Below are positions 1-64,000 of a stretch of DNA of 64,000 nt, piece after piece. Each line of letters starts with the position of its first letter. Position 1 is the first letter of the stretch. This DNA is from Actinomycetota bacterium (GTDB lineage Bacteria; Actinomycetota; Thermoleophilia; Miltoncostaeales; Miltoncostaeaceae): NCBI GenBank assembly GCA_016870155.1, contig VGCE01000009.1:1-64000 (forward strand), in the 5' to 3' direction. A program made the position numbers and the translations under genes. Under the pieces are notes generated by a model. It worked only from the letters and a program-made list of their open reading frames with translations, ran no database searches and was not told the DNA's origin.

Positions 1-132
1 TGGTTCTGGGTCTTCGTGGCCCCCGAGGCCGTGCTGTTCGTCGGGTGGCTGTTGTTCCTGGTCTTCGCGGGCCTCGGCTACGGCGCGGCCGCGGGGTGGC
101 GACGCGCATTCGGGCGTCGGAGCGACGACTAG
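1..132 (+). CDS. C-terminal end of a membrane protein (partial)
   Basis: The window opens inside a reading frame that runs from base 1 to a TAG at 130-132, giving 43 residues. They form one hydrophobic segment (VLFVGWLLFLVFAGLGYGAA) followed by a basic tail ending RRSDD, which looks like the last membrane helix and cytoplasmic tail of an integral membrane protein. The rest lies upstream of the window, so the family cannot be named. It is too short to have been listed by a length cutoff, but the frame and composition look coding. Confidence 0.5.
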   Translation, partial: WFWVFVAPEAVLFVGWLLFLVFAGLGYGAAAGWRRAFGRRSDD

Positions 133-176
133 GTGTGTCTCGAGGAGATCCTCGCCGCCGCCGACCTGCCCGACCC

Positions 177-235
177 CGTGCAAGGGCGATGGCGGCCGCG
201 GACAGGGCGAGGGGAAGCAGGCGTGAGGGGCGCAT
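177..235 (-). pseudogene. Signal-peptide stump of a lost secreted protein
   Basis: Reading the minus strand from an ATG at 233-235 gives MRPSRLLPLALSAAAIALA, a good Sec signal peptide. The frame then runs into unrelated Arg-rich sequence shared with the upstream gene, so the mature protein is gone. The same signal peptide precedes the RTX-repeat protein at 3549-4586, so this is the stump of a paralogue of that gene. It is the better-preserved copy of the start: here the ATG is in frame with the signal peptide, whereas in the other copy it is not. Confidence 0.65.
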
Positions 236-427
236 GCAGCCACGTCAGTACCCGGGGCATGGCACTCCGCTGCGGGCCGGTCCTATGATCTGCCCGTGCG
301 CGCCTGCCGTCCCACCTCCGTGACCCGCCTGCTCGCCCTTCTCGGCGCCCTGCTGTGCCTCGCGGGCGTCGCAGGGCCATCCTCTGCCGTAATGGGCGGG
401 GGCCCGGCCGACCCCGCCGCGTGGCCC
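186..427. repeat. Copy A of a duplicated divergent promoter block
   Basis: These 242 bases align almost without gaps to 4609-4848. The block covers the signal-peptide start of a minus-strand gene, the intergenic promoter and the first ~44 codons of a plus-strand trypsin-like gene. The only length difference is a 2-base indel near 221-228, matching 4649-4652. Both flanking genes are cut off in this copy. The similarity ends sharply after GTGGCCC at 421-427. Confidence 0.85.
284..289 (+). promoter_or_regulatory. TATGAT -10 hexamer of the broken trypsin copy
   Basis: TATGAT lies 6 bases before the GTG at 296, exactly as in the intact copy at 4705-4710. This is the spacing expected for a leaderless transcript. 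Confidence 0.5.
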
Positions 428-679
428 TTTCTGCTGACTTGTCTTCTCGCAGCCGTGCCACGAAGTGGTTGCGCATGCGCTCTCGGCCGTTCTCAGTGAT
501 TCGGGTGCGCTTCCGCGTGGCCCGCAGTGCACGAACCTCGGTGCGCGATGTGCGCAGCATCGCGACCTCGCGCACGGTGCACGATCCGCCTAGCCAAGGG
601 CACCTGGACGGTCACCACCACCGCGCGCGGCAAGGCCGGGGTGGTGGCCCAGGGCAGCCGGCGCGTGGTGGTGCGGTAG
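296..679 (+). pseudogene. Deleted trypsin-like serine protease (5' stump plus foreign 3' end)
   Basis: The GTG at 296 starts a signal peptide nearly identical to that of the intact trypsin at 4717 (shared RACRP, SVTRLLA and GGGPADPAAWP). Similarity stops at 427, before the catalytic His region. Bases 428-600 match nothing I recognise. At 626-679 a short tail reading KAGVVAQGSRRVVVR then stop matches 5870-5923, just after the intact trypsin stop codon. The whole protease core is therefore missing. This accounts for most of the gap between 133 and 712. Confidence 0.75.
626..679. repeat. 3' boundary repeat shared with 5870-5923
   Basis: About 54 bases ending in TAG match 5870-5923 with a few substitutions. 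In this copy the frame encodes a basic tail typical of secreted actinobacterial proteins with Ig-like ends. In the other copy the same bases lie just past the trypsin stop, as leftover non-coding sequence. The pair marks the right edges of the two duplicated segments. Confidence 0.7.
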
Positions 680-712
680 CGGGAGCGGCGCAGCCCCCCG
701 CCCCCGGAGACC

Positions 713-2401
713 CTAGGAAAGCCTCGTCAGCACGCCCATGCCGGCATTGATCATGTCGGTGGAAAGCGACTGGGCGGGCCCCGACCCGGACGGCCCGAAC
801 CGCACCGCCTCATAGAAGCCCGCGGGCATGCCGGGCCCGTTGTGGAAGAACACGTCGCCGCTCCAGTGGGTGAGGCGAATGCGCACGCCGCCGTCCGGGC
901 CGAGCGCCAGCACCAACCCTCGGCTGTCGCGCGATACCTGCCCTGTGCCCACGTATGCGTTGGCGTACGTGCCCACATAGTCGTCAAGCGCGCGCGCCGG
1001 GGCCGGATTCGCCGGGCGGCGCTGGCCATCGATGGCGTAGGTGGGCGTGGTGTACGACGCGAAGGCCGCTCGGGTGACCGCCAGCCAGTCCTGGGTCGAG
1101 CGGCCGTTTCGCACCCAGTCGTCGAACGTGGCGCTGATGGCCTCGGGCACGCCGATCGGCCAGCCGTTGGTGAGCGTGACGATGCCCAGGTCGAGATCGG
1201 GAACCATGTGCACCTGCGTGGCCGCGCCGTTGGTGAAGGCCCCGCTGTGCGACCACGTGACCGACGCGCCGTCAGCGAGCGACACCTCCATGCCGAACCC
1301 GTAGCCCCCGATGCGCCCGAGCGGCGACGGCGAGGTGCGGATCTGCAGCGAGAGCATGGGGGCGAGGGCATCCTGCGCCACAACACGCCGGCCACCGAAC
1401 GTGCCGCCGGCCAGCATCATGCGCATCCAACGCGAGATGTCGAGCACGGTGGAGCTGGCCCCGCCCGCGGGGGCCTGCGCGTCGGCATCGCGCACCGGTC
1501 CGGGAATCCACCGGCCGCCTGCACGCTGGTGCAACCGTGCCACGTTGGTGGTGCGTTCCAACTGTGCATGGCTGAAGGTTGACCGCCGCATGCCGAGCGG
1601 CCCGAAGATGTTCCGGCGGGCGAAGGTGTTCCAGTCGGTGCCCTCGGCATTTGCCGCGGCCACGCCGCCCGCGGTCAGCCCGAAGTTGCTGTAGTCGTAG
1701 GTGATGCGGAATGGCGCCAGGGATTCGAGCCGGGTGCGCGCGAAGATGGTCTGGCGGTCGAACCCGAGTGACTCCAGGTCGTTGCCGTACTGCCCCGGCA
1801 GCCCGCTGCGGTGGGCGTAGAGGTCGCCGATGGTGACCGTGCTGGTCACCCACGGATCGGCCACGGTGAACCCGGGCACCAGCGGCGCCACCGGGGTATC
1901 CCACGACACCCGCCCCCGGCCCACGGCCGCTGCCACGGCAGAGGCCCCGAGCGGCTTCGACACCGACGCCACCTGGAACACCGTGGACGGGGTGACGGCT
2001 CCACCGCGCACCACGTCGCGCACGCCGAAACCCCCCGCGTACACCAGCCGGTCGCGGTGCACCACGGCCACCGCCACCCCGGGCACGCCGGTGGTGCGCA
2101 TGACCTGGCGCACGTAGGCCGGCAGGCGGTCAACCGCGGCCTGCACCGCGCGATCCTGCTGGGGGGTGGCCGCCGCTGCCCCGGGGAGCACGCCCGCCTG
2201 GGCGGTGGCGACCAGGGCGAGGGCACAGGCGGCCACGGCGAAGGAGAGTCGGCGCGCGGGAGACATGCTGGTGGTGGGCTGGCTGGGGGTGGAGGTGCCA
2301 GGGGCCGTCGGGGTCATCGCGGGAATGCTACGTGGCGCTGCCGGAATGGCGAAGGCGAAGACCAGAATGAAGAACGTGACCAGGCGCACGGACCGGTGCA
2401 C
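713..2401 (-). CDS. Secreted serine beta-lactamase-like hydrolase / penicillin-binding protein family
   Basis: Up to 562 residues of the class C beta-lactamase / D-Ala-D-Ala carboxypeptidase (PF00144) fold. The SxxK nucleophile motif is S146-V-S-K149 (VASVSKPLG), the YxN motif is Y237-S-N239, and an HSG triad follows near residue 395. The substrate is unknown; such proteins cleave beta-lactams, peptides or esters outside the cell. The start is uncertain: GTG at 2401 gives a hydrophobic leader, but ATG at 2266 begins a cleaner signal peptide (SFAVAACALALVATAQA). Neither has a clear ribosome site. It lies 18 bases after the preceding minus-strand gene, so the two are probably cotranscribed. Confidence 0.8.
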   Translation of the reverse strand: MHRSVRLVTFFILVFAFAIPAAPRSIPAMTPTAPGTSTPSQPTTSMSPARRLSFAVAACALALVATAQAGVLPGAAAATPQQDRAVQAAVDRLPAYVRQVMRTTGVPGVAVAVVHRDRLVYAGGFGVRDVVRGGAVTPSTVFQVASVSKPLGASAVAAAVGRGRVSWDTPVAPLVPGFTVADPWVTSTVTIGDLYAHRSGLPGQYGNDLESLGFDRQTIFARTRLESLAPFRITYDYSNFGLTAGGVAAANAEGTDWNTFARRNIFGPLGMRRSTFSHAQLERTTNVARLHQRAGGRWIPGPVRDADAQAPAGGASSTVLDISRWMRMMLAGGTFGGRRVVAQDALAPMLSLQIRTSPSPLGRIGGYGFGMEVSLADGASVTWSHSGAFTNGAATQVHMVPDLDLGIVTLTNGWPIGVPEAISATFDDWVRNGRSTQDWLAVTRAAFASYTTPTYAIDGQRRPANPAPARALDDYVGTYANAYVGTGQVSRDSRGLVLALGPDGGVRIRLTHWSGDVFFHNGPGMPAGFYEAVRFGPSGSGPAQSLSTDMINAGMGVLTRLS

Positions 2402-2419
2402 GACCCGCGGGGCGTTGCA

Positions 2420-3556
2420 CTAGTACGGGGAGGAGTTCACGCCCCACGAGCGCACGGTGAGCACCACGTTGCTCAGCGCCAGTGGCCCGGCATCGCCCAC
2501 CGTCACCACCTCCTGGGTGGATGACTGCGTGACCATCGTGGCCATGCCCGGCGAGGCATTAGGGCCCGACGGCCAGGGCACGGGCACGGAGGCCACCACG
2601 GTGGGGGCGCTGAACCCCCAGTTGAGCACGCACATTCCGCCGCTGCCGGCCGCCGACACCGTGGACACCGGCCAGGGCCGGGGAGCGGGCTGGGTCACGC
2701 TCATGCCCTTCACGGCGTTGAGCAGTGACCGCACCTGCGTGAGGGTGCCCTGGAACACCAGGTCGTCAGGAGGAGCGCACACGGGAAGCCCCGCCGCCGT
2801 GAGCGACAGCACTGAGGGGCTGGTGGGCATGACGATGCGCGCTCCCGGGCCCAGCGTGACCGACTGTGCGTTGACGGTAATGACGCCCTGCAGCACAAGG
2901 GTGGCACCTGATGCCACGGTGAGGCTGCCGAGGGTAATGATGCCGGGCGCCGCGGCCTCGCCCAGCGTGACGGTGCTGCCCGGCGGCACGGACAGGGTGG
3001 GGGCGGCCGTGGGCTGCACCACCATGGGGAACCTCAGGGCGTTGATGAGCGCCTCGTACTGCGCCACGCCGCCACCCTGCTGCTGGAGATATGCGGTGAT
3101 CGCCGACATCGGAACGTCGTCCACCAAGAGGTTCGCCATTGCCAGCTGCCCGGGCATCACGCCGCGCAGCGCGCGCATGCGGTAGCGCACGCCGTCGGGC
3201 GTGCGGGCCGCGCGCGAGATGGTGACCACCACGCGTCGGTTGCGCCCCTGGGGGTCGCGACCGGTGAGCACGGCGTTGGGCGGATCGGTGCGGAAGGTGA
3301 CGCGCCACAGGCCCACGAACTTGTGCTCGGGCAGGGTGGCTGTGCGCCGGCCGGGGCGATCCTCGAACGCCAGCACCGCGCGGTGGGCGGTGCGCAGGGT
3401 CACGTCGAAGGTCTCGGGGGCCACCTGACGCGCCGTGGCCACGCCCCCCGACTGCGAGAACAGCACCGATGGCGTGGCGGTGGCGACGGATGGCAGGGCG
3501 ATGGCTGCGCCCGCCACGAGCGTGGCCACAAGCCCCAGGCGCACGGCGCTACCCAC
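2420..3556 (-). CDS. Secreted protein of unknown function
   Basis: 378 residues from a GTG at 3556 that overlaps the end of the upstream RTX gene by 8 bases, suggesting translational coupling. It begins with a Sec signal peptide (LGLVATLVAGAAIALPSVATA). The middle (roughly residues 200-260) is rich in short Val/Thr/Gly strands such as GSTVTLGEAA and GATLVLQGVI, suggesting a beta-rich carbohydrate-binding or helix-like fold. The sequence continues in frame upstream of 3556 but that part is Pro/Cys-rich and lies inside the neighbour, so I rejected it. I do not recognise the family. Confidence 0.7.
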   Translation of the reverse strand: MGSAVRLGLVATLVAGAAIALPSVATATPSVLFSQSGGVATARQVAPETFDVTLRTAHRAVLAFEDRPGRRTATLPEHKFVGLWRVTFRTDPPNAVLTGRDPQGRNRRVVVTISRAARTPDGVRYRMRALRGVMPGQLAMANLLVDDVPMSAITAYLQQQGGGVAQYEALINALRFPMVVQPTAAPTLSVPPGSTVTLGEAAAPGIITLGSLTVASGATLVLQGVITVNAQSVTLGPGARIVMPTSPSVLSLTAAGLPVCAPPDDLVFQGTLTQVRSLLNAVKGMSVTQPAPRPWPVSTVSAAGSGGMCVLNWGFSAPTVVASVPVPWPSGPNASPGMATMVTQSSTQEVVTVGDAGPLALSNVVLTVRSWGVNSSPY

Positions 3557-4586
3557 GGACGAATCCCGTGCTCGGGGAGTAGACCAAGGGCACCACGCCG
3601 GCTTTGGCAGGCACGGGCACGGATACCCACTGGGTGCCCGCGCCGCCTGCATCGAGCGGGGGCAGCCACAACCCGAACGGCACGGGGCCGGCGTTCCAGG
3701 TGCGCACGCGCAGCGTGGTGGGGCGCGCGAAGAACGCGCCGGTCAGCGGCGGCACACTGGCCGCCAGCGCCGGTGCGCGATCGATGGACACACCCGCGAT
3801 CAGCGACTGGAAGGCGTTGCTCTGGATGGCTACCGACCCGGATACCGGCGACTGCCCCTGCGGGCCGATGATGCCGTCGGGCCCGATGAAGAACGCCGAC
3901 TGCCAGGTGGCGCCCTCCGACAGGATGCCGAAGCCGAGTGACGCCCCCGGGGTGGGCATGGCCGCGCCATTGGCGACGAACGCACTGACGGCGAACTGCA
4001 CGGGCACCACCACCGTGGGCATGGGCCGCTGCGCCTTCCAAGCCGGGGTGGCACCCCCCGTGCTGTTTGCCATGCCCTCGGGCGCCGGCCAGTCGAACAC
4101 GAACGTGGTGTCCTGTGCCCACAGGGTCTGCAGGCTCATGGGGTCGACGCTGATCAACACGGCCACGGTGCCGGGAAGGACCGCGTCTGCGAAGGGAGGC
4201 CAGATTCCCGCCTCGCGGGCACGGCGGTCGCGGTGGCGCACCACGCGGTCGCGGCCCGGGCCGCCCATGAGGGTGTCGCCCCCGGGGCCGCCTTCCAGGT
4301 GGTCGTGGCCGGCCTCACCGAACAGTACGTCGCTGCCCGCGCCACCGCGAAGGCGGTCGTGCTCGGGGCCGCCCAGCACCACGTCGTGCCCTGCGCCGGC
4401 ATCCACCTGATCGGCGAAGCGCGACCCGCAGACGATGTCGTCACCCGCTCCCGAACGCACGTGACCCGGGCCGGTGAGCCGGATGACGTCGCGCCTCGCC
4501 GTGCCAGTGATATCGCCGCGCGACGCCGTGATGGTGACCGGGTCGCCGTGGCAGGTGGCACGGGCGGAGTCGGCCGGAGCGGCCAT
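3549..4586 (-). CDS. RTX (hemolysin-type calcium-binding repeat) surface protein, start damaged
   Basis: 345 residues from ATG 4586. Residues ~40-110 carry nonapeptide repeats of the GGxGxDxux type (GAGDDIVCG, GAGHDVVLGG, GGAGSDVLFGE, GGPGGDTLMGG) that bind calcium in a parallel beta-roll. The C-terminal half is a beta-rich domain of unknown role. A signal peptide (LLPLALSAAAVALAAAAPAMA) is encoded directly upstream in the same frame but has no start: the frame is closed by TGA, and the ATG at 4656 is two bases out of phase. The duplicate at 186-235 has that ATG in frame. Export may therefore be lost, or the 2-base deletion may be an assembly error. Confidence 0.7.
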   Translation of the reverse strand: MAAPADSARATCHGDPVTITASRGDITGTARRDVIRLTGPGHVRSGAGDDIVCGSRFADQVDAGAGHDVVLGGPEHDRLRGGAGSDVLFGEAGHDHLEGGPGGDTLMGGPGRDRVVRHRDRRAREAGIWPPFADAVLPGTVAVLISVDPMSLQTLWAQDTTFVFDWPAPEGMANSTGGATPAWKAQRPMPTVVVPVQFAVSAFVANGAAMPTPGASLGFGILSEGATWQSAFFIGPDGIIGPQGQSPVSGSVAIQSNAFQSLIAGVSIDRAPALAASVPPLTGAFFARPTTLRVRTWNAGPVPFGLWLPPLDAGGAGTQWVSVPVPAKAGVVPLVYSPSTGFVRG

Positions 4587-4608
4587 GGCCGGAGCCGCTG
4601 CGGCGAGG

Positions 4609-4848
4609 GCGACGGCGGCGGCGGACAGGGCGAGGGGAAGCAGGCGTCAGGCGCATGCAGTCTCGTTAGTACCCGGGGCCTGGCACTCCGCTACCGGCCG
4701 GTCTTATGATCTGGCCGTGCGCGCCTGCCGTCCCATCTCCGTGACCCGCCTGCTGGCCATGCTCGGAGCCCTGCTCTGCCTGGTGGGCTTCGCAGGGCCC
4801 TCAACGGCAGTGGTGGGCGGGGGCCCGGCCGATCCGGCCGCGTGGCCC
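4609..4848. repeat. Copy B of the duplicated divergent promoter block
   Basis: 240 bases matching 186-427. In this copy both flanking genes (RTX protein leftward, trypsin rightward) are present, so this is probably the more complete version. Confidence 0.85.
4705..4710 (+). promoter_or_regulatory. -10 hexamer TATGAT, leaderless start
   Basis: TATGAT ends 6 bases before the GTG start at 4717. No Shine-Dalgarno sequence could fit between them, so the trypsin mRNA probably begins at or next to the start codon. Confidence 0.55.
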
Positions 4849-5868
4849 TACATGGCCGCCATCTACCAGGAGAACGGCAAGACCATCTGGCAGAGCCAGT
4901 TCTGCGGGGGCACTGTGGTGGCGCCGCGACTGGTGGTCACGGCCGCGCACTGCCTGTGGAAGGACGACGGCACGCCGGCGCACGACCAGGCGGTGCTGAG
5001 GGTGCGCGTGGGCGACGCCACGCTGGGGGGCGCCGTGGGCACCTCGGCGGCTGTGACCGCCATCGCCCGTCCGCCGGCGGCCGAGCCGCCGTTCCGGCCC
5101 GACATCGCGGTGATCACCGTGGACCAGGACCTTCCCGTCACGCCCATCCCCGTCTCGGGCGACTCGCGGTGGGCGCTTCGGGCCGGGGCCCCCGCGTGGA
5201 GCGCCGGCTGGGGGCTGCTGTGGGAGGAAGGGGCATCGCCCGAGACCCTGCAGGACGTGAAGCTGCGCACGCTGGCACCCGGCATGTGCAAGACGCTCGT
5301 GAACGCCACGGCGTTCGAGGTGTGCGCGGGCGAGCCCCTGATCGGGGGCACCGACTCGTGCCAGGGTGACTCCGGCGGGCCCCTCACCGGCTGGGGATAC
5401 GACCGCCGCGAATACCTGGTGGGCGTGGTGTCCAACGGCTTCGGATGTGCCCGGGCGTTCCTGCCCGGCCTCTACACGCGCACCGACTTCGCGCCCGTGG
5501 CCACGTGGCTCGAGAGCCAGGGCGTGCCCGTGGCGCGCGACACCGGGGGCTCGGCCGGACCGTCCACCAAGCCGGTGGTGCGGATATTCGGGGGCACGGT
5601 GCGCGTGGGGGCGCCGCTGCGGGTGTCGTACACCGTGCGCGCCGCCACCGGCCGCACGGTGGAGGAGATCATCATCATGAAGGACGGCGTTCCCCTCGAC
5701 TTCGAGACCACGCGCCTCAGCCGCTCGCGCCCGGGCCAGAGGTACTACCTGGAGCTCGAGCGACGCACGCCGGCGGCGTTCCGCGGCAGGGTGGGCGCCT
5801 GCGTGGTGTCGGTGGATGAGTTCGGCAACACCTCGGTGAGGCGCTGCGCGGTGCTGAGGGTGGTGTAG
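4717..5868 (+). CDS. Secreted trypsin-like serine protease (family S1)
   Basis: 383 residues starting at GTG 4717. A signal peptide (LLAMLGALLCLVGFAGPSTA) is followed by the VVGG activation-site sequence. The catalytic triad is visible: H78 in TAAHC, D129 in PDIAVI and S219 in GDSGGP. D213, six residues before the serine, predicts cleavage after Arg or Lys. Paired cysteines fit extracellular disulfides. After the ~230-residue protease domain comes a beta-rich C-terminal domain of ~120 residues of unknown role. The upstream in-frame extension to 4474 lies inside the divergent gene and is rejected because of the leaderless promoter. Confidence 0.9.
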   Translation: MRACRPISVTRLLAMLGALLCLVGFAGPSTAVVGGGPADPAAWPYMAAIYQENGKTIWQSQFCGGTVVAPRLVVTAAHCLWKDDGTPAHDQAVLRVRVGDATLGGAVGTSAAVTAIARPPAAEPPFRPDIAVITVDQDLPVTPIPVSGDSRWALRAGAPAWSAGWGLLWEEGASPETLQDVKLRTLAPGMCKTLVNATAFEVCAGEPLIGGTDSCQGDSGGPLTGWGYDRREYLVGVVSNGFGCARAFLPGLYTRTDFAPVATWLESQGVPVARDTGGSAGPSTKPVVRIFGGTVRVGAPLRVSYTVRAATGRTVEEIIIMKDGVPLDFETTRLSRSRPGQRYYLELERRTPAAFRGRVGACVVSVDEFGNTSVRRCAVLRVV

Positions 5869-5869
5869 G

Positions 5870-5923
5870 CGCGGCAAGGCCGGGGTGGTGGCCGAGAGCA
5901 GCCGGCGCGTGGTGGTGAAGTAG
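5870..5923. repeat. 3' boundary repeat shared with 626-679
   Basis: Non-coding remnant immediately after the trypsin stop. It matches the 3' end of the deleted copy, so an ancestral gene ended here with the same basic tail. Confidence 0.65.
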
Positions 5924-5945
5924 GCCACGGGCCCACCCCCCGGGC

Positions 5946-7445
5946 CTACCTGGCCCGCGTTGCGCCCCGCGTGGCCCGGGCGCGCACCCACCCCGACTCA
6001 TTGCCCGCCCGGTCCACCACGCGCACCAGGGGCCGCCGGCCCTTCACGCGCACGGTGGCGCGGGCGACGTAGGGCACGGTGGTAACCGGGCGGCCCGGGC
6101 CGGCAGTTACCTGCAGCGAGTCGAGGCCGGACAGGGCGTCGCGTGCCCGGGTGGTGAGCCTGAGGCCCTTGGATATTTGCTGGGCTGTGGCGGCGTCCAC
6201 CACCGGGGCGGTGGTGTCGAGGATGATGTCGTCGGTGTAGGTCTCGCGGGCGTCGATGCCGCGGCCGCGGAAGCGCACGTACACCACGTGGGGCAGCCGG
6301 GCGTCAGGGTCGACCTCGAGGGTGATGACGGCCTCGGGCGCCACCGGGCGCCAGTCGGCCCCCTTGAAGCCGCCGTCGGTGGCGATCCTCATTCCGGTGG
6401 CGCCATCGGGCCAGGCGATGGCCAGCTGCACGCGCGGGGTGCGGGTGAAGCGCGCGCCGTCATCGATGCTCACGCCGGGTGAGTCGGCCAGCGCCGCCGG
6501 GCGCACGTCGAGCGCCATCCCGGCCGTGGCCTCTCCCCCACCAGCTGCGGTGGCGCGCACGCGCACCGTGGCATCGGCGTCGGGCGTGATGGTCACCGTC
6601 GGCGTGGAGCCGGTGTCGGCATCGAAGGTGCCGTCGCCATCGGTGTCCCAGGCATACGCGATGGCCCCGCCGTTGTCGGTGGACGCCGCCGCGCGAAGGG
6701 CGACGGCCCGGCCGCGGATCACGAACGCAGGAGGGGCCACGAAGGCCACGCGGGGGGTGTCGCGCACATCGCGGGGCGGCGCGGAGCTCTGCGCGGCGTT
6801 GCCCACGCGGTCGACGGCGCGCACCTGCACGTCGTGCGGGCCGTCGGGCAGCAGGGTCGCGGGCAGGGTCACCTCGCACTGCGCTCCGCACGCTCCCGCG
6901 CCCAGGTCGGCCTGCACCACGCCGTCCACCAGCACCTCATACCGCGCCAGCCCGGCGCCGCGGTCGCCCACGGGCGTCCATCGCACCGGGGCGGTGGATT
7001 CCACGGGGCCATCCGGGGCCTGCACCTGCGGGGCGCCGGGCGGGGTGAGGTCCACGCTGAAGCCGGCGGTCTTGCGTTCCTGGCCATAGCTGCAGATGCG
7101 CCCCGAGCACGTGACCACCGTGCGCATGTCCACGCGCACCGTGTACGCACCCTCGGTGAGGTTGCTCCACGAGCGGGTGACGTCGCCGCCCGGGGTGAAC
7201 CAGCCCGCGAACCAGGCGAGCCGCGCTCCCTTGAGCAATGCGTCGCTGGCCTGCCCCGCCCACGACGGGCGGGTCCAGGTGGCCTCGGCGCCGTCGGGGC
7301 CGGTCCATGTGGTTCCGCCCGACTGCGCGGAGCGGCCGATGGTGATCGACCAGTCAGACGACTGGCCGAACGCGACCGGTGCCGCGGCGGCAATGGTGAT
7401 GAGGCCAGCCGCGGTGATCGCGGTGGCGCGGCCTCGTGCGTGCAT
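5946..7445 (-). CDS. Secreted multidomain protein with a PKD-like domain
   Basis: 499 residues from ATG 7445, preceded by a strong GGAGGAG ribosome site. A signal peptide (AITAAGLITIAAAAPVAFG) leads into Ig-like repeats. The fibronectin-like segment (residues ~135-215) has the phrase VRAVDRVGNAA, and residues ~220-305 look like a PKD domain (YAWDTDGDGTFD). The last ~150 residues include ITLEVDPDARLPHVVYVRF, then a basic segment ending VRVVDRAGNESGWVRARA. It is probably a cell-surface or secreted adhesion or structural protein. No catalytic motif was seen. Confidence 0.75.
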   Translation of the reverse strand: MHARGRATAITAAGLITIAAAAPVAFGQSSDWSITIGRSAQSGGTTWTGPDGAEATWTRPSWAGQASDALLKGARLAWFAGWFTPGGDVTRSWSNLTEGAYTVRVDMRTVVTCSGRICSYGQERKTAGFSVDLTPPGAPQVQAPDGPVESTAPVRWTPVGDRGAGLARYEVLVDGVVQADLGAGACGAQCEVTLPATLLPDGPHDVQVRAVDRVGNAAQSSAPPRDVRDTPRVAFVAPPAFVIRGRAVALRAAASTDNGGAIAYAWDTDGDGTFDADTGSTPTVTITPDADATVRVRATAAGGGEATAGMALDVRPAALADSPGVSIDDGARFTRTPRVQLAIAWPDGATGMRIATDGGFKGADWRPVAPEAVITLEVDPDARLPHVVYVRFRGRGIDARETYTDDIILDTTAPVVDAATAQQISKGLRLTTRARDALSGLDSLQVTAGPGRPVTTVPYVARATVRVKGRRPLVRVVDRAGNESGWVRARATRGATRAR

Positions 7446-7523
7446 GGTGCTCTCCTCCGTGCGTTGTGGCACCGGGAGGGTCTGACGAACGTGCCCACGG
7501 ACTTACGCACGACCTGTGCAGCG

Positions 7524-7553
7524 GGGGCGCGGTGGTGCGCGAGATCGCGCCCC
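7524..7553 (-). terminator. Hairpin downstream of the propeller gene
   Basis: GGGGCGCG (7524-7531) pairs perfectly with CGCGCCCC (7546-7553) across a 14-base loop, 12 bases after the stop of the minus-strand propeller gene. There is no T tract. Confidence 0.4.
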
Positions 7554-7565
7554 GCGTTGGCGCTC

Positions 7566-9227
7566 CTAGCGCCGGCGCGTTGCCGTGATGGTGCGGGTGG
7601 TGCTCACCGCGGCGCCGGCCGACGGGGTGAAGGTGGTGACCACCCGCAACTTCAGCGCGCCCTTGCGCAGGGCCGCGCGACCACGGGTGCCGAGATTGCA
7701 CGCGATGGGCGCGGTGCCGGCGGCGCTGACCACGCGGGTCACGCGGCAGCGGGTGATGCGCTTGCTCCCTCGGGCCGTGCTGGCCACCTGCAGGATGCTG
7801 CCCGCACCCGACACCGCCACCCTGCTGGTGATGCGCACGCGCGTCGGGGTGATGATCACCTTGGGGCCCGCCACGCGCACCGTGGCAGCTGCGGGCGATG
7901 GGCTGGAGGTCGGCGTCAGGGTGGAAGACGGAATCGGGGTCGGGAAGGGCACGGCCTCCGGCGCCACAGGCGTAACGGGGCCGGAGGGCGCGGAGGCAGC
8001 CGTCTGCCAGGCGTTCAGCACCGCCTTCGCCGTGAACGTGTAGGCGGTGCCGTTGGTGAGGCCCGTCACCTGGCACGAGGTGGCGGGCACGGTCACGGTG
8101 CAGGTGCGCGAGGGGTCCTCCACCGCGGTCACGGTGTACGAGGTGGGCACGCCGTAGCGCTTGTCCGCCGGATTGGCGGGCACCGTCACCGTGGCGGCGG
8201 CCGTGCTCGCGACGGCAGTGGGGGCCGACGGTGCGGCGGGGGGCGCCGGGGCGATCTCGCCGGCGGTGCCGGTGATCTTGATCACGTTGTTGCCGCTGTA
8301 GTTGGCCACGTACAGGCGGCCGTCGGCGTCGATGGTGATGTCCTGCGGGGCGTTGAGCGGAGCGCCGCTTGCCAAGGTGGATGCCACGCCGCCCGCCGTG
8401 ACCTTGGTGACGCTCGCGTTACCCACGTTGGCCGTGTAGATGTTGCCCGCTGAGTCGAGCACGAGCCCCTGGGGGTTGACCGCGCCCGCGAGGGTGACGT
8501 GGGTCACCGATCCCGCCGGGCTGACCTGGCTCACGGTGTCAGGACCCTCATTGGTCGTGTACACGTTGCCGGCCCAATCGGTGGTCACGGACTCCGGGTC
8601 GGCGCCCGCGCCCAGGCTCACGGGCCAAGGGGCACCCGCGGGCGTGCCCAGTGAGGTGAACTTCGACACCGAATCGCCGATGACGTTCGCCGTGAAGAGG
8701 TTGCCCACAAGGTCGAGGGCCACGTCTTGGGGGTTGCCGCCCGTGGCGGCCGTGGCGAAGGGGTTGGTCACAGCGCCGGCGGCGCTGATGCGGGTGATGG
8801 AGTGGCCGTTCACGCCATTCAGGTTGGCGGTGTACGCATTTCCCGCCGCATCCACAGTCAGGCCCAGCGGGCCGGGCTGGGTGGTGAATGTGCCCACAAC
8901 CGCCCCGGCGGGGCTCACCTTGCTCACGTTGTCCGAGTTGGAGTTGCTGGCGTACACGTTGCCGGACGGATCGATGCCGATGCCCCATGGTCCGTTACCC
9001 ACCGTCACCGGCCACGGGGCGGCCGCCGCCCCGCCGGCGACGAGGATCTTGCTCACCGAGTTGGAAGCCCAGTTCGTGGTGTAGGCATTGCCCTGGGCAT
9101 CGAGGGCCACGGAGGTGGGGTTCGTGCCGGTGCTGCCCAGCGACGACACCACCACGGCGCCGTTCGCCGCCCCCGCGAGGACGAGGGCGCCGGATACGGC
9201 GACTGCGAGGCAGGCAGACGGCTTCAT
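7566..9227 (-). CDS. Secreted NHL/Vgb-type beta-propeller with fibronectin-like domain
   Basis: 553 residues. A signal peptide (CLAVAVSGALVLAGAANGA) is followed by about seven ~40-residue repeats bearing phrases such as VALDAQGNAYTTN, IGIDPSGNVYASN and ITIDADGRLYVAN, the blades of an NHL or virginiamycin-B-lyase-like propeller. Residues ~345-425 look like a fibronectin type III domain, then comes a Pro/Thr/Ser linker and a basic beta-rich tail. The start follows 13 bases after the pentapeptide gene, so the two are likely cotranscribed. Its role is unknown; propellers of this kind bind ligands rather than catalyse. Confidence 0.8.
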   Translation of the reverse strand: MKPSACLAVAVSGALVLAGAANGAVVVSSLGSTGTNPTSVALDAQGNAYTTNWASNSVSKILVAGGAAAAPWPVTVGNGPWGIGIDPSGNVYASNSNSDNVSKVSPAGAVVGTFTTQPGPLGLTVDAAGNAYTANLNGVNGHSITRISAAGAVTNPFATAATGGNPQDVALDLVGNLFTANVIGDSVSKFTSLGTPAGAPWPVSLGAGADPESVTTDWAGNVYTTNEGPDTVSQVSPAGSVTHVTLAGAVNPQGLVLDSAGNIYTANVGNASVTKVTAGGVASTLASGAPLNAPQDITIDADGRLYVANYSGNNVIKITGTAGEIAPAPPAAPSAPTAVASTAAATVTVPANPADKRYGVPTSYTVTAVEDPSRTCTVTVPATSCQVTGLTNGTAYTFTAKAVLNAWQTAASAPSGPVTPVAPEAVPFPTPIPSSTLTPTSSPSPAAATVRVAGPKVIITPTRVRITSRVAVSGAGSILQVASTARGSKRITRCRVTRVVSAAGTAPIACNLGTRGRAALRKGALKLRVVTTFTPSAGAAVSTTRTITATRRR

Positions 9228-9240
9228 AGGGGCTGCCCCG

Positions 9241-10476
9241 TCACCACCTCAGGCCCGGGAGCGGGGGCTGCATGGCCGCGGACAGCATCGCCACGCGCGG
9301 AAAGCAGCTGGCCCACTCGTTGGTGACCACCCCGGGCGAGCAGGTGACATCCGTGCCGGTCGATCCCACGCCCCAGGCCGAGGGGAACCCGACCGCCCCC
9401 GCACTCGGGTTCATCATCACCCCGAAGTGCGCCCAGGCACCGGTGAAGTTGGCGCCCGCCATGTTGGTGTTGCTCATGTCCACGCCCCCGCGCAGCGCGG
9501 CGTTGGTGAAGTTGGCGTTCACGAAGCTCGCGCTGGGGAAGGAGCCGCCCTGGAATCTGGCTCCGGTCAGGTTGGCCCCGGCGAAGCTGGCGTTCTGCCC
9601 GTTGGCGTAGACGAAGGTGGCGTCGGTGAGGTTGACATCGCTGAAGTTGGCCCACGAGATGTCAGTGTAGGGCGAGATGGTGGCGCCCGTGAGGTCGGCG
9701 CCGCGGAAGTCGGCGCCCCACCAGCCGCCGCCGGTGTACGGGTTGCCCGAGAGCGTGACGCCCGGCCCCACGAACTGGCCGTTGGTGATGATCCAGCCCG
9801 TGGGCAGCTGCTGCGGGTAGGTGTCGGGGCTGCCCTGGATTCCCGAGAGGTTCGCGCCGGCCATGAACCCGCAGCCGAAGTCGGTGCCGGCCACGGTGGC
9901 GCCCTTCCAGGTGGTGTCGTCGAGGTTGGCCCCGATGAAGTTCGACCCGCTGAGGTTGGCATTGGTGAAGTTGGCGCCCTGGGCGTCGGCCATGGTGTAG
10001 TCGGCGCTGGCGAGGTTGCCCCCGGTGAAGTTGGCGCCCTCCATGTAGTACTGAAGGTTCATGGGGCTGGAGTACGGGCAGCCGGACGCCGCGCCATTGG
10101 CCCGCTGGCCGGCGCCGGGGCCGCGGAAGCGGCTGCCGCGGAGGTCGGCCTTGGTGAAGTCGGCCCGGCGCAGGATGGCCCCGCGCAGGTCGGCATTGCG
10201 CATGCGCACACCGCGCAGCTTGGCCCCGGTGAGGTCGGCGCCGCGCAGGTCGGCCCGGTGCAGGGTGGCCCGGCGGAGGTCGGTGCCGCGAAGGTTCTTG
10301 CCGCGCAGGTTCTTGCCGCGAAGGTCGTGGCCGCGCAGGTCGTGCCCGGCGCACGAGGCGCCCGGGGACGCCGTGCACTTCGGCGGCTCCGTGAGGCCCG
10401 CGAATGCGGGTGAGGCGAGCAGGGTGGTGGGGGCCAGCGCGGCGGCACCGGCGACGAGGATTCGGAGGGAGATCAT
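9241..10476 (-). CDS. Secreted pentapeptide-repeat protein
   Basis: 411 residues with a signal peptide (ILVAGAAALAPTTLLASPAFA). Residues ~45-130 and ~165-350 are runs of A(D/N)LxG-type pentapeptides such as LRGKNLRGTDLRRATLHRAD, which fold as a right-handed quadrilateral beta-helix. Secreted members have no settled function; cytoplasmic ones such as MfpA mimic DNA. The C-terminal ~60 residues lack repeats. Cysteines near residues 35 and 42 could form a disulfide. It is the first gene of a likely two-gene unit with the propeller at 7566. Confidence 0.85.
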   Translation of the reverse strand: MISLRILVAGAAALAPTTLLASPAFAGLTEPPKCTASPGASCAGHDLRGHDLRGKNLRGKNLRGTDLRRATLHRADLRGADLTGAKLRGVRMRNADLRGAILRRADFTKADLRGSRFRGPGAGQRANGAASGCPYSSPMNLQYYMEGANFTGGNLASADYTMADAQGANFTNANLSGSNFIGANLDDTTWKGATVAGTDFGCGFMAGANLSGIQGSPDTYPQQLPTGWIITNGQFVGPGVTLSGNPYTGGGWWGADFRGADLTGATISPYTDISWANFSDVNLTDATFVYANGQNASFAGANLTGARFQGGSFPSASFVNANFTNAALRGGVDMSNTNMAGANFTGAWAHFGVMMNPSAGAVGFPSAWGVGSTGTDVTCSPGVVTNEWASCFPRVAMLSAAMQPPLPGLRW

Positions 10477-10483
10477 GGCGGGC

Positions 10484-10489
10484 AGGCTA
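10484..10489 (-). promoter_or_regulatory. -10 hexamer TAGCCT, leaderless start
   Basis: TAGCCT on the minus strand ends 7 bases before the ATG at 10476. No ribosome site is present. Confidence 0.45.
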
Positions 10490-10536
10490 GCCCGCGGGGC
10501 GGTCCCCCACCACGCATGCGGGTCTAGGCATCTCGC

Positions 10537-11073
10537 ATGCGCCCCCGCGCTGCACTCATCCTCGCGGTTCCCCTCACCCTGTTGGCCGGCGTCGTTGCGG
10601 TGGCGGCCGAGTGGAGCCTGCCGGCGGTCACCCTGTCGCAGGAGGGGATGCCCGCCGTGACGCCGACCGTGGTGGTCGATGGCGCGGGCGTGGCCACGGC
10701 CCTGTGGGAGCCCGACATCGGAGGAGGCGTGGAGGGGCCCATTCGGTCATCGCGCCTCACGAACGGCGAATGGGGTGCACCGGCAAACGCCTCTGCCCGC
10801 GGCAGCCTGGTAACCGCCCCGTCGGCTGCGGTCAATGCGTCGGGCATCGTGACGGCGGCGTGGGCGCGTCTGGAGGGATCTGAGCGAATCCTGCAGGCCG
10901 CCCGGTTCGCGAATGGTGCATGGGGGCCAACCGCAGACATCGCCACCGCCAACACCAGCGGTGGCGCCGCCTATCCGCAGGCCGCGGTCGACGGCTCGGG
11001 CATGGTGACGGCGGTGTGGATGGCGTGGAGTCGCTGCCGCTGCCGGTCGCCTAGTGCCAGCTGGTGCCGGTGA
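10537..11073 (+). CDS. Secreted repeat protein, probably truncated
   Basis: 178 residues with a signal peptide (ALILAVPLTLLAGVVAVAA). Three repeats of ~45 residues share the pattern VDGAGVATALWEPD, VNASGIVTAAWARLE and VDGSGMVTAVW, resembling sialidase-like or propeller blades. The protein stops soon after the third repeat in a Cys/Arg-rich tail (SRCRCRSPSASWCR) that looks out of frame. Such repeats normally build larger folds, so a frameshift or deletion near 11020 is likely. TAGGCA at 10525-10530, 6 bases before the ATG, is a weak leaderless promoter candidate. Confidence 0.5.
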   Translation: MRPRAALILAVPLTLLAGVVAVAAEWSLPAVTLSQEGMPAVTPTVVVDGAGVATALWEPDIGGGVEGPIRSSRLTNGEWGAPANASARGSLVTAPSAAVNASGIVTAAWARLEGSERILQAARFANGAWGPTADIATANTSGGAAYPQAAVDGSGMVTAVWMAWSRCRCRSPSASWCR

Positions 11074-11152
11074 GCGGCGCGCCGTGGCACGGGAAGCCTC
11101 CGGGGAGAAGCGGGCGACGCGCACATTGCTATCAGCGGCGCGGACCCCCCGA

Positions 11153-11173
11153 GTCGGGTTTCCTTATCCCGAC
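11153..11173. terminator. Possible bidirectional hairpin between convergent genes
   Basis: GTCGGG at 11153-11158 pairs with CCCGAC at 11168-11173 around an AT-richer 9-base loop, between two convergent genes. The stem is short. Confidence 0.3.
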
Positions 11174-11203
11174 CCGCGGGGCCCGGCCGGCGATTGCCTG
11201 GGG

Positions 11204-11719
11204 CTACTCGTGCCCGCCCGACATCATGGCGGCGTAGTCGGCCTCGAGCTGCTCGCGCTGCAGGCTCTTCACCTCGCGGTGCATCTTCTTGATGGCGCGC
11301 GAGAAGGCCTTGTCGATGGCCTTGTCCAGCTGCCAGTCACCGACCACCAGAAGGGCGACCTCGCCCGGCTCGAGGTACTCACCCAGCTCCTTGACGTCCT
11401 TACGGGACATCCCCTTGAGGAAGTGGCCGCCGAGGCCGCCTGCGAGCGCGCCGACCCCGGCGCTGGCGAGGATTGACGGCGGGAACAGGATGCCCACCAC
11501 GGCACCCAGCGCGGCGCCGCCCCATGCGCCCTTGCGCGTGGCGGTCTCATCCTTGTTCACGTGGATCTTGCCGTGGTCGTCACGACGGATCACGGCGGCG
11601 TCGAAGCTGCCGATCACCTTGGCTGCGTGGAGTTCCTTCACAACGTCGTAGTCGGCCTGGGCATCGGCCTCGTCGCCATAGACGGCGAGGAAGATGAATG
11701 TGCTGTCGTCATCGGCCAT
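11204..11719 (-). CDS. DUF1269-type stress-associated membrane protein
   Basis: 171 residues from ATG 11719, preceded by an AAGGAGG ribosome site that fixes the start. The N-terminal ferredoxin-like half (FIFLAVYGDEADAQADYD) and the central glycine-rich hydrophobic hairpin (GAALGAVVGILFPPSILASA) match the DUF1269 / general-stress membrane protein family. The C-terminal half (residues ~115-165) is charged and helical (DKAIDKAFSRAIKKMHREVK). The function is not established; related proteins are stress-induced. It stands alone, converging on the gene at 10537. Confidence 0.75.
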   Translation of the reverse strand: MADDDSTFIFLAVYGDEADAQADYDVVKELHAAKVIGSFDAAVIRRDDHGKIHVNKDETATRKGAWGGAALGAVVGILFPPSILASAGVGALAGGLGGHFLKGMSRKDVKELGEYLEPGEVALLVVGDWQLDKAIDKAFSRAIKKMHREVKSLQREQLEADYAAMMSGGHE

Positions 11720-11844
11720 GTGTGGCCTCCTTGTGCGTTCTACCTGCGGAACTGCGCAAACGACTTTAGTAGCAGCCGGGCGGCCACCCGGGCCGGGTTT
11801 CCCCACCGCTGCTCGGGCCGCCCTCCACCCGCAGGGCTACCTCG

Positions 11845-13443
11845 CTACCTGATGCGGAAGGCCTTGGACGTGTAGGTCAGCAGCTCGGTGCCCTTCCACC
11901 CCCCGGCCATCACCGACCACGCGCCGATGGGCAGCGAGATCGTGCAGCGCTGGCGGCGCACCATGCGGGGCTGCTTGCCCTTCTTCGTGGTGGCCGCCTC
12001 CACCCTCACGGCCACGCAGCGGCCCGAGCGCGTGTTGGCATCCGGTCGGTAGGCATTGGGCCCCGACGTGAGCAGTGCCGTCATGCGGTAGCCGCTGACG
12101 CCGACCCTGGGGGTGACGAGGGCCGTGACCGTGGCCTTCTTGCGCTTGGTCTTGGTGCGCGACCACGTGACCGTGAGCTTCGGCAGGGAAGCCACCTGGA
12201 CGGCGGCCGCGGTGGATGCCTGCGAGGGGCCGTTGAGGCTGGTGGCGGTGACCGACGCGATGAGGAACTTGCCCACGTCGTCGCGGGTCACGGTGTAGGT
12301 GCTGGCTCTCTGCCCGCTGATGCCGGAGCACCCGGCGCCGGCGGCCGAGGAGCACCGCTGCCATGAGTACGCGTAGCCGGTGGGCACGTGGTTCCAGGTG
12401 CCGTTGGACACCGTGAGCACCTGGCCCACCTTCGGGGTGCCTGACACCACGGGGGCGGCCGTGCTGGACGGGGTGACACCCGTGAGCACCCGACCCACCT
12501 TGCTCCCGGGCCCGTCGACAAACCAGATGTTGCCGTCGGGACCACTGGCGATGGCCCCGGCCTCTGCGCCTGCGCGCGGGATGACGTATTCGGTGATCGT
12601 ACCCTGGGTGCTGATGCGCCCCACGCGGCCGGCGCCGGTCCCGAACCACAGCGCGCCGTCGGCGCCCGCGGTGAGCCCCACCCGAATGCCGAACGCCGTG
12701 GGGTTGGCGTAGGTCGTGGTCACGCCGCCGGTGGTGACGCGCGCGATCTGGTTGGCGTCGCGCAGCACCACCCACAGGTTTGAGTCGGGACCGGCGGCGA
12801 TGGCAGTGGGTCGTGCTGCTGCCGTGAGATCGGCGACCGTCGAGGTGACACCCGTCGTCGTGGTTCGCGCCACGGGGCCGGCGGTGTCCACGGACCAGAG
12901 GGCGTTCTGAGGTCCAGCGACGACGGACTCCACAAAAATGCCGCCCAACGGGAAGTCCGTGACCGCGCCGGCCATCGTGGACCTACTGATGGACGTGCCG
13001 TTGGCGAACCACATGTTTCCGTCGGGGCCCGAGGTGATGGGCATGGGACCTGCCGCACCAGGCAGCGAGGCCACGTCGGTGACCACGCCCTGGGTGGTGG
13101 CGCGTGCGAGCAGTGGCACCGGCGCAAATCGCTGCGTGAACCACATGTTCCCGTCGGGGCCCGCGGCGATGGCCTCCGTCCCGGCGTTGGGCGTGATGCC
13201 TGCGGTAAGTTGCGAGTACGAGCCAGCGGGCGTGACCCTGCCGATCGCGCTCGCGCCAATGCCGGGGCCGAGGTCGGTGTACTGGGCAATCCACAGGTTG
13301 CCGTCCGGCCCGTTCGCGATGGCCATGGGACGTGGCCCGCCCACGTCGAACTCAGTGATATCGCCCACCGCAGCAGAGCCGGCCGTGGGGATGGTGAGGG
13401 CGCTCGCGAGGGCGAGGGCCAAGGCGTGGCGGCGCACGGGCAT
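11845..13443 (-). CDS. Secreted Vgb-like beta-propeller protein
   Basis: 532 residues with a signal peptide (LALALASALTIPTAGSAAV). Residues ~25-310 contain about seven blades marked by GPDGNLWIAQ, GPDGNMWFTQ and GADGALWFGT, the signature of virginiamycin B lyase and similar streptogramin-lyase-like propellers. Because it is exported and extended, a lyase role is doubtful. Residues ~320-410 form an Ig-like domain (VGQVLTVSNGTW, YSWQRCSS), followed by a basic beta-rich tail. The weak hexamer TACTGC lies 6 bases before the ATG. It belongs to the same kind of surface protein as those at 7566 and 49529. Confidence 0.8.
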   Translation of the reverse strand: MPVRRHALALALASALTIPTAGSAAVGDITEFDVGGPRPMAIANGPDGNLWIAQYTDLGPGIGASAIGRVTPAGSYSQLTAGITPNAGTEAIAAGPDGNMWFTQRFAPVPLLARATTQGVVTDVASLPGAAGPMPITSGPDGNMWFANGTSISRSTMAGAVTDFPLGGIFVESVVAGPQNALWSVDTAGPVARTTTTGVTSTVADLTAAARPTAIAAGPDSNLWVVLRDANQIARVTTGGVTTTYANPTAFGIRVGLTAGADGALWFGTGAGRVGRISTQGTITEYVIPRAGAEAGAIASGPDGNIWFVDGPGSKVGRVLTGVTPSSTAAPVVSGTPKVGQVLTVSNGTWNHVPTGYAYSWQRCSSAAGAGCSGISGQRASTYTVTRDDVGKFLIASVTATSLNGPSQASTAAAVQVASLPKLTVTWSRTKTKRKKATVTALVTPRVGVSGYRMTALLTSGPNAYRPDANTRSGRCVAVRVEAATTKKGKQPRMVRRQRCTISLPIGAWSVMAGGWKGTELLTYTSKAFRIR

Positions 13444-13525
13444 GAGTCAGCAGTACTCCCCGGCGCTGTTGGATCCTCCCGAGATGGTCGACTCATGCCG
13501 CATCGCGGTCAGGCACGCTGAGGTC

Positions 13526-14287
13526 ATGACGACGCCTGCCCGCTCGATGCTTCTGACCGCCACGGTCCTTGCCAGCGCGGTGGCTGGCACTGCATCCGCC
13601 GTCCCCTCCCCATCGCGGCCTACTCGCTGGCCTCGCCCACCTCAGTGGCGCAGTCGGGCCTGGTGGCGCGCGCGGTGGTTCCCGCCGGGTCGTCGTGCCC
13701 ATCGCTGGTGGTGGACGGCCGAGCGTTCGCCATTTCGTGGCGCAAGCCAGCGCCCAACACCGGCAATGCCTTCGCGTCGGTGATGGTGTGCAACCGGGTG
13801 GTGCCGCCGGGCGCGCTGGCGGCATCGGCGGGCGGCCTGCCCATCCCCGCCGCCATGCCCGCGGCGGTACAGCGCATCGGCATCTTTGACGACAGCGGCT
13901 GCCGCGTGCTCACCGGGGATGTCACGCAGGATTGCTCCGACGACCGCGCGCGGCCGCTCGCACGCATCTCGCAGCGGGTGGCCGCTTCACGCCCCGACGT
14001 GGTGCTGGTGCCGGGCGACTTCTTCTACCGCGAGAGCGCCTGCCCGCCCACCACGCAAGCACTGTGCGCCAGCGCCGGGGCCCGGCGGCACGCTCACCGC
14101 ACCCGAGGTGGCCACCGCGCCCTACCCCACGCCCACCAGCAGCCGGACCCTCGCCGAATTCGGCTACGCCGTGGCGCAGCCCGGGCGCCGGCAGGGGCGC
14201 TGGGCCATTCGCCTTCGCGACATGGACGGCCGCATGCAGGCGGCCTGCGGCCTGGCTGCCACCACGCTCGCCTGCACGCCGCAGTAG
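13526..14287 (+). pseudogene. Broken secreted metallophosphoesterase
   Basis: A signal peptide starts at ATG 13526 (MLLTATVLASAVAGTASA). The frame then shifts at the C-run 13603-13606 into IAAYSLASPTSVAQSGL, continuing through IGIFDDSGCRVLTG and ASRPDVVLVPGDFFYRESAC, which resemble the metal-binding start of calcineurin-like phosphoesterases. Near 14071-14085 it shifts back to the first frame and jumps to a C-terminal piece (LAEFGYAVAQP, then ending ACTPQ). The GNH(D/E) box and later metal-binding histidines are absent, so an internal segment is deleted as well. Restoring both frames would still leave no complete active site. Confidence 0.65.
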
Positions 14288-14358
14288 CCGTCAGCATGCA
14301 CCACGGACCTGTCGGGCCGGTAGCCTGACCTCGTCAGCAATCGCAGGGAGAGCGATCG

Positions 14359-14868
14359 ATGGGCGAGTCAGAGCGCAAGCCGGTTCCGGGGGGCCTGAGC
14401 ACCAGCCTCGGAAGGGCCGCCGTGGCCGACCCCGCAGCCAACCCGTGGGGGGCCCTCGTGGTGGGGCTCGGTGGCACGCAGGCCGAGGGCGTGGAGGCCA
14501 TGTGCTGGTTCGCCGATGGGAACGCGCTCGTGAGCGCGCTGGCCATGGAGATCCCGCTCTGGAACGTGAACCCGGCCGATGCGGAGGACGCCCATCGGGC
14601 GCGCGAGCTGGCCAGCATGGGCCAGCGCATCGTGGCGGGAGGCGGCGCCGGCGAGGAGACCTTCGCCTACTCGGCCCCCGCCGTGAAGCACCTGCTGCAG
14701 CAGGACGCCGACGTCCGGTGGCTGGGCAAGCTGGACGACCTCATGACCGGCGAGGATGCCCTGGCCGTGGAGCTGCGGGCGGCATTCACCTCGGACGACG
14801 GCGCGGATCCCGTTGCCGAGCCCGAGCGCGGGGACTTCATCACCTTCGTTCGCGAGCGCTACTCGTAG
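14359..14868 (+). CDS. Conserved-looking protein of unknown function
   Basis: 169 residues from ATG 14359, preceded by an AGGGAGAG ribosome site. It has no signal peptide or membrane segment. The sequence is acidic and Ala/Gly-rich, with segments such as NPWGALVVGLGGTQAEGVEA and FAYSAPAVKHLLQQDADV. I do not recognise a domain. A TAGCCT hexamer upstream (about 14,323) could be its -10 element. It lies between the broken phosphoesterase and a convergent gene at 14926. Confidence 0.55.
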   Translation: MGESERKPVPGGLSTSLGRAAVADPAANPWGALVVGLGGTQAEGVEAMCWFADGNALVSALAMEIPLWNVNPADAEDAHRARELASMGQRIVAGGGAGEETFAYSAPAVKHLLQQDADVRWLGKLDDLMTGEDALAVELRAAFTSDDGADPVAEPERGDFITFVRERYS

Positions 14869-14925
14869 AGGGAGGGTGGTGCTGGACACCCTGCGCGCCC
14901 CGCATGCCCCGGGCCCGCGCGGGGG

Positions 14926-15774
14926 TCAGCCCACGAACCTCTGGAGCTCGGCCGCCACGATGAGCGTGGCGGCCTCGGTGGGGGTGAGCCCCTCCCCTGC
15001 CGCGAACGCCAGGATGCTGTCGGCAGTGATGGTGACGGGCAGCCCGCCCACCACGCCGGCGATGGCCTGGCGGCCGGGGTCCCACGCGATGGTGGAGAGC
15101 TCCTCCGGTATCGCCGCGGCGGCGATGTCATCCCAGAATCCCGGGGCCACGGCGATGATCGCCGTGACGCGGTCGATGACGTCCCCGGCGTAGTCCCACT
15201 CGCGCCACCAGCCGCCGCGCGAGGGGTGCACCCGCACGGCCTCCGACGCATCAAGCGGCCCGCGGTGGAGGTCGGGCGCGGCGGTCTCGCCCTTGGGCGC
15301 CTGCACGACGGCCACGGCGCACCCCGGGGCGATGATCTCCCAGCACGTGCTGCCGGGGTCGTCTTTGGCCTGGCGAAAGGCCCGGCGCCAGGCATCGCGC
15401 GCGCTGGGCCAACGGCCCCAGTCCCTGGCGATGGCCTCGCCATCGGCGTGGTGGCCGATCGCCACGCCGGCCCCCACGTCCGGCAGCCCTGCGCCCACTC
15501 GCGGCAGCAGCGCGGCCACGCCCGTGGCGCTCACCGCCAGGGTGGGCAGCGCGCGCTCGTCGGGCGTGATGGTGATGAAGGTACGCTCGGGGTCGGGGTC
15601 GCGGCTGGGCAGCGCCTGCGTACCGTTCTCGTGGATCTCCTCGATGAGCGCGTAGGGATCGCCGTCCAGCGGGAACGCCGCCTCGCCGCACGGGTGGATG
15701 TCGCCGGGGATGTCGGTGAGGTGCATCCACACCACGCCCCCCACGGCGAGGCCCTGCTCGGTGTGCAGGATCAC
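14926..15774 (-). CDS. Protein of unknown function, coupled to UspA
   Basis: 282 residues. The start overlaps the stop of the universal stress protein gene by 4 bases, so the two are translated together. It has no signal peptide or membrane helix. Two stretches, VGAGVAIGHHADGEAIARDW and AATLIVAAELQRFVG, are typical of a soluble alpha/beta protein. Trp and Asp are frequent. No catalytic motif was recognised. The coupling suggests a stress-related role, which is inference from position only. Confidence 0.6.
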   Translation of the reverse strand: MILHTEQGLAVGGVVWMHLTDIPGDIHPCGEAAFPLDGDPYALIEEIHENGTQALPSRDPDPERTFITITPDERALPTLAVSATGVAALLPRVGAGLPDVGAGVAIGHHADGEAIARDWGRWPSARDAWRRAFRQAKDDPGSTCWEIIAPGCAVAVVQAPKGETAAPDLHRGPLDASEAVRVHPSRGGWWREWDYAGDVIDRVTAIIAVAPGFWDDIAAAAIPEELSTIAWDPGRQAIAGVVGGLPVTITADSILAFAAGEGLTPTEAATLIVAAELQRFVG

Positions 15775-16589
15775 GCGTGCGGGCGGACGACCAACACGGA
15801 TGATGCCGCCTTGTGGGCCACGCGCTCCGACACGCTGCCGAGCGCCTTGGCGCCCTTCAGCCCGCGCGCGCCAAGCACGATGAGGTCCACGCCCTCGCCC
15901 ACCTTGGCGATGGCGTCGTGCGCGCGGCCGCGCAGCTGCTCCACGGGGATATCCCCGAGTGGGCCCGGTGCCACGGCGCCCTCGGGCACCCGCCCGGCCG
16001 TGACCACCCGCATCTGCGGGCGGCGACCTGCGGCCACCTCGATCTGCCGCGCGACTTCCAGCGCGTGGAGCGACGGCTCCGAGCCATCCACGGCCACGGC
16101 GATGGACCGCGGAAAGTCATCCTCATCAAATGGCGGTCGCGCCACCAGCACCGAGCTCTGGGCGTGGCGGATCATGTCGGTGGCGGTGCTCGAGAGCACC
16201 AGGCCGCTTACGCGACCTCCGCCGTGGCTTCCCAGCACCAGCACGCGGGTATCGCGCGAGGCCTCGATGAGCACGTCGTGCGTGGCGCCCTCGATCACCT
16301 CGCCGGTCACGTCCACGCCGTCGGGCACCTGCCTGCGACCGTCGGCCACCGCCTCGGCGGCGCGCTCGAGCAGGCGATCCTTGGCCAGGTGCTCACCGCC
16401 GCTTTTCACGACATCCTCTGCCGCCACCAGGCGCTGACCAGCCCAGGTGTTCATGGCGGCGAAGTACGGGTCGGCAACGGCGATGAGGCGCACAGAGCCC
16501 CCGGGGCTCACCAGACGTCCGGCCTGGCGCGCGGCCTCGAAGCCCGCGCGAGTGCCATCGATCGCTGCGGTGATTCGGCTGAGTGGCAT
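15771..16589 (-). CDS. Tandem universal stress protein (UspA family)
   Basis: 272 residues from ATG 16589 holding two Usp domains. The first (residues ~1-140) begins RITAAIDGTRAGFEAARQAG and ends VLVLGSHGGGRVSG. The second begins SIAVAVDGSEPSLHALEVAR and ends LIVLGARGLKGAKALGSVSE. The G-2x-G-9x-G(S/T) nucleotide-binding pattern is recognisable at the end of each domain (GSHGGGRVSGLVLSSTA), so it may bind ATP. The upstream in-frame Met at 16619 is rejected because no promoter or ribosome site supports it; CATCAT sits 6 bases before 16589. It is the first gene of a two-gene unit. Confidence 0.85.
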   Translation of the reverse strand: MPLSRITAAIDGTRAGFEAARQAGRLVSPGGSVRLIAVADPYFAAMNTWAGQRLVAAEDVVKSGGEHLAKDRLLERAAEAVADGRRQVPDGVDVTGEVIEGATHDVLIEASRDTRVLVLGSHGGGRVSGLVLSSTATDMIRHAQSSVLVARPPFDEDDFPRSIAVAVDGSEPSLHALEVARQIEVAAGRRPQMRVVTAGRVPEGAVAPGPLGDIPVEQLRGRAHDAIAKVGEGVDLIVLGARGLKGAKALGSVSERVAHKAASSVLVVRPHA

Positions 16590-16639
16590 GGGCGCATGAT
16601 GCCGCGCATCACGCGGCACGGCCCGGTGATCCGACCCGG

Positions 16640-17161
16640 CTACGCGGCCCGGCGCACCCCGATCAGGTAGGCGCGTCCGCTGCTTGGCGAGAGCCAGACC
16701 TCAGTGCGGGCAGCACTGGTGCGATCACCATTGGTGCAGTAGGTGTAGCGCCCACCCTGGTCGACGCAGATGAGGCCGGGGATCGCCTGTTCCAGCTGGG
16801 CGCGGGCAGACCCCACGCCCACGCCCTCGGCCGTGCGGTAACGGGTGCTGCGGCTCTGGATGCTGACCACCGAACTGCCCTTCACGCGCACGACGAGGCG
16901 CGGGCACCAGGCACCGTTCGGTGGGCACTTCCGCTTGATGCGGCCAAAGGACATCGTGTGCTGCTCCACCGATCCCACGCGGCGCACGACGTCTCGCCGG
17001 GGCTGGCCGAGGGCGCCTGTCACCTGATCCATCGTCTGGCCCAGGCGCACCGGGCCGATCTGCTCGTTGGGGATGAACGGCTCCACCGCCATGGCCGGCG
17101 AGGCGGCGAGTGCCGCGGCGCCTGCGAGGGCGGAGAGCGCGATGAGGATGCGATGAGTCAT
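16640..17161 (-). CDS. Small secreted protein of unknown function
   Basis: 173 residues with an AGGAGG ribosome site and a signal peptide (LIALSALAGAAALAASPAMA). The mature part starts VEPFIPNEQIGPVRLGQTMD, which resembles short beta-sandwich or SmpA/BamE-like regions where the phrase IGxxRLGMT recurs, but I would not assign it. Two cysteines (KCPPNGAWC) and a later CVDQGGRYTYC pair could form disulfides. It follows the 17187 gene on the same strand, 25 bases downstream. Confidence 0.65.
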   Translation of the reverse strand: MTHRILIALSALAGAAALAASPAMAVEPFIPNEQIGPVRLGQTMDQVTGALGQPRRDVVRRVGSVEQHTMSFGRIKRKCPPNGAWCPRLVVRVKGSSVVSIQSRSTRYRTAEGVGVGSARAQLEQAIPGLICVDQGGRYTYCTNGDRTSAARTEVWLSPSSGRAYLIGVRRAA

Positions 17162-17186
17162 GGCCGTGGGTTCCTCCTGGTTGTGA

Positions 17187-19274
17187 TCAGCCTGCGGGAC
17201 GGGTGACGGTAACCGCGTTCGCTCCAGCGATGCGGGCCGAGATGGCGATGGTTCCCGTCACGACGCCGGCGGGGGCGAGCGTGAGGGTGATCACCCGGCG
17301 GCCGGCGCCGGTGGCGACGAAGGCCTGCTTGCCGATCACCCGGCCGCTCGCGGTGCGCGCAACCACGACCACGCGCCCGGCCCGCCGGGTGGTGACCACC
17401 ACCCGGTTGGCGCCCGCGCGCAGCGCGGATGGTGCCGACATCGTGACGGGGTTGGCTCCCACTAGGCGCAGGGAGTCCAAGTCGAAGCCCGGATCGAGGC
17501 CCGGCCGGCGCGCCGTGGCCGACACGCCCACGAGGCCGCGGCGCGCGCCGGAGTTGAGCGGCACGCTCACCCAGCGCACGCCAGCCTTGGCGAAGCGCAC
17601 TACCTGGCGGCCGATCACCCTGGAGCGCTTCGCGCGCTCGGCGTCGCGGAAGTCGCGCCTCAGCACCACCACCACGCGCGACGCCTGGAACGTGCGCACG
17701 CGCACGCGCACCGGGCCTGCCACCGGGGCGGTCTTCCTCACCAGCAGGCCCACGCGGGCCACGGCCCTACGGGCCGGCAGGGCGACGCGCTGGCCGGTGT
17801 CCACGCCGGCGGTGGGAGCCCCCGGCGCGGCGATGGCGCCCTCCATGCCATTGACCACCGGGGCCAGGCCCCCATCGGGGGCGGGCTGGATGTCGATGCC
17901 GCCGGGGCCCGGGGGCGGCGGCGGAGGCACGGCACCCAGTTGATCGGGGCGCTCGTATGCGCCGATGTCCGGGGCGGGGTTGCGCAGGTTGTTGCCCGCG
18001 CGCGGGCGGGCTTCCGGCGCGGCGTCGCCGTCAGGCGGCATCGACAGCGACTGCGGGTAGACATCGGCGACCATTGCCGAGAACTGGTCGGAGGCACGAT
18101 CGATCAGGGAAGACCCGGCCGCGGGCATCATGCCGCCCGGCCAATCACGGCCTGCGAGGCCGCCCTCCACACCCGGGTCGCCAGTGTGGATCAGGGTGCT
18201 AGATACGTCGCAACAACCAAAACCCATCAGGAGGTTCCGGCCCAACGGGCCGGGCACCGGGGCCACGTAGGTGTTGTGGATTACGCCGCCCGTGCCGCCG
18301 GGGAGATCGATGTGGCTGATGGCACCAGGGCAGCCCGGGGCCGGCACGCGAAGCAGCGACCCCGCGAGCAGAAAGTATGCCTCGATGCCCGGCGCTCTCG
18401 CCGGGAACACCGCGAGGGCCGGCATGCACGAGCGTTGCCAGATGCTCGAGAGAACAATGCGAGGCCTGTTTTGGTTTTGCACAACGCCGCCGGGCTCCTC
18501 GCGCACCTCCACGGCGTAGGTGTTCTGGCCCTGCGGCGTGGTGATGGCCGTGTTGTAGATGCCCGGACTTCCTCCCCACGATGCAAGGCCGCCGGCCAGA
18601 ACCGTGGCGTTCACAGTCGGCGCCGCCAAACTGCCGACGACACGGGAGGCCACCGCCAGGCGCCCGCCCGACACGGTGGAGAACTGGATCAGGCCCGTAC
18701 CCGTCGCGACCATGGCCGTGGGGTGCCCGCTGGCGACTACCAGCGAACTGCCTACGTAGGTGCCGTCGGTGCGCAGGCTCACCGTGGGGGCATCGGCACG
18801 AAGGCGCGTTATGGTGGCGCCATGCAGTTGGACCCACGGACCGGTGGCCGACACCCAGGTGCCCGGGGCCGTGCCCGTGATGCCGAGATCTGACAGGCCG
18901 GCCCCGCCGCCGAAGACCAGCCTGCCCTGGCCGGTCAGGTTCACCAGCGCCTGCACGCCCCCCGGACCGACCATTTGCACCGCGCCGCGGAACTGCACGA
19001 GCCGCGTCACGTCGTGGCGCCCGGGGCGGAGGTACACGAACACCCCCCGGCCCGGCGGGGCGGCGTTCTCGAGCACCGCGGCGCGCGCGATGGTGCGGCA
19101 GCCCAGCCGCAGGTCCCATTGGTTGTCCACCACCTCCAGGCCGCAGCGGGCGTCGTCGCCCGCCACCGGGTCCACGAGCACCGACAGGCGTTCCCCCGCG
19201 CCGCCGGCGAGCGCGAGGGTGGGCATCGTCAGCACGGTGGCGGCGACGAGCGATATGCGAGTGGCGGGGCTCAC
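17187..19274 (-). CDS. Large secreted protein with a predicted right-handed beta-helix
   Basis: 695 residues from GTG 19274, with a GGAGG ribosome site 6 bases upstream and a signal peptide (ISLVAATVLTMPTLALAGG). Residues ~60-260 have the repeated short strand pattern of pectate-lyase-like helices (GVFVYLRPGRHDVTRLVQF, GLSDLGITGTAPGTWVSATG). The segment GNNLRNPAPDIGAYERPDQL, common in CSLREA/polymorphic repeat proteins, ends that region. A Pro-rich linker follows (PPPPPPGPGG), then ~230 residues of Arg/Val-rich beta structure (RVVVVLRRDF, RVVVTTRRAGRVVVVARTA). It is likely surface-exposed; no catalytic residues were assigned. Confidence 0.75.
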   Translation of the reverse strand: MSPATRISLVAATVLTMPTLALAGGAGERLSVLVDPVAGDDARCGLEVVDNQWDLRLGCRTIARAAVLENAAPPGRGVFVYLRPGRHDVTRLVQFRGAVQMVGPGGVQALVNLTGQGRLVFGGGAGLSDLGITGTAPGTWVSATGPWVQLHGATITRLRADAPTVSLRTDGTYVGSSLVVASGHPTAMVATGTGLIQFSTVSGGRLAVASRVVGSLAAPTVNATVLAGGLASWGGSPGIYNTAITTPQGQNTYAVEVREEPGGVVQNQNRPRIVLSSIWQRSCMPALAVFPARAPGIEAYFLLAGSLLRVPAPGCPGAISHIDLPGGTGGVIHNTYVAPVPGPLGRNLLMGFGCCDVSSTLIHTGDPGVEGGLAGRDWPGGMMPAAGSSLIDRASDQFSAMVADVYPQSLSMPPDGDAAPEARPRAGNNLRNPAPDIGAYERPDQLGAVPPPPPPGPGGIDIQPAPDGGLAPVVNGMEGAIAAPGAPTAGVDTGQRVALPARRAVARVGLLVRKTAPVAGPVRVRVRTFQASRVVVVLRRDFRDAERAKRSRVIGRQVVRFAKAGVRWVSVPLNSGARRGLVGVSATARRPGLDPGFDLDSLRLVGANPVTMSAPSALRAGANRVVVTTRRAGRVVVVARTASGRVIGKQAFVATGAGRRVITLTLAPAGVVTGTIAISARIAGANAVTVTRPAG

Positions 19275-19383
19275 GGAGGACCTCCGTCCGTCACCTTACT
19301 CCGCGCGCGCCGTGGGGCAAGCGCGCCGGGGCGCGGTGCCAGCGCGCCCCGGAGAGCACCACCGCGCCACCTGCTGCATCACG

Positions 19384-19716
19384 TCATAGGAACGCGAGCA
19401 CGGCGGTGATATCCCCATCGTCATCGGCGCGCACGAACAGCCACCACCGATAGAAGTCGTCCCGGGCATCGGAGGTGATGCCCACGCCGCGCTCGGCGCT
19501 GTCGGCAGGCGTGAGGCGGAACACCGCATCGGTCACCGCCGCGGGGTCGAGGGCGTCGGCACCGAAGCCGATGAGGGCCGTGCGCACGGCGTCCGGGGCG
19601 CTGCCCTCTCCCCCCTCGTACCGGGCACCGCAGCCCGGGCAGGCGCCGGGTGCGATGTCGTCGGCACCCTCCACCACCACCGCTCCGCACAGCGGGCAGT
19701 CGAGCCGCGCGCTCAC
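19384..19716 (-). CDS. Zinc-ribbon protein of unknown function
   Basis: 110 residues from GTG 19716, overlapping the stop of the upstream membrane-protein gene by 4 bases. Two CxxC pairs (LDCPLCG and GACPGCGARY, residues ~7-29) form a zinc ribbon. The rest is a small acidic domain ending DDDGDITAVLAFL. It is the last gene of the rph operon. The longer in-frame extension across the neighbour is a shadow. A partner-binding or regulatory role is plausible but not shown. Confidence 0.7.
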   Translation of the reverse strand: MSARLDCPLCGAVVVEGADDIAPGACPGCGARYEGGEGSAPDAVRTALIGFGADALDPAAVTDAVFRLTPADSAERGVGITSDARDDFYRWWLFVRADDDGDITAVLAFL

Positions 19717-20417
19717 CGGGTGACGATGGGGATGATGAGCGATGACAGCACGATCACGCCGGCGGTGATGGTCATCCACGGCGTACCGCGGTCGCGCGCG
19801 AGGCGGTGCACCCCGTAGTAGGCCACCACCGTCGCCACGCCCGCGGCAATCACCGTGATGAATGAGATGGTGATGCTGAAGTCGCGCGACACCGCCACGC
19901 CCGCCAGCACGGTGGACAGCAGGGCGCCGAGCGCCACCGAATCGAGCCCGCCCGCGTCGAAGTCGCGCAGGTTGTTGGCCTCCCAGGCCATCCACATGCC
20001 GGCGAAGATGAACCACACGGCCATGATCAACTGGGCCGTGGCGCGGATCTCGGCGGGGGTGCCGCGCCAGTCCACGAACAGCAGCACGGCCTCCACGATC
20101 TGCACGCCCGCAGCCACGGCCACGGCAGGCCACGCGATGCCGAGTAACTGCTTCTGCCCGGGGTTCATCTGCGCCGGGCCGGGGATCTCCATCTCGGGGT
20201 CCACGGGGTGGATGCGCCCGCTGGCGATGAGCCGGCCGCGCACCCAGATGCCGATGCCCATCACCGCGAGACCCGCGATGGCCCCGATGATGAACGACGT
20301 CAGCGCCACGCCGGCCGGGGTGCCACCCGCAACGCGCATGGCGTTGTAGATGACCACCCACCCGATGAGGATGGCCGACAGACTCCACGAGAGGAGGCGG
20401 CCGGGGGCCAGGCTCAC
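19713..20417 (-). CDS. Integral membrane protein of unknown function
   Basis: 234 residues from GTG 20417, overlapping the upstream reductase gene by 4 bases. About six hydrophobic helices are visible (for example LLSWSLSAILIGWVVIYNAM, VALTSFIIGAIAGLAVMGIG and MTITAGVIVLSSLIIPIV). A loop between helices 2 and 3 reads HPVDPEMEIPGPAQMNPGQK. I do not recognise the family. Its tight coupling with rph, rdgB, a reductase and a zinc ribbon points to a constitutive housekeeping unit. Confidence 0.7.
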   Translation of the reverse strand: MSLAPGRLLSWSLSAILIGWVVIYNAMRVAGGTPAGVALTSFIIGAIAGLAVMGIGIWVRGRLIASGRIHPVDPEMEIPGPAQMNPGQKQLLGIAWPAVAVAAGVQIVEAVLLFVDWRGTPAEIRATAQLIMAVWFIFAGMWMAWEANNLRDFDAGGLDSVALGALLSTVLAGVAVSRDFSITISFITVIAAGVATVVAYYGVHRLARDRGTPWMTITAGVIVLSSLIIPIVTR

Positions 20418-21151
20418 GTGCGCTCCGCCTGACCGCCGTCCACCACCAGGCACTGGCCCGTGACGTATTCGGCGCTCACGAGGTAGAGCATGGCATCCAC
20501 CACGTCGCCGGGTGTGCCCACGCGGCCGAGGATGGTCTCGGATGCCACGTTGGCCTCCACCTGGTCGCTCGATCCGTCGGGCATCAGCACGGGCCCGGGG
20601 ACGATCGCGTTTGCGAGCACATGCGGCGCGTAGGCCTGGGCGAGGATGCGCGTGAGCATCACCAGCCCGGCCTTGCTCACCGAGTGCGGGGCGCGGTGGG
20701 GCCACGGGCGAAGGCCGGCGACGTCGCCGATGTTGACGATGCGGCCGAACCCGCGCTCGGCCATGGCACCGCCCAGCGCCTGCGACAAGAACATCGGCGC
20801 CGTGAGGTTGGTGGCCATGGCGCGCTCCCACATGGCGCGGTCCACCTGGTCGAACGGTGCGCTCTCCCAGGTGCTGGCCGAGTTGATGAGGATGTCCACG
20901 CCACCGAGCGCCTGCTCGGCCTCGGCCGCCAGCGCCTCGGCGGCACCCGGCTCGCCTAGGTCGGCCTGCAGCACCACGGCGTTCACCCCACGCTCGCGGC
21001 AGGCGGCGGCCAGGGCCACGGCGTCGTCTGCTGATGAGCGGTGGTGAATCGCCACATCCACCCCGCTCGCGGCCAGCGCCGACACCATCGCGGCGCCCAC
21101 GCGGCGCGCGCCTCCGGTGACCAGGGCCCTCTTTCCGGCCGGGTCGATCAT
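20414..21151 (-). CDS. Pteridine-reductase-like short-chain dehydrogenase with altered active site
   Basis: 245 residues with an SDR Rossmann fold. TGGARRVG (residues 12-19) is the nucleotide loop in the form typical of FolM/PTR1 pteridine reductases, and NSAS (90-93) is the NNAG equivalent. In PTR1 the catalytic set is Asp-Tyr-Lys with Asp and Tyr 13 apart. Here D143 and K160 are kept but position 156 is His (PHSVSKAG, codon CAC) instead of Tyr. Activity may be changed or lost. It overlaps rdgB and the downstream membrane gene by 4 bases each, so all are translated in series. Confidence 0.75.
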   Translation of the reverse strand: MIDPAGKRALVTGGARRVGAAMVSALAASGVDVAIHHRSSADDAVALAAACRERGVNAVVLQADLGEPGAAEALAAEAEQALGGVDILINSASTWESAPFDQVDRAMWERAMATNLTAPMFLSQALGGAMAERGFGRIVNIGDVAGLRPWPHRAPHSVSKAGLVMLTRILAQAYAPHVLANAIVPGPVLMPDGSSDQVEANVASETILGRVGTPGDVVDAMLYLVSAEYVTGQCLVVDGGQAERT

Positions 21152-21759
21152 GCGGCGGCCTCCTGAGCATCCGCGCCGCCGTCCGCCCCGGCGATCCCCA
21201 GCATGCGGGCCATGCCGCGGGCGGCGCGGCCACGATGGCTGATCTCGGCCTTCTCGTCGCGGGTCATCTCGGCCAGCGTGCGCTGGTCGGAACGCGGCCG
21301 GAACACCGGGTCGTAACCAAAGCCATCCGCCCCGGCGGCCTCGCGCGTGATCTCGCCCGCCAGCACCCCGCTGCTGATGAGCACCGCGCCATCGGGGGCG
21401 ATGCAGTAGAGCACGCAGGCGAAGGCCGCCCCGCGTTGGTGACTGTCACCAAGTTCGGTGAGCAGGAGGTTGCAGTTGTCGGCGTAGGTGGCATCGGGGC
21501 CGGCGTAGCGCGACGAATAGACGCCCGGGCGACCATCGAGCCCGTGCACGAACAGCCCCGAGTCATCGGCCACGACCCAGGCGTCGGCGGGGGCGTCGGG
21601 CCGCAGGGCCTCGGCCTTGATGCGCGCGTTCTGCACCAGCGTGGTGCCGGTCTCGTCAGGATCGAACCCGTCGGGCGCGGCGGTCACCTGCGTGCCGGCG
21701 AGCAGCGCTTCGAGCTCGCGCACCTTGTCCTTGTTGCCCGTGGCCAGCATCACGCGCAC
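21148..21759 (-). CDS. rdgB: XTP/dITP pyrophosphatase (RdgB/HAM1)
   Basis: 203 residues. This cytoplasmic enzyme hydrolyses ITP, dITP and XTP to monophosphates, keeping deaminated purines out of nucleic acids. Family motifs are visible: TGNKDK (residues 7-12), DDSGL (~69), GVYSSRYAG (~82), GFGYDPVF (~145) and SHRGRA (~177). The start lies 3 bases after rph, the standard arrangement in actinobacteria, and the end overlaps the next gene by 4 bases. One copy of the recurrent 13-bp palindrome falls in this gene at 21438-21450, where it encodes GDSH. Confidence 0.93.
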   Translation of the reverse strand: MRVMLATGNKDKVRELEALLAGTQVTAAPDGFDPDETGTTLVQNARIKAEALRPDAPADAWVVADDSGLFVHGLDGRPGVYSSRYAGPDATYADNCNLLLTELGDSHQRGAAFACVLYCIAPDGAVLISSGVLAGEITREAAGADGFGYDPVFRPRSDQRTLAEMTRDEKAEISHRGRAARGMARMLGIAGADGGADAQEAAA

Positions 21760-21762
21760 GGG

Positions 21763-22479
21763 CTACCCCGCGATCGCGGCGCGCTGCAGCACGGTGAGCT
21801 CAGCGCAGCCGGCCAGGGCCATGTCGAGCAGGCCGTCCACCACCGCGCGCTCAACGGGCGGGCCCTCGGCCGTGGCCTGCACCTCAACCAGCAGGCCCGA
21901 TCCGGTGGCCACCACGTTCATGTCCACCTCGGCGCGGGAGTCCTCCACGTAGGGGAGGTCCAGCAGCGACTGGCCGTCCACCACGCCCACGCTCACGGCG
22001 GCGATGCTGTCGCGAAGCGGAAGCTCACCGATGAGGCCCTTCTCCACCAGGGTCTGCAGCGCCATCTCGAGCGCCACGTAGCCGCCGGTGATGCTGGCGC
22101 AGCGCGTTCCGCCGTCGGCCTGGATCACATCGCAGTCCACCCACACCGAGCGCTCGCCCAGCTTCTCGAGGTCCATCACGCTGCGCAGCGACCGGCCGAT
22201 GAGGCGCTGGATCTCCGTGCTGCGCCCATCCACCTTGCCGCGCGATGCGTCGCGCTGCTTGCGGGTGTCGGTGCTGCCGGGGAGCATCCCGTACTCGGCG
22301 GTAACCCACCCCTTGCCGCTGCCGCGGCGCCAGCCCGGCACGTGCTCCTCCACCATGGCGGTGCAGATCACCCGCGTGGTGCCCGCGGCGATCAGCACGC
22401 TGCCAGTGGCACTCGTGATGAAGCCGGGCTCGATCCTGATGGGCCGGAGCTCGTCCGGCTGCCTTCCGTCTGCGCGCAT
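21763..22479 (-). CDS. rph: Ribonuclease PH
   Basis: 238 residues, full length for the family. This phosphorolytic 3'-5' exonuclease trims tRNA precursors at the CCA end. The start MRADGRQPDELRPI is typical, followed by CTAMVEEHVPGW, AEYGMLPGST, the conserved QADGGTRCASITG segment and the DLPYVEDSRAEVDMNVV segment. ATG 22479 was chosen because TATCCT sits 6 bases before it; longer frames run through the divergent sirtuin gene. It heads the five-gene unit rph, rdgB, reductase, membrane protein, zinc ribbon. Confidence 0.95.
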   Translation of the reverse strand: MRADGRQPDELRPIRIEPGFITSATGSVLIAAGTTRVICTAMVEEHVPGWRRGSGKGWVTAEYGMLPGSTDTRKQRDASRGKVDGRSTEIQRLIGRSLRSVMDLEKLGERSVWVDCDVIQADGGTRCASITGGYVALEMALQTLVEKGLIGELPLRDSIAAVSVGVVDGQSLLDLPYVEDSRAEVDMNVVATGSGLLVEVQATAEGPPVERAVVDGLLDMALAGCAELTVLQRAAIAG

Positions 22480-22486
22480 CGGGGCA

Positions 22487-22492
22487 GGATAG
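22487..22492 (-). promoter_or_regulatory. -10 hexamer TATCCT of the rph operon, leaderless
   Basis: TATCCT on the minus strand ends 6 bases before the rph ATG at 22479. No ribosome site is present. Confidence 0.55.
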
Positions 22493-22568
22493 CCATCGGG
22501 CGGGCGCCGGACCGCGCCCGGGCAGAGGGGTATCCAGCCGCGAGGCTGACGCGCATTCGCGGCCTCGG

Positions 22569-22574
22569 TAGCCT
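22569..22574 (+). promoter_or_regulatory. -10 hexamer TAGCCT of the sirtuin gene
   Basis: TAGCCT ends 8 bases before the ATG at 22583, back to back with the rph promoter 77 bases away. Confidence 0.5.
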
Positions 22575-22582
22575 CAAGCTCC

Positions 22583-23353
22583 ATGAGCGACTCCCCTGAG
22601 GCCCTCGCCGCACTGCTCCGCGACGCCCACCACGCCGTGGTGCTCACGGGCGCAGGCATCAGCACCGAGAGCGGCATCCCCGACTTCCGGTCGGCAGGCG
22701 GGCTGTGGGAAACGTACGACCCGATGAAGGTCGCGTCGATGCGCACCTTCATGGACGACCCGGCGCTCTTCTGGCGGTTCCACCGGCCGCGAATCGACAT
22801 GCTGGGCGCGGTGGACCCCAACCCGGCGCACGAGGCCGTGGCCGAGCTGCAGCGGCGGGGAATCGTGAAGGCCGTCATCACCCAGAACATCGACCGGCTG
22901 CATTCGCGGGCCGGAGCGGTGGACGTGATCGAGGTGCATGGGTCGCTCGACGGCGGGCGGTGCATGCGGTGCAGCCACACCGTGAGTATGGATGAACTCT
23001 GCGCCCGGGCAGACGCGGCCAGTGACGGCGTGCCCCGGTGCAACTGCGGGTTCCAGATGAAGAGCGGCGTGGTGCTGTTCGGCGAGCAGATGCCCATGGA
23101 GGCCATCGAGGCGGCCTACGACGCCGCCGAGCGCGCGGACGTGATGCTGGTGATCGGATCGAGCCTGCAGGTGACCCCCGTGAGCCAGCTTCCGGGGGTG
23201 GTGCTGTCACGCGGCGGGCGCCTCGCGATACTCACCGAGAGCGAGACCGACTACGACGCGCGCTGCACGGTGAGGGTCCACGAGAAGGCCGGGCCCACCA
23301 TGCAGGCGGTGGTGGCGGCCCTGGGCCCCGAGCCGCAGGTGTCAGGCACTTAA
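22583..23353 (+). CDS. cobB: NAD-dependent protein deacylase (sirtuin, CobB/Sir2 family)
   Basis: 256 residues, typical for bacterial sirtuins. It removes acyl groups from protein lysines using NAD. The NAD loop GAGISTESGIPDFRS (residues 23-37), TQNIDRLH (100-107) and catalytic H119 in EVHGS are intact. C127, C130, C153 and C155 form the zinc site. The last codons lie inside the 46-bp palindrome at 23338-23383, which probably terminates it. A second, atypical sirtuin-like gene lies at 59686. Confidence 0.93.
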   Translation: MSDSPEALAALLRDAHHAVVLTGAGISTESGIPDFRSAGGLWETYDPMKVASMRTFMDDPALFWRFHRPRIDMLGAVDPNPAHEAVAELQRRGIVKAVITQNIDRLHSRAGAVDVIEVHGSLDGGRCMRCSHTVSMDELCARADAASDGVPRCNCGFQMKSGVVLFGEQMPMEAIEAAYDAAERADVMLVIGSSLQVTPVSQLPGVVLSRGGRLAILTESETDYDARCTVRVHEKAGPTMQAVVAALGPEPQVSGT

Positions 23354-23383
23354 CCGAAGGCCTTCGGTTAAGTGCCTGACACC
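23338..23383. repeat. 46-bp perfect palindrome overlapping the cobB stop; probable bidirectional terminator
   Basis: The left arm 23338-23360 and right arm 23361-23383 are exact reverse complements (23 bases each, no spacer). The arm begins GGTGTCAGGCACTTAACC. It includes the TAA stop of cobB and ends 20 bases before the stop of the convergent gene at 23404, so it could stop transcription from both sides or extrude as a cruciform. It is richer in A and T than its surroundings, and could also be a mobile REP-like sequence. Confidence 0.8.
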
Positions 23384-23403
23384 GGGGTTCGCCAGCGGGC
23401 GGG

Positions 23404-23709
23404 CTACTGGCGCACGTACACGTGCACCAGGTCCATCTCGGTGCGCGTGGGGGGGCCCGTGATGAGGCCCTCGATGCTGTCCATGAAGGCGGCGAATGAG
23501 GCCAGGCTGTTGGCGTCGGCCCCGGCCTGCCAGTTGTCGAACACCCCGATGCCGCGGATGGTTCCGCTTGCTGCGTCGCCCGTGATGAGCGCGAACTCCT
23601 CCTCGGGCTGAGCCTGCACGAACGCATCGGCGAACGCGATGTACTTGTCCTTCACCTCGTCGTAGTGGCCGGGCTTGGCCTGGAGGGTGAACTCGATCAC
23701 TGCGGGCAT
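23404..23709 (-). CDS. Small antibiotic-biosynthesis-monooxygenase-like (ABM fold) protein
   Basis: 101 residues from ATG 23709, preceded by AGGAGG. The opening PAVIEFTLQAKPGHYDEVKD and the later LVHVYVR strand fit the ferredoxin-like ABM dimer fold (HmoB/YgiN-like), whose members include heme-degrading and quinol monooxygenases. No catalytic residue can be assigned from sequence, so the activity is open. Three copies of a 13-bp palindrome lie 45-102 bases upstream, which suggests dedicated regulation. Confidence 0.65.
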   Translation of the reverse strand: MPAVIEFTLQAKPGHYDEVKDKYIAFADAFVQAQPEEEFALITGDAASGTIRGIGVFDNWQAGADANSLASFAAFMDSIEGLITGPPTRTEMDLVHVYVRQ

Positions 23710-23753
23710 TGAGGCCTCCTGCGGTAGGTTTGACGGGTCGACTCTGCTGCATC

Positions 23754-23811
23754 GGTGACAGTCACGGCCCGCTCCGGTGACAGTCACCGAGGGGGCGTGG
23801 TGACTGTCACC
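23754..23811. promoter_or_regulatory. Three copies of the palindrome GGTGAC(A/T)GTCACC
   Basis: Copies lie at 23754-23766 (last base G instead of C), 23776-23788 and 23799-23811, spaced 22 and 23 bases, about two helical turns. They sit between the MFS gene end at 23820 and the start of the small gene at 23709, as expected for an operator array. Further copies occur at 21438-21450, 39767-39779 and 63429-63441. Confidence 0.65.
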
Positions 23812-23819
23812 GGGGGTCG

Positions 23820-25055
23820 CTAGGCCAGCCCCGGGGCGCTGTCGTCCATCGCGCGCACGCTCGGCGTGGCCAGCACCATCGCCACGTTGGCGAACACCGC
23901 GGCCACGGCCAGCCACATCATTCCCGACAGGCCGATGCCGGCGATGATGACACCTGCGATTCCGAAGCCGATGGGCTGGCACACCTGGCTGCCCAGCGCG
24001 CGGAATGAGCCCACGCGCGAACGGAGGTCGGGGGTCACCTGCCGGGTGATGGTGGTCTCGAGGAGGCTGCCCGAGATGATGATGACCGTGCCGCCCAGCC
24101 ATGCGCATGCCGCGATGACCGCCGTGGGCGCCGGCACCGACAGCGCGATGAAGGTGCCCACGAACGGCATGGTCACCGCGTAGGCCAGCACAAGCGGTCG
24201 GCGCGGGGTGAGGCGCGCCACGATGAGCCCGCCGGTCACGAACCCCAGCCCGAACGCCGACACGATCGCGGCGTACGAGGCGGCGCCGTCCAGGTACTCC
24301 TCGGCGATCAGCGGCCCGGCCACGAAGATCGCCGGCATCACGAGCAGCGCGTAGAACGACTCGCCCAGCACCACCACCACGAGCCATGTGCGCCGACGGA
24401 AGGCGTCCCAGCCGTCGCGCAGGTCATGCAGGAACGACCGTCCGCGCTCAGCCATGGCCACCACGCGGAAGCGCGCGAAGCTGAGCAGCACGATCGCCAC
24501 CGCGAAGGTAACGGCGTCGAGCGCGATCGCGCCGGCGGGCGAGATGAGCGCCACCGCGGTGCCCCCGAGGATTCCCCCGGCCAGCATCCCCACCGCGGGG
24601 GTCATGGCGATGAGCCCATAAGCCTCCTGCAGGCGCCCGGGCGACACCGACTGCGGGAGGATTCCCGAGAGCGCCGGGCGGAAGAACGCCTCCGCCGTGC
24701 CGTACACGAACGTGATTGCCACGATGGCCGGCACGCCTCCCACCCCGAGCAGCAGGATGGCGGTGAACGTGGCCTGGCACCCTGCGCGCACGGCGTCGCT
24801 GGAGATCATCACGGTACGGCGCGACATGCGGTCGGCCCACACGCCGCCGATGAGCAGGAACAGCACCAGGGGCACCGCGCGGGCACCCAGCACAAGGCCG
24901 ATGTCGCCGGCGCCACCGCCAAGGGCGATGATGGCGAAGGGCACGGCCACCGACGCCACGGCGTCGCCCACGGCACTCAACAGCTGCGAGCTGAACAAAA
25001 GCCGGAACGATTGCTCGCGCAGGCATCCGACGCCGGGGAGCGCGAGGACCGACAT
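23820..25055 (-). CDS. MFS transporter, EntS/DHA3-like exporter
   Basis: 411 residues from ATG 25055 (a GTG three codons upstream at 25064 is also possible). It has about 12 hydrophobic helices. The loop between helices 2 and 3 reads GGVWADRMSRRTVM, the MFS signature. The early segment SFRLLFSSQLLSAVGDAVAS resembles the DHA3 family of drug and siderophore exporters. The substrate is unknown. It follows the rhodopsin gene on the same strand after 53 bases, so they may be cotranscribed. Confidence 0.8.
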   Translation of the reverse strand: MSVLALPGVGCLREQSFRLLFSSQLLSAVGDAVASVAVPFAIIALGGGAGDIGLVLGARAVPLVLFLLIGGVWADRMSRRTVMISSDAVRAGCQATFTAILLLGVGGVPAIVAITFVYGTAEAFFRPALSGILPQSVSPGRLQEAYGLIAMTPAVGMLAGGILGGTAVALISPAGAIALDAVTFAVAIVLLSFARFRVVAMAERGRSFLHDLRDGWDAFRRRTWLVVVVLGESFYALLVMPAIFVAGPLIAEEYLDGAASYAAIVSAFGLGFVTGGLIVARLTPRRPLVLAYAVTMPFVGTFIALSVPAPTAVIAACAWLGGTVIIISGSLLETTITRQVTPDLRSRVGSFRALGSQVCQPIGFGIAGVIIAGIGLSGMMWLAVAAVFANVAMVLATPSVRAMDDSAPGLA

Positions 25056-25117
25056 CACCACCACCCCAGCCCGCGCGCCCTGTCAAGCGACGCGCGGGCC
25101 GGGCGGCGGCGCAACCG

Positions 25118-25831
25118 TCAGACCAAGGACGGGCGGGCGGCCTCAAGCACCTTTCGGTTGGAAAGGAGCAGGAAGCCGAAGCCGACCTTGGCGACCAGGT
25201 CGATGATGGTGAAGGCCGCGACCTCACCGGTGATGCTGATGACGTTAAAGCCCTCGGTGCCGAGTAGCCAGAGGATCGGATAGATCGTCCAGACGACAGC
25301 GAGCAACACGGCCAACTGGGTGAACTTGGCCTTCACCTCGGGGGCGCGCTCGTTGGCGGCCTTCAGGACCTCCGACAGCAGCACCCAGAGCAGCCAGACG
25401 AAGACGAGGGCACTGACGATGAACCAGATGTAGCGGAGGTTGCTGGAGGTGACTCCCGCGAAGAATCCCGTAGTGATCATCATGACGTCAAGACCCAGGA
25501 GCCAGACAATGGCCTCCTTTGTGGCCCCGGCGAGCAGCGCCAGGTCAAGCAGCAACAGGGGCGTGGTGAAGAACCAGTCCACGTAGCGCGCCCAGTAGAA
25601 GGGCTCGGCCATCGACTGGCCCTCGCGCGCGATCGGGAACCAGCCCTGCTTGAGGGCCATCGCCAGATAGGCAATGCCCGCGATGCCGACGATGAAGAAG
25701 GTGATGGTCTGAAACCACCGGTGGCCCGGCCTCTCACGGGCCGCCATGAACAAAAAGGCAAGGGCGCCGAGCGCCATGCCGATGGTGCCGATCCAGAGCC
25801 AGACCTGGACGGCATCTGAGGGCTCAACCAT
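25118..25831 (-). CDS. Bacteriorhodopsin-like light-driven proton pump (microbial rhodopsin)
   Basis: 237 residues, seven transmembrane helices. With retinal bound it should pump protons outward in light. Helix 3 reads RYVDWFFTTPLLLLDLALL: R82, D85, T89 and D96 match bacteriorhodopsin in residue and number, giving the DTD pump motif. D115, M118 and G122 also match. W181, Y184 and W188 line the pocket, E193 and E203 match the proton-release pair E194/E204, and D211 with K215 (IDLVAKVGFG) are the counterion and Schiff-base lysine. The proteorhodopsin-type Glu donor is absent, so it resembles the archaeal or Rubrobacter type. No retinal synthesis gene is in the window. Only a weak ribosome site (CGAGG) precedes the ATG. 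Confidence 0.93.
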   Translation of the reverse strand: MVEPSDAVQVWLWIGTIGMALGALAFLFMAARERPGHRWFQTITFFIVGIAGIAYLAMALKQGWFPIAREGQSMAEPFYWARYVDWFFTTPLLLLDLALLAGATKEAIVWLLGLDVMMITTGFFAGVTSSNLRYIWFIVSALVFVWLLWVLLSEVLKAANERAPEVKAKFTQLAVLLAVVWTIYPILWLLGTEGFNVISITGEVAAFTIIDLVAKVGFGFLLLSNRKVLEAARPSLV

Positions 25832-25901
25832 GGGAAACCTCGAGTTCGATGAGTGCGGGTGGAATGAAAATCATGAGGTACGAAGGAGAGATGTAGTCGT
25901 T

Positions 25902-25990
25902 TTGTCCACTTTTTACAGGTTCTGTCCACAAACTCGCGGGAGAACCGTCGTTTGCAAGCCGATCCTGACTCATGTGTCACCTGTGGATAA
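25902..25990. promoter_or_regulatory. Cluster of DnaA-box-like sites in an AT-richer gap
   Basis: TTGTCCACT (25902-25910), CTGTCCACA (25922-25930) and TGTGGATAA (25982-25990, exact reverse complement of TTATCCACA) lie 20 and 60 bases apart. The first two are one base away from the actinobacterial consensus TTGTCCACA. They sit upstream of the rhodopsin, where its promoter should be. Neither dnaA nor dnaN is near, so this is not a usual origin. The first two also form a direct repeat (GTGGACA on the minus strand). Confidence 0.45.
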
Positions 25991-26007
25991 CCCGAACGCC
26001 GCGCGGA

Positions 26008-26766
26008 TCAGGCCACGTTCGCCAGCCACGCGGCCGCCATGTCGGACACCACGTCCCTGCTCCCGGTGCACATGTTATCGGCCTGCGTCACCACGTGAAG
26101 CAGCAGGTCGTCGTTGCCCGCCCGCAGGATCGCGATGGCCACCCGGACCTTGGCGATCTGGACGCGGCTCACCGCGTGCGGCGACTCCGGCCCGCGTGAC
26201 GACCACCACGTCGCGTAGGTCCAGATCTCCCCGTTCTCGGGGCTGGGCGTCGAGCCGTTGGCGCGCATGACCGTAAGGACGCGGTCGCCCGGCGGGTCGT
26301 CCGCGTTCTCGACCACGATCGGCCGCGCGTAGCCGACCACCTCCCCGCACGACGGCGTGGCGCCCTAGCGCAGCCAGCGCAGGCGCAGGGCCTCGGGCAG
26401 CGACGCCGGGGGCGCGATTGTGAACAGCCCCACCACCTCGGGAGCATCGTGGTTGGCGATGAAGTTCGGGCACACCGTGCTGTCCATGCTGTAGCTCAGC
26501 AGAACCACGCGATTGAACCCGTCGGCGCCGCCACTTCGACGGCGGCCTCGATGTCGAGCGGCGTCGTGTGGAACAGCCCGCCGCCGAAGAAGAGGCCGTT
26601 GTTGTCCGGCCGCGTGTTGACGGCCATCACGGGGAAGCCGTCCTCGGCCAGCTCGAACGCCAGGCGGCGCGGCACCCCGTGAGGTAGTTGCCCACCGAGC
26701 CGTGCATCACGATCACCAGCCATGCGCGTGCCCCGCGCGCGGACGCCCCGGCCGGCGCGTGCTCAC
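26008..26766 (-). pseudogene. Alpha/beta-hydrolase pseudogene
   Basis: Read with corrected frames from GTG 26766, this is an alpha/beta-hydrolase: WLVIVMHGSVGNYLTG, VPRRLAFELAEDGFPVMAVN, LDIEAAVEVAA, DGFNRVVLLSYSM, then PEVVGLFTIAPPASLPEALR. Damage includes a shift in the 26744 area, one lost base in the C-run 26675-26678, a shift near 26530 and an in-frame stop at 26365-26367. The nucleophile motif is degraded (SYSMD where GxSxG is expected). The GTG overlaps the restored end of the upstream hydrolase by 4 bases, so the two were once coupled. Confidence 0.7.
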
Positions 26767-26776
26767 GCCAGCGCCC

Positions 26777-27367
26777 TCAGGAACGCCGCGATGGCATCCA
26801 CCAGCAGGGATCTCCTGCCCCGGGCGTGCCCTCCACCACCACCACCTCGCCCAGCCGCGCGACGATCTCCTCATACGCGGGGTCGGCGCCCCAGTGGCGG
26901 CTGCGCTGCTCGAGCGACTCGGGCAGGCCCCACTGCCCCGAGATGGAGATGGGCCCGCGCACCGCGTGGAACGGACGCGTGGCCACGTACCACGCGGCCA
27001 GCGTGGCCCCGCTCGAGCGCCCGCACACCACCGCGTGGTCGTCGCCCCGCACCTGCAGCCAGCTCCACGCGGCGGCGATGTCGCGCACGGCGGCGTCGAA
27101 GATCGCCTTGCCGAAGAGCTGGCCCACGTTGCGCATGCGGGTCTTTACCACCAGCGCGCGGGACCCCGGCCGCGCGATGCGCCCGGGCAGGGACCTCAGC
27201 GTGCCCACCAGGAAGTTGCCGATGATGCCGTGCACGTGGATTGCCGCCGTGCGCCGGCCGGTGGCGCGCTCGCGCACGCGGGTGGGCCGGTCATCGACGT
27301 GCAGCGGGGCGTCGTGCACCTCGCCATCTTCGGCGGTGATCGTGGCGAGGGTGCGCTCGACTGCCAC
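26777..27367 (-). CDS. Truncated alpha/beta-hydrolase
   Basis: 196 residues, beginning 3 bases after murI. It has the oxyanion-loop start HVHGIIGNFLVGTLRSLPGR and nucleophile GRSSG (G-x-S-x-G). The later Asp/His region is missing: the sequence jumps from EEIVARLGEVVVVEGTPGAG to a C-terminal tail. A shift at the C-run 26818-26821 would restore SLLVDAIAAFLRALA and a stop at 26763. The gene is therefore both shortened and frame-shifted and is probably inactive. It and the pseudogene at 26008 are tandem relatives. Confidence 0.6.
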   Translation of the reverse strand: MAVERTLATITAEDGEVHDAPLHVDDRPTRVRERATGRRTAAIHVHGIIGNFLVGTLRSLPGRIARPGSRALVVKTRMRNVGQLFGKAIFDAAVRDIAAAWSWLQVRGDDHAVVCGRSSGATLAAWYVATRPFHAVRGPISISGQWGLPESLEQRSRHWGADPAYEEIVARLGEVVVVEGTPGAGDPCWWMPSRRS

Positions 27368-27370
27368 GGC

Positions 27371-28195
27371 CTACGTCCCGTCGATGAAGCCCGGGTCCAC
27401 CTGCTGCACCTCGCCGAACGGCATCTGCAGGAACCTCGAGCCGATGCTGCGGAACGCCGCCGGATCGCCCGAGCAGGCGAAGCGGTAATCGCCTTCGCCA
27501 CCGGGTCGCAGCACGCCCTGGCGCTCGAGGGTGACGGCGATCTCGCGCGCGATCTCCTCGCCCGACGAGATGAGCACGGCATCGGCCGGCACGTTGCGCC
27601 GGATGATCTTCCCCACGAGGGGGTAGTGCGTGCAGCCGAGTATCACGGTGTCCACCTGCGCGGTGCGAAGCGGCGCGGTGTAGTCGCGCACCATCTCGGC
27701 CAGCTCGTCGTCGTACGGGCTGTCGCGCTGTATCGCCGACGCCAGCCCCGGGCACGCCACGGCCGTCACCTCGGCCCCGGCGTGGTGCGCGAGGATCATC
27801 CGCTGGTACGACCCCGACGCCACGGTGGCCTCGGTGGCAAGCAGTCCGATGCGCCGCGACCGGCTGCTTTGCACCGCCGCGCGGCTCTCGGCGGTCATCA
27901 CGCCGATCACCGGCACGTCGAGGTGTGTCTGCAGGTGGGCCAGCGCCGCGGCGGTGGCCGTGTTGCACGCCACCACGATGAGCTTGGCCCCCGCTCCCAG
28001 CAGCCACCGCGCGATCGCCTCGGCGCGCCCACGCAGCTCATCGGGCGACTTGTCGCCGTACGGGAACCAGTCGGTGTCGCCGAAGTAGACGAAGTGCTCC
28101 GATGGCAGGCGGGCCAGGCACTCGTCGAGCACCGTCAGCCCGCCCACGCCGGAGTCGAACACCCCGATGGGGCTGTCGGGCAGTGCGGCCATCAC
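27371..28195 (-). CDS. murI: Glutamate racemase
   Basis: 274 residues. It converts L- to D-glutamate for peptidoglycan. GVFDSGVGGLTV opens the enzyme. The two catalytic cysteines are in VACNTATAA and LGCTHYPLVGK, with Asp and Ser contacts in FDSGVGG. The start is GTG 28195 or the adjacent ATG 28192; TAGGGT lies 5 or 8 bases before them, consistent with a leaderless transcript. It is separated from rph-rdgB, with which it is clustered in many actinobacteria, by the rhodopsin and exporter genes. Confidence 0.93.
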   Translation of the reverse strand: MMAALPDSPIGVFDSGVGGLTVLDECLARLPSEHFVYFGDTDWFPYGDKSPDELRGRAEAIARWLLGAGAKLIVVACNTATAAALAHLQTHLDVPVIGVMTAESRAAVQSSRSRRIGLLATEATVASGSYQRMILAHHAGAEVTAVACPGLASAIQRDSPYDDELAEMVRDYTAPLRTAQVDTVILGCTHYPLVGKIIRRNVPADAVLISSGEEIAREIAVTLERQGVLRPGGEGDYRFACSGDPAAFRSIGSRFLQMPFGEVQQVDPGFIDGT

Positions 28196-28283
28196 CCATA
28201 ACCCTACGGGGCACCCCGGTGCGGGGCGCGGCGTCGCGCAATGCCCCGGCCTGCACGGGCGTGGCGTGCCCCCGGCGCGGGGT

Positions 28284-28289
28284 TACGAT
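28284..28289 (+). promoter_or_regulatory. -10 hexamer TACGAT, leaderless start
   Basis: TACGAT ends 6 bases before the GTG at 28296. This fixes the start against longer in-frame extensions. Confidence 0.55.
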
Positions 28290-28295
28290 GGTCCG

Positions 28296-28838
28296 GTGAG
28301 CAGGGCACCTGCAATCTCTGTAGGAGACACCGTCCCGGGGTTCGTCCTGCCCCTCACCGACGGCCGCACCGTTGATCTCTCCGACCTTCCCGGCGCGCAG
28401 GCCATCGCCGTGGTGTTCTGGTGCAACCACTGCCCCTATGTCAACGCCTGGCTCGGGCGCCTCAATGACCTGGCAGAGGAGCTCGCCGACCGCGGGCTGG
28501 TGGTGATCTGCGTCAATAGCAACGATGCCGTCACCTACCCCGCCGACTCGTTCGACGCCATGGTGGAGAGGGTGCGCCAGACCGGCACGGTGTTCCGGTA
28601 CGCGCATGATGAGACCCAGGACGTGGCCCGGGCCTACGGCGCCGAGCGCACGCCCGAGGTGTTCCTGCTCGACGCCGACCGGCGCCTCAGGTACCGCGGC
28701 GCCATCGACGACTCCACCGAGCCCGGGGGAGTGACTCAGCAGTGGCTGCACGACGCCGCTCTGGCCGTGCTGCGCGGGCAGGACGTCGCCGTCACCGAGA
28801 CGCCCGCGGTGGGCTGCTCGGTGAAGTGGCGCCACTGA
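28296..28838 (+). CDS. Thioredoxin-like (AhpC/TSA-type) redox protein
   Basis: 180 residues from GTG 28296. PGFVLPLTDGRTVDLSDLPG is the usual opening of peroxiredoxin-like thioredoxin folds, followed by VVFWCNHCPYVNAW with a CxxC pair and TPEVFLLDADRRLRYRGAID with the cis-Pro. The CNHCPYV form is typical of the thioredoxin-like proteins annotated as thiol-disulfide isomerases, probably a cytoplasmic reductase or peroxidase. The last 13 bases overlap the start of the MFS gene, so the two are cotranscribed. Confidence 0.85.
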   Translation: MSRAPAISVGDTVPGFVLPLTDGRTVDLSDLPGAQAIAVVFWCNHCPYVNAWLGRLNDLAEELADRGLVVICVNSNDAVTYPADSFDAMVERVRQTGTVFRYAHDETQDVARAYGAERTPEVFLLDADRRLRYRGAIDDSTEPGGVTQQWLHDAALAVLRGQDVAVTETPAVGCSVKWRH

Positions 28839-30322
28839 GCACCGACCACGTGGCGGATCGCAAGCGCCTCATCCTGCTGCTCGCCTGCCTGGGCAACTTC
28901 ATGGTGGTGCTGGACGTCGCGGTGGTGAACGTGGCCCTGCCCGCCATGCGCGCCGACCTGGGCTTCAGCGCCACGGGCCTGCAGTGGGTGGTGAACGCCT
29001 ACACGCTCACCTACGCGGGGTTCCTGCTCCTGGGCGGGCGCACCGCCGACATCTTCGGCCGGCGGCGGATGTTCCTGGTGGCGCTGCTGGTGTTCACCCT
29101 GGCGTCGCTCGTGTGCGGGCTCGCCCCCACCTCGGGCACGCTCATCGCGGCCCGGGCAATCCAGGGCCTCGGCGCGGCCATACTCGCGCCGGTCACCCTC
29201 ACCATCGTCACCATCACCTTCACCCAGCCGCGCGAGCGCGCCTATGCGCTGGGCTGGTGGGGCGCATCGCTTGCCAGCGGCGGCGCGGTGGGCGTACTGA
29301 TCGGGGGAATCCTCACCGATCTGCTCTCATGGCGGTGGATCTTCCTCATCAACCTGCCCGTGGGGGTGCTGGGTACCATCGCCGCCCGCGCCCTGCTGAG
29401 GGAGAGCCGCGCCGACACCCGCGATCGCAGCCTCGACATCGGCGGCGCGGTGACGGTCACCCTCGGGCTCACCGCGCTGGTGTTCGGGGTGGTGCAGAGC
29501 GAGACCCACGGGTGGTCATCGCCATGGACGGCGGTGCCGCTCGTGGCGGCCGTGGTGCTCATCGCGCTCTTCGCGTTCATCGAGCTCAAGGTGGCGCGCG
29601 CGCCCATCGCCCCCTTGCGCATCTTCCGCTCGCGCGCACTCACCGCGGCCAACATCGCGATGTTCTGCGTGGGCGCTTCGATGTTCGCCATGTGGTACTT
29701 CGTGTCGCTCTACCTGCAGCTGGTGCTGGGCCAGAGCCCGCTCATCGCGGGGCTCAGCTTCATCCCCGCGGCGCTGGCGATCATCGTGGCCTCGCAGGTG
29801 GCGGGCCGCCTGGTGCCGCGGCTCGGCCCGCGCCCCCTGCTGGTGGCTGCCGGCCTCATGATCTCGGCCGCGCTGTTCTGGATGTCTGGCCTGAGCGCCG
29901 ACGGCTCGTACCTCACGGACATCCTCGGGCCCATCATCCTGGTGTCCATCGGGCTCGGGCTGGCGTTCCCGCCCAGCACCTGGGCGGCCACGGCCGGGGT
30001 GGCCCCGCACGAGGCCGGGTTGGCATCGGGGCTCATCAACAGCAACCGGCAGATCGGCGGCGCCGTGGGCCTTGGCGTGCTGGCCACCATCGCCGCCGCG
30101 CACAGCGCCACGTTGTCGGCCGATCAGTCGCCGGCGTCCGCGCTGGCCGGCGGCTACTCGCTGGCGCTGGTTGTGGCTGGCGTGGTGGCGCTGGGCGCGG
30201 TGGTGGCCGCCCTTGCCATACCGGGGTCGCGCCCATCGCCCACCGTGGCCGCGACGGTGGGCGCGCCCGCGGCCGCGGCCGGGGCCGGGGTCGGGCCCGC
30301 GGCCGGGGAGCCGACCTCCTAG
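28826..30322 (+). CDS. MFS drug exporter, DHA2 family (EmrB/QacA-like)
   Basis: 498 residues from GTG 28826 (GTG 28850 is an alternative). It is predicted to have 14 membrane helices, as in the DHA2 proton antiporters. LACLGNFMVVLDVAVVNVAL in helix 1 and GGRTADIFGRRRMF after helix 2 are characteristic. The Ala/Gly-rich tail is unstructured. The gene is translationally coupled to the thioredoxin-like gene. Its stop shares the bases CTAG with the stop of the convergent MMPL gene, so the ends overlap by 3 bases. The substrate is unknown. Confidence 0.85.
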   Translation: MAPLSTDHVADRKRLILLLACLGNFMVVLDVAVVNVALPAMRADLGFSATGLQWVVNAYTLTYAGFLLLGGRTADIFGRRRMFLVALLVFTLASLVCGLAPTSGTLIAARAIQGLGAAILAPVTLTIVTITFTQPRERAYALGWWGASLASGGAVGVLIGGILTDLLSWRWIFLINLPVGVLGTIAARALLRESRADTRDRSLDIGGAVTVTLGLTALVFGVVQSETHGWSSPWTAVPLVAAVVLIALFAFIELKVARAPIAPLRIFRSRALTAANIAMFCVGASMFAMWYFVSLYLQLVLGQSPLIAGLSFIPAALAIIVASQVAGRLVPRLGPRPLLVAAGLMISAALFWMSGLSADGSYLTDILGPIILVSIGLGLAFPPSTWAATAGVAPHEAGLASGLINSNRQIGGAVGLGVLATIAAAHSATLSADQSPASALAGGYSLALVVAGVVALGAVVAALAIPGSRPSPTVAATVGAPAAAAGAGVGPAAGEPTS

Positions 30323-33300
30323 CGCAGCTGCGCCGGTCCCGATCCCTGCTCCGAGCCATCGGTCGCGCCGGCATCGGCCTTCGCGACCTGCTCCATGAGC
30401 TTGTCGCCCTCGAAGTCCACGTGCGGGAGGATGCGATCGAGCCAGTGGGGGATCCAGTGGGTGCCGCGACCCATGAGCCGGAGGATCGCCGGCACCATTG
30501 ACAGCGTCAGCGCGCCCGCCAGCAGCACGCCAACCGACAGCCCCACCCCGAACTACTTGATCACCGGATCGCCATTGATGATGAACGCGGCGAACACCGA
30601 CAGCATGATGAGCGCGGCCGTCACGATGACCCGTCCCGCCGTGCGCACGCCGTCGGCCACCGCCTTCGACGGATCGGCCTTGGTGCCGTCGGCGCCGATG
30701 CGCGAGAGCAGGAACACCTGGTAGTCGTTGGCCAGCCCGAAGAGCGCCGCGTACATCATCAGCGGCACGTACGACGCAATGGGGTCGGTTGGTCGTCCGT
30801 CCAGGTGGCAGCAGGCGTTCGCGGGATCGAGACCCACGATCGAGAACCCGAACCCCCACTGGAACACGAAGGTGAGCAGCCCGAAGGCGGCCAGTGAGAT
30901 GAGCGTGATCACCACAGCCGCCTGGATGGGGATGAGGATCGACCGGAACGCCAGCAGCAGCACCGCCATGTTGAGCAGCGCCACGGTGAAAATGACCAGC
31001 GGCAGGGCGTCGGTGATCTCGCCGGCGAGGTCGATGTTGGCGGCGGTCGTGCCGCCCACGTATGCCGTGAGGCCCGTGGTCTCCTTCTCCACCCCGGGCA
31101 CCACCGAGTCGCGCACGCGCTTGACGAGCAGCACGGTGGCCTCTGACGCCGGGGCCGTGGTGGGCACGGCGTTGTAGTACGCCGCGGTGCCGCTCTTGTT
31201 CACGGACGGCACCGACACGCCCTTCACGCCCTTGGTCGTCGTGAGGGCGTTCTGCAGCTTGACCAGGCGCGGGTCGGTGCCCAGGGGGTTGCCGCCGGCC
31301 GCCGTGAGCGCGGCCGTCACCTCGGCCTTCAACTGCTCGGCCTCGGCCATCTGCTGGTTGGCCTCGGCCTGCAGCGCCAGCAGCTGGCGCTTCTGGTACT
31401 CGATCGACGCCACCTGCGCCAGCAGCCGCGCCTCGTCGCGGGCCAGTGCCTCGCGCTTTCGCACCAGGGTTTCCCGCTGGGCCACCAGCGTGCGGGCCTG
31501 GGCCGCCAGGGAACTGGCCTGCGCCACCAGCGCCTGCTGCTGCGGGGTGAGCGGCGCGGTGAGAATCGCCTTCGCCTGCGCACGCAGGTCGGCCTCGCGG
31601 GCCAGCGCCGCATCTCGGGCCTTCTGCTGCAGGTCGGCCTGCGCCAGCAGGGCGTCGCGACGGGCATCGAGGTCGGCCTTGCGGGCCTGCAACCGCTCGA
31701 GCTCACGGGGGTCGACGGCCGCGGCGATCGCCGCCTCGGTGGCAGCGATATCCCGCTGCACCGTGGCCACCTCGGCCTCGATGGCCCGGTAGCGCGCCAG
31801 GGCGGTGCGGGCCGCTGCCGCCTGGGCCTGGGCCTGTGTCACCAGCGCCGCCGCGCGGGCGTCGGCATCGCCCCGTGCCTGCGCGCGCAGTGCCTCCGCC
31901 TGGGCAATGAGCCGGTCGCGGCGGGTGGCAAGCGCCTCGGCCTGCGCGTCAAGCGCCTGGCGCTCGGCGGTGAGCACCGCGGCCCGGGCCTTCACCCGGG
32001 CCGCCTCAGCCTCCAGCTGAGCCTGCTTGGCCTGCCCCTCGGCCTGCTCGGCCTCGAGCTGCGACTGCAGCGCCTCGGCCTGGCTCTGCTCGGCCGCCAC
32101 CGTGGGGTCTTCCTTGGCCGGCGGGTCCAGCTGCACGGCCACCAGAAGCGGCCCGTTGAAGCCCACGCCGAAGCCCTCGCTCATGAGGTCGTAGGCCTGG
32201 CGCTGCGTGGTGCTCTTGGAGGACACGCCGACGTCCTCCTGCCCGAGGTTCATGCGCAGCACCGGAATGGCCATCGGCACCAGGATGAGCAGGCCCACCC
32301 CCACCATCCACCACGGATGGCGCGACATGAAGCGCCCCCAGCGCATCCACACGCCCCCGGCTGCCGCAGCGCCGCCCGTGGCCGCGCCTGCGCCCGCTGC
32401 TGCGGCGCCCGCTGCTGCCTTGTGGCGCCGGAAGATCGGCAGCGAGTTCAGTCGGTGCCCGAGCAGCGAGAGCACGGCCGGCAGCAGCAGGGTTGCCGCG
32501 AGCACGGCCGACACCACTGCCAGCGACGACCCATACCCGAGCGACGAGATGAGGGGGATCCCCGCCACCGCGAGCGACAGCAGCGCCAGCACCAGCGTGC
32601 CCCCCGCGAACACCACCGCCGTGCCCGCGGTGCCCACCGCAAGCGCCACGGACTCCTTCGGGTCCATGCCCTGGGCCATCTGGGCGCGGTGCCGCGACAC
32701 CACGAACAGCGCGTAGTCGATTCCCACGCCCAGGCCGATCATGGTGGCGAGGGTGGGCGCGATGCTGGGGCACCGACACCAGGTGCCCCAGCAGCCCGAT
32801 CACCACCAACCCCAGCGCGAGGCCGATGATCGCGCTGATGATGGGTATGAACATCGCGATGAGGCTGCCGAACGAGACGGCGAGGATGATCACGGCCGCG
32901 ATGAGGCCGATCACCGTGCTCGGGTCGGTGTCGGGATTCGAGAGCGTGGACCCCACCGTGCCGCCGGCGGCCACCTGCATGCCGGCCTTCACCGCGGGGT
33001 CTGCGGCATCGAGCACGGCCTGGGCCTGCTTCACCGTCAGGCTGGCCGCGCTGACGTTCATGAGCACCGGCACGTAGGCGATGGTCCCCGACTTGCTCTG
33101 CAGGTACTTCGCGGCGTTGCCGTAGGGGCTGGTGGCCTGCGTGACGTGCGGCACCTTGGCGATGGCCGCCACCGACGCCGTGATGGCGTTCTTGTTGGCC
33201 GTGCTGTTCACGGTGCCGCTCCTCACCTTGAACACGATCGGGCTCGTGCCGTTCTGCGTCGGCGGGAAGTCGGCGGCCAGCACGTTGGTGGCGTCCTGGC

Positions 33301-33454
33301 TCTGCGTGCCCGGCAGGCTCATGTCGTTGGTGGTGCGGGCACCCACCAGCGTCACCACCACGGTGAGCGCGGCGATCAGGGCCACCCAGATGAGGAGCCC
33401 CTTGATGGGGTGGTGCGCGATCCATCGCGCGAGCCGGTGCAGCAGGCGGGCCAC
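30319..33454 (-). pseudogene. MMPL/RND family transporter, interrupted
   Basis: A protein of about 1,045 residues when repaired. Helix 1 is PIKGLLIWVALIAALTVVVT. A second half-molecule follows helix 7 (WWMVGVGLLILVPMAIPVL). An extra C in a run (GGGG on the plus strand, 32767-32770) shifts the frame after GHLVSVP; restoring it gives PSIAPTLATMIGLGVGIDYA. A TAG at 30553-30555 interrupts VIK-x-FGVGLSVGV, most simply CAG to TAG. Between helices 7 and 8 lies a ~270-residue Ala/Gln/Glu/Arg coiled coil (about 31320-32140), as in mycobacterial MmpL4/5. Without repair two unjoined pieces are made. Confidence 0.8.
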
Positions 33455-33588
33455 CGTCAGCCCACCGGGCCGCGGCGGGCTCGAGGGACCAAACCCATGC
33501 CGGGATCATCGCTCACCGAATCACACGCCTCTGCACCATGCGCGCCGGTGCACCAGCGCGCCGGTTCCGGCGCTGCCCGGCCCCGGCG

Positions 33589-34080
33589 CTACTCGGCCAG
33601 GCGCCGGTAGCCGCTCTGCCACCAGGCGAGCGGCCGGCCGTCGGTCACGTCTGCCTGCAGCACGCGGCCCACGAGTATCGAGTGGTCGCCGCCGTCCACC
33701 ACGGCGTGGCGCTCGCAGGCCAGGCGGGCCAGGCACCCGGGCATCATCGGCACCCCCAGCGGACCCTCCTCCACCGCGATGTCCTCGAAGCGATCCTCGC
33801 GCTTGAAGGCGAAGGTGTTGGACACCTCCTCCTGCGTGGAGTCGAGGATGTGCACGGCGAAGGCCGGCGCACCCGTGAGGTGCTCGTGGTGGTACGAAGC
33901 CATGCCGATGCATACCAGGATGAGCGGCGGGTGCAGCGAGAGCGACGAGAACGCCGAGGCGGTGAGGCCCACGGGGCCGTCGGGCCCCTGCGCCGTGACC
34001 ACCGTGATGCCGCTTGCCCAGCGCCCGAGGGCCGCCTTGAAGTCGTCCGGCTCCACGCCGGGAAGGTGCGATTCAGCCAT
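33589..34080 (-). CDS. Flavin reductase family protein (FMN-binding split barrel)
   Basis: 163 residues. LGRWASGITVVTAQGPDGPV then GLTASAFSSLSLHPPLILVC is the classic FMN-binding opening of HpaC/ActVB-type NAD(P)H:flavin oxidoreductases, which supply reduced flavin to a monooxygenase. It ends GRPLAWWQSGYRRLAE, typical of the family. No monooxygenase is next to it. TACAGT 6 bases before the ATG fixes the start. It is divergent from the lipase-like gene at 34122. Confidence 0.88.
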   Translation of the reverse strand: MAESHLPGVEPDDFKAALGRWASGITVVTAQGPDGPVGLTASAFSSLSLHPPLILVCIGMASYHHEHLTGAPAFAVHILDSTQEEVSNTFAFKREDRFEDIAVEEGPLGVPMMPGCLARLACERHAVVDGGDHSILVGRVLQADVTDGRPLAWWQSGYRRLAE

Positions 34081-34086
34081 GGCGTG

Positions 34087-34092
34087 ACTGTA
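34087..34092 (-). promoter_or_regulatory. -10 hexamer TACAGT, leaderless start
   Basis: TACAGT on the minus strand ends 6 bases before the flavin reductase ATG at 34080. Confidence 0.55.
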
Positions 34093-34109
34093 TCCCGTCG
34101 CACCGGAAG

Positions 34110-34115
34110 TAAGAT
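34110..34115 (+). promoter_or_regulatory. -10 hexamer TAAGAT, leaderless start
   Basis: TAAGAT ends 6 bases before the GTG at 34122. It is only 17 bases from the opposed hexamer at 34087-34092, so the two promoters are back to back. Confidence 0.55.
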
Positions 34116-34121
34116 CACGCC

Positions 34122-35393
34122 GTGAGCCAGACCTCCCCCGGCGACGATCCCCGAATCCCCGAGCGCCTGCGCCACCCGGTGCTGTGGATCGCCCTGGTCG
34201 CGGTGATCGTGGCGATACTCGCGTGGGTGGTGCTCACGGTGTCGGCCGACACCCGCGAAGATGGCCGGCAGGACGCCCTCGCCCCCTTCTACACCCCGCC
34301 CGCCGAACTGCCGCCAGGGCCGCCGGGCACCATCATCCGCACCGAGCCGCTTGGCGTGACGGTGCAGGGTGGGCGCGCGGCACGCGTGCTCTACAAGTCC
34401 CAGGATTCCGCTGGCAGGCCCACCGCCACCAGCGGCATGGTGTTCATCCCCAGCGGGCCGGTGCCCGCCGAGGGCGGGCGCACCGTGGTGGCCTGGGCGC
34501 ACGGCACCGTGGGGCTGGCCGACCGGTGCGCGCCGTCGCGCATCGACGCGCCCACGAAGAACATCCCCTGGGTGGAGCAGATGCTGGCCCGCGGCTGGGT
34601 GGTGACGGCCACCGACTACGCGGGGCTGGGCACGCCGGGAACGCCCGGGTTCCTGGTGTCGGGCGACGAGGCCCGTGACGTCATCAACTCGGTGCGCGCC
34701 GCGCGCAACGTGCCTGGTACCGATGCCTCGACCAGGTGGGTGTCGTGGGGCCACTCGCAGGGCGGCCACGCCGCGCTGGCGGCCGCCGACCTGTCCGCCG
34801 CCTATGCGCCCGAGCTCGATCTGAAGGCCATCGCCGCGGCCGCGCCCGCCGCCGACCTGCGGGGCCTGCTTGCGCTGCAGTGGAACCAGTCGGCCGCATG
34901 GGTGATCGGCGCCTACGTGGTGGGCACGTGGCCCACGGTGTATCCGGGGCTCGACGCCAACGACGTGCTCACGGCCAACGGCCAGAACCACTGGCAGGAG
35001 ATCCTCGGCGAATGCGTGAAGGGCGCGGCGCTCACGGCGATCGTGCGACAGGACCTGCTCGGGCAGGACTTCTTCGCGCAGAACCCCTGGGACGTCCCGG
35101 CCTGGCGCCGGCGCTTCATCCAGAACACCCCGCCGCCCACGCCCGCGGGCGTGCCGCTGATGATCGCCCAGAGCATCACCGACGACGTGGTGCTGCCCCG
35201 CACCACGGCAACGGTGATCGACCGCTGGTGCCGGGCAGGGGTGGGCATCGGCACGCTCTGGGTAAATGACGTGAGCCACATCACCACCGCCGAGGTGGTG
35301 GGGCCGTCGGTGGTGCAGTGGATCGGCCAGCGCCTTGCCGGTGAGCCCGCACCCGACGACTGCGGCGCGCCCACCCCGGTGCCGCCGCTTTAG
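34122..35393 (+). CDS. Membrane-anchored lipase/esterase (secretory-lipase-type alpha/beta hydrolase)
   Basis: 423 residues from GTG 34122. A single N-terminal helix (LWIALVAVIVAILAWVVLTV) anchors or exports it. AWAHGTVGLADRCAPS is typical of the LIP family of secretory lipases. The nucleophile is S212 in GHSQGG. Likely acid and base partners lie in the last third (VLPRTTATVIDRW and NDVSHITTAEVV, with H near 387). It probably hydrolyses extracytoplasmic esters. No close co-directional partner is present. Confidence 0.82.
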   Translation: MSQTSPGDDPRIPERLRHPVLWIALVAVIVAILAWVVLTVSADTREDGRQDALAPFYTPPAELPPGPPGTIIRTEPLGVTVQGGRAARVLYKSQDSAGRPTATSGMVFIPSGPVPAEGGRTVVAWAHGTVGLADRCAPSRIDAPTKNIPWVEQMLARGWVVTATDYAGLGTPGTPGFLVSGDEARDVINSVRAARNVPGTDASTRWVSWGHSQGGHAALAAADLSAAYAPELDLKAIAAAAPAADLRGLLALQWNQSAAWVIGAYVVGTWPTVYPGLDANDVLTANGQNHWQEILGECVKGAALTAIVRQDLLGQDFFAQNPWDVPAWRRRFIQNTPPPTPAGVPLMIAQSITDDVVLPRTTATVIDRWCRAGVGIGTLWVNDVSHITTAEVVGPSVVQWIGQRLAGEPAPDDCGAPTPVPPL

Positions 35394-35514
35394 ATCTGCG
35401 GGGCCCCGCTCTCGCGCCCCGGGAGACCACGAAGAGGCACCCGGCTGATGCTGGGCGCCTCCCCATGAGAACTGCATGTCACCCGTCGCGCAGAGCGCGC
35501 CGGGCAGGCCCTAC

Positions 35515-35715
35515 CTAATCGACTGGGCCGTCCTCGAGCGCCGCGCCCGGCTTCCCGGGGTTGATGATGAGGACGATGATGAGGGCGATCAGCGGCACGA
35601 ACACGGCCAGCAGTCCGAACCCCAGCACGCTGCGGTTCTTCGAGTTGGCGATGCTCATCGTGACGAAGATCAACGCGATATAGACGATGATGAAAATGAT
35701 GTAGAGGAAGATCAT
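35515..35715 (-). CDS. Small two-helix membrane protein
   Basis: 66 residues from ATG 35715: helix 1 IFLYIIFIIVYIALIFVTM, a short basic loop NSKNRS, helix 2 VLGFGLLAVFVPLIALIIVL, and a tail ending LEDGPVD. TATGGT ends 6 bases before the ATG. Longer in-frame extensions cross the divergent riboswitch and are rejected. The layout resembles PLDc_N-type or other actinobacterial small membrane proteins, but I cannot name it. Confidence 0.65.
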   Translation of the reverse strand: MIFLYIIFIIVYIALIFVTMSIANSKNRSVLGFGLLAVFVPLIALIIVLIINPGKPGAALEDGPVD

Positions 35716-35721
35716 GCGGCC

Positions 35722-35727
35722 ACCATA
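35722..35727 (-). promoter_or_regulatory. -10 hexamer TATGGT, leaderless start
   Basis: TATGGT on the minus strand ends 6 bases before the ATG at 35715. Confidence 0.5.
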
Positions 35728-35780
35728 CGCGTTCCCGCGGGCGCGTCCGGGGCATGCTGATACATTCCCTACACCGAACG

Positions 35781-35957
35781 CCCGCTGTGGGAGAGACCGG
35801 CTTCGAGCCGGCGCCGAAGGAGCAACCGCCCCGGAATCTCTCAGGCACAAAGGACCGTGGTGGGCGCGGTGACGCTGGAGAGAGGGTGCATCAGCACCCC
35901 GCCGATGGGGAAAGCCTCGTGACGAGGTGCATCTCTCAGGCAGATGGACAGCGGGGG
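35781..35957 (+). ncRNA. Tandem glycine riboswitch
   Basis: Two glycine aptamers in series. Aptamer 1 (about 35781-35860) has GGGAGAGACC, the core GCCGAAGGAGCAA, AATCTCTCAGGCA and AAGGACCG. Aptamer 2 (about 35873-35957) has GGAGAGAGGG, GCCGATGGGGAAAG, ATCTCTCAGGCAGATGGACAG. These match the gcvT-motif glycine riboswitch. It lies 28 bases before gcvP. In known cases glycine binding turns expression on so that excess glycine is degraded. TACATT (35761-35766) could be the -10 element. Confidence 0.93.
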
Positions 35958-35985
35958 CTCCGATCGCAGGCGAGCGAGGAGCACC

Positions 35986-38868
<2,883 letters not shown>

Positions 38869-38907
38869 CGGCCCACCTCGGCCCCACCAACCCGTCCCGG
38901 AGTACCC

Positions 38908-39669
38908 ATGCGCCGCCCTGTCTTCGTCCTCGTCGCCATCGCTGCCGCCGGTACCGCCCTCGCCGGCGCGTCGGCCGCCACTGCCCAGGTGCCACGGGTG
39001 GTCACCGCGCTCACCATCGCCGGCAACGGCCCGTTCGACATCCGCCAGGGCGGCAAGCTCACGGGCTTTGACATCCAGCTGGTCAACCAGGCTGCGACCA
39101 TCGCGGGCGTCAAGGACGTCACCTGGAAGGTCGTGACCTTCGACTCCCTGCTCGACCAGGTGCAGAACGGCGCGGCCATGATGGGCGCGTCGTCCATCAC
39201 CATCACCCCGCAGCGATCGGCGCAGGTGACCTTCGGCAGCCCCTACCTGCAGGCCAACATGGGCATCGTCACCCGGCGCGGCACCACGAGCATCACGAGC
39301 AAGGCGACGCTCAAGGGCCAGACCATCGGGGTGCTGGAGGGCAGTACCGCCGTACCGGTGGCGAAGGGGATCCAGGGGGCGAAGGTGCTGCAGTACACCA
39401 CCATGCCCGCCACCTACAAGGCGCTGCTCGACGCCAAGGTGAACGCCGTCATCAACGACTACGGGCAGTCGCGCTGGTACGTGAAGAACAACGCGAACAA
39501 GTTCCGCTACGCCGGCATCATCCCCGTGGACCAGCAGTACGGCCTGGCCTTCAACGACGACCAGGACGCCCTGCGCGTGGCCATGAACCGCGCGCTGGCG
39601 AAGATGAAGAAGAACGGCCAGTACCAGGCGCTGATCAAGAAGTGGGGCCTGGAGTCGCTGGCGCCCTAG
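38908..39669 (+). CDS. Periplasmic-type amino-acid-binding protein (SBP family 3), orphan
   Basis: 253 residues with a signal peptide (FVLVAIAAAGTALAGASAAT). The two-lobe family 3 pattern is clear: GKLTGFDIQLVNQAATIAGV, then DQVQNGAAMMGASSITITPQ, VTFGSPYLQANMGIVTRRGT and GIIPVDQQYGLAFNDDQDAL. It should bind a polar amino acid for an ABC importer, yet no permease or ATPase is nearby. There is no lipobox Cys. It follows gcvP at 39 bases and may share its transcript, which would put a glycine-responsive leader in front of an amino-acid binder (inference). Confidence 0.85.
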   Translation: MRRPVFVLVAIAAAGTALAGASAATAQVPRVVTALTIAGNGPFDIRQGGKLTGFDIQLVNQAATIAGVKDVTWKVVTFDSLLDQVQNGAAMMGASSITITPQRSAQVTFGSPYLQANMGIVTRRGTTSITSKATLKGQTIGVLEGSTAVPVAKGIQGAKVLQYTTMPATYKALLDAKVNAVINDYGQSRWYVKNNANKFRYAGIIPVDQQYGLAFNDDQDALRVAMNRALAKMKKNGQYQALIKKWGLESLAP

Positions 39670-40813
39670 GACGACGCCGCCCCCTCGCCCGCGCGCGGGC
39701 GAACGCCCGGCGGAAACCCCTGGAGCGGATGGGCATCTCGATGAAGCGGTACGACAGGGCCGCGATGGTGACTGTCACCACCACGTGCAGCAGCGACAGC
39801 CACCCTGCCGGCAGCGCCACGCCGTGCTCCGGGGCCAGCAGCGTGACCACCGGCAGGTGCCACAGGTAGATGCCGTACGACCGCGCGCCGACCCAGATGA
39901 GCGGCGCCAGCGAGAGCAGCCGCGCGACGGAGGTGCCCGGGTGGGCCGCTGAGATCACCAGCAGGCCCGCCGCCACCGCGATGATCGCGAACCCGCCTTG
40001 GTACAGCAGCGCCTGCCCCTGCGAGAAGCCCAGCAGCAGCCCGAGCGTGCCCACCAGCCCCACCACGCCCGCCAGCTCCACCAGCCCGCCGCGTAGCCCG
40101 GACAACCTCCATGCGGTGAACCGCGCGGGCGGCAGCGCGAGCGCCGCGATGATGCCGATGAGCAGCGCGATGGCCCGGGTGTCGGTGCCCAGGTAGATGC
40201 GCGCCCGCGACGCCCATGACTCGTCGAAGATCAGGAACGAAAGCGCCACCGACGCCGCGGCGCCCGCGATGGCCCCCGCCAGCAGGGTGCGCCGGCCCAG
40301 GCCGAACAGCATCATCACCGCGCCCATCACCAGCGGCCACACCAGGTAGAACTGCTCCTCCACCGCCAGCGACCACAGGTGCTCGTATGCGCCGCTACGG
40401 GCGCCGGGGCTCCATGGCACCCACGGCACGGCCACCACGTACCAGTTGGTCACGTACCCCAGGCCCGCCAGCAGCATGGTCTTCGTGCGGGTGACCAGCG
40501 ACCAGTCGACCAGTGCCATCCACGCTGCCGTGACCGCCAGCATCACCACGAGCGCGGGAATGAGCCGGCGGATGCGCCGCATCCAGAACGCACCCAGCCG
40601 GATGCGTCCCGTGCCCTCGGCCTCGGCCACGAGCAATGAGGTGATGAGGTAGCCCGACAGCACCAAGAACAGATCGACCCCGATGTACCCGCCGCCCAAC
40701 TGCGTGACGGGCAGGTGGAACATCACCACCGCGGCCACGGCGAGGGCGCGCACCCCGTCGAGGGCGGGCATGCGGGGAATCCCCGGCGGGCGGGAGATGG
40801 AACCCGGCGTCAC
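39635..40813 (-). CDS. Membrane acyltransferase, OafA/YrhL family (acyltransferase 3)
   Basis: 392 residues from GTG 40813, with TAGATT 6 bases upstream. LDGVRALAVAAVVMFHLP, with the catalytic His, and the Arg-rich loop FWMRRIRRLIPALVVM are the hallmarks of family 3 acyltransferases, which O-acylate surface glycans or peptidoglycan. EHLWSLAVEEQFYLVWPL is also conserved. There are about ten membrane helices and no C-terminal SGNH domain. Its 3' end overlaps the end of the convergent solute-binding gene by 35 bases, and a GGTGACTGTCACC palindrome lies in it at 39767-39779. Confidence 0.88.
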   Translation of the reverse strand: MTPGSISRPPGIPRMPALDGVRALAVAAVVMFHLPVTQLGGGYIGVDLFLVLSGYLITSLLVAEAEGTGRIRLGAFWMRRIRRLIPALVVMLAVTAAWMALVDWSLVTRTKTMLLAGLGYVTNWYVVAVPWVPWSPGARSGAYEHLWSLAVEEQFYLVWPLVMGAVMMLFGLGRRTLLAGAIAGAAASVALSFLIFDESWASRARIYLGTDTRAIALLIGIIAALALPPARFTAWRLSGLRGGLVELAGVVGLVGTLGLLLGFSQGQALLYQGGFAIIAVAAGLLVISAAHPGTSVARLLSLAPLIWVGARSYGIYLWHLPVVTLLAPEHGVALPAGWLSLLHVVVTVTIAALSYRFIEMPIRSRGFRRAFARARARGRRRPRAPATPGPTS

Positions 40814-40819
40814 TGGTTC

Positions 40820-40825
40820 AATCTA
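40820..40825 (-). promoter_or_regulatory. -10 hexamer TAGATT, leaderless start
   Basis: TAGATT on the minus strand ends 6 bases before the GTG at 40813. Confidence 0.55.
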
Positions 40826-40866
40826 CGCCGGGTGTAGCGTTGCGGCAGCACCCGCTGGAGGAATGC

Positions 40867-42336
40867 GTGCCGCGCCCCGCAATCTGCCTCGCCCTCGCCG
40901 CCGCCGTGCTCACGGCCACTGCCACCTGCACCAACGCCCAGGCCACCAAGGTCGCCGTCAACCCCGAGTTGGTGAACCCGGTGATCGCGAGCGCGGCGAT
41001 CGCCGCGGGGCAGATCTCCCCCATTCCGGACCCCTCCGGCAGGGTGCCGCCCCCCATCGTGCCGGACTACTGGAACGTCTCGTCCGGCGCGTTCCCCATC
41101 GCTGTGACGCCCCCGTCATCGCCGTTGGAGATCGAGATCGCGGACGTCGACCTGCGCATGTCCGTCCTCTACGTCACCGACCAAGCCGCGAAGGCGATCC
41201 TCGCCAACTCTACCTACATGCGCAACCTGCCTTGGCTGTTCCGCCAGGAGCCCTCGAGCTCCGCGGGCGACGCCGCGCTCGGCGGCAACGGCACGCAGCG
41301 CATGTGGAAGATCAGCGGGTCCGCGCTGGCCGCGAAGCCCACCGCCGCGGCCATAGCCACCATGTTGAGGGCCGCCGTCGACCGCAAGTGCGTCACGCCC
41401 GCGGGGGTGAACACCTGCGGTGCGAACCTCGTAGGCGTCGACGAGATCGGGGCGTCGTTCGGCACCGCGCCCGGCGAGAGTGACGCGGGCTCGCCCGGCG
41501 CCCTGCTGAGGGAGGCCATGACCTCACTCGCCAAGCAGGAGTTCAGCCCCGGGGTGTCCTACGCCAACCGCGTGCACTTCTACCTGGCCCCGGGGGTCAT
41601 CACGTCGATCTCGGCAGGCCTCGGGCCCAAGCGCACCCTCGGCGCCAACGGCAAGGAGATGCGCCGCGACTACTCGCAGGTGATGTCGGCGATGTCGCGG
41701 GCCGGCGGCGTGTGGCTCGAGATGTACCACTACCCGGGCCGCGGCAAGCCGCGCACGCCGTTCACCGGCGCCGAGTGGCGCGACGTGCCCACCCGCGTCG
41801 CCACCTTCCTGAAGGACCGCACCACCGGGTCGCGCGACCCGCTCAACTACATGCACTTCGTGCTCACCGACACGCCGGGGGCTCCCCCGCCCTCGCCGGA
41901 GCCGTGCCGGGCGTCGGTGAGCGCGGGCGCGTCGTCCAACTCCGTGGTGGCGGACCCCGACAACATCCTCAATCCGCTGCCCGAGTGCCCGTCCGCCCCT
42001 CCGCCGCCGTGCCCCGTGCTTCAGCCGAAGGTGGGCGGCGCCGGGTCGACGTCGCGGGAGGCCCGCGAGACCAGCATCCTGCCGGGCCTCCTCGGGCCCG
42101 GCAACCGCATCCTGAGCTACGCGCAGTCGTCGCTGTTCAGCGTCTCCATTTTCCGGCCCATCAACCTCGCGGTGCTGGCTCCTGACGACTCGGGCATGAC
42201 CTGCCAGTGGAAGCGGGCCCAGGGCAGCACGGTCAACACGCGCATCCTCGCCAACGGCCCCGCGGCCTTCAAGGTGACGGGAACGGAGGCCGAGATCTTC
42301 GGCCAGCAGTTCCGTCAGTTCTTCATCGTCGGCTAG
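40867..42336 (+). CDS. Secreted protein of unknown function
   Basis: 489 residues from GTG 40867, preceded by GGAGGA. A signal peptide (AICLALAAAVLTATATC) precedes a mature protein of mixed alpha/beta character. Segments include SYANRVHFYLAPGVITSISA, RAGGVWLEMYHYPGRGKPRT and HFVLTDTPGAPPPSP. A Pro/Cys-rich linker (LPECPSAPPPPCPVLQPKVG) occupies residues ~385-405. The patterns VWLEMYH and EWRDVPTRVATF recall glycosidase-like or TIM-barrel folds, but no catalytic pair can be assigned. It converges on the NorD-like gene. Confidence 0.65.
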   Translation: MPRPAICLALAAAVLTATATCTNAQATKVAVNPELVNPVIASAAIAAGQISPIPDPSGRVPPPIVPDYWNVSSGAFPIAVTPPSSPLEIEIADVDLRMSVLYVTDQAAKAILANSTYMRNLPWLFRQEPSSSAGDAALGGNGTQRMWKISGSALAAKPTAAAIATMLRAAVDRKCVTPAGVNTCGANLVGVDEIGASFGTAPGESDAGSPGALLREAMTSLAKQEFSPGVSYANRVHFYLAPGVITSISAGLGPKRTLGANGKEMRRDYSQVMSAMSRAGGVWLEMYHYPGRGKPRTPFTGAEWRDVPTRVATFLKDRTTGSRDPLNYMHFVLTDTPGAPPPSPEPCRASVSAGASSNSVVADPDNILNPLPECPSAPPPPCPVLQPKVGGAGSTSREARETSILPGLLGPGNRILSYAQSSLFSVSIFRPINLAVLAPDDSGMTCQWKRAQGSTVNTRILANGPAAFKVTGTEAEIFGQQFRQFFIVG

Positions 42337-42342
42337 GTGGTC

Positions 42343-42370
42343 AGCCGGCAGTGTCCTGAAACTGTCGGCT
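42343..42370. terminator. Bidirectional hairpin terminator
   Basis: AGCCGGCAGT (42343-42352) pairs with ACTGTCGGCT (42361-42370), a 10-bp stem with one G-U pair and an 8-base loop, between two convergent genes. The sequence GGCTAGGTGGTCAGCC, which contains the stop of each gene, appears at 42331-42346 and again at 42414-42429. Confidence 0.5.
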
Positions 42371-42415
42371 GACGGCCTCCGATCACCAGCGATGCGCTGT
42401 GCGCATCAAACGAGG

Positions 42416-44269
42416 CTAGGTGGTCAGCCTCCGGTATAGCTGAGGAAGCTTCTGCGGCAGCGTGCGGACGTCGTCGATCACCACGAAGTTGGCGTCCGAG
42501 TACATCTGCGGCAGGTAGTCCGCGCCCTCCTGGTCCACGGTCACGCAGAAGAGGTGGATCTTCTCGCGACGCGCCTCGCGCAAGGCCATCTGGGTGTCGG
42601 CCTGCGCGTAGGCGTTGTCCTGGTAGGTGTCTGAGTCGTAAGGGCGGCCGTCGGTGAGCAGGATCATCAGCTTGACGCTGCTGTCCACGCCCATGAGGCG
42701 CTTGGTGGCGTGGCGGATCGCCGGGCCCATGCGGGTCTTGCTGCGGCCGTAGATGCCGCCGATGCGCCAGCGCACGCGGTCGTCGTAGCGCTCGCCGATC
42801 TCCTTCACGGTGTAGAACTGCGCGTCGTCGCGGCCGTTGCCCGAGAAGCCGTAGATGGCGTACTCGTCGCGGATAGCCTCGAGTGCCTCGCACATCAGGA
42901 TGAGGCCCTCCTTCTCGATGTCGATGATGCGCTTGCGGCCATCGATCTTGCGGTCGGTTGACGACGACATGTCCACGAGGAACGCCGTAGTGACGTCGCG
43001 GTCCTTCTTGTCGCGCTTGATGTACACGCGGTCGGTGGGCGTGATCTTGGCGCGCCGGTCCACCACATGCTCCACCAGGCCATCCAGGTCGAGGTCGTCG
43101 CCCTCGGCCTGGAACCTCATCTTGCGCATGCGCTCGGGGCGCATGAGCTGGAAGTTCCTGCGGATCTGCGTGACCACGCCGCCGTACTCGTGGAACACCG
43201 CGGCCACGAATGCCGGCACCTCGCGGGTGGCGCGCGTCTCGCGCAGCGTGCACCACGACGGCCGGTAGTCCTCGATGCGGTGGTCCCACTCGTCGTACAT
43301 GAAGACCTGTTCGCCGAGGTCCTCCTCCTCGGGCTCATCGCCCTGCCCCACCTCGGGCCCGGCGCCCTCGGGGGTCATGCCGCCGGCGGAGTCGGGGGTC
43401 TCCTCGCCCTCGGCGTCGCTGCCCCGGCCGCTCTCCTCGATCTCGGCCTCGGCCTCGGCCTTCTGCGCGACGGCGTCCTCGTCCATCTGGCCCTCGGACA
43501 CCTGCTGCGACTGCATGACATTGTCGGCGGCCTCCATCGACTCCGCCTCGACCTCCTCGCTCGTGTCGCCATCCTTCTCGGCGTCGCCCTCGGCCCCCTC
43601 GGCCTCGATCTGGTTCATGGCGTTGCTCTCGGGCTGCACGAGCTCCTCCATGACGGGCGGCACGAAGGGCGGCATCTCCATGGGCTCGTACTCATCCAGC
43701 GGGTTGAAGTCGACGTCGCCGGTCTCCTGCTCGCCTTCGGCCTGCTCGGGCTTCCGGGCCTGCTGGTTCATGGCGTCGTCCGAGAACGGCTCGGTGATGC
43801 CGCGGCGTCCGGCCTGCATCACCTCGTCGATCATCGAGTAGATGCGGGCGGTCACGCGGGCGGTGTCGCCCACGGTGGCGCCCTCGGCCTCGACCTCGGG
43901 CAGCATCGCGATGGCGCCCTCGCTGGCCTCGCGCACGTGCGCCGGCATGTCGTCGAACGGCGGCTCGCCGTCCATGGTGGACACCATGAGGGCGTCGATT
44001 ACCTGCCCCACCTCGGGCAGGTCGGCCGGCGACGTGCCCATCTCCTCGCGGCGCAGCAGCGTCTGCTCCTGGATGAGGTCCATGTCGCGGCGGATGCCCG
44101 GGTACTGGCGCCGGATCAGCGCCTCGATGCGCTGGCCCTCCACGATGTTGAAGATGTCACGTGCCAGCGCCGACGACGGGAACAGCGCGTAGAACCTGGT
44201 GAGGTCGCTCTGGCGCCGCCATTCGGCCTCCACCGGCGCTGCGGGGAACGGGCTCTCCTTGGTGCTCAT
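42416..44269 (-). CDS. VWA-domain protein, C-terminal part of a split NorD/CbbO-like activator
   Basis: 617 residues, overlapping the upstream gene by 4 bases. The C-terminal von Willebrand A domain (residues ~430-617) has the metal-binding MIDAS DMSSS in AFLVDMSSSTDRK. The middle (~190-340) is an acidic linker rich in Glu/Asp/Gly. The N-terminal part is helical. With a NorQ/CbbQ ATPase, such proteins insert or remodel metal cofactors in nitric oxide reductase or Rubisco. The segment normally preceding the linker in NorD is found at the end of the neighbouring gene 44266, so this is one half of the usual protein. Confidence 0.78.
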   Translation of the reverse strand: MSTKESPFPAAPVEAEWRRQSDLTRFYALFPSSALARDIFNIVEGQRIEALIRRQYPGIRRDMDLIQEQTLLRREEMGTSPADLPEVGQVIDALMVSTMDGEPPFDDMPAHVREASEGAIAMLPEVEAEGATVGDTARVTARIYSMIDEVMQAGRRGITEPFSDDAMNQQARKPEQAEGEQETGDVDFNPLDEYEPMEMPPFVPPVMEELVQPESNAMNQIEAEGAEGDAEKDGDTSEEVEAESMEAADNVMQSQQVSEGQMDEDAVAQKAEAEAEIEESGRGSDAEGEETPDSAGGMTPEGAGPEVGQGDEPEEEDLGEQVFMYDEWDHRIEDYRPSWCTLRETRATREVPAFVAAVFHEYGGVVTQIRRNFQLMRPERMRKMRFQAEGDDLDLDGLVEHVVDRRAKITPTDRVYIKRDKKDRDVTTAFLVDMSSSTDRKIDGRKRIIDIEKEGLILMCEALEAIRDEYAIYGFSGNGRDDAQFYTVKEIGERYDDRVRWRIGGIYGRSKTRMGPAIRHATKRLMGVDSSVKLMILLTDGRPYDSDTYQDNAYAQADTQMALREARREKIHLFCVTVDQEGADYLPQMYSDANFVVIDDVRTLPQKLPQLYRRLTT

Positions 44270-45360
44270 GCCGCCCCCGGTCCGTACTTGGTGGTGAGAT
44301 CCTCGACGGTGTCCGGGATCTCATCGAGGGTGAAGCGGTACGTGCCGAACTCGATGCGCGCGGCGCCGTGCGCCGCCGCCACCTTGTAGGCCACGAAGTT
44401 CCGGTCGTCGTCCTCGAAGAAGCGCATGTCGGACGGGAGGATTATGTGCTCGGGCCCGAACCGGTCGACCGCGTCCATCTCGTCGGTGCCGCGCACCGCC
44501 ACGTCGCGTCCCGACAGCGCCGTGGCGTATAGCTTGAGCACGCGGGCCACCTGGCGAAGCGCCAGGCCCTCGCGCAGCTCTTCCAGCACCTCGAGCGAGT
44601 ACTTCGAGCCCATGCGGAAGTACCCGCGGCCCACTTCCTTGTTCTTCTCGAGCACGTCGAGGCCGCGGCGCACCCACTCGGCCGCGCCGTCGTGCGACAC
44701 CCGCTCGCCGTTGAGCAGGTCGAGCATTGTGTTGGCGGCCTCCAGCGCGGCCTCGGGATCGGCAGCGGCCACCAGGCGCACCTCGTGCATGTAGCAGTCG
44801 CGGTGCTTGGGGCGCAGCCGGGCCAGGATCGGCGGCAGCGCGGCCGCCAGCTCCTGCGCGTGCTTGCGGCGCCGCTCATCGCGACGATCGCGCGCGGCCA
44901 GCAGCGACTTCAGCTCGGTGGCGCGCTGCTGCTTGGGCTCGATCTCGCGCAACTCGCGCTCGAGGTCCTCGAGCTCGGCGGCGTAGGCCTGCGTCTCCTT
45001 GTCGTCGGGCGGGCCCACAGTGGCCTCGCTGACGATCGCCACGTAGGCCTCGGTGATGGCGGGGTCGGGCGCGTGATAGAGATCGGGAAGTTGCTTGGCC
45101 ACCTCCACGCCGGACTTCCACCCCACCTCGGCGATAACGCGCACCTGGTCGAGGTAGCGCTCGATGGCCTCGTCGTCGTGATCCTGGAACAGCCGCGGCA
45201 GCTGACGCGCGACCTCCACGCCCAGCTGGTACTTCAGGTCGGAGATCTCCTGGACCAGGCGCAGGTAGTCCTCGCGCCTCTCCTCGGGCACGGAGGCGAG
45301 CATGTCGCGTCCCACGTACATGCCGACGTTGCCGGCGGCCCCTCCGCCCTGGGTGGACAC
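44266..45360 (-). CDS. N-terminal part of a split NorD/CbbO-like protein
   Basis: 364 residues. The first ~250 are helical repeats (YLRLVQEISDLKYQLGVEVA, ILARLRPKHRDCYMHEVRLV). The end carries a box typical of NorD-type proteins just before the acidic linker: HIILPSDMRFFEDDDRNFVA, then YKVAAAHGAARIEFGTYRF. In standard NorD/CbbO these continue into the VWA region; here a stop and a 4-base overlap with the gene at 42416 separate them. The first half is therefore made as its own subunit. It starts 10 bases after the ATPase gene. Confidence 0.7.
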   Translation of the reverse strand: MSTQGGGAAGNVGMYVGRDMLASVPEERREDYLRLVQEISDLKYQLGVEVARQLPRLFQDHDDEAIERYLDQVRVIAEVGWKSGVEVAKQLPDLYHAPDPAITEAYVAIVSEATVGPPDDKETQAYAAELEDLERELREIEPKQQRATELKSLLAARDRRDERRRKHAQELAAALPPILARLRPKHRDCYMHEVRLVAAADPEAALEAANTMLDLLNGERVSHDGAAEWVRRGLDVLEKNKEVGRGYFRMGSKYSLEVLEELREGLALRQVARVLKLYATALSGRDVAVRGTDEMDAVDRFGPEHIILPSDMRFFEDDDRNFVAYKVAAAHGAARIEFGTYRFTLDEIPDTVEDLTTKYGPGAA

Positions 45361-45370
45361 GCGCCGGTTC

Positions 45371-46183
45371 CTAAAACTGGGTGTTGACGAGCTCGAGGAT
45401 CGAGCGCTGCATCTCGAGGTCGTCGGTGATCGGCCGGCAGATGGTGGCCTCGCAGGCCGCCAGCGGCTCGACGCCGCCCTCGATCAGCTGCCCGGCATAC
45501 ACAAGCAAGCGCGTGGAAACGCCCTCCTCGAGGCCGTGGGTGCGCAGGTTGCGCACCTTCTCGGCCACCTTCACGAGCCGCTCGGCCACGTCGCCCTCCA
45601 CCCCGGACTCCTGCTTGACGATCTCCTCCTCGAGGGCGGCCTCGGGGTAGTCGAACTCCAGGGCTACGAAGCGCTGCTTGGTGGAGTGCTTGAGGTCCTT
45701 CAGCACGGACTGGTAGCCGGGGTTGTACGAGATGACCAACTGGAAGTCGAGCGGCGCCTGCACCACCTCGCCCTTCTTCTCCAGCGGCAGGATGCGGCGG
45801 TCGTCGGTGAGGGGGTGGATGACCACGGTGGTGTCCTTGCGGGCCTCCACGATCTCGTCGAGGTAGGCGATTCCGCCGGCCTTCACTGCGGTGGTGAGGG
45901 GACCGTCCTGCCACACGGTCTCGTCGCCGCGCAGGGTGTACTTACCCACCAGGTCGGAGGCCGTGAGGTCCTCGTGGCAGCCCACGGTCACGAGCGTGCG
46001 CCCGAGCTTCCAGCTCATGTGCTCCACGAAGCGGGTCTTTCCGCAGCCCGTGGGGCCCTTGAGCATCACGGGCAGGTGCGCCTCGTAGGCGGCCGTGAAC
46101 AGCTCGACTTCGTTGCCGACCGGGAGGTAGTACGGCTCCTCCTCCAGGCGGTAGTCCTCCATCTTCTGGGTCTCGACCGCCAT
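45371..46183 (-). CDS. MoxR-type AAA+ ATPase, NorQ/CbbQ-like
   Basis: 270 residues with AAGGAG upstream. Walker A is GPTGCGKT (residues 43-50), Walker B IAYLDEI, and later come [13 protein letters not shown] and [11 protein letters not shown], as in CbbQ/NorQ. These ATPases form hexamers that, together with a VWA partner, activate metalloenzymes. It is the first gene of the trio with the two split NorD-like halves. The target enzyme (no Rubisco, norB or CO dehydrogenase is visible) is not in the window. Confidence 0.88.
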
Positions 46184-46278
46184 GTGCTCGGCACTCCTTG
46201 GTTCGAGTGATTCGTTGCGAAGTGGCCGATAAGCCTACAGCGCCGCGGGGGTCCGGCCCACCCCCGTCGGTCACGGTC

Positions 46279-46599
46279 TCAATTCGCGGGGGTGTCGTCC
46301 CCGCCCTCGGGCCAGGTGGGCGGAAGATCGAGCTCCCACTCGCCACCGTCCGGGTAGTTCTTGGCGTACCACGCCTTGAAGTTGGGGATCGTGAAGCCCA
46401 CCACCGCGCGGCTCCGCGGCTCCACGCGCACCAGCACCTCGCGCTCCTCGTCGTAGATCGTGGCGGCCGGAACGGGCGCGCCGAACACCGCCGTGAAGGT
46501 GTCGGCGACCTGGTCGTAGGTGTGCAGCGACTCCGACGCGTTGCGGAGAGCGTTCTCCTCCGCGTAGTCCGGTCCGCCGCCTGTCGTGTCGTCGGCCAT
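46279..46599 (-). CDS. Small acidic protein of unknown function
   Basis: 106 residues, with AGGAAGGA upstream of the ATG. The core reads ATIYDEEREVLVRVE, then AVVGFTIPNFKAWYAKN, ending LPPTWP. That layout resembles DUF2283-type small proteins, and the same VxGFxIxNFxxxY pattern occurs in the protein at 59260. It is on the same strand as, and 95 bases upstream of, the NorQ-like gene, so it may belong to that unit, although the ATPase has its own ribosome site. Confidence 0.6.
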   Translation of the reverse strand: MADDTTGGGPDYAEENALRNASESLHTYDQVADTFTAVFGAPVPAATIYDEEREVLVRVEPRSRAVVGFTIPNFKAWYAKNYPDGGEWELDLPPTWPEGGDDTPAN

Positions 46600-46710
46600 G
46601 CCGTGCGTCCTTCCTGCGCTCGCGAGAGTGCCGGGAAACCCGGCCGAGTGGGCTAAAGTACCGCCTTCCTGTGGGTTCTATGCCGCACTGCGGCGGGAGG
46701 AAGTGGCGGA

Positions 46711-48423
46711 ATGCGGGGAGTCGACGCGACCCTCGAGATCCTTAAGCGCAACGGCGTGGATGCCATCTTCGGCATTCCCGGCGGCCCGCTCATCCCATTG
46801 TTCGACGCATTGTTCGACGATTCGGACCTCCGGCTCTTCCTCACGCGGCACGAGCAGGGCGCCGGCCACATGGCGGAGGGCTACGCAAAGGCTTCGGGTC
46901 GCCTCGCGGTGTGCACCGGCACCTCCGGCCCGGGCGCCACCAACCTCGTCACCCCCATCACCGACGCCTACATGGACAGCGTGCCCATGCTGGCCCTCAC
47001 CGGCCAGGTGGGATCCACGCGGGTGGGCACCGACGCCTTCCAGGAGGCCGACATCGTGGGCATCTCACTGCCCGTGGTGAAGCACTCGTGGCTGGTGAAG
47101 GACGCGCATGAGTTGCCCACCGTGCTCGAGGAGGCCATCTACGTCGCCACCACCGGGCGCCCCGGCCCCGTGCTGGTGGACGTGTGCGTGGACCAGTGGG
47201 CCGTGGAGGTGGACGACTACGCCGGTCCGTTCCCGCCCGAGATGCCCGGCTACCGGCCGCCGGCATCCAGCGGCCACCCGCGCCAGCTTCAGGCCGCTGC
47301 CCGGGCGATCGCCGAGTCGACGAAGCCCATGCTCTACGCCGGCGGCGGCATCATCGCCAGCAACGCCGCAGAGGAGCTCACCCGCATGGCCGAGGTGGCA
47401 CAGATCCCCGTCACCACCACCCTCATGGGCATCGGGGGCTTCCCGGCGTCCAACCCACTGTTCGTCGGCATGCCCGGCATGCACGGCATCGCGGCCAGCA
47501 CCTTCGCCATGCAGGAGAGCGACCTCATCCTGGCCGTGGGCGTGCGCTTCGATGAGCGCGTGCTCTCCACCGTGATGAACGAGTGGGCACCGAACGCCAA
47601 GATCATCCACATCGACGTCGACCCGGCCGAGATCGGCAAGAACCGCGCTGCGCACATCGGCATCGCCGGCGAGGCCAAGGCGGTGCTCGACGCCCTGGCC
47701 GACGCCTACGTGCAGCAGGAGTCGCGCCACGACGACGCCGCGCGCGCCGCGTGGATGAGCCGTATCAACGCGTGGCTCGAGGAGTACCCCTACACCATCG
47801 ACGACGACGAGCCGGGCGTCATCGCCCCGCAGAACGTGATCAGATCGGTTTACGACATCACCGGCGGCGACGCCATCGTTGCCACCGAGGTGGGCCAGCA
47901 CCAGATGTGGGCCGCGCAGTTCTACCCGTTCGAGAAGCCGCGCCGGTGGATCACCTCGGGCGGCCTCGGCACGATGGGCTTCGGTCTGCCCGCCGCGCTG
48001 GGCGCGCAGGTGGCGTTCCCCGATGAGCTCGTGGTGGACATCGCCGGCGATGGCTCGTTCGAGATGACCCTGCAGGAGCTCTCCACCGCGCAGACCTACG
48101 GGCTGCCTGTGAAGATCGTCATCCTCAACAACGGCTTCCTCGGCATGGTGCGCCAGTGGCAGGAGCTCTTCTGGGACAAGCGGTACTCCAACACCAGCTT
48201 CGGTGAGTTCCAGCCGGACTTTGCCGCCTTGGCCGGTGCCTACGGCATCCCCGGGATGCGCATCGAGGACCCGGACGAGCTCGAGGACGCCCTGCGCGAG
48301 ACGCTCTCCACCGACGGCCCCGCGCTCATCGACATCCAGGTGAACCGCGACGCCAAGGTGTTTCCCATGGTCCCGCAGGGTAAGGGCCCCGACGCCATGC
48401 TCGTGAGGGATCCCGCCAAGTAG
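46711..48423 (+). CDS. ilvB: Acetolactate-synthase-like thiamine-diphosphate enzyme (large subunit)
   Basis: 570 residues, with GGGAGGAA upstream. RHEQGAGHMAEGYAKASGR contains the catalytic Glu of ThDP enzymes. GDGSFEMTLQELSTAQTYGL is the ThDP-Mg motif, and LNNGFLGMVRQWQELFW is typical of acetolactate synthase, which condenses pyruvate in branched-chain amino-acid synthesis. No ilvN regulatory subunit or ilvC lies beside it, so a related carboligase is possible. The next gene is the B12 regulator, 175 bases downstream. Confidence 0.88.
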   Translation: MRGVDATLEILKRNGVDAIFGIPGGPLIPLFDALFDDSDLRLFLTRHEQGAGHMAEGYAKASGRLAVCTGTSGPGATNLVTPITDAYMDSVPMLALTGQVGSTRVGTDAFQEADIVGISLPVVKHSWLVKDAHELPTVLEEAIYVATTGRPGPVLVDVCVDQWAVEVDDYAGPFPPEMPGYRPPASSGHPRQLQAAARAIAESTKPMLYAGGGIIASNAAEELTRMAEVAQIPVTTTLMGIGGFPASNPLFVGMPGMHGIAASTFAMQESDLILAVGVRFDERVLSTVMNEWAPNAKIIHIDVDPAEIGKNRAAHIGIAGEAKAVLDALADAYVQQESRHDDAARAAWMSRINAWLEEYPYTIDDDEPGVIAPQNVIRSVYDITGGDAIVATEVGQHQMWAAQFYPFEKPRRWITSGGLGTMGFGLPAALGAQVAFPDELVVDIAGDGSFEMTLQELSTAQTYGLPVKIVILNNGFLGMVRQWQELFWDKRYSNTSFGEFQPDFAALAGAYGIPGMRIEDPDELEDALRETLSTDGPALIDIQVNRDAKVFPMVPQGKGPDAMLVRDPAK

Positions 48424-48440
48424 CCGACGCCTGAGGGTGT

Positions 48441-48454
48441 CCGCGTCGACGCGG
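48441..48454. repeat. 14-bp perfect palindrome CCGCGTCGACGCGG
   Basis: Lies 17 bases after the ilvB-like stop and 145 bases before the CarH-like gene. It may be the stem of a weak terminator or an operator. Confidence 0.45.
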
Positions 48455-48598
48455 GATCTTCATAACGGGGGACGCAGGCACTGACCGTACTCAGCGCGAA
48501 TGCACGGCAACGCGCGCACAATATGAGGGCAGCCGCTGTTCACCACCCACCCATGGGATCGAGCTGGCTTGAGCACCGCGTCCAATCAGGAAGCCGGG

Positions 48599-49465
48599 AT
48601 GGCCATCGGGTCGCTCGCACGCCGCACCGGCGTGCCGGTGGACACCCTTCGCGCGTGGGAGCGCCGCTACGGCGTGCTGCGCCCCACTCGCACCGCGGGG
48701 GGCCAGCGCCGGTACGGCGACCGCGACGTCGAGCGCGTGCTCTGGCTCGCCGCGCGGGTGGCCGAGGGGCAGCGCATCTCGGACGCCGCCGCAGCCCTCA
48801 ACGCCTTCGGGCGCGAGGGTGAGCAGGCCGGCGCCGGCGCCGGGCCTACCGACGCGCTCGCATCGCGCCTCGCCGCCACCGCCCGCCAGGGTGACGGACC
48901 GCGCGTGGAGCTCGAGCTCGACCGGGCCTTCGGGGCGCTCCCCCTGGTGCAGGCGATGGAGCTCGTGGTCTTCCCAGCCCTCGCCGAGCTGGGCCAGCGA
49001 TGGGCCGAGGGCGAGCAGGTGGTGGTGGGAGAGCACATGCTGAGCGCCGCCACGGAGCGGCGACTTGCCGCACGCCTCTCAGCGGCGCGCCGCCTGCGCG
49101 GGCCCATGGGCATCGTGGCCTGCCCATCGGGCGAGCGCCACGCGGTGGGCGCGCTGTGCCTCGCGGTGCTCATGGCGCAGGACGGCTGGCGCGTGAGCTT
49201 CCTCGGCGCCGACACGCCGCTCCCCGACGCCGACTCCATCGCGCAGGCGCGTCGCGCCCGGGCCTGCGTGGCCGTGTGCACAAACCCCGGATCGGCCACG
49301 ATGGCTGCCGGGCAGATCGCCGAACTGTCGAACGCCCAGCTGTGGGTGCTGGCCGGGCCCGACGCACCCGACCCCGGCGCGCACCAGATGCCCGTGTGGG
49401 GCCCCACGCTCGAGGATGCCCGCACTGCGGCGGCCCTGCGGGCGGCCGACTCCGGCTCGCGGTAG
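48599..49465 (+). CDS. CarH/LitR-type B12-dependent light-sensing MerR-family repressor
   Basis: 288 residues from ATG 48599 (AGGAAG 5 bases upstream; a TTG start at 48569 is possible). Residues 1-70 are a MerR DNA-binding domain (TLRAWERRYGVLRPTRTAGG). Residues ~100-165 form the B12-binding helical bundle with W135-x9-E145-H146 (RWAEGEQVVVGEHML), the AdoB12 photoreceptor signature. Residues 170-288 are the Rossmann-like B12 domain with ERH (E179, H181), whose His would be the lower cobalt ligand. Spacings match Thermus CarH with a +4 offset. Ala136 stands where Thermus CarH has a His that ligates cobalt in the light state. Its targets are not visible here. Confidence 0.85.
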   Translation: MAIGSLARRTGVPVDTLRAWERRYGVLRPTRTAGGQRRYGDRDVERVLWLAARVAEGQRISDAAAALNAFGREGEQAGAGAGPTDALASRLAATARQGDGPRVELELDRAFGALPLVQAMELVVFPALAELGQRWAEGEQVVVGEHMLSAATERRLAARLSAARRLRGPMGIVACPSGERHAVGALCLAVLMAQDGWRVSFLGADTPLPDADSIAQARRARACVAVCTNPGSATMAAGQIAELSNAQLWVLAGPDAPDPGAHQMPVWGPTLEDARTAAALRAADSGSR

Positions 49466-49528
49466 CCCCGGACGCAGCGAGGGCACCGGTCGGAGGCCCT
49501 CCCCGGTGACTCCCGTCCCCGACGCGGG

Positions 49529-51706
49529 TTACCTGCCGCGTACCGTCAGTCGGATACCGCGCCACGGGTTGACGGCGTACCCGGGAATCGTCTGCGGGGT
49601 GGTGCCCACCGCCGACAACCACATCTGGTACGCCGTGGCCGTAACGACGCCGCCGTGCCAGCGACGCCAGACGATCTTGGGGTTCTGATCGGGCGGCGGC
49701 GCTGAGATGGTATCGGTGGTCTCCACCACGTTGCCACCCTGGTCGAGCGTGCCCCAGGGCGAGCGCGTGGCCGCCTGCCCCACGGTGCTCACGTTGCCCA
49801 CGTAGATCTTCGCGGCGGGAACGAACGGGGTGATCGCGCACTGCGCGGCGGTGAACTGCGACGGGCACCAGTTCGGGGCGATGCCGGGCAGCGCCTCGAA
49901 GCTCGCCAGCGGCTGCGTGCCGGCGTTGGTCACGTTGCCGTTGGCGTCGAGTTGCGTCTGGTTGGGCTGCTGGCCCGACGCGCACCCCTGGGTGTCCACG
50001 GCGCAGTTGGTGTAGATGCCCGGGTTCGTCGGGTAGTCCCACCATGAGAACTTGCCGCCGCCGTTCGGGTCGAAATAGGCGGCCTTGATCCACTCATCCT
50101 GGCTCGACACCGCGAATCCCGACTTCAGGTTGCGCGTGGCCTTGCGGTTCTTCATGGTGTACTGGCCGGTCTCGGTCTTGGTCGAGAGCCGCACGGTGAA
50201 CGTGGTCACGGCCAGTCGCGTGCCGGCGGGCGTGGTGACGAACCTCCGACGCTTCGACAGCTGCGTGCCGTTCTGGATCGAGTTGGCCAGGCGGGCGCCG
50301 CGCGAGAAGTCACCCTGGTTGTAGGGCTTGTTGGCCCACACCGGCGATGACACGTAGTACCGCTGGCCGCGCGGGGAGCGCATGTTCTTGTTGATCGACC
50401 CGTACTTGGGCCACATGCGCGAGCTCTGGGCGATGTCCCACAGGTGGCGCGGGTTGCGGCCCAGTGGGTCCGCGGTGTTGAGGAACGTCACGTACTGCGC
50501 GGTGGTGAGCTCGGTCTCGCCGATCTGGTACGGGTACGCCACGCTGCCCACCTGCATGCAGGACGTTGCCGAGACCTTCTGCACCGACGGATCGGGGTTG
50601 GCGCTGACGGCCGCCCGCACCGCGGGGAAGGCCTGCAGGCACGCGGCACGGTTCGGGTAGACGTCGTTGTAGAAGGGGATGATCCACGCGGCGTTGTTGC
50701 CCGGCGACGCCACCCGCACCGTGCTGAGCGAGATGACGCCAGGGTTGGACGGCGGGGGCGGCGGGATCTCGCTCACCGTGCCCGGCAGGAAGTTCGCCGT
50801 GTAGAGGTAGCCGGCGGCGTCGGAGGTGATGCCGATGGGCCGCTTGCCGGTCTGCGCGATCACCGTGGACTTCCCGCCCGGCGTGATCTGCGACACGCTG
50901 CTGGCGCCGTCATTGGTGGTGTAGACGTTGCCGTAGGGGTCGACGGTGATGCCGATGGGGCGACGACCCGTGCTTCCGAGGATCGTCGAGGTGCCCGACG
51001 GCGTGATCTTCGAGACGTTCCCGGAGTTCCAGTTGGCGGTGTAGATGTTGCCGCTCCCGTCGATGTCGATGGCCTGCGGCCACGCACCGGTGGTACCGAA
51101 GGTCGACGCCGCGCCGGCGGAGGTGATCTTGGTGACGGTATCCGCGCCCTCGTTCGCCGTGTAGACGTTGCCGGCGGGGTCGAGCACGATGCCCAGCGGG
51201 CGGGCCCCGGTGGAGCCCAGCACCGACGACGCGCCGGCCGGGGTGATCTTGGTCACCGTGCTGTCGAGGTAGTTCGTGGTGTAGACGTTGCCCGCGGAGT
51301 CCACGGCGATGCCGATCGGCTGGCGTCCGGTGGTGCCGAGCGTCGACGACGCGCCGGCCGGGGTGATCTTGGTCACCGTGCCGTCGCCGAGGTTGCTGGT
51401 GTACACGTTGCCCGCCGAGTCGAGGGCGATGCCGCGCGGCGTGGATCCGGTGGTGCCGAGCACCATCGACTTGCCCGTGGGCATGATCATGGTGACGGTG
51501 TTGGCACGGGAGTTCGCCGTGTAGACGTTGCCCATGGCGTCGACGGCGATGCCGTCTGGGCCGGCACCGGTCTTCGCCAGCAGCGACGACCCGCGCAACG
51601 ACGGGGCCGCGGTGGCCGACTGCACCGCAACGCAGGTCACGAGGGTGCATGCAAGCGCGGCCAGGGCGATGCGGCGAGCCGCCTTGGGGCCGGGGGTTCT
51701 GTGCAT
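49529..51706 (-). CDS. Secreted NHL propeller fused to a formylglycine-generating-enzyme-like domain
   Basis: 725 residues from ATG 51706 (AAGGA upstream), with signal peptide IALAALACTLVTCVAVQSAT. Residues ~35-310 are six or more NHL blades (IAVDAMGNVYTAN, IALDSAGNVYTSN); the DNA itself repeats every ~120 bases. Residues ~330-725 resemble the FGE/SUMF1 fold: GETELTTAQYVTFLN, SSQDEWIKAAYFDP, GTLDQGGNVVETTDT and NPWRGIRLTVRGR. Whether it is catalytic is doubtful, because FGE needs copper-binding cysteines that I cannot locate. The extension to 51787 lacks a signal peptide and is rejected. Confidence 0.78.
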   Translation of the reverse strand: MHRTPGPKAARRIALAALACTLVTCVAVQSATAAPSLRGSSLLAKTGAGPDGIAVDAMGNVYTANSRANTVTMIMPTGKSMVLGTTGSTPRGIALDSAGNVYTSNLGDGTVTKITPAGASSTLGTTGRQPIGIAVDSAGNVYTTNYLDSTVTKITPAGASSVLGSTGARPLGIVLDPAGNVYTANEGADTVTKITSAGAASTFGTTGAWPQAIDIDGSGNIYTANWNSGNVSKITPSGTSTILGSTGRRPIGITVDPYGNVYTTNDGASSVSQITPGGKSTVIAQTGKRPIGITSDAAGYLYTANFLPGTVSEIPPPPPSNPGVISLSTVRVASPGNNAAWIIPFYNDVYPNRAACLQAFPAVRAAVSANPDPSVQKVSATSCMQVGSVAYPYQIGETELTTAQYVTFLNTADPLGRNPRHLWDIAQSSRMWPKYGSINKNMRSPRGQRYYVSSPVWANKPYNQGDFSRGARLANSIQNGTQLSKRRRFVTTPAGTRLAVTTFTVRLSTKTETGQYTMKNRKATRNLKSGFAVSSQDEWIKAAYFDPNGGGKFSWWDYPTNPGIYTNCAVDTQGCASGQQPNQTQLDANGNVTNAGTQPLASFEALPGIAPNWCPSQFTAAQCAITPFVPAAKIYVGNVSTVGQAATRSPWGTLDQGGNVVETTDTISAPPPDQNPKIVWRRWHGGVVTATAYQMWLSAVGTTPQTIPGYAVNPWRGIRLTVRGR

Positions 51707-51800
51707 GACGTCGGGTCCTTCATTGGCGACGGGGTCGCCCGGAGTATGCCACAGGAGAAATGCTGGCCTGCCGCAGGCCTTCCCCACGGCGGGGAGGGCC

Positions 51801-52202
51801 CTACTCGTCGTCGACGACGAACTTGTACGAGTAGTAGATGTCGCCCTCGTGCCCGAGCTTCATGCGGCGGAGCGTGGCGGCCACCCGGGTGCCCACCTCC
51901 ACGGCGTCGGGGTCCACGCCCATGACGGGCGCGGGCAGGTTGACGCCCTCGTCCATCTGGATGTGCCCCACCACGTAGGGCTCCTGCCCCAGGAACTCGC
52001 GGGGTGGGTAGTACACCACCGTGTAGTTGGTGATCTCGCCCTTGCCCGCGAGCTCGAACTCGCTCAGGGAGTCGCCTCCGCACTTGTAGCAGTGGCTGCG
52101 CTCCCACCAGGGGCTGAGCTCGCCGCACTTGTCGCACTTCATGGCGAACAGCTGCAGCTTCGGCGGCCCGAGCCGCGAGAACTCGATCGCGGATACGGTC
52201 AT
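51801..52202 (-). CDS. DUF35 zinc-ribbon/OB-fold protein
   Basis: 133 residues. An N-terminal zinc ribbon (CDKCG and CYKCGG) is followed by an OB-fold (EITNYTVVYYPPREFLGQEP). DUF35 proteins bind thiolase-fold enzymes and bridge them, as in the archaeal acetoacetyl-CoA thiolase/HMG-CoA synthase complex and actinobacterial Ltp2/ChsH2. The start lies 3 bases after the thiolase gene at 52206, which argues they act together. It is the last gene of the six-gene acyl-CoA operon. Confidence 0.85.
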   Translation of the reverse strand: MTVSAIEFSRLGPPKLQLFAMKCDKCGELSPWWERSHCYKCGGDSLSEFELAGKGEITNYTVVYYPPREFLGQEPYVVGHIQMDEGVNLPAPVMGVDPDAVEVGTRVAATLRRMKLGHEGDIYYSYKFVVDDE

Positions 52203-52205
52203 CGG

Positions 52206-53384
52206 CTAGCCCTCGCGTTGGTAGATGTGGATGGCGCCCACCGAACCCGGGCCGCCACGACAGGCCGAGATGCCGATCTCGGCGTCCTTGCGCAGCATGC
52301 CCTCGGGGGCGGTGCCGCGCAGCTGCTCGACGATGTCCACAGCCTGGGTGCTGCCGGTGGCGCCCAGCGGGTGGCCCTTGCACAAAAGGCCGCCCGACGG
52401 GTTGATGGCGATCGTGCCGTCGAGCCAGGTCGAGCCGTCCTCGGCGCCCTTCCAGCCGTCGCCGCGCTCGGCGAAGCCCAGGCCCTCGATGCCCAGGGGC
52501 TCCTGGATGGCGAACGAGTTGTAGATCTCGGCCACGTCCACGTCGTCGGGCCCGATGCCGGCCATCTCATAGGCGCGCTCCACGGGGCGGGCGAAAAGGT
52601 TGTAGGCATCGTCCAGCGTGTCGCTGGCCTGGTACCAGGTGCCCGATCCCATGCTGGTGGCGGTGATGAACACCTGCGGCTTATTCGCCTGCGCCTCGAG
52701 GATCTCCGGGCGGCACAGCACCAGGGCCGACGCGGCGTCGGTCATGGGGCACACCTCATACAGCTTGAGCGGGTCGGCCACCTTGGCGCTCTTCATCACC
52801 TCGTCCACCGTGCACTCGAAGCGCAGGTGGGCCGACGGGTTGCGGGCGCCGTAGTAGTGGTTCTTGACCGACGTGTGGGCGAGGTCCTCCTCGCTCACGC
52901 CGTAGGTCTGCATGTACTTGCGCGCGGTGAGCGCGGTGCCCGAGGGGAAGGTCAGCCCGGAGAAGTACTCCTCCTTGCTGTCGGCGGCCTGGGCGATGAT
53001 CGAGGTGCCCTCGACCGTGGCCAGGTCGTTCATCTTCTCGCAGCCCAGCACCATGACGGTGTCATAGAGCCCCGAGGCGATGGCCACGCAGCCCAGGTGC
53101 AGGGCCCACGCGCCGGTGCCGCAGGCGGCCTCCACGCGCACGGCCCCGGCCGGGACCACGCCCAGGTGGTGCGCCACCATGAGGCCGGTGGAGTTCTCGT
53201 AGTTGAAGCCGACCGAGCCGACGTTGCCCACGTAGAGCATCTGGATGTCCTGCGGGGACACCCCGGCGTCGTTCATGGCCTTGCGCCCGGCCTCCACTGC
53301 CAGGTCCTGGAGCGACTTGTCGTGCTGGATCTTGTGCGGGGTCTTGCCGATCCCCAGGACGCCGACCTTCATGCCTTCCTCCAC
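52206..53384 (-). CDS. Thiolase family acetyltransferase with intact active site
   Basis: 392 residues of thiolase fold. The nucleophile Cys is in RVEAACGTGAWALHLG, the GGLLCKGHPLGATGST box carries the C-terminal His, and NSFAIQEPLG is conserved. It should condense or cleave acyl-CoA. KVGVLGIGKTPHKIQHDKSL opens the protein and is close to archaeal acetyl-CoA acetyltransferases that pair with DUF35 and HMG-CoA-synthase-like partners. It lies 8 bases after gene 53393 and 3 before 51801. Confidence 0.85.
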   Translation of the reverse strand: MEEGMKVGVLGIGKTPHKIQHDKSLQDLAVEAGRKAMNDAGVSPQDIQMLYVGNVGSVGFNYENSTGLMVAHHLGVVPAGAVRVEAACGTGAWALHLGCVAIASGLYDTVMVLGCEKMNDLATVEGTSIIAQAADSKEEYFSGLTFPSGTALTARKYMQTYGVSEEDLAHTSVKNHYYGARNPSAHLRFECTVDEVMKSAKVADPLKLYEVCPMTDAASALVLCRPEILEAQANKPQVFITATSMGSGTWYQASDTLDDAYNLFARPVERAYEMAGIGPDDVDVAEIYNSFAIQEPLGIEGLGFAERGDGWKGAEDGSTWLDGTIAINPSGGLLCKGHPLGATGSTQAVDIVEQLRGTAPEGMLRKDAEIGISACRGGPGSVGAIHIYQREG

Positions 53385-53392
53385 TCCTTCGC

Positions 53393-54385
53393 CTAGTGGG
53401 GCTGCTGCTGGCGCCCCTCTGTCCAGCGGTAGTAGGTGCCGACGGCGATCTCCTCGCCAGCGTCAATCATCTCACGTGCGCCGACCGACTTCGGCTTCCT
53501 GGTGACCTCCATCTCCTGCGCGACCGCCTCGCCGCCACCGTAGGCCAGGGCCAGCAAAGTGCTGCCCTTGCGCGAGGCGTCGAGTCCCAGGCACAGCGCC
53601 AGCCCCACCGAGGCGGCGCCGACGTTGCCGATGTCACCCACGAACTGCGTGGATTCCAACTGCTTCGGCTGCGCGCCGAGGCGTGCGAGCCCGCGCAGCA
53701 CCTGCGGGTGCGGCTGGCTCGGGCAGATGCTCGTGTACTTGCCCGTGGGGCGCTCGGTGACCTTCTCGAGGCCCTTGGCCGCGGCGCCGGTGGCCCGGGC
53801 GTAGGCGTCGAACAGTACCTCGAGCCGGAACCGGGGCTCCTGCTCGCGGCCGAGCATCCACACGTCGAAGACCTCCTCCGCCGCCCGCGACTGCGGACCC
53901 AGGGTCGCGATGCCCTCGGCCTTCTTGCCGGGATCGATCACGAAGGCGGTGGCCGCGCCGGCCGAAAGCACGTCGGCGACGCGGTCGCGGTAGCTCACCA
54001 GGTGATCGGTGGCCACTACGAGGGTGGGGCCCACGTCGAGGGTCTGCGCGATGCGGAATGCGTCGAGCAAACCCGTGGCGTTGGCGCCCAGGTCGATGTG
54101 CACGGCCCCAGCGTCCAGGCGCAGGGCCAGGCCGAGGGTCTGCGACATCTTGCGCAGTTCGAAGGGCGGGGCCTGGGTGGTGGTGATGACCGCCCCCAGG
54201 CCCCTCTCGCCCTTCAGTGCCTGGCGCGCCGCCTCGTAGGCCATCGTGAGGGTGTCCTCATCGAGGCCCGGGGTGGCGAGCCCGCGCGACCGGGGACGTC
54301 CCGGTCGCCCGTAGAACTTCTGGATCTCACCGAGCGGCGCCCGATACTGCGGTACGTAGGCCCCGTAGCTGGTGAGTACCGCCAT
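53393..54385 (-). CDS. HMG-CoA-synthase-like (thiolase-superfamily) protein lacking the usual Cys
   Basis: 330 residues. MAVLTSYGAYVPQYRAPLGE is the typical start of archaeal-type HMG-CoA synthase and related DUF35-partner proteins. In these the nucleophile lies in an xACKAAT box. Here the matching segment is DLGANATGLLDAF with no cysteine, and no other Cys replaces it, so the condensation chemistry is probably lost. The remainder (ADVLSAGAATAFVIDPG and GNVGAASVGLALCLG) is conserved. It lies between the acyl-CoA synthetase and the thiolase, spaced by 3 and 8 bases, suggesting a structural role in a complex. Confidence 0.72.
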   Translation of the reverse strand: MAVLTSYGAYVPQYRAPLGEIQKFYGRPGRPRSRGLATPGLDEDTLTMAYEAARQALKGERGLGAVITTTQAPPFELRKMSQTLGLALRLDAGAVHIDLGANATGLLDAFRIAQTLDVGPTLVVATDHLVSYRDRVADVLSAGAATAFVIDPGKKAEGIATLGPQSRAAEEVFDVWMLGREQEPRFRLEVLFDAYARATGAAAKGLEKVTERPTGKYTSICPSQPHPQVLRGLARLGAQPKQLESTQFVGDIGNVGAASVGLALCLGLDASRKGSTLLALAYGGGEAVAQEMEVTRKPKSVGAREMIDAGEEIAVGTYYRWTEGRQQQPH

Positions 54386-54388
54386 TAA

Positions 54389-56047
54389 CTAGCGCTTCAC
54401 CTTCACACCGGCCTCTTCGCGATCCCAGGTGTCCGCCGTAATGCCCTCGTCGCGCAGCTTGACCTTCTGCACGCGCTCGGTGGGCGTCTTGGGCAGGGCA
54501 TCCACGAACCGGATGTAGCGCGGCACCATGAAGTACGGCATGCGCTCGGCCATGAACTCGGTGAGCTCAACCATGTCCGGCACGTCGCCCTCGGCCACGC
54601 ACACGATCATGATCTCATCCTCGCTCGAGGCACCCTCGCCGGCCTTCACGCCGATGGCGGCGGCTTCCTTCACGTTGGGGTGCTCCGACACCTGGCGCTC
54701 CACCTCCATCGACGAGACGTTCTCGCCGCGGCGCCGGATGTAGTCCTTCACGCGGTCCATGAAGTAGATGTACCCGTCGTCGTCCATGCGGCCGAGGTCG
54801 CCGGTGTGGAGCTTCAGGTTCTTGAAGTCATCCGCCGTCTTCTCGGGCATGCCGTAGTAGGCACGCATGATGATGTTCGGGATCTTCATATCCACCACGA
54901 TCTCGCCCGGGGTGTCGGCGGGAAGCGGGCGGTCGGTGCCCGGCTCCACGATGAACACCTCGTAGCCGGGGTTGGCCCGGCCGATCGAGCCCGGCACCGG
55001 CGGCTGCGTGGGGTCCATGTAGGTAGCCATGCCGGTCTCGGTGAGGCCATAGCCCTCGATGAACTTGACGCCGAAGCGGTCCTGGAAGTCGTAGTAGATG
55101 TCCTTCGGCGTCGGCGCGGCGAACACGGTGTGCACCTTGTGCGCCTTGTCGAGGTCCGACGGCGGGATGTTCCAGATGAAGTACGACACCGCGCCGATCG
55201 AGTTGAAGATGGTGGCCTCGGCGTCGATCACCTGCTGCCAGAACTGGCTCGACGAGAAGCGCTCCACGTATGCGATGCGGGCGCCGGCGACCAGGGCCGG
55301 GTAGCCCGACAGCACCTGGGCGTTGCTGTGGAACAGCGGCAGGCACGAGAAGAAGGTGTCCTCCGCCAGCTCCTCCTGCGACCGGCCGGCGGTGGCCGAC
55401 ACGACCTCCAGCAGGCCGCGTGCCGAGAAGTAGTCGGCGGCGTTCTGCTTGATCACGCCCTTCGAGCGACCGGTGGTGCCTGAGGTGAACATGATGCGGG
55501 CGTCATCCACCCACGAGTACTCCACGCCGTCGGGCTCGCTATCGGGCGAGTCCATCAGCGCCTCGAGCGTCTCCCACTTGAACGACGGGTCGGGGCCCTC
55601 CTGGTTGCCCGTCTTCATCACGATGACGTGCTCCAGCATCGGGAGCTCCTTCGCGATGAAGTCCAGGCGGTCGAGGAAGATGTCCGAGATGAACAACTTC
55701 TTGGCCTCGACGAGGTTGATGGTCCAGGACAGGAAGTCACCCTTGTAGGCGGTGTTGATCGACGACATCACGGCGCCGGCCTTGAGGACTCCGTACCAGA
55801 CCGGCAGGAACTCCTCGCAGTTCGGCAGCATCACGCTGACCGACTCACCGTGCGTCACGCCGCGGGCCAGGAGGCCGTTGGCCACGCGGTTGGCGCGGGC
55901 GTTGACCTCGCCGTAGCTCACCCACCCGTTGTCCGCGAACTTCAGGTAGTCGCGGTCCGGGTGCGCCTCGGCCTTCTCGCGCAGCACTTTGGCAAGGATC
56001 CACTGGGTGGGATCCTCCTTCGCGTACCAATCACTCCAGTCAGCCAT
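54389..56047 (-). CDS. Acyl-CoA synthetase (AMP-binding enzyme)
   Basis: 552 residues from ATG 56047, with AGGAGAG upstream. It activates a carboxylic acid with ATP and CoA via an acyl adenylate. The phosphate loop is MFTSGTTGRSKGV. EGYGLTETGMATYMDP and HTGDLGRMDDDGYIYFMDR are AMP-binding motifs. The C-terminal segment RRRGENVSSMEVERQVSEHP and K in TPTERVQKVKLRDEG complete the ANL pattern. The substrate is not predictable. It probably supplies the thioester used by the thiolase genes on either side. Confidence 0.9.
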   Translation of the reverse strand: MADWSDWYAKEDPTQWILAKVLREKAEAHPDRDYLKFADNGWVSYGEVNARANRVANGLLARGVTHGESVSVMLPNCEEFLPVWYGVLKAGAVMSSINTAYKGDFLSWTINLVEAKKLFISDIFLDRLDFIAKELPMLEHVIVMKTGNQEGPDPSFKWETLEALMDSPDSEPDGVEYSWVDDARIMFTSGTTGRSKGVIKQNAADYFSARGLLEVVSATAGRSQEELAEDTFFSCLPLFHSNAQVLSGYPALVAGARIAYVERFSSSQFWQQVIDAEATIFNSIGAVSYFIWNIPPSDLDKAHKVHTVFAAPTPKDIYYDFQDRFGVKFIEGYGLTETGMATYMDPTQPPVPGSIGRANPGYEVFIVEPGTDRPLPADTPGEIVVDMKIPNIIMRAYYGMPEKTADDFKNLKLHTGDLGRMDDDGYIYFMDRVKDYIRRRGENVSSMEVERQVSEHPNVKEAAAIGVKAGEGASSEDEIMIVCVAEGDVPDMVELTEFMAERMPYFMVPRYIRFVDALPKTPTERVQKVKLRDEGITADTWDREEAGVKVKR

Positions 56048-56094
56048 CGCCGTTTCTCTCCTCGTGAGGCTCTCGGTTAGCGGTGCCCGCGGCG

Positions 56095-56526
56095 TCAGGC
56101 GGGCGTGAACTTGGGCAGGGTGATCTCGTCGGTGACGTCGTCGAAGACGATCTGCACCTTCATGCCGATCTTGACGTTCTCGGGGTCCAGCGACGGGTAA
56201 CCATCCTCGTCCTTCACGAGGATGGTCATCATGCGCGGGCCCTCGTCGAGGTCGACCAGCGCCACGATGTGCGGCGGGTCGCCCTTGTAGGCCTTGCTCG
56301 GCCCGATGAAATGGACTGAGTACGTATAGATGGTGCCGTTGCCCGTCGCCTCGATCCACGATGTGCGGCTCAGCGTGCCGGGGGCATACCTTCGCGGGTA
56401 CCAGAACGGCTTGCCGGTGTCGTCGGCAGGCAGCAGGAACCTGTGCTCCTTCAGGGCCTCCCAGAACTCCTGGTCCTCGGGACGCAGGTCGGGGAGGGGC
56501 TTGGTGTATTCGGGCTTCTCGGACAT
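56095..56526 (-). CDS. DUF35-like OB-fold protein without zinc cysteines
   Basis: 143 residues. The OB-fold (TWIEATGNGTIYTYSVHF-like part and PPHIVALVDLDEGPRMMTIL) matches DUF35. The N-terminal rubredoxin-like zinc site is degenerate: FLLPADDTGKPFWYPRRY has no Cys where CxxC pairs are expected, so no zinc is bound. It lies 36 bases after the Ltp2-like thiolase, whose relatives form aldolases with a DUF35 partner. Confidence 0.82.
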   Translation of the reverse strand: MSEKPEYTKPLPDLRPEDQEFWEALKEHRFLLPADDTGKPFWYPRRYAPGTLSRTSWIEATGNGTIYTYSVHFIGPSKAYKGDPPHIVALVDLDEGPRMMTILVKDEDGYPSLDPENVKIGMKVQIVFDDVTDEITLPKFTPA

Positions 56527-56562
56527 GTCGCGGTGCCTCCTGGTTCTCGTCGTGGCAGTGGG

Positions 56563-57801
56563 CTATGCCGCCGACGGCGGCTCGCTGGAGAGCACCAGCG
56601 CGCTCGTGGCCGCGAGGATGCCGCCCGACCCGTTCGTGATCGCGAGCTTCGCGCCGGGAACCTGGTGGTTGCCGCCGTTGTACTCGGTCTTGTCCGAATC
56701 ATCGGCCTCGCCGCGCAGTTGCAGTACGGCCTCGACGATGTGATGCATGGCACCGAGGTGCGCCTGGCGAATGAGCCCGCCGTGCGTGTTCATGGGGAGC
56801 TTGCCGCCCAGCTTGGCGTTGCCCTCCAGCACCCAGTCACCCGCCTCGCCGGGGCCGCAGATGCCGAAGCCCTCCAGCGCGATGAGCGGGGTGAACGAGA
56901 ACGAGTCGTAGATCTCGGCCACGTCGAGGTCCTGCGGGGTGATGCCGGCGACCTCCATCGCGCGACGGCCGGCGCGGCCGAGCCCGTCGCGCACCGAGGC
57001 CACCGACTCGGCCTCGGAGATGTACTGGTGCGAGAAGCCCTCGCCGATGCCGGTGATGTACACGGGCTTCTTCTTCATGTTCTTGGCGCGGGACTTTGTG
57101 GTGACGATGAACGCCGCGGCGCCATCGCTCACCAGCGAGCAATCCTTCGCGTGGAATGGGGTGGCGATCCAGCGGTCGGCCATGATGTCGTCGATGGTCT
57201 CGACATCGCGGAGCATGGCGTTCCACTTGAGGGCGGCGTGCTCCGACTGGGTGGCCACCACGGCCGCCAGGGCCTCCTGCGGGATGTCGTGCTCGTACAT
57301 GTAGCGCTGGGCGAGCAGGCCGTATCCGCCGATGGTGGTCAGGCCGAAGGGGGCCTCGTACGCGCCGTGGCTCATCTCGCGGGCCATGGCGATCATTCCC
57401 GACGCCGAGATGCCCGAGCGGGTGTTGTCGCCGCGCACGCACAGCACGACCTCCGCGAGGCCGGCGTCGATGGCCATTGCGGCCTGGACGGCCATCAGGG
57501 GCGCCGTGGCACCGCCGACGGCGACAGAGGAGAAGTAGCCGGGCTTCATGCCCATGTAGTCGGCCAGCGTCGTCGAGTGCATCAGCGTCGACTCCACGAA
57601 CGAGAACGCGGTGACGATGCCGTCAACGTCCTTGAGCTCGAGGCCGGCGTCCTCAAGGGTGATGCGGGTGACCTCGGTGAGCAGCTCGAACGAGCCGCGG
57701 TCCGAGATGATGCCCTGCTCTGTCTCACCCACACCGGCGATGCAGATGCCCTTCTTCAGCATCCGGCGCGCTTGCTTGACGTCCGGCGTTCCCTCTGCCA
57801 T
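56563..57801 (-). CDS. Ltp2-like thiolase-fold aldolase
   Basis: 412 residues from ATG 57801, with GTGGAGGA upstream. It belongs to the SCP-x/lipid-transfer thiolase group. The nucleophile position reads VAVGGATAPLMAV with no Cys, and the C-terminal box is THGGLIRQAHLGAMHH, both typical of Ltp2-like retro-aldolases that cleave steroid side-chain CoA esters with a DUF35 partner. The DUF35 gene follows 36 bases later. Steroid substrate cannot be inferred. It is the first gene of the six-gene operon. Confidence 0.82.
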   Translation of the reverse strand: MAEGTPDVKQARRMLKKGICIAGVGETEQGIISDRGSFELLTEVTRITLEDAGLELKDVDGIVTAFSFVESTLMHSTTLADYMGMKPGYFSSVAVGGATAPLMAVQAAMAIDAGLAEVVLCVRGDNTRSGISASGMIAMAREMSHGAYEAPFGLTTIGGYGLLAQRYMYEHDIPQEALAAVVATQSEHAALKWNAMLRDVETIDDIMADRWIATPFHAKDCSLVSDGAAAFIVTTKSRAKNMKKKPVYITGIGEGFSHQYISEAESVASVRDGLGRAGRRAMEVAGITPQDLDVAEIYDSFSFTPLIALEGFGICGPGEAGDWVLEGNAKLGGKLPMNTHGGLIRQAHLGAMHHIVEAVLQLRGEADDSDKTEYNGGNHQVPGAKLAITNGSGGILAATSALVLSSEPPSAA

Positions 57802-58002
57802 TCCGTAGTCCTCCACGTGGTTTGAATCGGTCGCGGGCGCGGCGGAGACGACCACCGAACCCGAGGGCATCGGGACGCCTTGGCAACGACCGGAACGTGA
57901 TCGAGCGACCCTGTGATGGGTCACGCTGCTTACCGGTTGAGGAAGTTACCCACCCGGGGGCGGCTTTGCACGAGAACGGTCATCGGCCCCTGTGACGGTG
58001 AG

Positions 58003-58443
58003 TCAGGCGTCAGGAGCGCCGCGCAGGGGCAGGCCCGCGCGAAGCTCGGAAATGCCCTCGGCGCACACGCCGTGCTCCAGCCACGGGCACCCCTTGCACA
58101 GGTGCGTAAGGTCATCCGGGGCCACGCGCTCGCGCACCCGGGCCCGCAGGTCGTCCCAGGGCATCTCGACACCCGACTCCACGCCCAGCACCCCGGCCAC
58201 GCGGGCGTCCTGGCGCACCACCGACTGGCCGTACTGCAGGCAGCCGCCTACCGAGAGCGACGGGCAGGCCCTGCACACGGCGTCCGATCCCACCCGCACG
58301 AGCACGCGGATCCCCGGCTCATCGCGAAGGCGCGCCACGATGCCCGCCAGCGACGCCACGAAGCCCTCCGAGTAGCCCATTCCCCGGAACCCATGCACGC
58401 ACAGCGCATGGTGGGCGCTCAGCTCGATGAGGTCGTCGGGCAT
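58003..58443 (-). CDS. DUF1284 family protein
   Basis: 146 residues. LSAHHALCVHGFRGMGYSEG is the family signature (H, C, FxGxGYS). Further cysteines (CRACPSLSVGGC and LCKGCPWLEHGVC) suggest a metal or iron-sulfur site. TAGCCT sits 6 bases before the ATG. The function of DUF1284 is not established. It is a lone minus-strand gene between the thiolase operon and gene 58469. Confidence 0.78.
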   Translation of the reverse strand: MPDDLIELSAHHALCVHGFRGMGYSEGFVASLAGIVARLRDEPGIRVLVRVGSDAVCRACPSLSVGGCLQYGQSVVRQDARVAGVLGVESGVEMPWDDLRARVRERVAPDDLTHLCKGCPWLEHGVCAEGISELRAGLPLRGAPDA

Positions 58444-58449
58444 GGCTGC

Positions 58450-58455
58450 AGGCTA
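58450..58455 (-). promoter_or_regulatory. -10 hexamer TAGCCT, leaderless start
   Basis: TAGCCT on the minus strand ends 6 bases before the ATG at 58443. Confidence 0.5.
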
Positions 58456-58468
58456 ATGCCCCCCGCGG

Positions 58469-59197
58469 CTAGGCGCCGGCGGTGTCGAGGCGCGGGGGGC
58501 CGGCCGCCATGAGGGCGTCGGCAATGGCCTCGGTGAGGAACTGCACGCGCGCCCACAGCAGGGCGGCCTCGCGGGCGCGGGCGGTCTCGGGCGCGCGCTC
58601 CCACAGCGGAGCGGCAACGTCGGAGCCCGACAGCCCCTCGGGAGTGGTGCGCGCGACAGCGTCGTCCACCAGCTCGCGGTTTCTGAGCAGGTGCTCCGAC
58701 TGCCACTCGGTCACGCGCCTCGCGAACGCCGGGCCGTCGTCCCCGCCGGGGTGGCACGTGGTGCCGATGCCCTCGGCGAACAGCCGGCCGAGCGATCGCA
58801 GCTCCACCTCGCGGTGGTCGTCGTTCGGGTCGGCGGCGCGCCCGCGCTGCTCGGCCCTGGACTCCTCGTCGAGCCGCAGGGCCTCAAGGCGCTCCTCGCC
58901 CGATGCCAGCCACTTGTCCATACCTGAGGTGAAGTCGGCGGGCGCGGCGGTCCAGTTGGCCTGGATCGCCGCGGCCAGGTGCCGCAGCCACGCGCGGGCG
59001 GATGCCTGCCGGGCGCGGTCGAGCCGCTCCTCCGGGTTGGGGAGCCCCTGCCCGCCCTCGGCGGCCATGAACTCCTGGATCAGGGCCTTCGAGCCCTCCT
59101 CCTTCATCTTCTCGTCGAGGGCGGGGCGGTTGTCGACCATCCAGGCGACGAGGGTCGCCCCGAGCTGCTCGGCGCTGTACTCCTGTTCATCAGGCAC
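58469..59197 (-). CDS. Protein of unknown function
   Basis: 242 residues from GTG 59197, with TAGCGT 6 bases upstream. It is soluble, helical and acidic, with segments such as RARQASARAWLRHLAAAIQA and ALLWARVQFLTEAIADALMA. No domain was recognised. It lies divergent from gene 59260, 62 bases apart. Confidence 0.6.
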   Translation of the reverse strand: MPDEQEYSAEQLGATLVAWMVDNRPALDEKMKEEGSKALIQEFMAAEGGQGLPNPEERLDRARQASARAWLRHLAAAIQANWTAAPADFTSGMDKWLASGEERLEALRLDEESRAEQRGRAADPNDDHREVELRSLGRLFAEGIGTTCHPGGDDGPAFARRVTEWQSEHLLRNRELVDDAVARTTPEGLSGSDVAAPLWERAPETARAREAALLWARVQFLTEAIADALMAAGPPRLDTAGA

Positions 59198-59203
59198 GCG
59201 GCG

Positions 59204-59209
59204 ACGCTA
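59204..59209 (-). promoter_or_regulatory. -10 hexamer TAGCGT, leaderless start
   Basis: TAGCGT on the minus strand ends 6 bases before the GTG at 59197. Confidence 0.5.
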
Positions 59210-59259
59210 CCATCGGCTCCCGAAACCCGGTAACCGAGATCGGTGACTAAGGAGAACTG

Positions 59260-59559
59260 GTGGCCGACGATCCGTACTACAGCAAGGAGACCGATACCTA
59301 TCGCGTGATCCACAAGGGTCACCCGAGCGCGTCTGCGGTGACGAACACCGAGGGTGTCACGGTCTTCTTCGACCCGGACAACAACGACGTCCTGGGCTTC
59401 TCGATCGCGAACTTCTCGAAGTACTACGAGGACCACGTCACACCCGAGGGCGAGTTCGAGGTAGTGCTCCCGGCCCGCGTGCCGGCGAACCTCGAGGAGG
59501 AGATGGACTTCGACGAGGAGAGCATGACCACCAACGTCAGGATCGCCGAGATCTACTAG
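59260..59559 (+). CDS. Small acidic protein related to the one at 46279
   Basis: 99 residues from GTG 59260, with AAGGAG upstream. VTVFFDPDNNDVLGFSIANF followed by SKYYEDHVTPEGEFEVVLPA parallels the core of the protein at 46279 (VVGFTIPNF, WYAKNYPDGGEWELDLP). A DUF2283-like fold is possible. The C-terminal end (EEEMDFDEESMTTNV) is acidic. No catalytic motif was seen. Confidence 0.62.
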   Translation: MADDPYYSKETDTYRVIHKGHPSASAVTNTEGVTVFFDPDNNDVLGFSIANFSKYYEDHVTPEGEFEVVLPARVPANLEEEMDFDEESMTTNVRIAEIY

Positions 59560-59685
59560 CCCTCCGGCGGTACTCGCGCCGTCCCACCCGGCGGCCCGTA
59601 GAGGCCCTCCCCCTTTCGCGGTATCGATGCAGCCGGAGGGGGCGTCGCGGCACGGGCCGGCAGGCGGGAGATCGGTGGGATCTGG

Positions 59686-60438
59686 TCAGCGGGACAGCAG
59701 GTCTGCGACCCCGGGAAGCACCTCGGGCGACGGGCGGGGGATGATCAACGTGGCATAGCGACCGTAGTGCGTGCGCGTGGTGCCCACGATGGCCAGCTTC
59801 GATCCATGCCTGAGCGGCACGGAGGGCAGCATGGCCATGGGGTCGGTGCGCAACTGGGTGTCGATCACCAGGAAGAGGTCGCTCCACGCGGCCATGTCCC
59901 AGGCGCGGATGATCGCCTGCTCCACCAGGGGCTCCCCCCACAGCGTGCCCGTGGGCCGAAGCGGATAGCCGCAGCCGTCGCGCGTGCAGCGCGGCACGCC
60001 GTCGTCGGATGCCGCGGCGAGCCCTCTTACCTCGGAAAGCGCGTAGACGTCGTCGCACCGCGTGCACCGGCACGACAGCACGTTGGCGTGCACCTCGATC
60101 AGGTCGCCCTCCCCGGCCTTGCCGTGCAGGTGATCCACCGCCTGCGTGATGATCGCCTTGATCACCCCTGCGGCCTCGAGCCGCCCGAGCGCCACGTGTG
60201 CCTCGGTCACCTCGCGCTGCGATGCCTCCACCGCGCGGGGCAGCCAGTTGTCCCAGAATCGCGCCGGCTCGGTGAGCAGGACCTCGAGGCTCGCGGCCTC
60301 CCCCCAAGCGCTGCCGGCGGCCTTGGCCTCGGTTTCCTCGGTGGCGCCCAGGCGCACGCCGGTCATGGCCACGCAGCGGTCCGACTGGGCGAGCAGGTCG
60401 GCGAGCGCCCGGATGTCCGCATCGAGATCGTCCGCCAT
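59686..60438 (-). CDS. Degenerate sirtuin-like protein
   Basis: 250 residues with the sirtuin layout but altered NAD site. The GAGISxxSGIPDFR loop is replaced by TGVRLGATEETEAKAAG; TQNID is TQAVDHLH (Asn to Ala). The catalytic His is kept as H117 in EVHAN, as are zinc cysteines C125, C128, C151 and C156. It may bind a different nucleotide or be non-catalytic. TAGGCT lies 6 bases before the ATG. A canonical sirtuin is present at 22583. Confidence 0.7.
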   Translation of the reverse strand: MADDLDADIRALADLLAQSDRCVAMTGVRLGATEETEAKAAGSAWGEAASLEVLLTEPARFWDNWLPRAVEASQREVTEAHVALGRLEAAGVIKAIITQAVDHLHGKAGEGDLIEVHANVLSCRCTRCDDVYALSEVRGLAAASDDGVPRCTRDGCGYPLRPTGTLWGEPLVEQAIIRAWDMAAWSDLFLVIDTQLRTDPMAMLPSVPLRHGSKLAIVGTTRTHYGRYATLIIPRPSPEVLPGVADLLSR

Positions 60439-60444
60439 CGGCGC

Positions 60445-60450
60445 AGCCTA
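60445..60450 (-). promoter_or_regulatory. -10 hexamer TAGGCT, leaderless start
   Basis: TAGGCT on the minus strand ends 6 bases before the ATG at 60438. It lies at the very end of the upstream MFS gene (stop at 60448). Confidence 0.45.
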
Positions 60451-61638
60451 CGAGACCACGACGGGCTCGGGGCGGCGCAGGGCGTCCACCGCGCGGATTC
60501 CCACGGTGCCCACCCACAGGGCCGCGCATGCGCTGGTGACGGCCAGGATCAGCAGCGCCGTGGTGAGCCCGAGGGCGTCGGCCAGCACGCCCACGACCAG
60601 CAGCGGAATGGAGAACCCGCCCAGGTAGCAGGCCACGTAGTAGGCCGAGAGCAGCTTGCCGCGATGCTCCACGGGCGCGATCTCGGTGGTGAGGTCCACG
60701 CCCCCCTTCATGATCAGCCCGCACGCCGCGCCGGTGATGGCCACGCTCACCAGCAGCAGGGTCTCCGACTTCAACGGCGCGGCCGCCACCGCGCCGAAGA
60801 ACGCCACCGCGCCCACGGCGAGGCCGATGAGAATCGCGCGGCGCGGCGCCATGTTGGGCACCAAGGCCTGGCTTATCGCGCCGCTCACCAGCACCAGGAA
60901 CCCCGCGGCGCCCACCAGGGCGTAGCTGGTGATGCCGAGCACCCGCACAGTGAACACCGGGATCAGCGACAGCGACACGCCGTCGAAGAGGCTGAGGATC
61001 ATCCCTGACGGCACGAGCACCCGCCAGAACACCGACCTCCCGCGCGCGGGTACCTCGAGTGCCAGGCGAATCGGACGCCGGCCGCGCTCGATCACGGTCT
61101 CGGGCAGGAACACCACGATGCCCGCGGCGATCGTTAGCAGCACGAGGTGCGCTGCGAAGGGCAGCTGGAACGGATCGGGCGCGTACTGGATGAGGATTCC
61201 GCAGATGCCCGGGCCCAGCCCGAGGCCCAGCCGCACCGAGATGCTGGCGAGCGCCGACGAGAACCGTCGCTTGCCCGTGGGGCTGGCATCGACCAGGAAC
61301 GCCGTGCAGGTTCCGAAGAACGCCCCGGTCGCCGCGCCCTGCAGCCCGCGGGCGATGAGCAACCCGGTGAGGCCGGGCTCGCTGAGGATGATCACCTGCG
61401 CCACGGCCAGCGTTCCGATGGCGCCGAGCAGCACCGGGCGCCGGCCGATCTGGTCGGAGAACTGCCCCAGCGTGAGCATCGACGGCACCAGCGCCGCCAC
61501 GTAACAGAGCAGGAAGAGCGTGACGACGGTGTCGTTGAAGCCCAGATCCTCCTGGTAGAGCGGGATGAGGGGGGTGATGAGGCTGGTGCCCATCGCGAAG
61601 AAGAGCAGCACCACCCATGTCCGCCACACGCGCCCCAT
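60448..61638 (-). CDS. MFS transporter
   Basis: 396 residues from ATG 61638, with about 12 membrane helices. LTLGQFSDQIGRRPVLLGAI between helices 2 and 3 is the MFS signature, and LLIARGLQGAATGAFFGTCT follows in helix 4. The group is DHA1-like drug or metabolite exporters. TAGAGT lies 8 bases before the start, which rejects the longer in-frame extension. The sirtuin-like gene starts 9 bases downstream. Confidence 0.82.
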   Translation of the reverse strand: MGRVWRTWVVLLFFAMGTSLITPLIPLYQEDLGFNDTVVTLFLLCYVAALVPSMLTLGQFSDQIGRRPVLLGAIGTLAVAQVIILSEPGLTGLLIARGLQGAATGAFFGTCTAFLVDASPTGKRRFSSALASISVRLGLGLGPGICGILIQYAPDPFQLPFAAHLVLLTIAAGIVVFLPETVIERGRRPIRLALEVPARGRSVFWRVLVPSGMILSLFDGVSLSLIPVFTVRVLGITSYALVGAAGFLVLVSGAISQALVPNMAPRRAILIGLAVGAVAFFGAVAAAPLKSETLLLVSVAITGAACGLIMKGGVDLTTEIAPVEHRGKLLSAYYVACYLGGFSIPLLVVGVLADALGLTTALLILAVTSACAALWVGTVGIRAVDALRRPEPVVVS

Positions 61639-61646
61639 TGGCCCGG

Positions 61647-61652
61647 ACTCTA
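61647..61652 (-). promoter_or_regulatory. -10 hexamer TAGAGT, leaderless start
   Basis: TAGAGT on the minus strand ends 8 bases before the ATG at 61638. Confidence 0.45.
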
Positions 61653-61666
61653 TGGCGTGCGGGCGC

Positions 61667-62449
61667 CTACGTGGCGCGCAGCGCGACCGCATGCCAGCGG
61701 CCCACCGACTCGCGGCACACCTGCGCCAGGCCGCGCATACCCCAGGCGGCCGCCACGTCGTCCATGTCGTCGGCCTGCAGGCCCGACACCAGCACGGCCG
61801 CGGGCACGGGATCACCCGGCACCGACAGCAGGGCGTCCTGCGCCACCCGGGGGGCGTTCACCAGCACAACGCGACCCGCCACCTCATCGGGCGCGAGCAC
61901 GCCCAGGGCCGCACGGCGCACCGAGACCAGGGCATCGAGCCCGCTGGCCCATGCCGACTCCCGGGCCTGCGTGACGGCCTGCGGGTCCAGGTCCACGGCC
62001 AGCACCGGGCCCCGCCCCAGGCGCGCCCACGCGAGCGCGAGGATGCCGCTGCCGCATCCGGCATCGAGCGCCGGGCCATCGGGAAGGTCGGCGAGCATGT
62101 CCAGGCACATGCCCGTGGTGGCGTGCTCGGCAAGGCCGAAGCCCTCGCCATCCACCAGCACCACCTCGGGCATGCCGGGCGGGGCGGGCGCATGGCCCGG
62201 CGAGCGGCGGTACACGCCGCCGCCCACCGCCGCGGGAAACGGCAGCGGAGCAGCGGGCCGGTCATCGGGCCGCCACGGCAGCGCCACGGTCGCCAGCCGC
62301 GCGCGCTGCTCATGGACGTCCCGGCCACCCGCGAGCGGCGCCAGCACAAGTCCGCCGGGCACCCAGCCAACGGGCTCCAGACCGGCCAGCAGCGGGAACT
62401 GCGCAGCCAGCGCCGCCGGGTCGCCGCTGACCACGATGCGGGACGGCAC
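61667..62449 (-). CDS. SAM-dependent methyltransferase, PrmA-like
   Basis: 260 residues from GTG 62449 (AGGAG 4 bases upstream). Motif I is ALDAGCGSGILALAWARLG, followed by VLAVDLDPQAVTQARESA, as in ribosomal L11 and related methyltransferases. VNAPRVAQDALL replaces the usual NPP catalytic motif with NAP, so the target is uncertain. The N-terminal ~100 residues are a Pro/Val-rich domain. It is divergent from the aldehyde dehydrogenase at 62472. Confidence 0.72.
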   Translation of the reverse strand: MPSRIVVSGDPAALAAQFPLLAGLEPVGWVPGGLVLAPLAGGRDVHEQRARLATVALPWRPDDRPAAPLPFPAAVGGGVYRRSPGHAPAPPGMPEVVLVDGEGFGLAEHATTGMCLDMLADLPDGPALDAGCGSGILALAWARLGRGPVLAVDLDPQAVTQARESAWASGLDALVSVRRAALGVLAPDEVAGRVVLVNAPRVAQDALLSVPGDPVPAAVLVSGLQADDMDDVAAAWGMRGLAQVCRESVGRWHAVALRAT

Positions 62450-62457
62450 GGCGCTCC

Positions 62458-62463
62458 TAGACT
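62458..62463 (+). promoter_or_regulatory. -10 hexamer TAGACT, leaderless start
   Basis: TAGACT ends 8 bases before the GTG at 62472. Confidence 0.45.
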
Positions 62464-62471
62464 CACCCACC

Positions 62472-63812
62472 GTGACCACCGCATCCACCGAGATGATCGA
62501 CGTCGCCCGCTACGCCGTGCAGGAGACCGGCCGCATGGACATCGACCAGCGGCTCGACCTCATCGCCGCCGGCGCCCGCGCAATCGCGGCCGGGGAGCAG
62601 GCCATCGAGGACCTCGCCGTGGCCGAGGCCGGCCAGGCCCGCAAGTTCGCGCGGCGCGAGATCGGCAGCGCCCTCGACCTGCTCGACGCCCTGCCCGACC
62701 TGGCCGAGGCCATACGGCCGCGCGAGGTGCCGGCGCGATCGGGCACCACCCATCTGGAGTTCGCGCCCTATGGCGTGGTGTTCGGCTGGCACTCGGCGAA
62801 TTCTCCCATCTGGGTGCCCACGCTCATCGCGGCGTCGGCGTTCGCGGGCGGCAACGCGGTGCTGGCCCGCCCCTCGCGCCGCGTGGGGGCGACCACCGCC
62901 CGCGTGCTCGAGGCGCTCACCTACCGCTGGCCGCTGGGTGCGGTGCAGGTGGTCAGCGCGCCACCCGACGAGGCCGAGGCCCTCATCGCGGCCCCGGGCG
63001 TGGATGCCGTGGTGGCGCACGCGTCCACGGCCACGTGCCGCCGCCACCTGGCGCGGCTGTCGGCCGCATACGCCGAGGGCGCCACCATGCGCCCGTACAT
63101 CCCCGAGGCCTCGGGCAACGACGCCATCATCGTGCTGGACGGCGCCGACATGGACCGCGCGGCCGACGCCGCGGCGCTCGGCGGGTTCGCCAACGCCGGG
63201 CAGCTGTGCATGGCCGCCAAGCGCATCATCGTGGAGCGCGCCGCGCGTGACGAGTTCGTGCCCCGGCTCATCGAGGCCGTGCGGGGGCTCGTTACCGGTC
63301 CCGCCGACGACGAGCGCACCGACGTGGCCCCCATCGCCTCCACCGCCCTGGCCCGGGCGGTGGACGACCTTGAAGAGGCCCTCGCGGCGGGCGGCAAGGT
63401 GATCACGGGAGGCGGCGCGAGCGCCGGGGGTGACAGTCACCCCCATGCTGGCGTCCCCTTCGAGCCGACCGTCGTGCTGCTTCCCCGATCCGCGCTTCAC
63501 GTTCGCCTGTGGCGGGACGAGTCGTTCGCCCCGCTGCGCGGCCTGGCGATCGCGGATGACGCCCGGCAGGCCGTGGCGCTGGCCAACGACACGCCGTTCG
63601 GCCTCGGGGCCGCGGTGTTCGGGCCGCATGAGGCCGCCATGAACGTGGCCACCGCGCTCAAGGGCGCGCGCATCACCGTGAACGAGGGACCGCTCTACCA
63701 GGACCCGCACCTGGTGGTGGGCGGCATCGGCGATTCCGGCCTGGCCGGCGCGCGGCCCAAGGTGGAGCAGCTGGTGTTCGCGCGGCGCGTGCACGTGGCC
63801 GCGCCGGGGTAG
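62472..63812 (+). CDS. Aldehyde dehydrogenase family protein
   Basis: 446 residues from GTG 62472. GWHSANSPIWVPTLIAASAF, the EASGNDAIIVLDGADMD box with general-base Glu, and catalytic C246 in AGQLCMAAKR are the ALDH core. NDTPFGLGAAVFGP and GGIGDSGLAGA follow. It oxidises an aldehyde with NAD(P). It is slightly short (usual ~480). Residues GGDSHPHAGV are encoded by a 19-bp palindrome at 63426-63444 and look like an insert. It converges on another ALDH, separated by 4 bases. Confidence 0.85.
   Translation: MTTASTEMIDVARYAVQETGRMDIDQRLDLIAAGARAIAAGEQAIEDLAVAEAGQARKFARREIGSALDLLDALPDLAEAIRPREVPARSGTTHLEFAPYGVVFGWHSANSPIWVPTLIAASAFAGGNAVLARPSRRVGATTARVLEALTYRWPLGAVQVVSAPPDEAEALIAAPGVDAVVAHASTATCRRHLARLSAAYAEGATMRPYIPEASGNDAIIVLDGADMDRAADAAALGGFANAGQLCMAAKRIIVERAARDEFVPRLIEAVRGLVTGPADDERTDVAPIASTALARAVDDLEEALAAGGKVITGGGASAGGDSHPHAGVPFEPTVVLLPRSALHVRLWRDESFAPLRGLAIADDARQAVALANDTPFGLGAAVFGPHEAAMNVATALKGARITVNEGPLYQDPHLVVGGIGDSGLAGARPKVEQLVFARRVHVAAPG
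63426..63444. repeat. 19-bp palindrome inside the aldehyde dehydrogenase
   Basis: GGGGGTGACAGTCACCCCC, an extended copy of the GGTGAC(A/T)GTCACC family, here within coding sequence and in frame. Confidence 0.6.
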
Positions 63813-63816
63813 CGCC

Positions 63817-64000
63817 CTAGGCCAGCACCCGCAGGTGCTGCCAGCGGATGAAGGCCTCGAGGCCCGGCTGGCCGAGCTCTGCGCCCACGCCCGACCCCTT
63901 CCATCCGGCGTACGGCGCATAGGGCACCACCACGCGCCAGCCATTCACCACCACGGTGCCGCACTCGATGCGCTCGGCCACCTCGAGCGTGCGCCGCGAG
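63817..64000 (-). CDS. C-terminal end of a second aldehyde dehydrogenase (partial)
   Basis: The minus strand from the window edge to TAG at 63817-63819 reads VAERIECGTVVVNGWRVVVP, then APYGGWKGSGVGAELGQPGL, the standard C-terminus of ALDH (PFGG-K-SG-G-E-G). About 60 residues are visible. The catalytic Cys lies outside the window. It is convergent with the ALDH at 62472, possibly a related pair. Confidence 0.85.
   Translation of the reverse strand, partial: SRRTLEVAERIECGTVVVNGWRVVVPYAPYAGWKGSGVGAELGQPGLEAFIRWQHLRVLA

Follow-up and report, generated by a model that had tools for sequence, protein, structure and literature searches.

A predicted bacteriorhodopsin-type proton pump in a Miltoncostaeales genome without recognisable retinal genes

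The stretch of DNA analysed here (the window, 64,000 nucleotides) encodes a rhodopsin that is likely to be an outward light-driven proton pump similar to bacteriorhodopsin (BR) and to the rhodopsin of Rubrobacter xylanophilus (RxR), charged with imported retinal; pump activity, direction and import are predicted from sequence. The organism is an actinobacterium, as the original prediction had supposed; the record titles of its relatives point to Miltoncostaeales (Thermoleophilia).

Residue set and predicted fold of the rhodopsin

The rhodopsin gene was found intact on the minus strand at 25118-25831 (ATG at 25831, stop at 25118) and encodes 237 amino acids. The protein matched PF01036 (Bac_rhodopsin) with an E value of 1.6e-58 and 198.2 bits, compared with a curated cut-off of 24.6, and it was the only match to this family in the 1.81-Mb genome; NCBIfam gave no match for it. 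Its best sequence match in the PDB was RxR (6kfq, 4.1e-53). The PF01036 match, the Schiff-base K215 in helix G and the seven long helices that AF2 predicts identify it as a type-1 microbial rhodopsin. The AF2 model has a pLDDT of 90.9, and against the five best pump structures, which are haloarchaeal and include deltarhodopsin and BR, it gave TM scores of 0.91-0.93 and rmsd values of 1.3-2.0 Å, suggesting that the protein folds like BR. Together with the dN/dS values given below, these matches, the model and the residues described next led us to assign it as a predicted bacteriorhodopsin-type proton-pumping rhodopsin.

The original prediction listed a full BR residue set with nearly identical numbering, and the alignment with BR bears this out. 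The residues are numbered R82, D85, T89, D96, D115, W181, Y184, W188, E193, E203, D211 and K215 in the protein itself and correspond to R82, D85, T89, D96, D115, W182, Y185, W189, E194, E204, D212 and K216 of BR; the numbers from R82 to D115 are the same and the later ones are one lower. The equivalents of BR Y57, Y79, Y83, W86, T90, L93, M118, G122 and P186 are likewise retained. The protein thus has the sequence features of a BR-type outward proton pump, namely the D85/T89/D96 motif with R82 and D212 and the release glutamates E194/E204 (E193/E203 here). The release pair had been said to be missing from other groups, and indeed proteorhodopsin, xanthorhodopsin, Gloeobacter rhodopsin and 14 actinomycete rhodopsins of that side have neither of the two glutamates. 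Since the position of BR W138 is occupied by Phe, and not by the Gly found in carotenoid-antenna xanthorhodopsins, a fenestration for a carotenoid antenna is unlikely. The retained L93 would be consistent with absorption of green light, the expected maximum being about 530-550 nm.

Conservation and genomic context

Nine near-full-length orthologues were found in the same genus with 79-91% identity, and dN/dS between the query and these nine congeners was 0.10-0.17, which excludes chance. The rhodopsin is under purifying selection, and none of the proton-pump residues varies among the ten full-length sequences of the genus. In a first survey, orthologues or fragments were detected in 13 of 20 genomes of the genus (own genome included) and in none of 41 other relatives outside it. 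The rhodopsin of one congener (G007, L059:10449-11029) carries two in-frame internal deletions and is either a decaying gene or an assembly artefact. At the level of the class, 42 of 399 Thermoleophilia genomes carry a rhodopsin match above the cut-off. The full-length rhodopsins sampled from other Thermoleophilia families retain both release glutamates and have Gly at the D96 position; this DTG motif on a BR-type background was observed in families f3, f5, f7 and f8 (L084-L103), and blh was absent from most of their genomes. Across the phylum, rhodopsins of the BR side and of the actinorhodopsin side both occur.

The gene order murI, two hydrolases, rhodopsin and an MFS gene, with SIR2 beyond, is kept in the genus. 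The MFS transporter gene (23820-25064, minus strand; PF07690, 3.9e-24) lies directly downstream and adjoins the rhodopsin in the orthologous loci examined, with the order of the two genes swapped at L007; it is a conserved neighbour with no evident functional link to the rhodopsin. Two genomes (G010 and G017; L163:689-1471 and L165:689-1471) have a SAM-methyltransferase-like gene between hydrolase and MFS, where no rhodopsin was found. The G003 contig begins inside a methyltransferase-like gene directly before MFS, and at L009 and L010 both this gene and the rhodopsin are present. The content of this slot therefore varies between species. In the window, the hydrolase genes that lie in tandem on the upstream side of the rhodopsin (26008-27367, minus strand) are both broken, while they are intact in relatives such as L059: hydA is frame-shifted and residues of about 182-280 of hydB were not found, which may be due to sequencing error.

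A strong hairpin lies between the rhodopsin stop and the MFS start (25050-25117, minus strand), and the folded stretch 25040-25125 has an MFE of -58.8 kcal/mol (z -3.8). It is likely to act as a transcription terminator or attenuator. The region upstream of the gene (25832-26007, minus strand) is richer in A+T, with a GC content of about 0.60 compared with about 0.71 around it, and is presumed to hold the rhodopsin promoter; a sigma-70 promoter scan gave no match near the start codon, and an Rfam scan of 23-29 kb gave no matches. Elsewhere in the window, between SIR2 and an ABM-like gene, a perfect palindrome GTGTCAGGCACTTAACCGAAG/CTTCGGTTAAGTGCCTGACAC was observed at 23339-23382. Its 16-base arm recurs on contig C5 of the same genome and in G007, and it could be a REP-like element or a terminator.

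Phylogenetic placement

The rhodopsin tree contained 89 sequences, with eukaryotic rhodopsins and cyanorhodopsins left out. The query fell into a ten-sequence clade of its genus (support 100/100), and this clade fell inside a BR-side group of 71 sequences (100/100), apart from GPR, XR, GR and the actinorhodopsins. The placement with haloarchaeal and Rubrobacter-type pumps advanced in the original prediction was thereby recovered in the tree that it had proposed, and the position inside the actinorhodopsins that it had named as refuting did not occur. Grouping the query with the actinorhodopsins cost 149 log units and was rejected (p-AU 2.7e-6), and the presence of D96, E193 and E203 also speaks against an actinorhodopsin identity.

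Within the BR side the genus clade stands separate, with a stem of 0.94, and the sequences indicate that it is a deep clade of its own. All the sister-group constraints were allowed: Rubrobacter (p-AU 0.47), haloarchaea (0.32), the other Thermoleophilia with the DTG motif (0.33) and cyanobacterial chloride pumps (0.37). Monophyly with the RxR sequences was absent from the best tree, the value of 0.47 being that of the forced grouping. The sequence L112 lies at zero distance from RxR in the tree, and family f23 is therefore Rubrobacter-like.

A recent horizontal transfer of the same pump from haloarchaea into the genus was considered, since only one genus among those sampled from the family has the rhodopsin and the total GC content of the gene is 0.63, compared with about 0.70 in the neighbouring genes. 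However, its GC3 of 0.89 is the same as that of the neighbours and gives no sign of recent arrival, the clade is separate on its 0.94 stem, the top PDB match is from Rubrobacter, and the haloarchaeal grouping was not preferred, as its p-AU was about equal to those of the Rubrobacter, DTG and cyanobacterial groupings. We regard such a transfer as quite unlikely.

Retinal and carotenoid genes

A search for blh and crt genes, which the original prediction had proposed, came out negative in the genome itself, an outcome that it had not foreseen. The genome is a MAG-like draft of 16 contigs with 97.83% completeness, so a retinal gene could be missing from the assembly, yet the absence repeats in the congeners. 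BCD (Blh/Brp) was found neither in the own genome nor in any of the congeners whose rhodopsin is full-length, and no RPE65-family oxygenase was found in the own genome. The carotenoid search covered CrtB, CrtI and lycopene cyclase. No CrtI orthologue was detected in the own genome, where the best match (3.2e-5) was FAD-fold background. A 414-aa CrtI-like protein was below the curated cut-off of CrtI and of every other listed NCBIfam family, and a desaturase beside hpnC/hpnD was identified as HpnE. The two SQS_PSY genes of the genome passed the curated HpnC and HpnD cut-offs and adjoin HpnE; squalene is therefore the expected product, and not phytoene. No full-length lycopene cyclase was found in the own genome, only Rossmann-type matches of 111 bases. 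With no crtB, crtI, crtY, blh or diox of its own recognised, the genome does not show a complete module for rhodopsin phototrophy. BCD was present in 7 of the 39 genomes searched and was not found in many other rhodopsin-bearing Thermoleophilia, while in R. xylanophilus rhodopsin, crtY and blh lie side by side.

One congener, G013, carries a retinal cassette. At the end of its contig C106 the final codons of a genus-type rhodopsin precede crtI and crtB, and blh and crtY have the opposite orientation. Contig C7 has the same rhodopsin 3' end, but there the MFS gene comes next, as is usual. C106 and C7 are identical over 139 bases, differ in one base before the stop, are alike through a hairpin-like repeat and then diverge; by eye, the hairpin-like repeat after the rhodopsin stop is thus also present on both 3' contigs of this congener. 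A rhodopsin 5' end is present on contig C98. In the own genome C106 and C98 correspond to G000:C5 69100-70055 and 70139-79666, which are 84 bases apart and border a single site; the genes on either side of this site, named by eye from translations, are TerC-like and CcdA-like. Therefore a cassette of about 5.3 kb, rhodopsin-crtI-crtB with blh-crtY (L056:14453-19291 with L181:10722-11138), is inserted, along with an additional unassembled rhodopsin middle, in G013 or in part of its population at the site equal to G000:C5:70055-70139; in the window's genome these 84 bp hold no insert. Foreign contamination was rejected as the source of C106, because the own genome matches its first 20 kb colinearly at about 81-82%, most of the remainder up to 37,420 continues on the same own contig, and its tetranucleotide use is genus-like. 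Among the loci compared, crtY and blh of G013 were nearest to Thermoleophilia family f8 (58-63%). We infer two rhodopsin copies in one G013 cell, while a strain mixture in the MAG is possible, and the cassette was either gained in G013 or lost elsewhere.

Proposed mechanism and alternatives

Because the residue set follows the precedent of BR and of RxR, for which the residue roles were shown by mutation (PMC6959264), outward proton pumping is predicted. Retinal bound to K215 would isomerise, the Schiff-base proton would pass to the acceptor D85, a proton would exit through the E193/E203 release group, and D96 would pass a new proton from the cytoplasm to the Schiff base; the resulting proton gradient may supplement respiration. 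The carotenoid and retinal genes would have been lost or never present, and retinal from co-occurring microbes would be taken up and bound. It is very likely that the cell does not make retinal, and import is the likeliest supply because the rhodopsins of Saccharibacteria, whose genomes lack retinal genes, take up added retinal (PMC9296517).

The absence of known genes is by itself no proof of import, since Aurantimicrobium minutum, which has neither blh nor diox1, produces retinal (PMC7734400). Accordingly, the cell could itself supply the pump with retinal, by way of an unknown oxygenase or another pathway that does not use Blh. However, A. minutum has carotenoid genes, including C50-carotenoid genes (PMC7734400), whereas phytoene synthase, CrtI and lycopene cyclase are not recognisable here either and no carotenoid substrate is apparent, which makes this supply very improbable. 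It is equally doubtful that the protein no longer pumps and serves as a light sensor or as a non-chromophoric membrane protein. The missing retinal genes, the lack of an obligate partner gene, the two in-frame deletions in one congener and the absence of the gene from several others would fit such a loss. Against it, no transducer was found among the adjacent genes scanned, a chromophore-free protein would not be expected to retain K215, D85 and D96, and the invariant pump residues and low dN/dS point to a maintained function. Unlikely, though less so than these two, is a broader reading in which the whole genus would run functional BR-type pumps with retinal from an unrecognised route, either a new pathway without the known carotenoid genes or a dedicated uptake system, and one congener would have gained, or alone kept, a full rhodopsin and retinal cassette at a second site.

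Comparison with known rhodopsins

The original prediction held that a BR-type pump in this group would be notable. The placement was supported, but the presence alone is less notable because such pumps are already known in Actinomycetota: RxR is an assayed proton pump of this type (PMC5349596), and for desert crusts BR and beta-carotene dioxygenase genes were reported from Rubrobacteria and from a single Thermoleophilia MAG (PMC7901476). No mention of a Miltoncostaeales rhodopsin turned up in the literature we searched. New here are the distinct clade, the missing retinal genes and the G013 cassette; the genus is probably aquatic, judging from the record titles of its relatives. The clade adds a distinct BR-type pump to apparently aquatic Thermoleophilia. 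The genus also offers a natural experiment in chromophore supply, as most species have the same pump without retinal genes, one has a full retinal cassette and others lack the pump, and this contrast allows one to ask whether free retinal serves as a common good in natural waters.

Actinorhodopsin, xanthorhodopsin and proteorhodopsin share the type-1 class, the Schiff-base Lys and the Asp counterion with the query, but they have a Glu donor, no release glutamates and about 21-25% identity to it. The DTG-type BR-side rhodopsins of families f3, f5, f7 and f8 are of the same class and have the E194/E204 pair and D115; they differ in having Gly in place of the query's Asp at donor position 96, form a separate clade and are about 40% identical. 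Haloarchaeal bacteriorhodopsin, deltarhodopsin and archaerhodopsin have the functional residue set and the fold in common with the query at 37-47% identity, with Trp instead of the query's Phe at BR position 138, and the query's host is bacterial. RxR (PDB 6kfq; PMC5349596, PMC6959264) likewise has an Actinomycetota host and shares the DTD motif, the E194/E204 release pair, D115 and the W/Y/W pocket, with 50% identity over 216 columns. The position of BR W137 is W in the query and L in RxR, the RxR gene belongs to a rhodopsin-crtY-blh cluster whereas the query genome is without retinal genes, and the two proteins fall into separate clades in the best tree.
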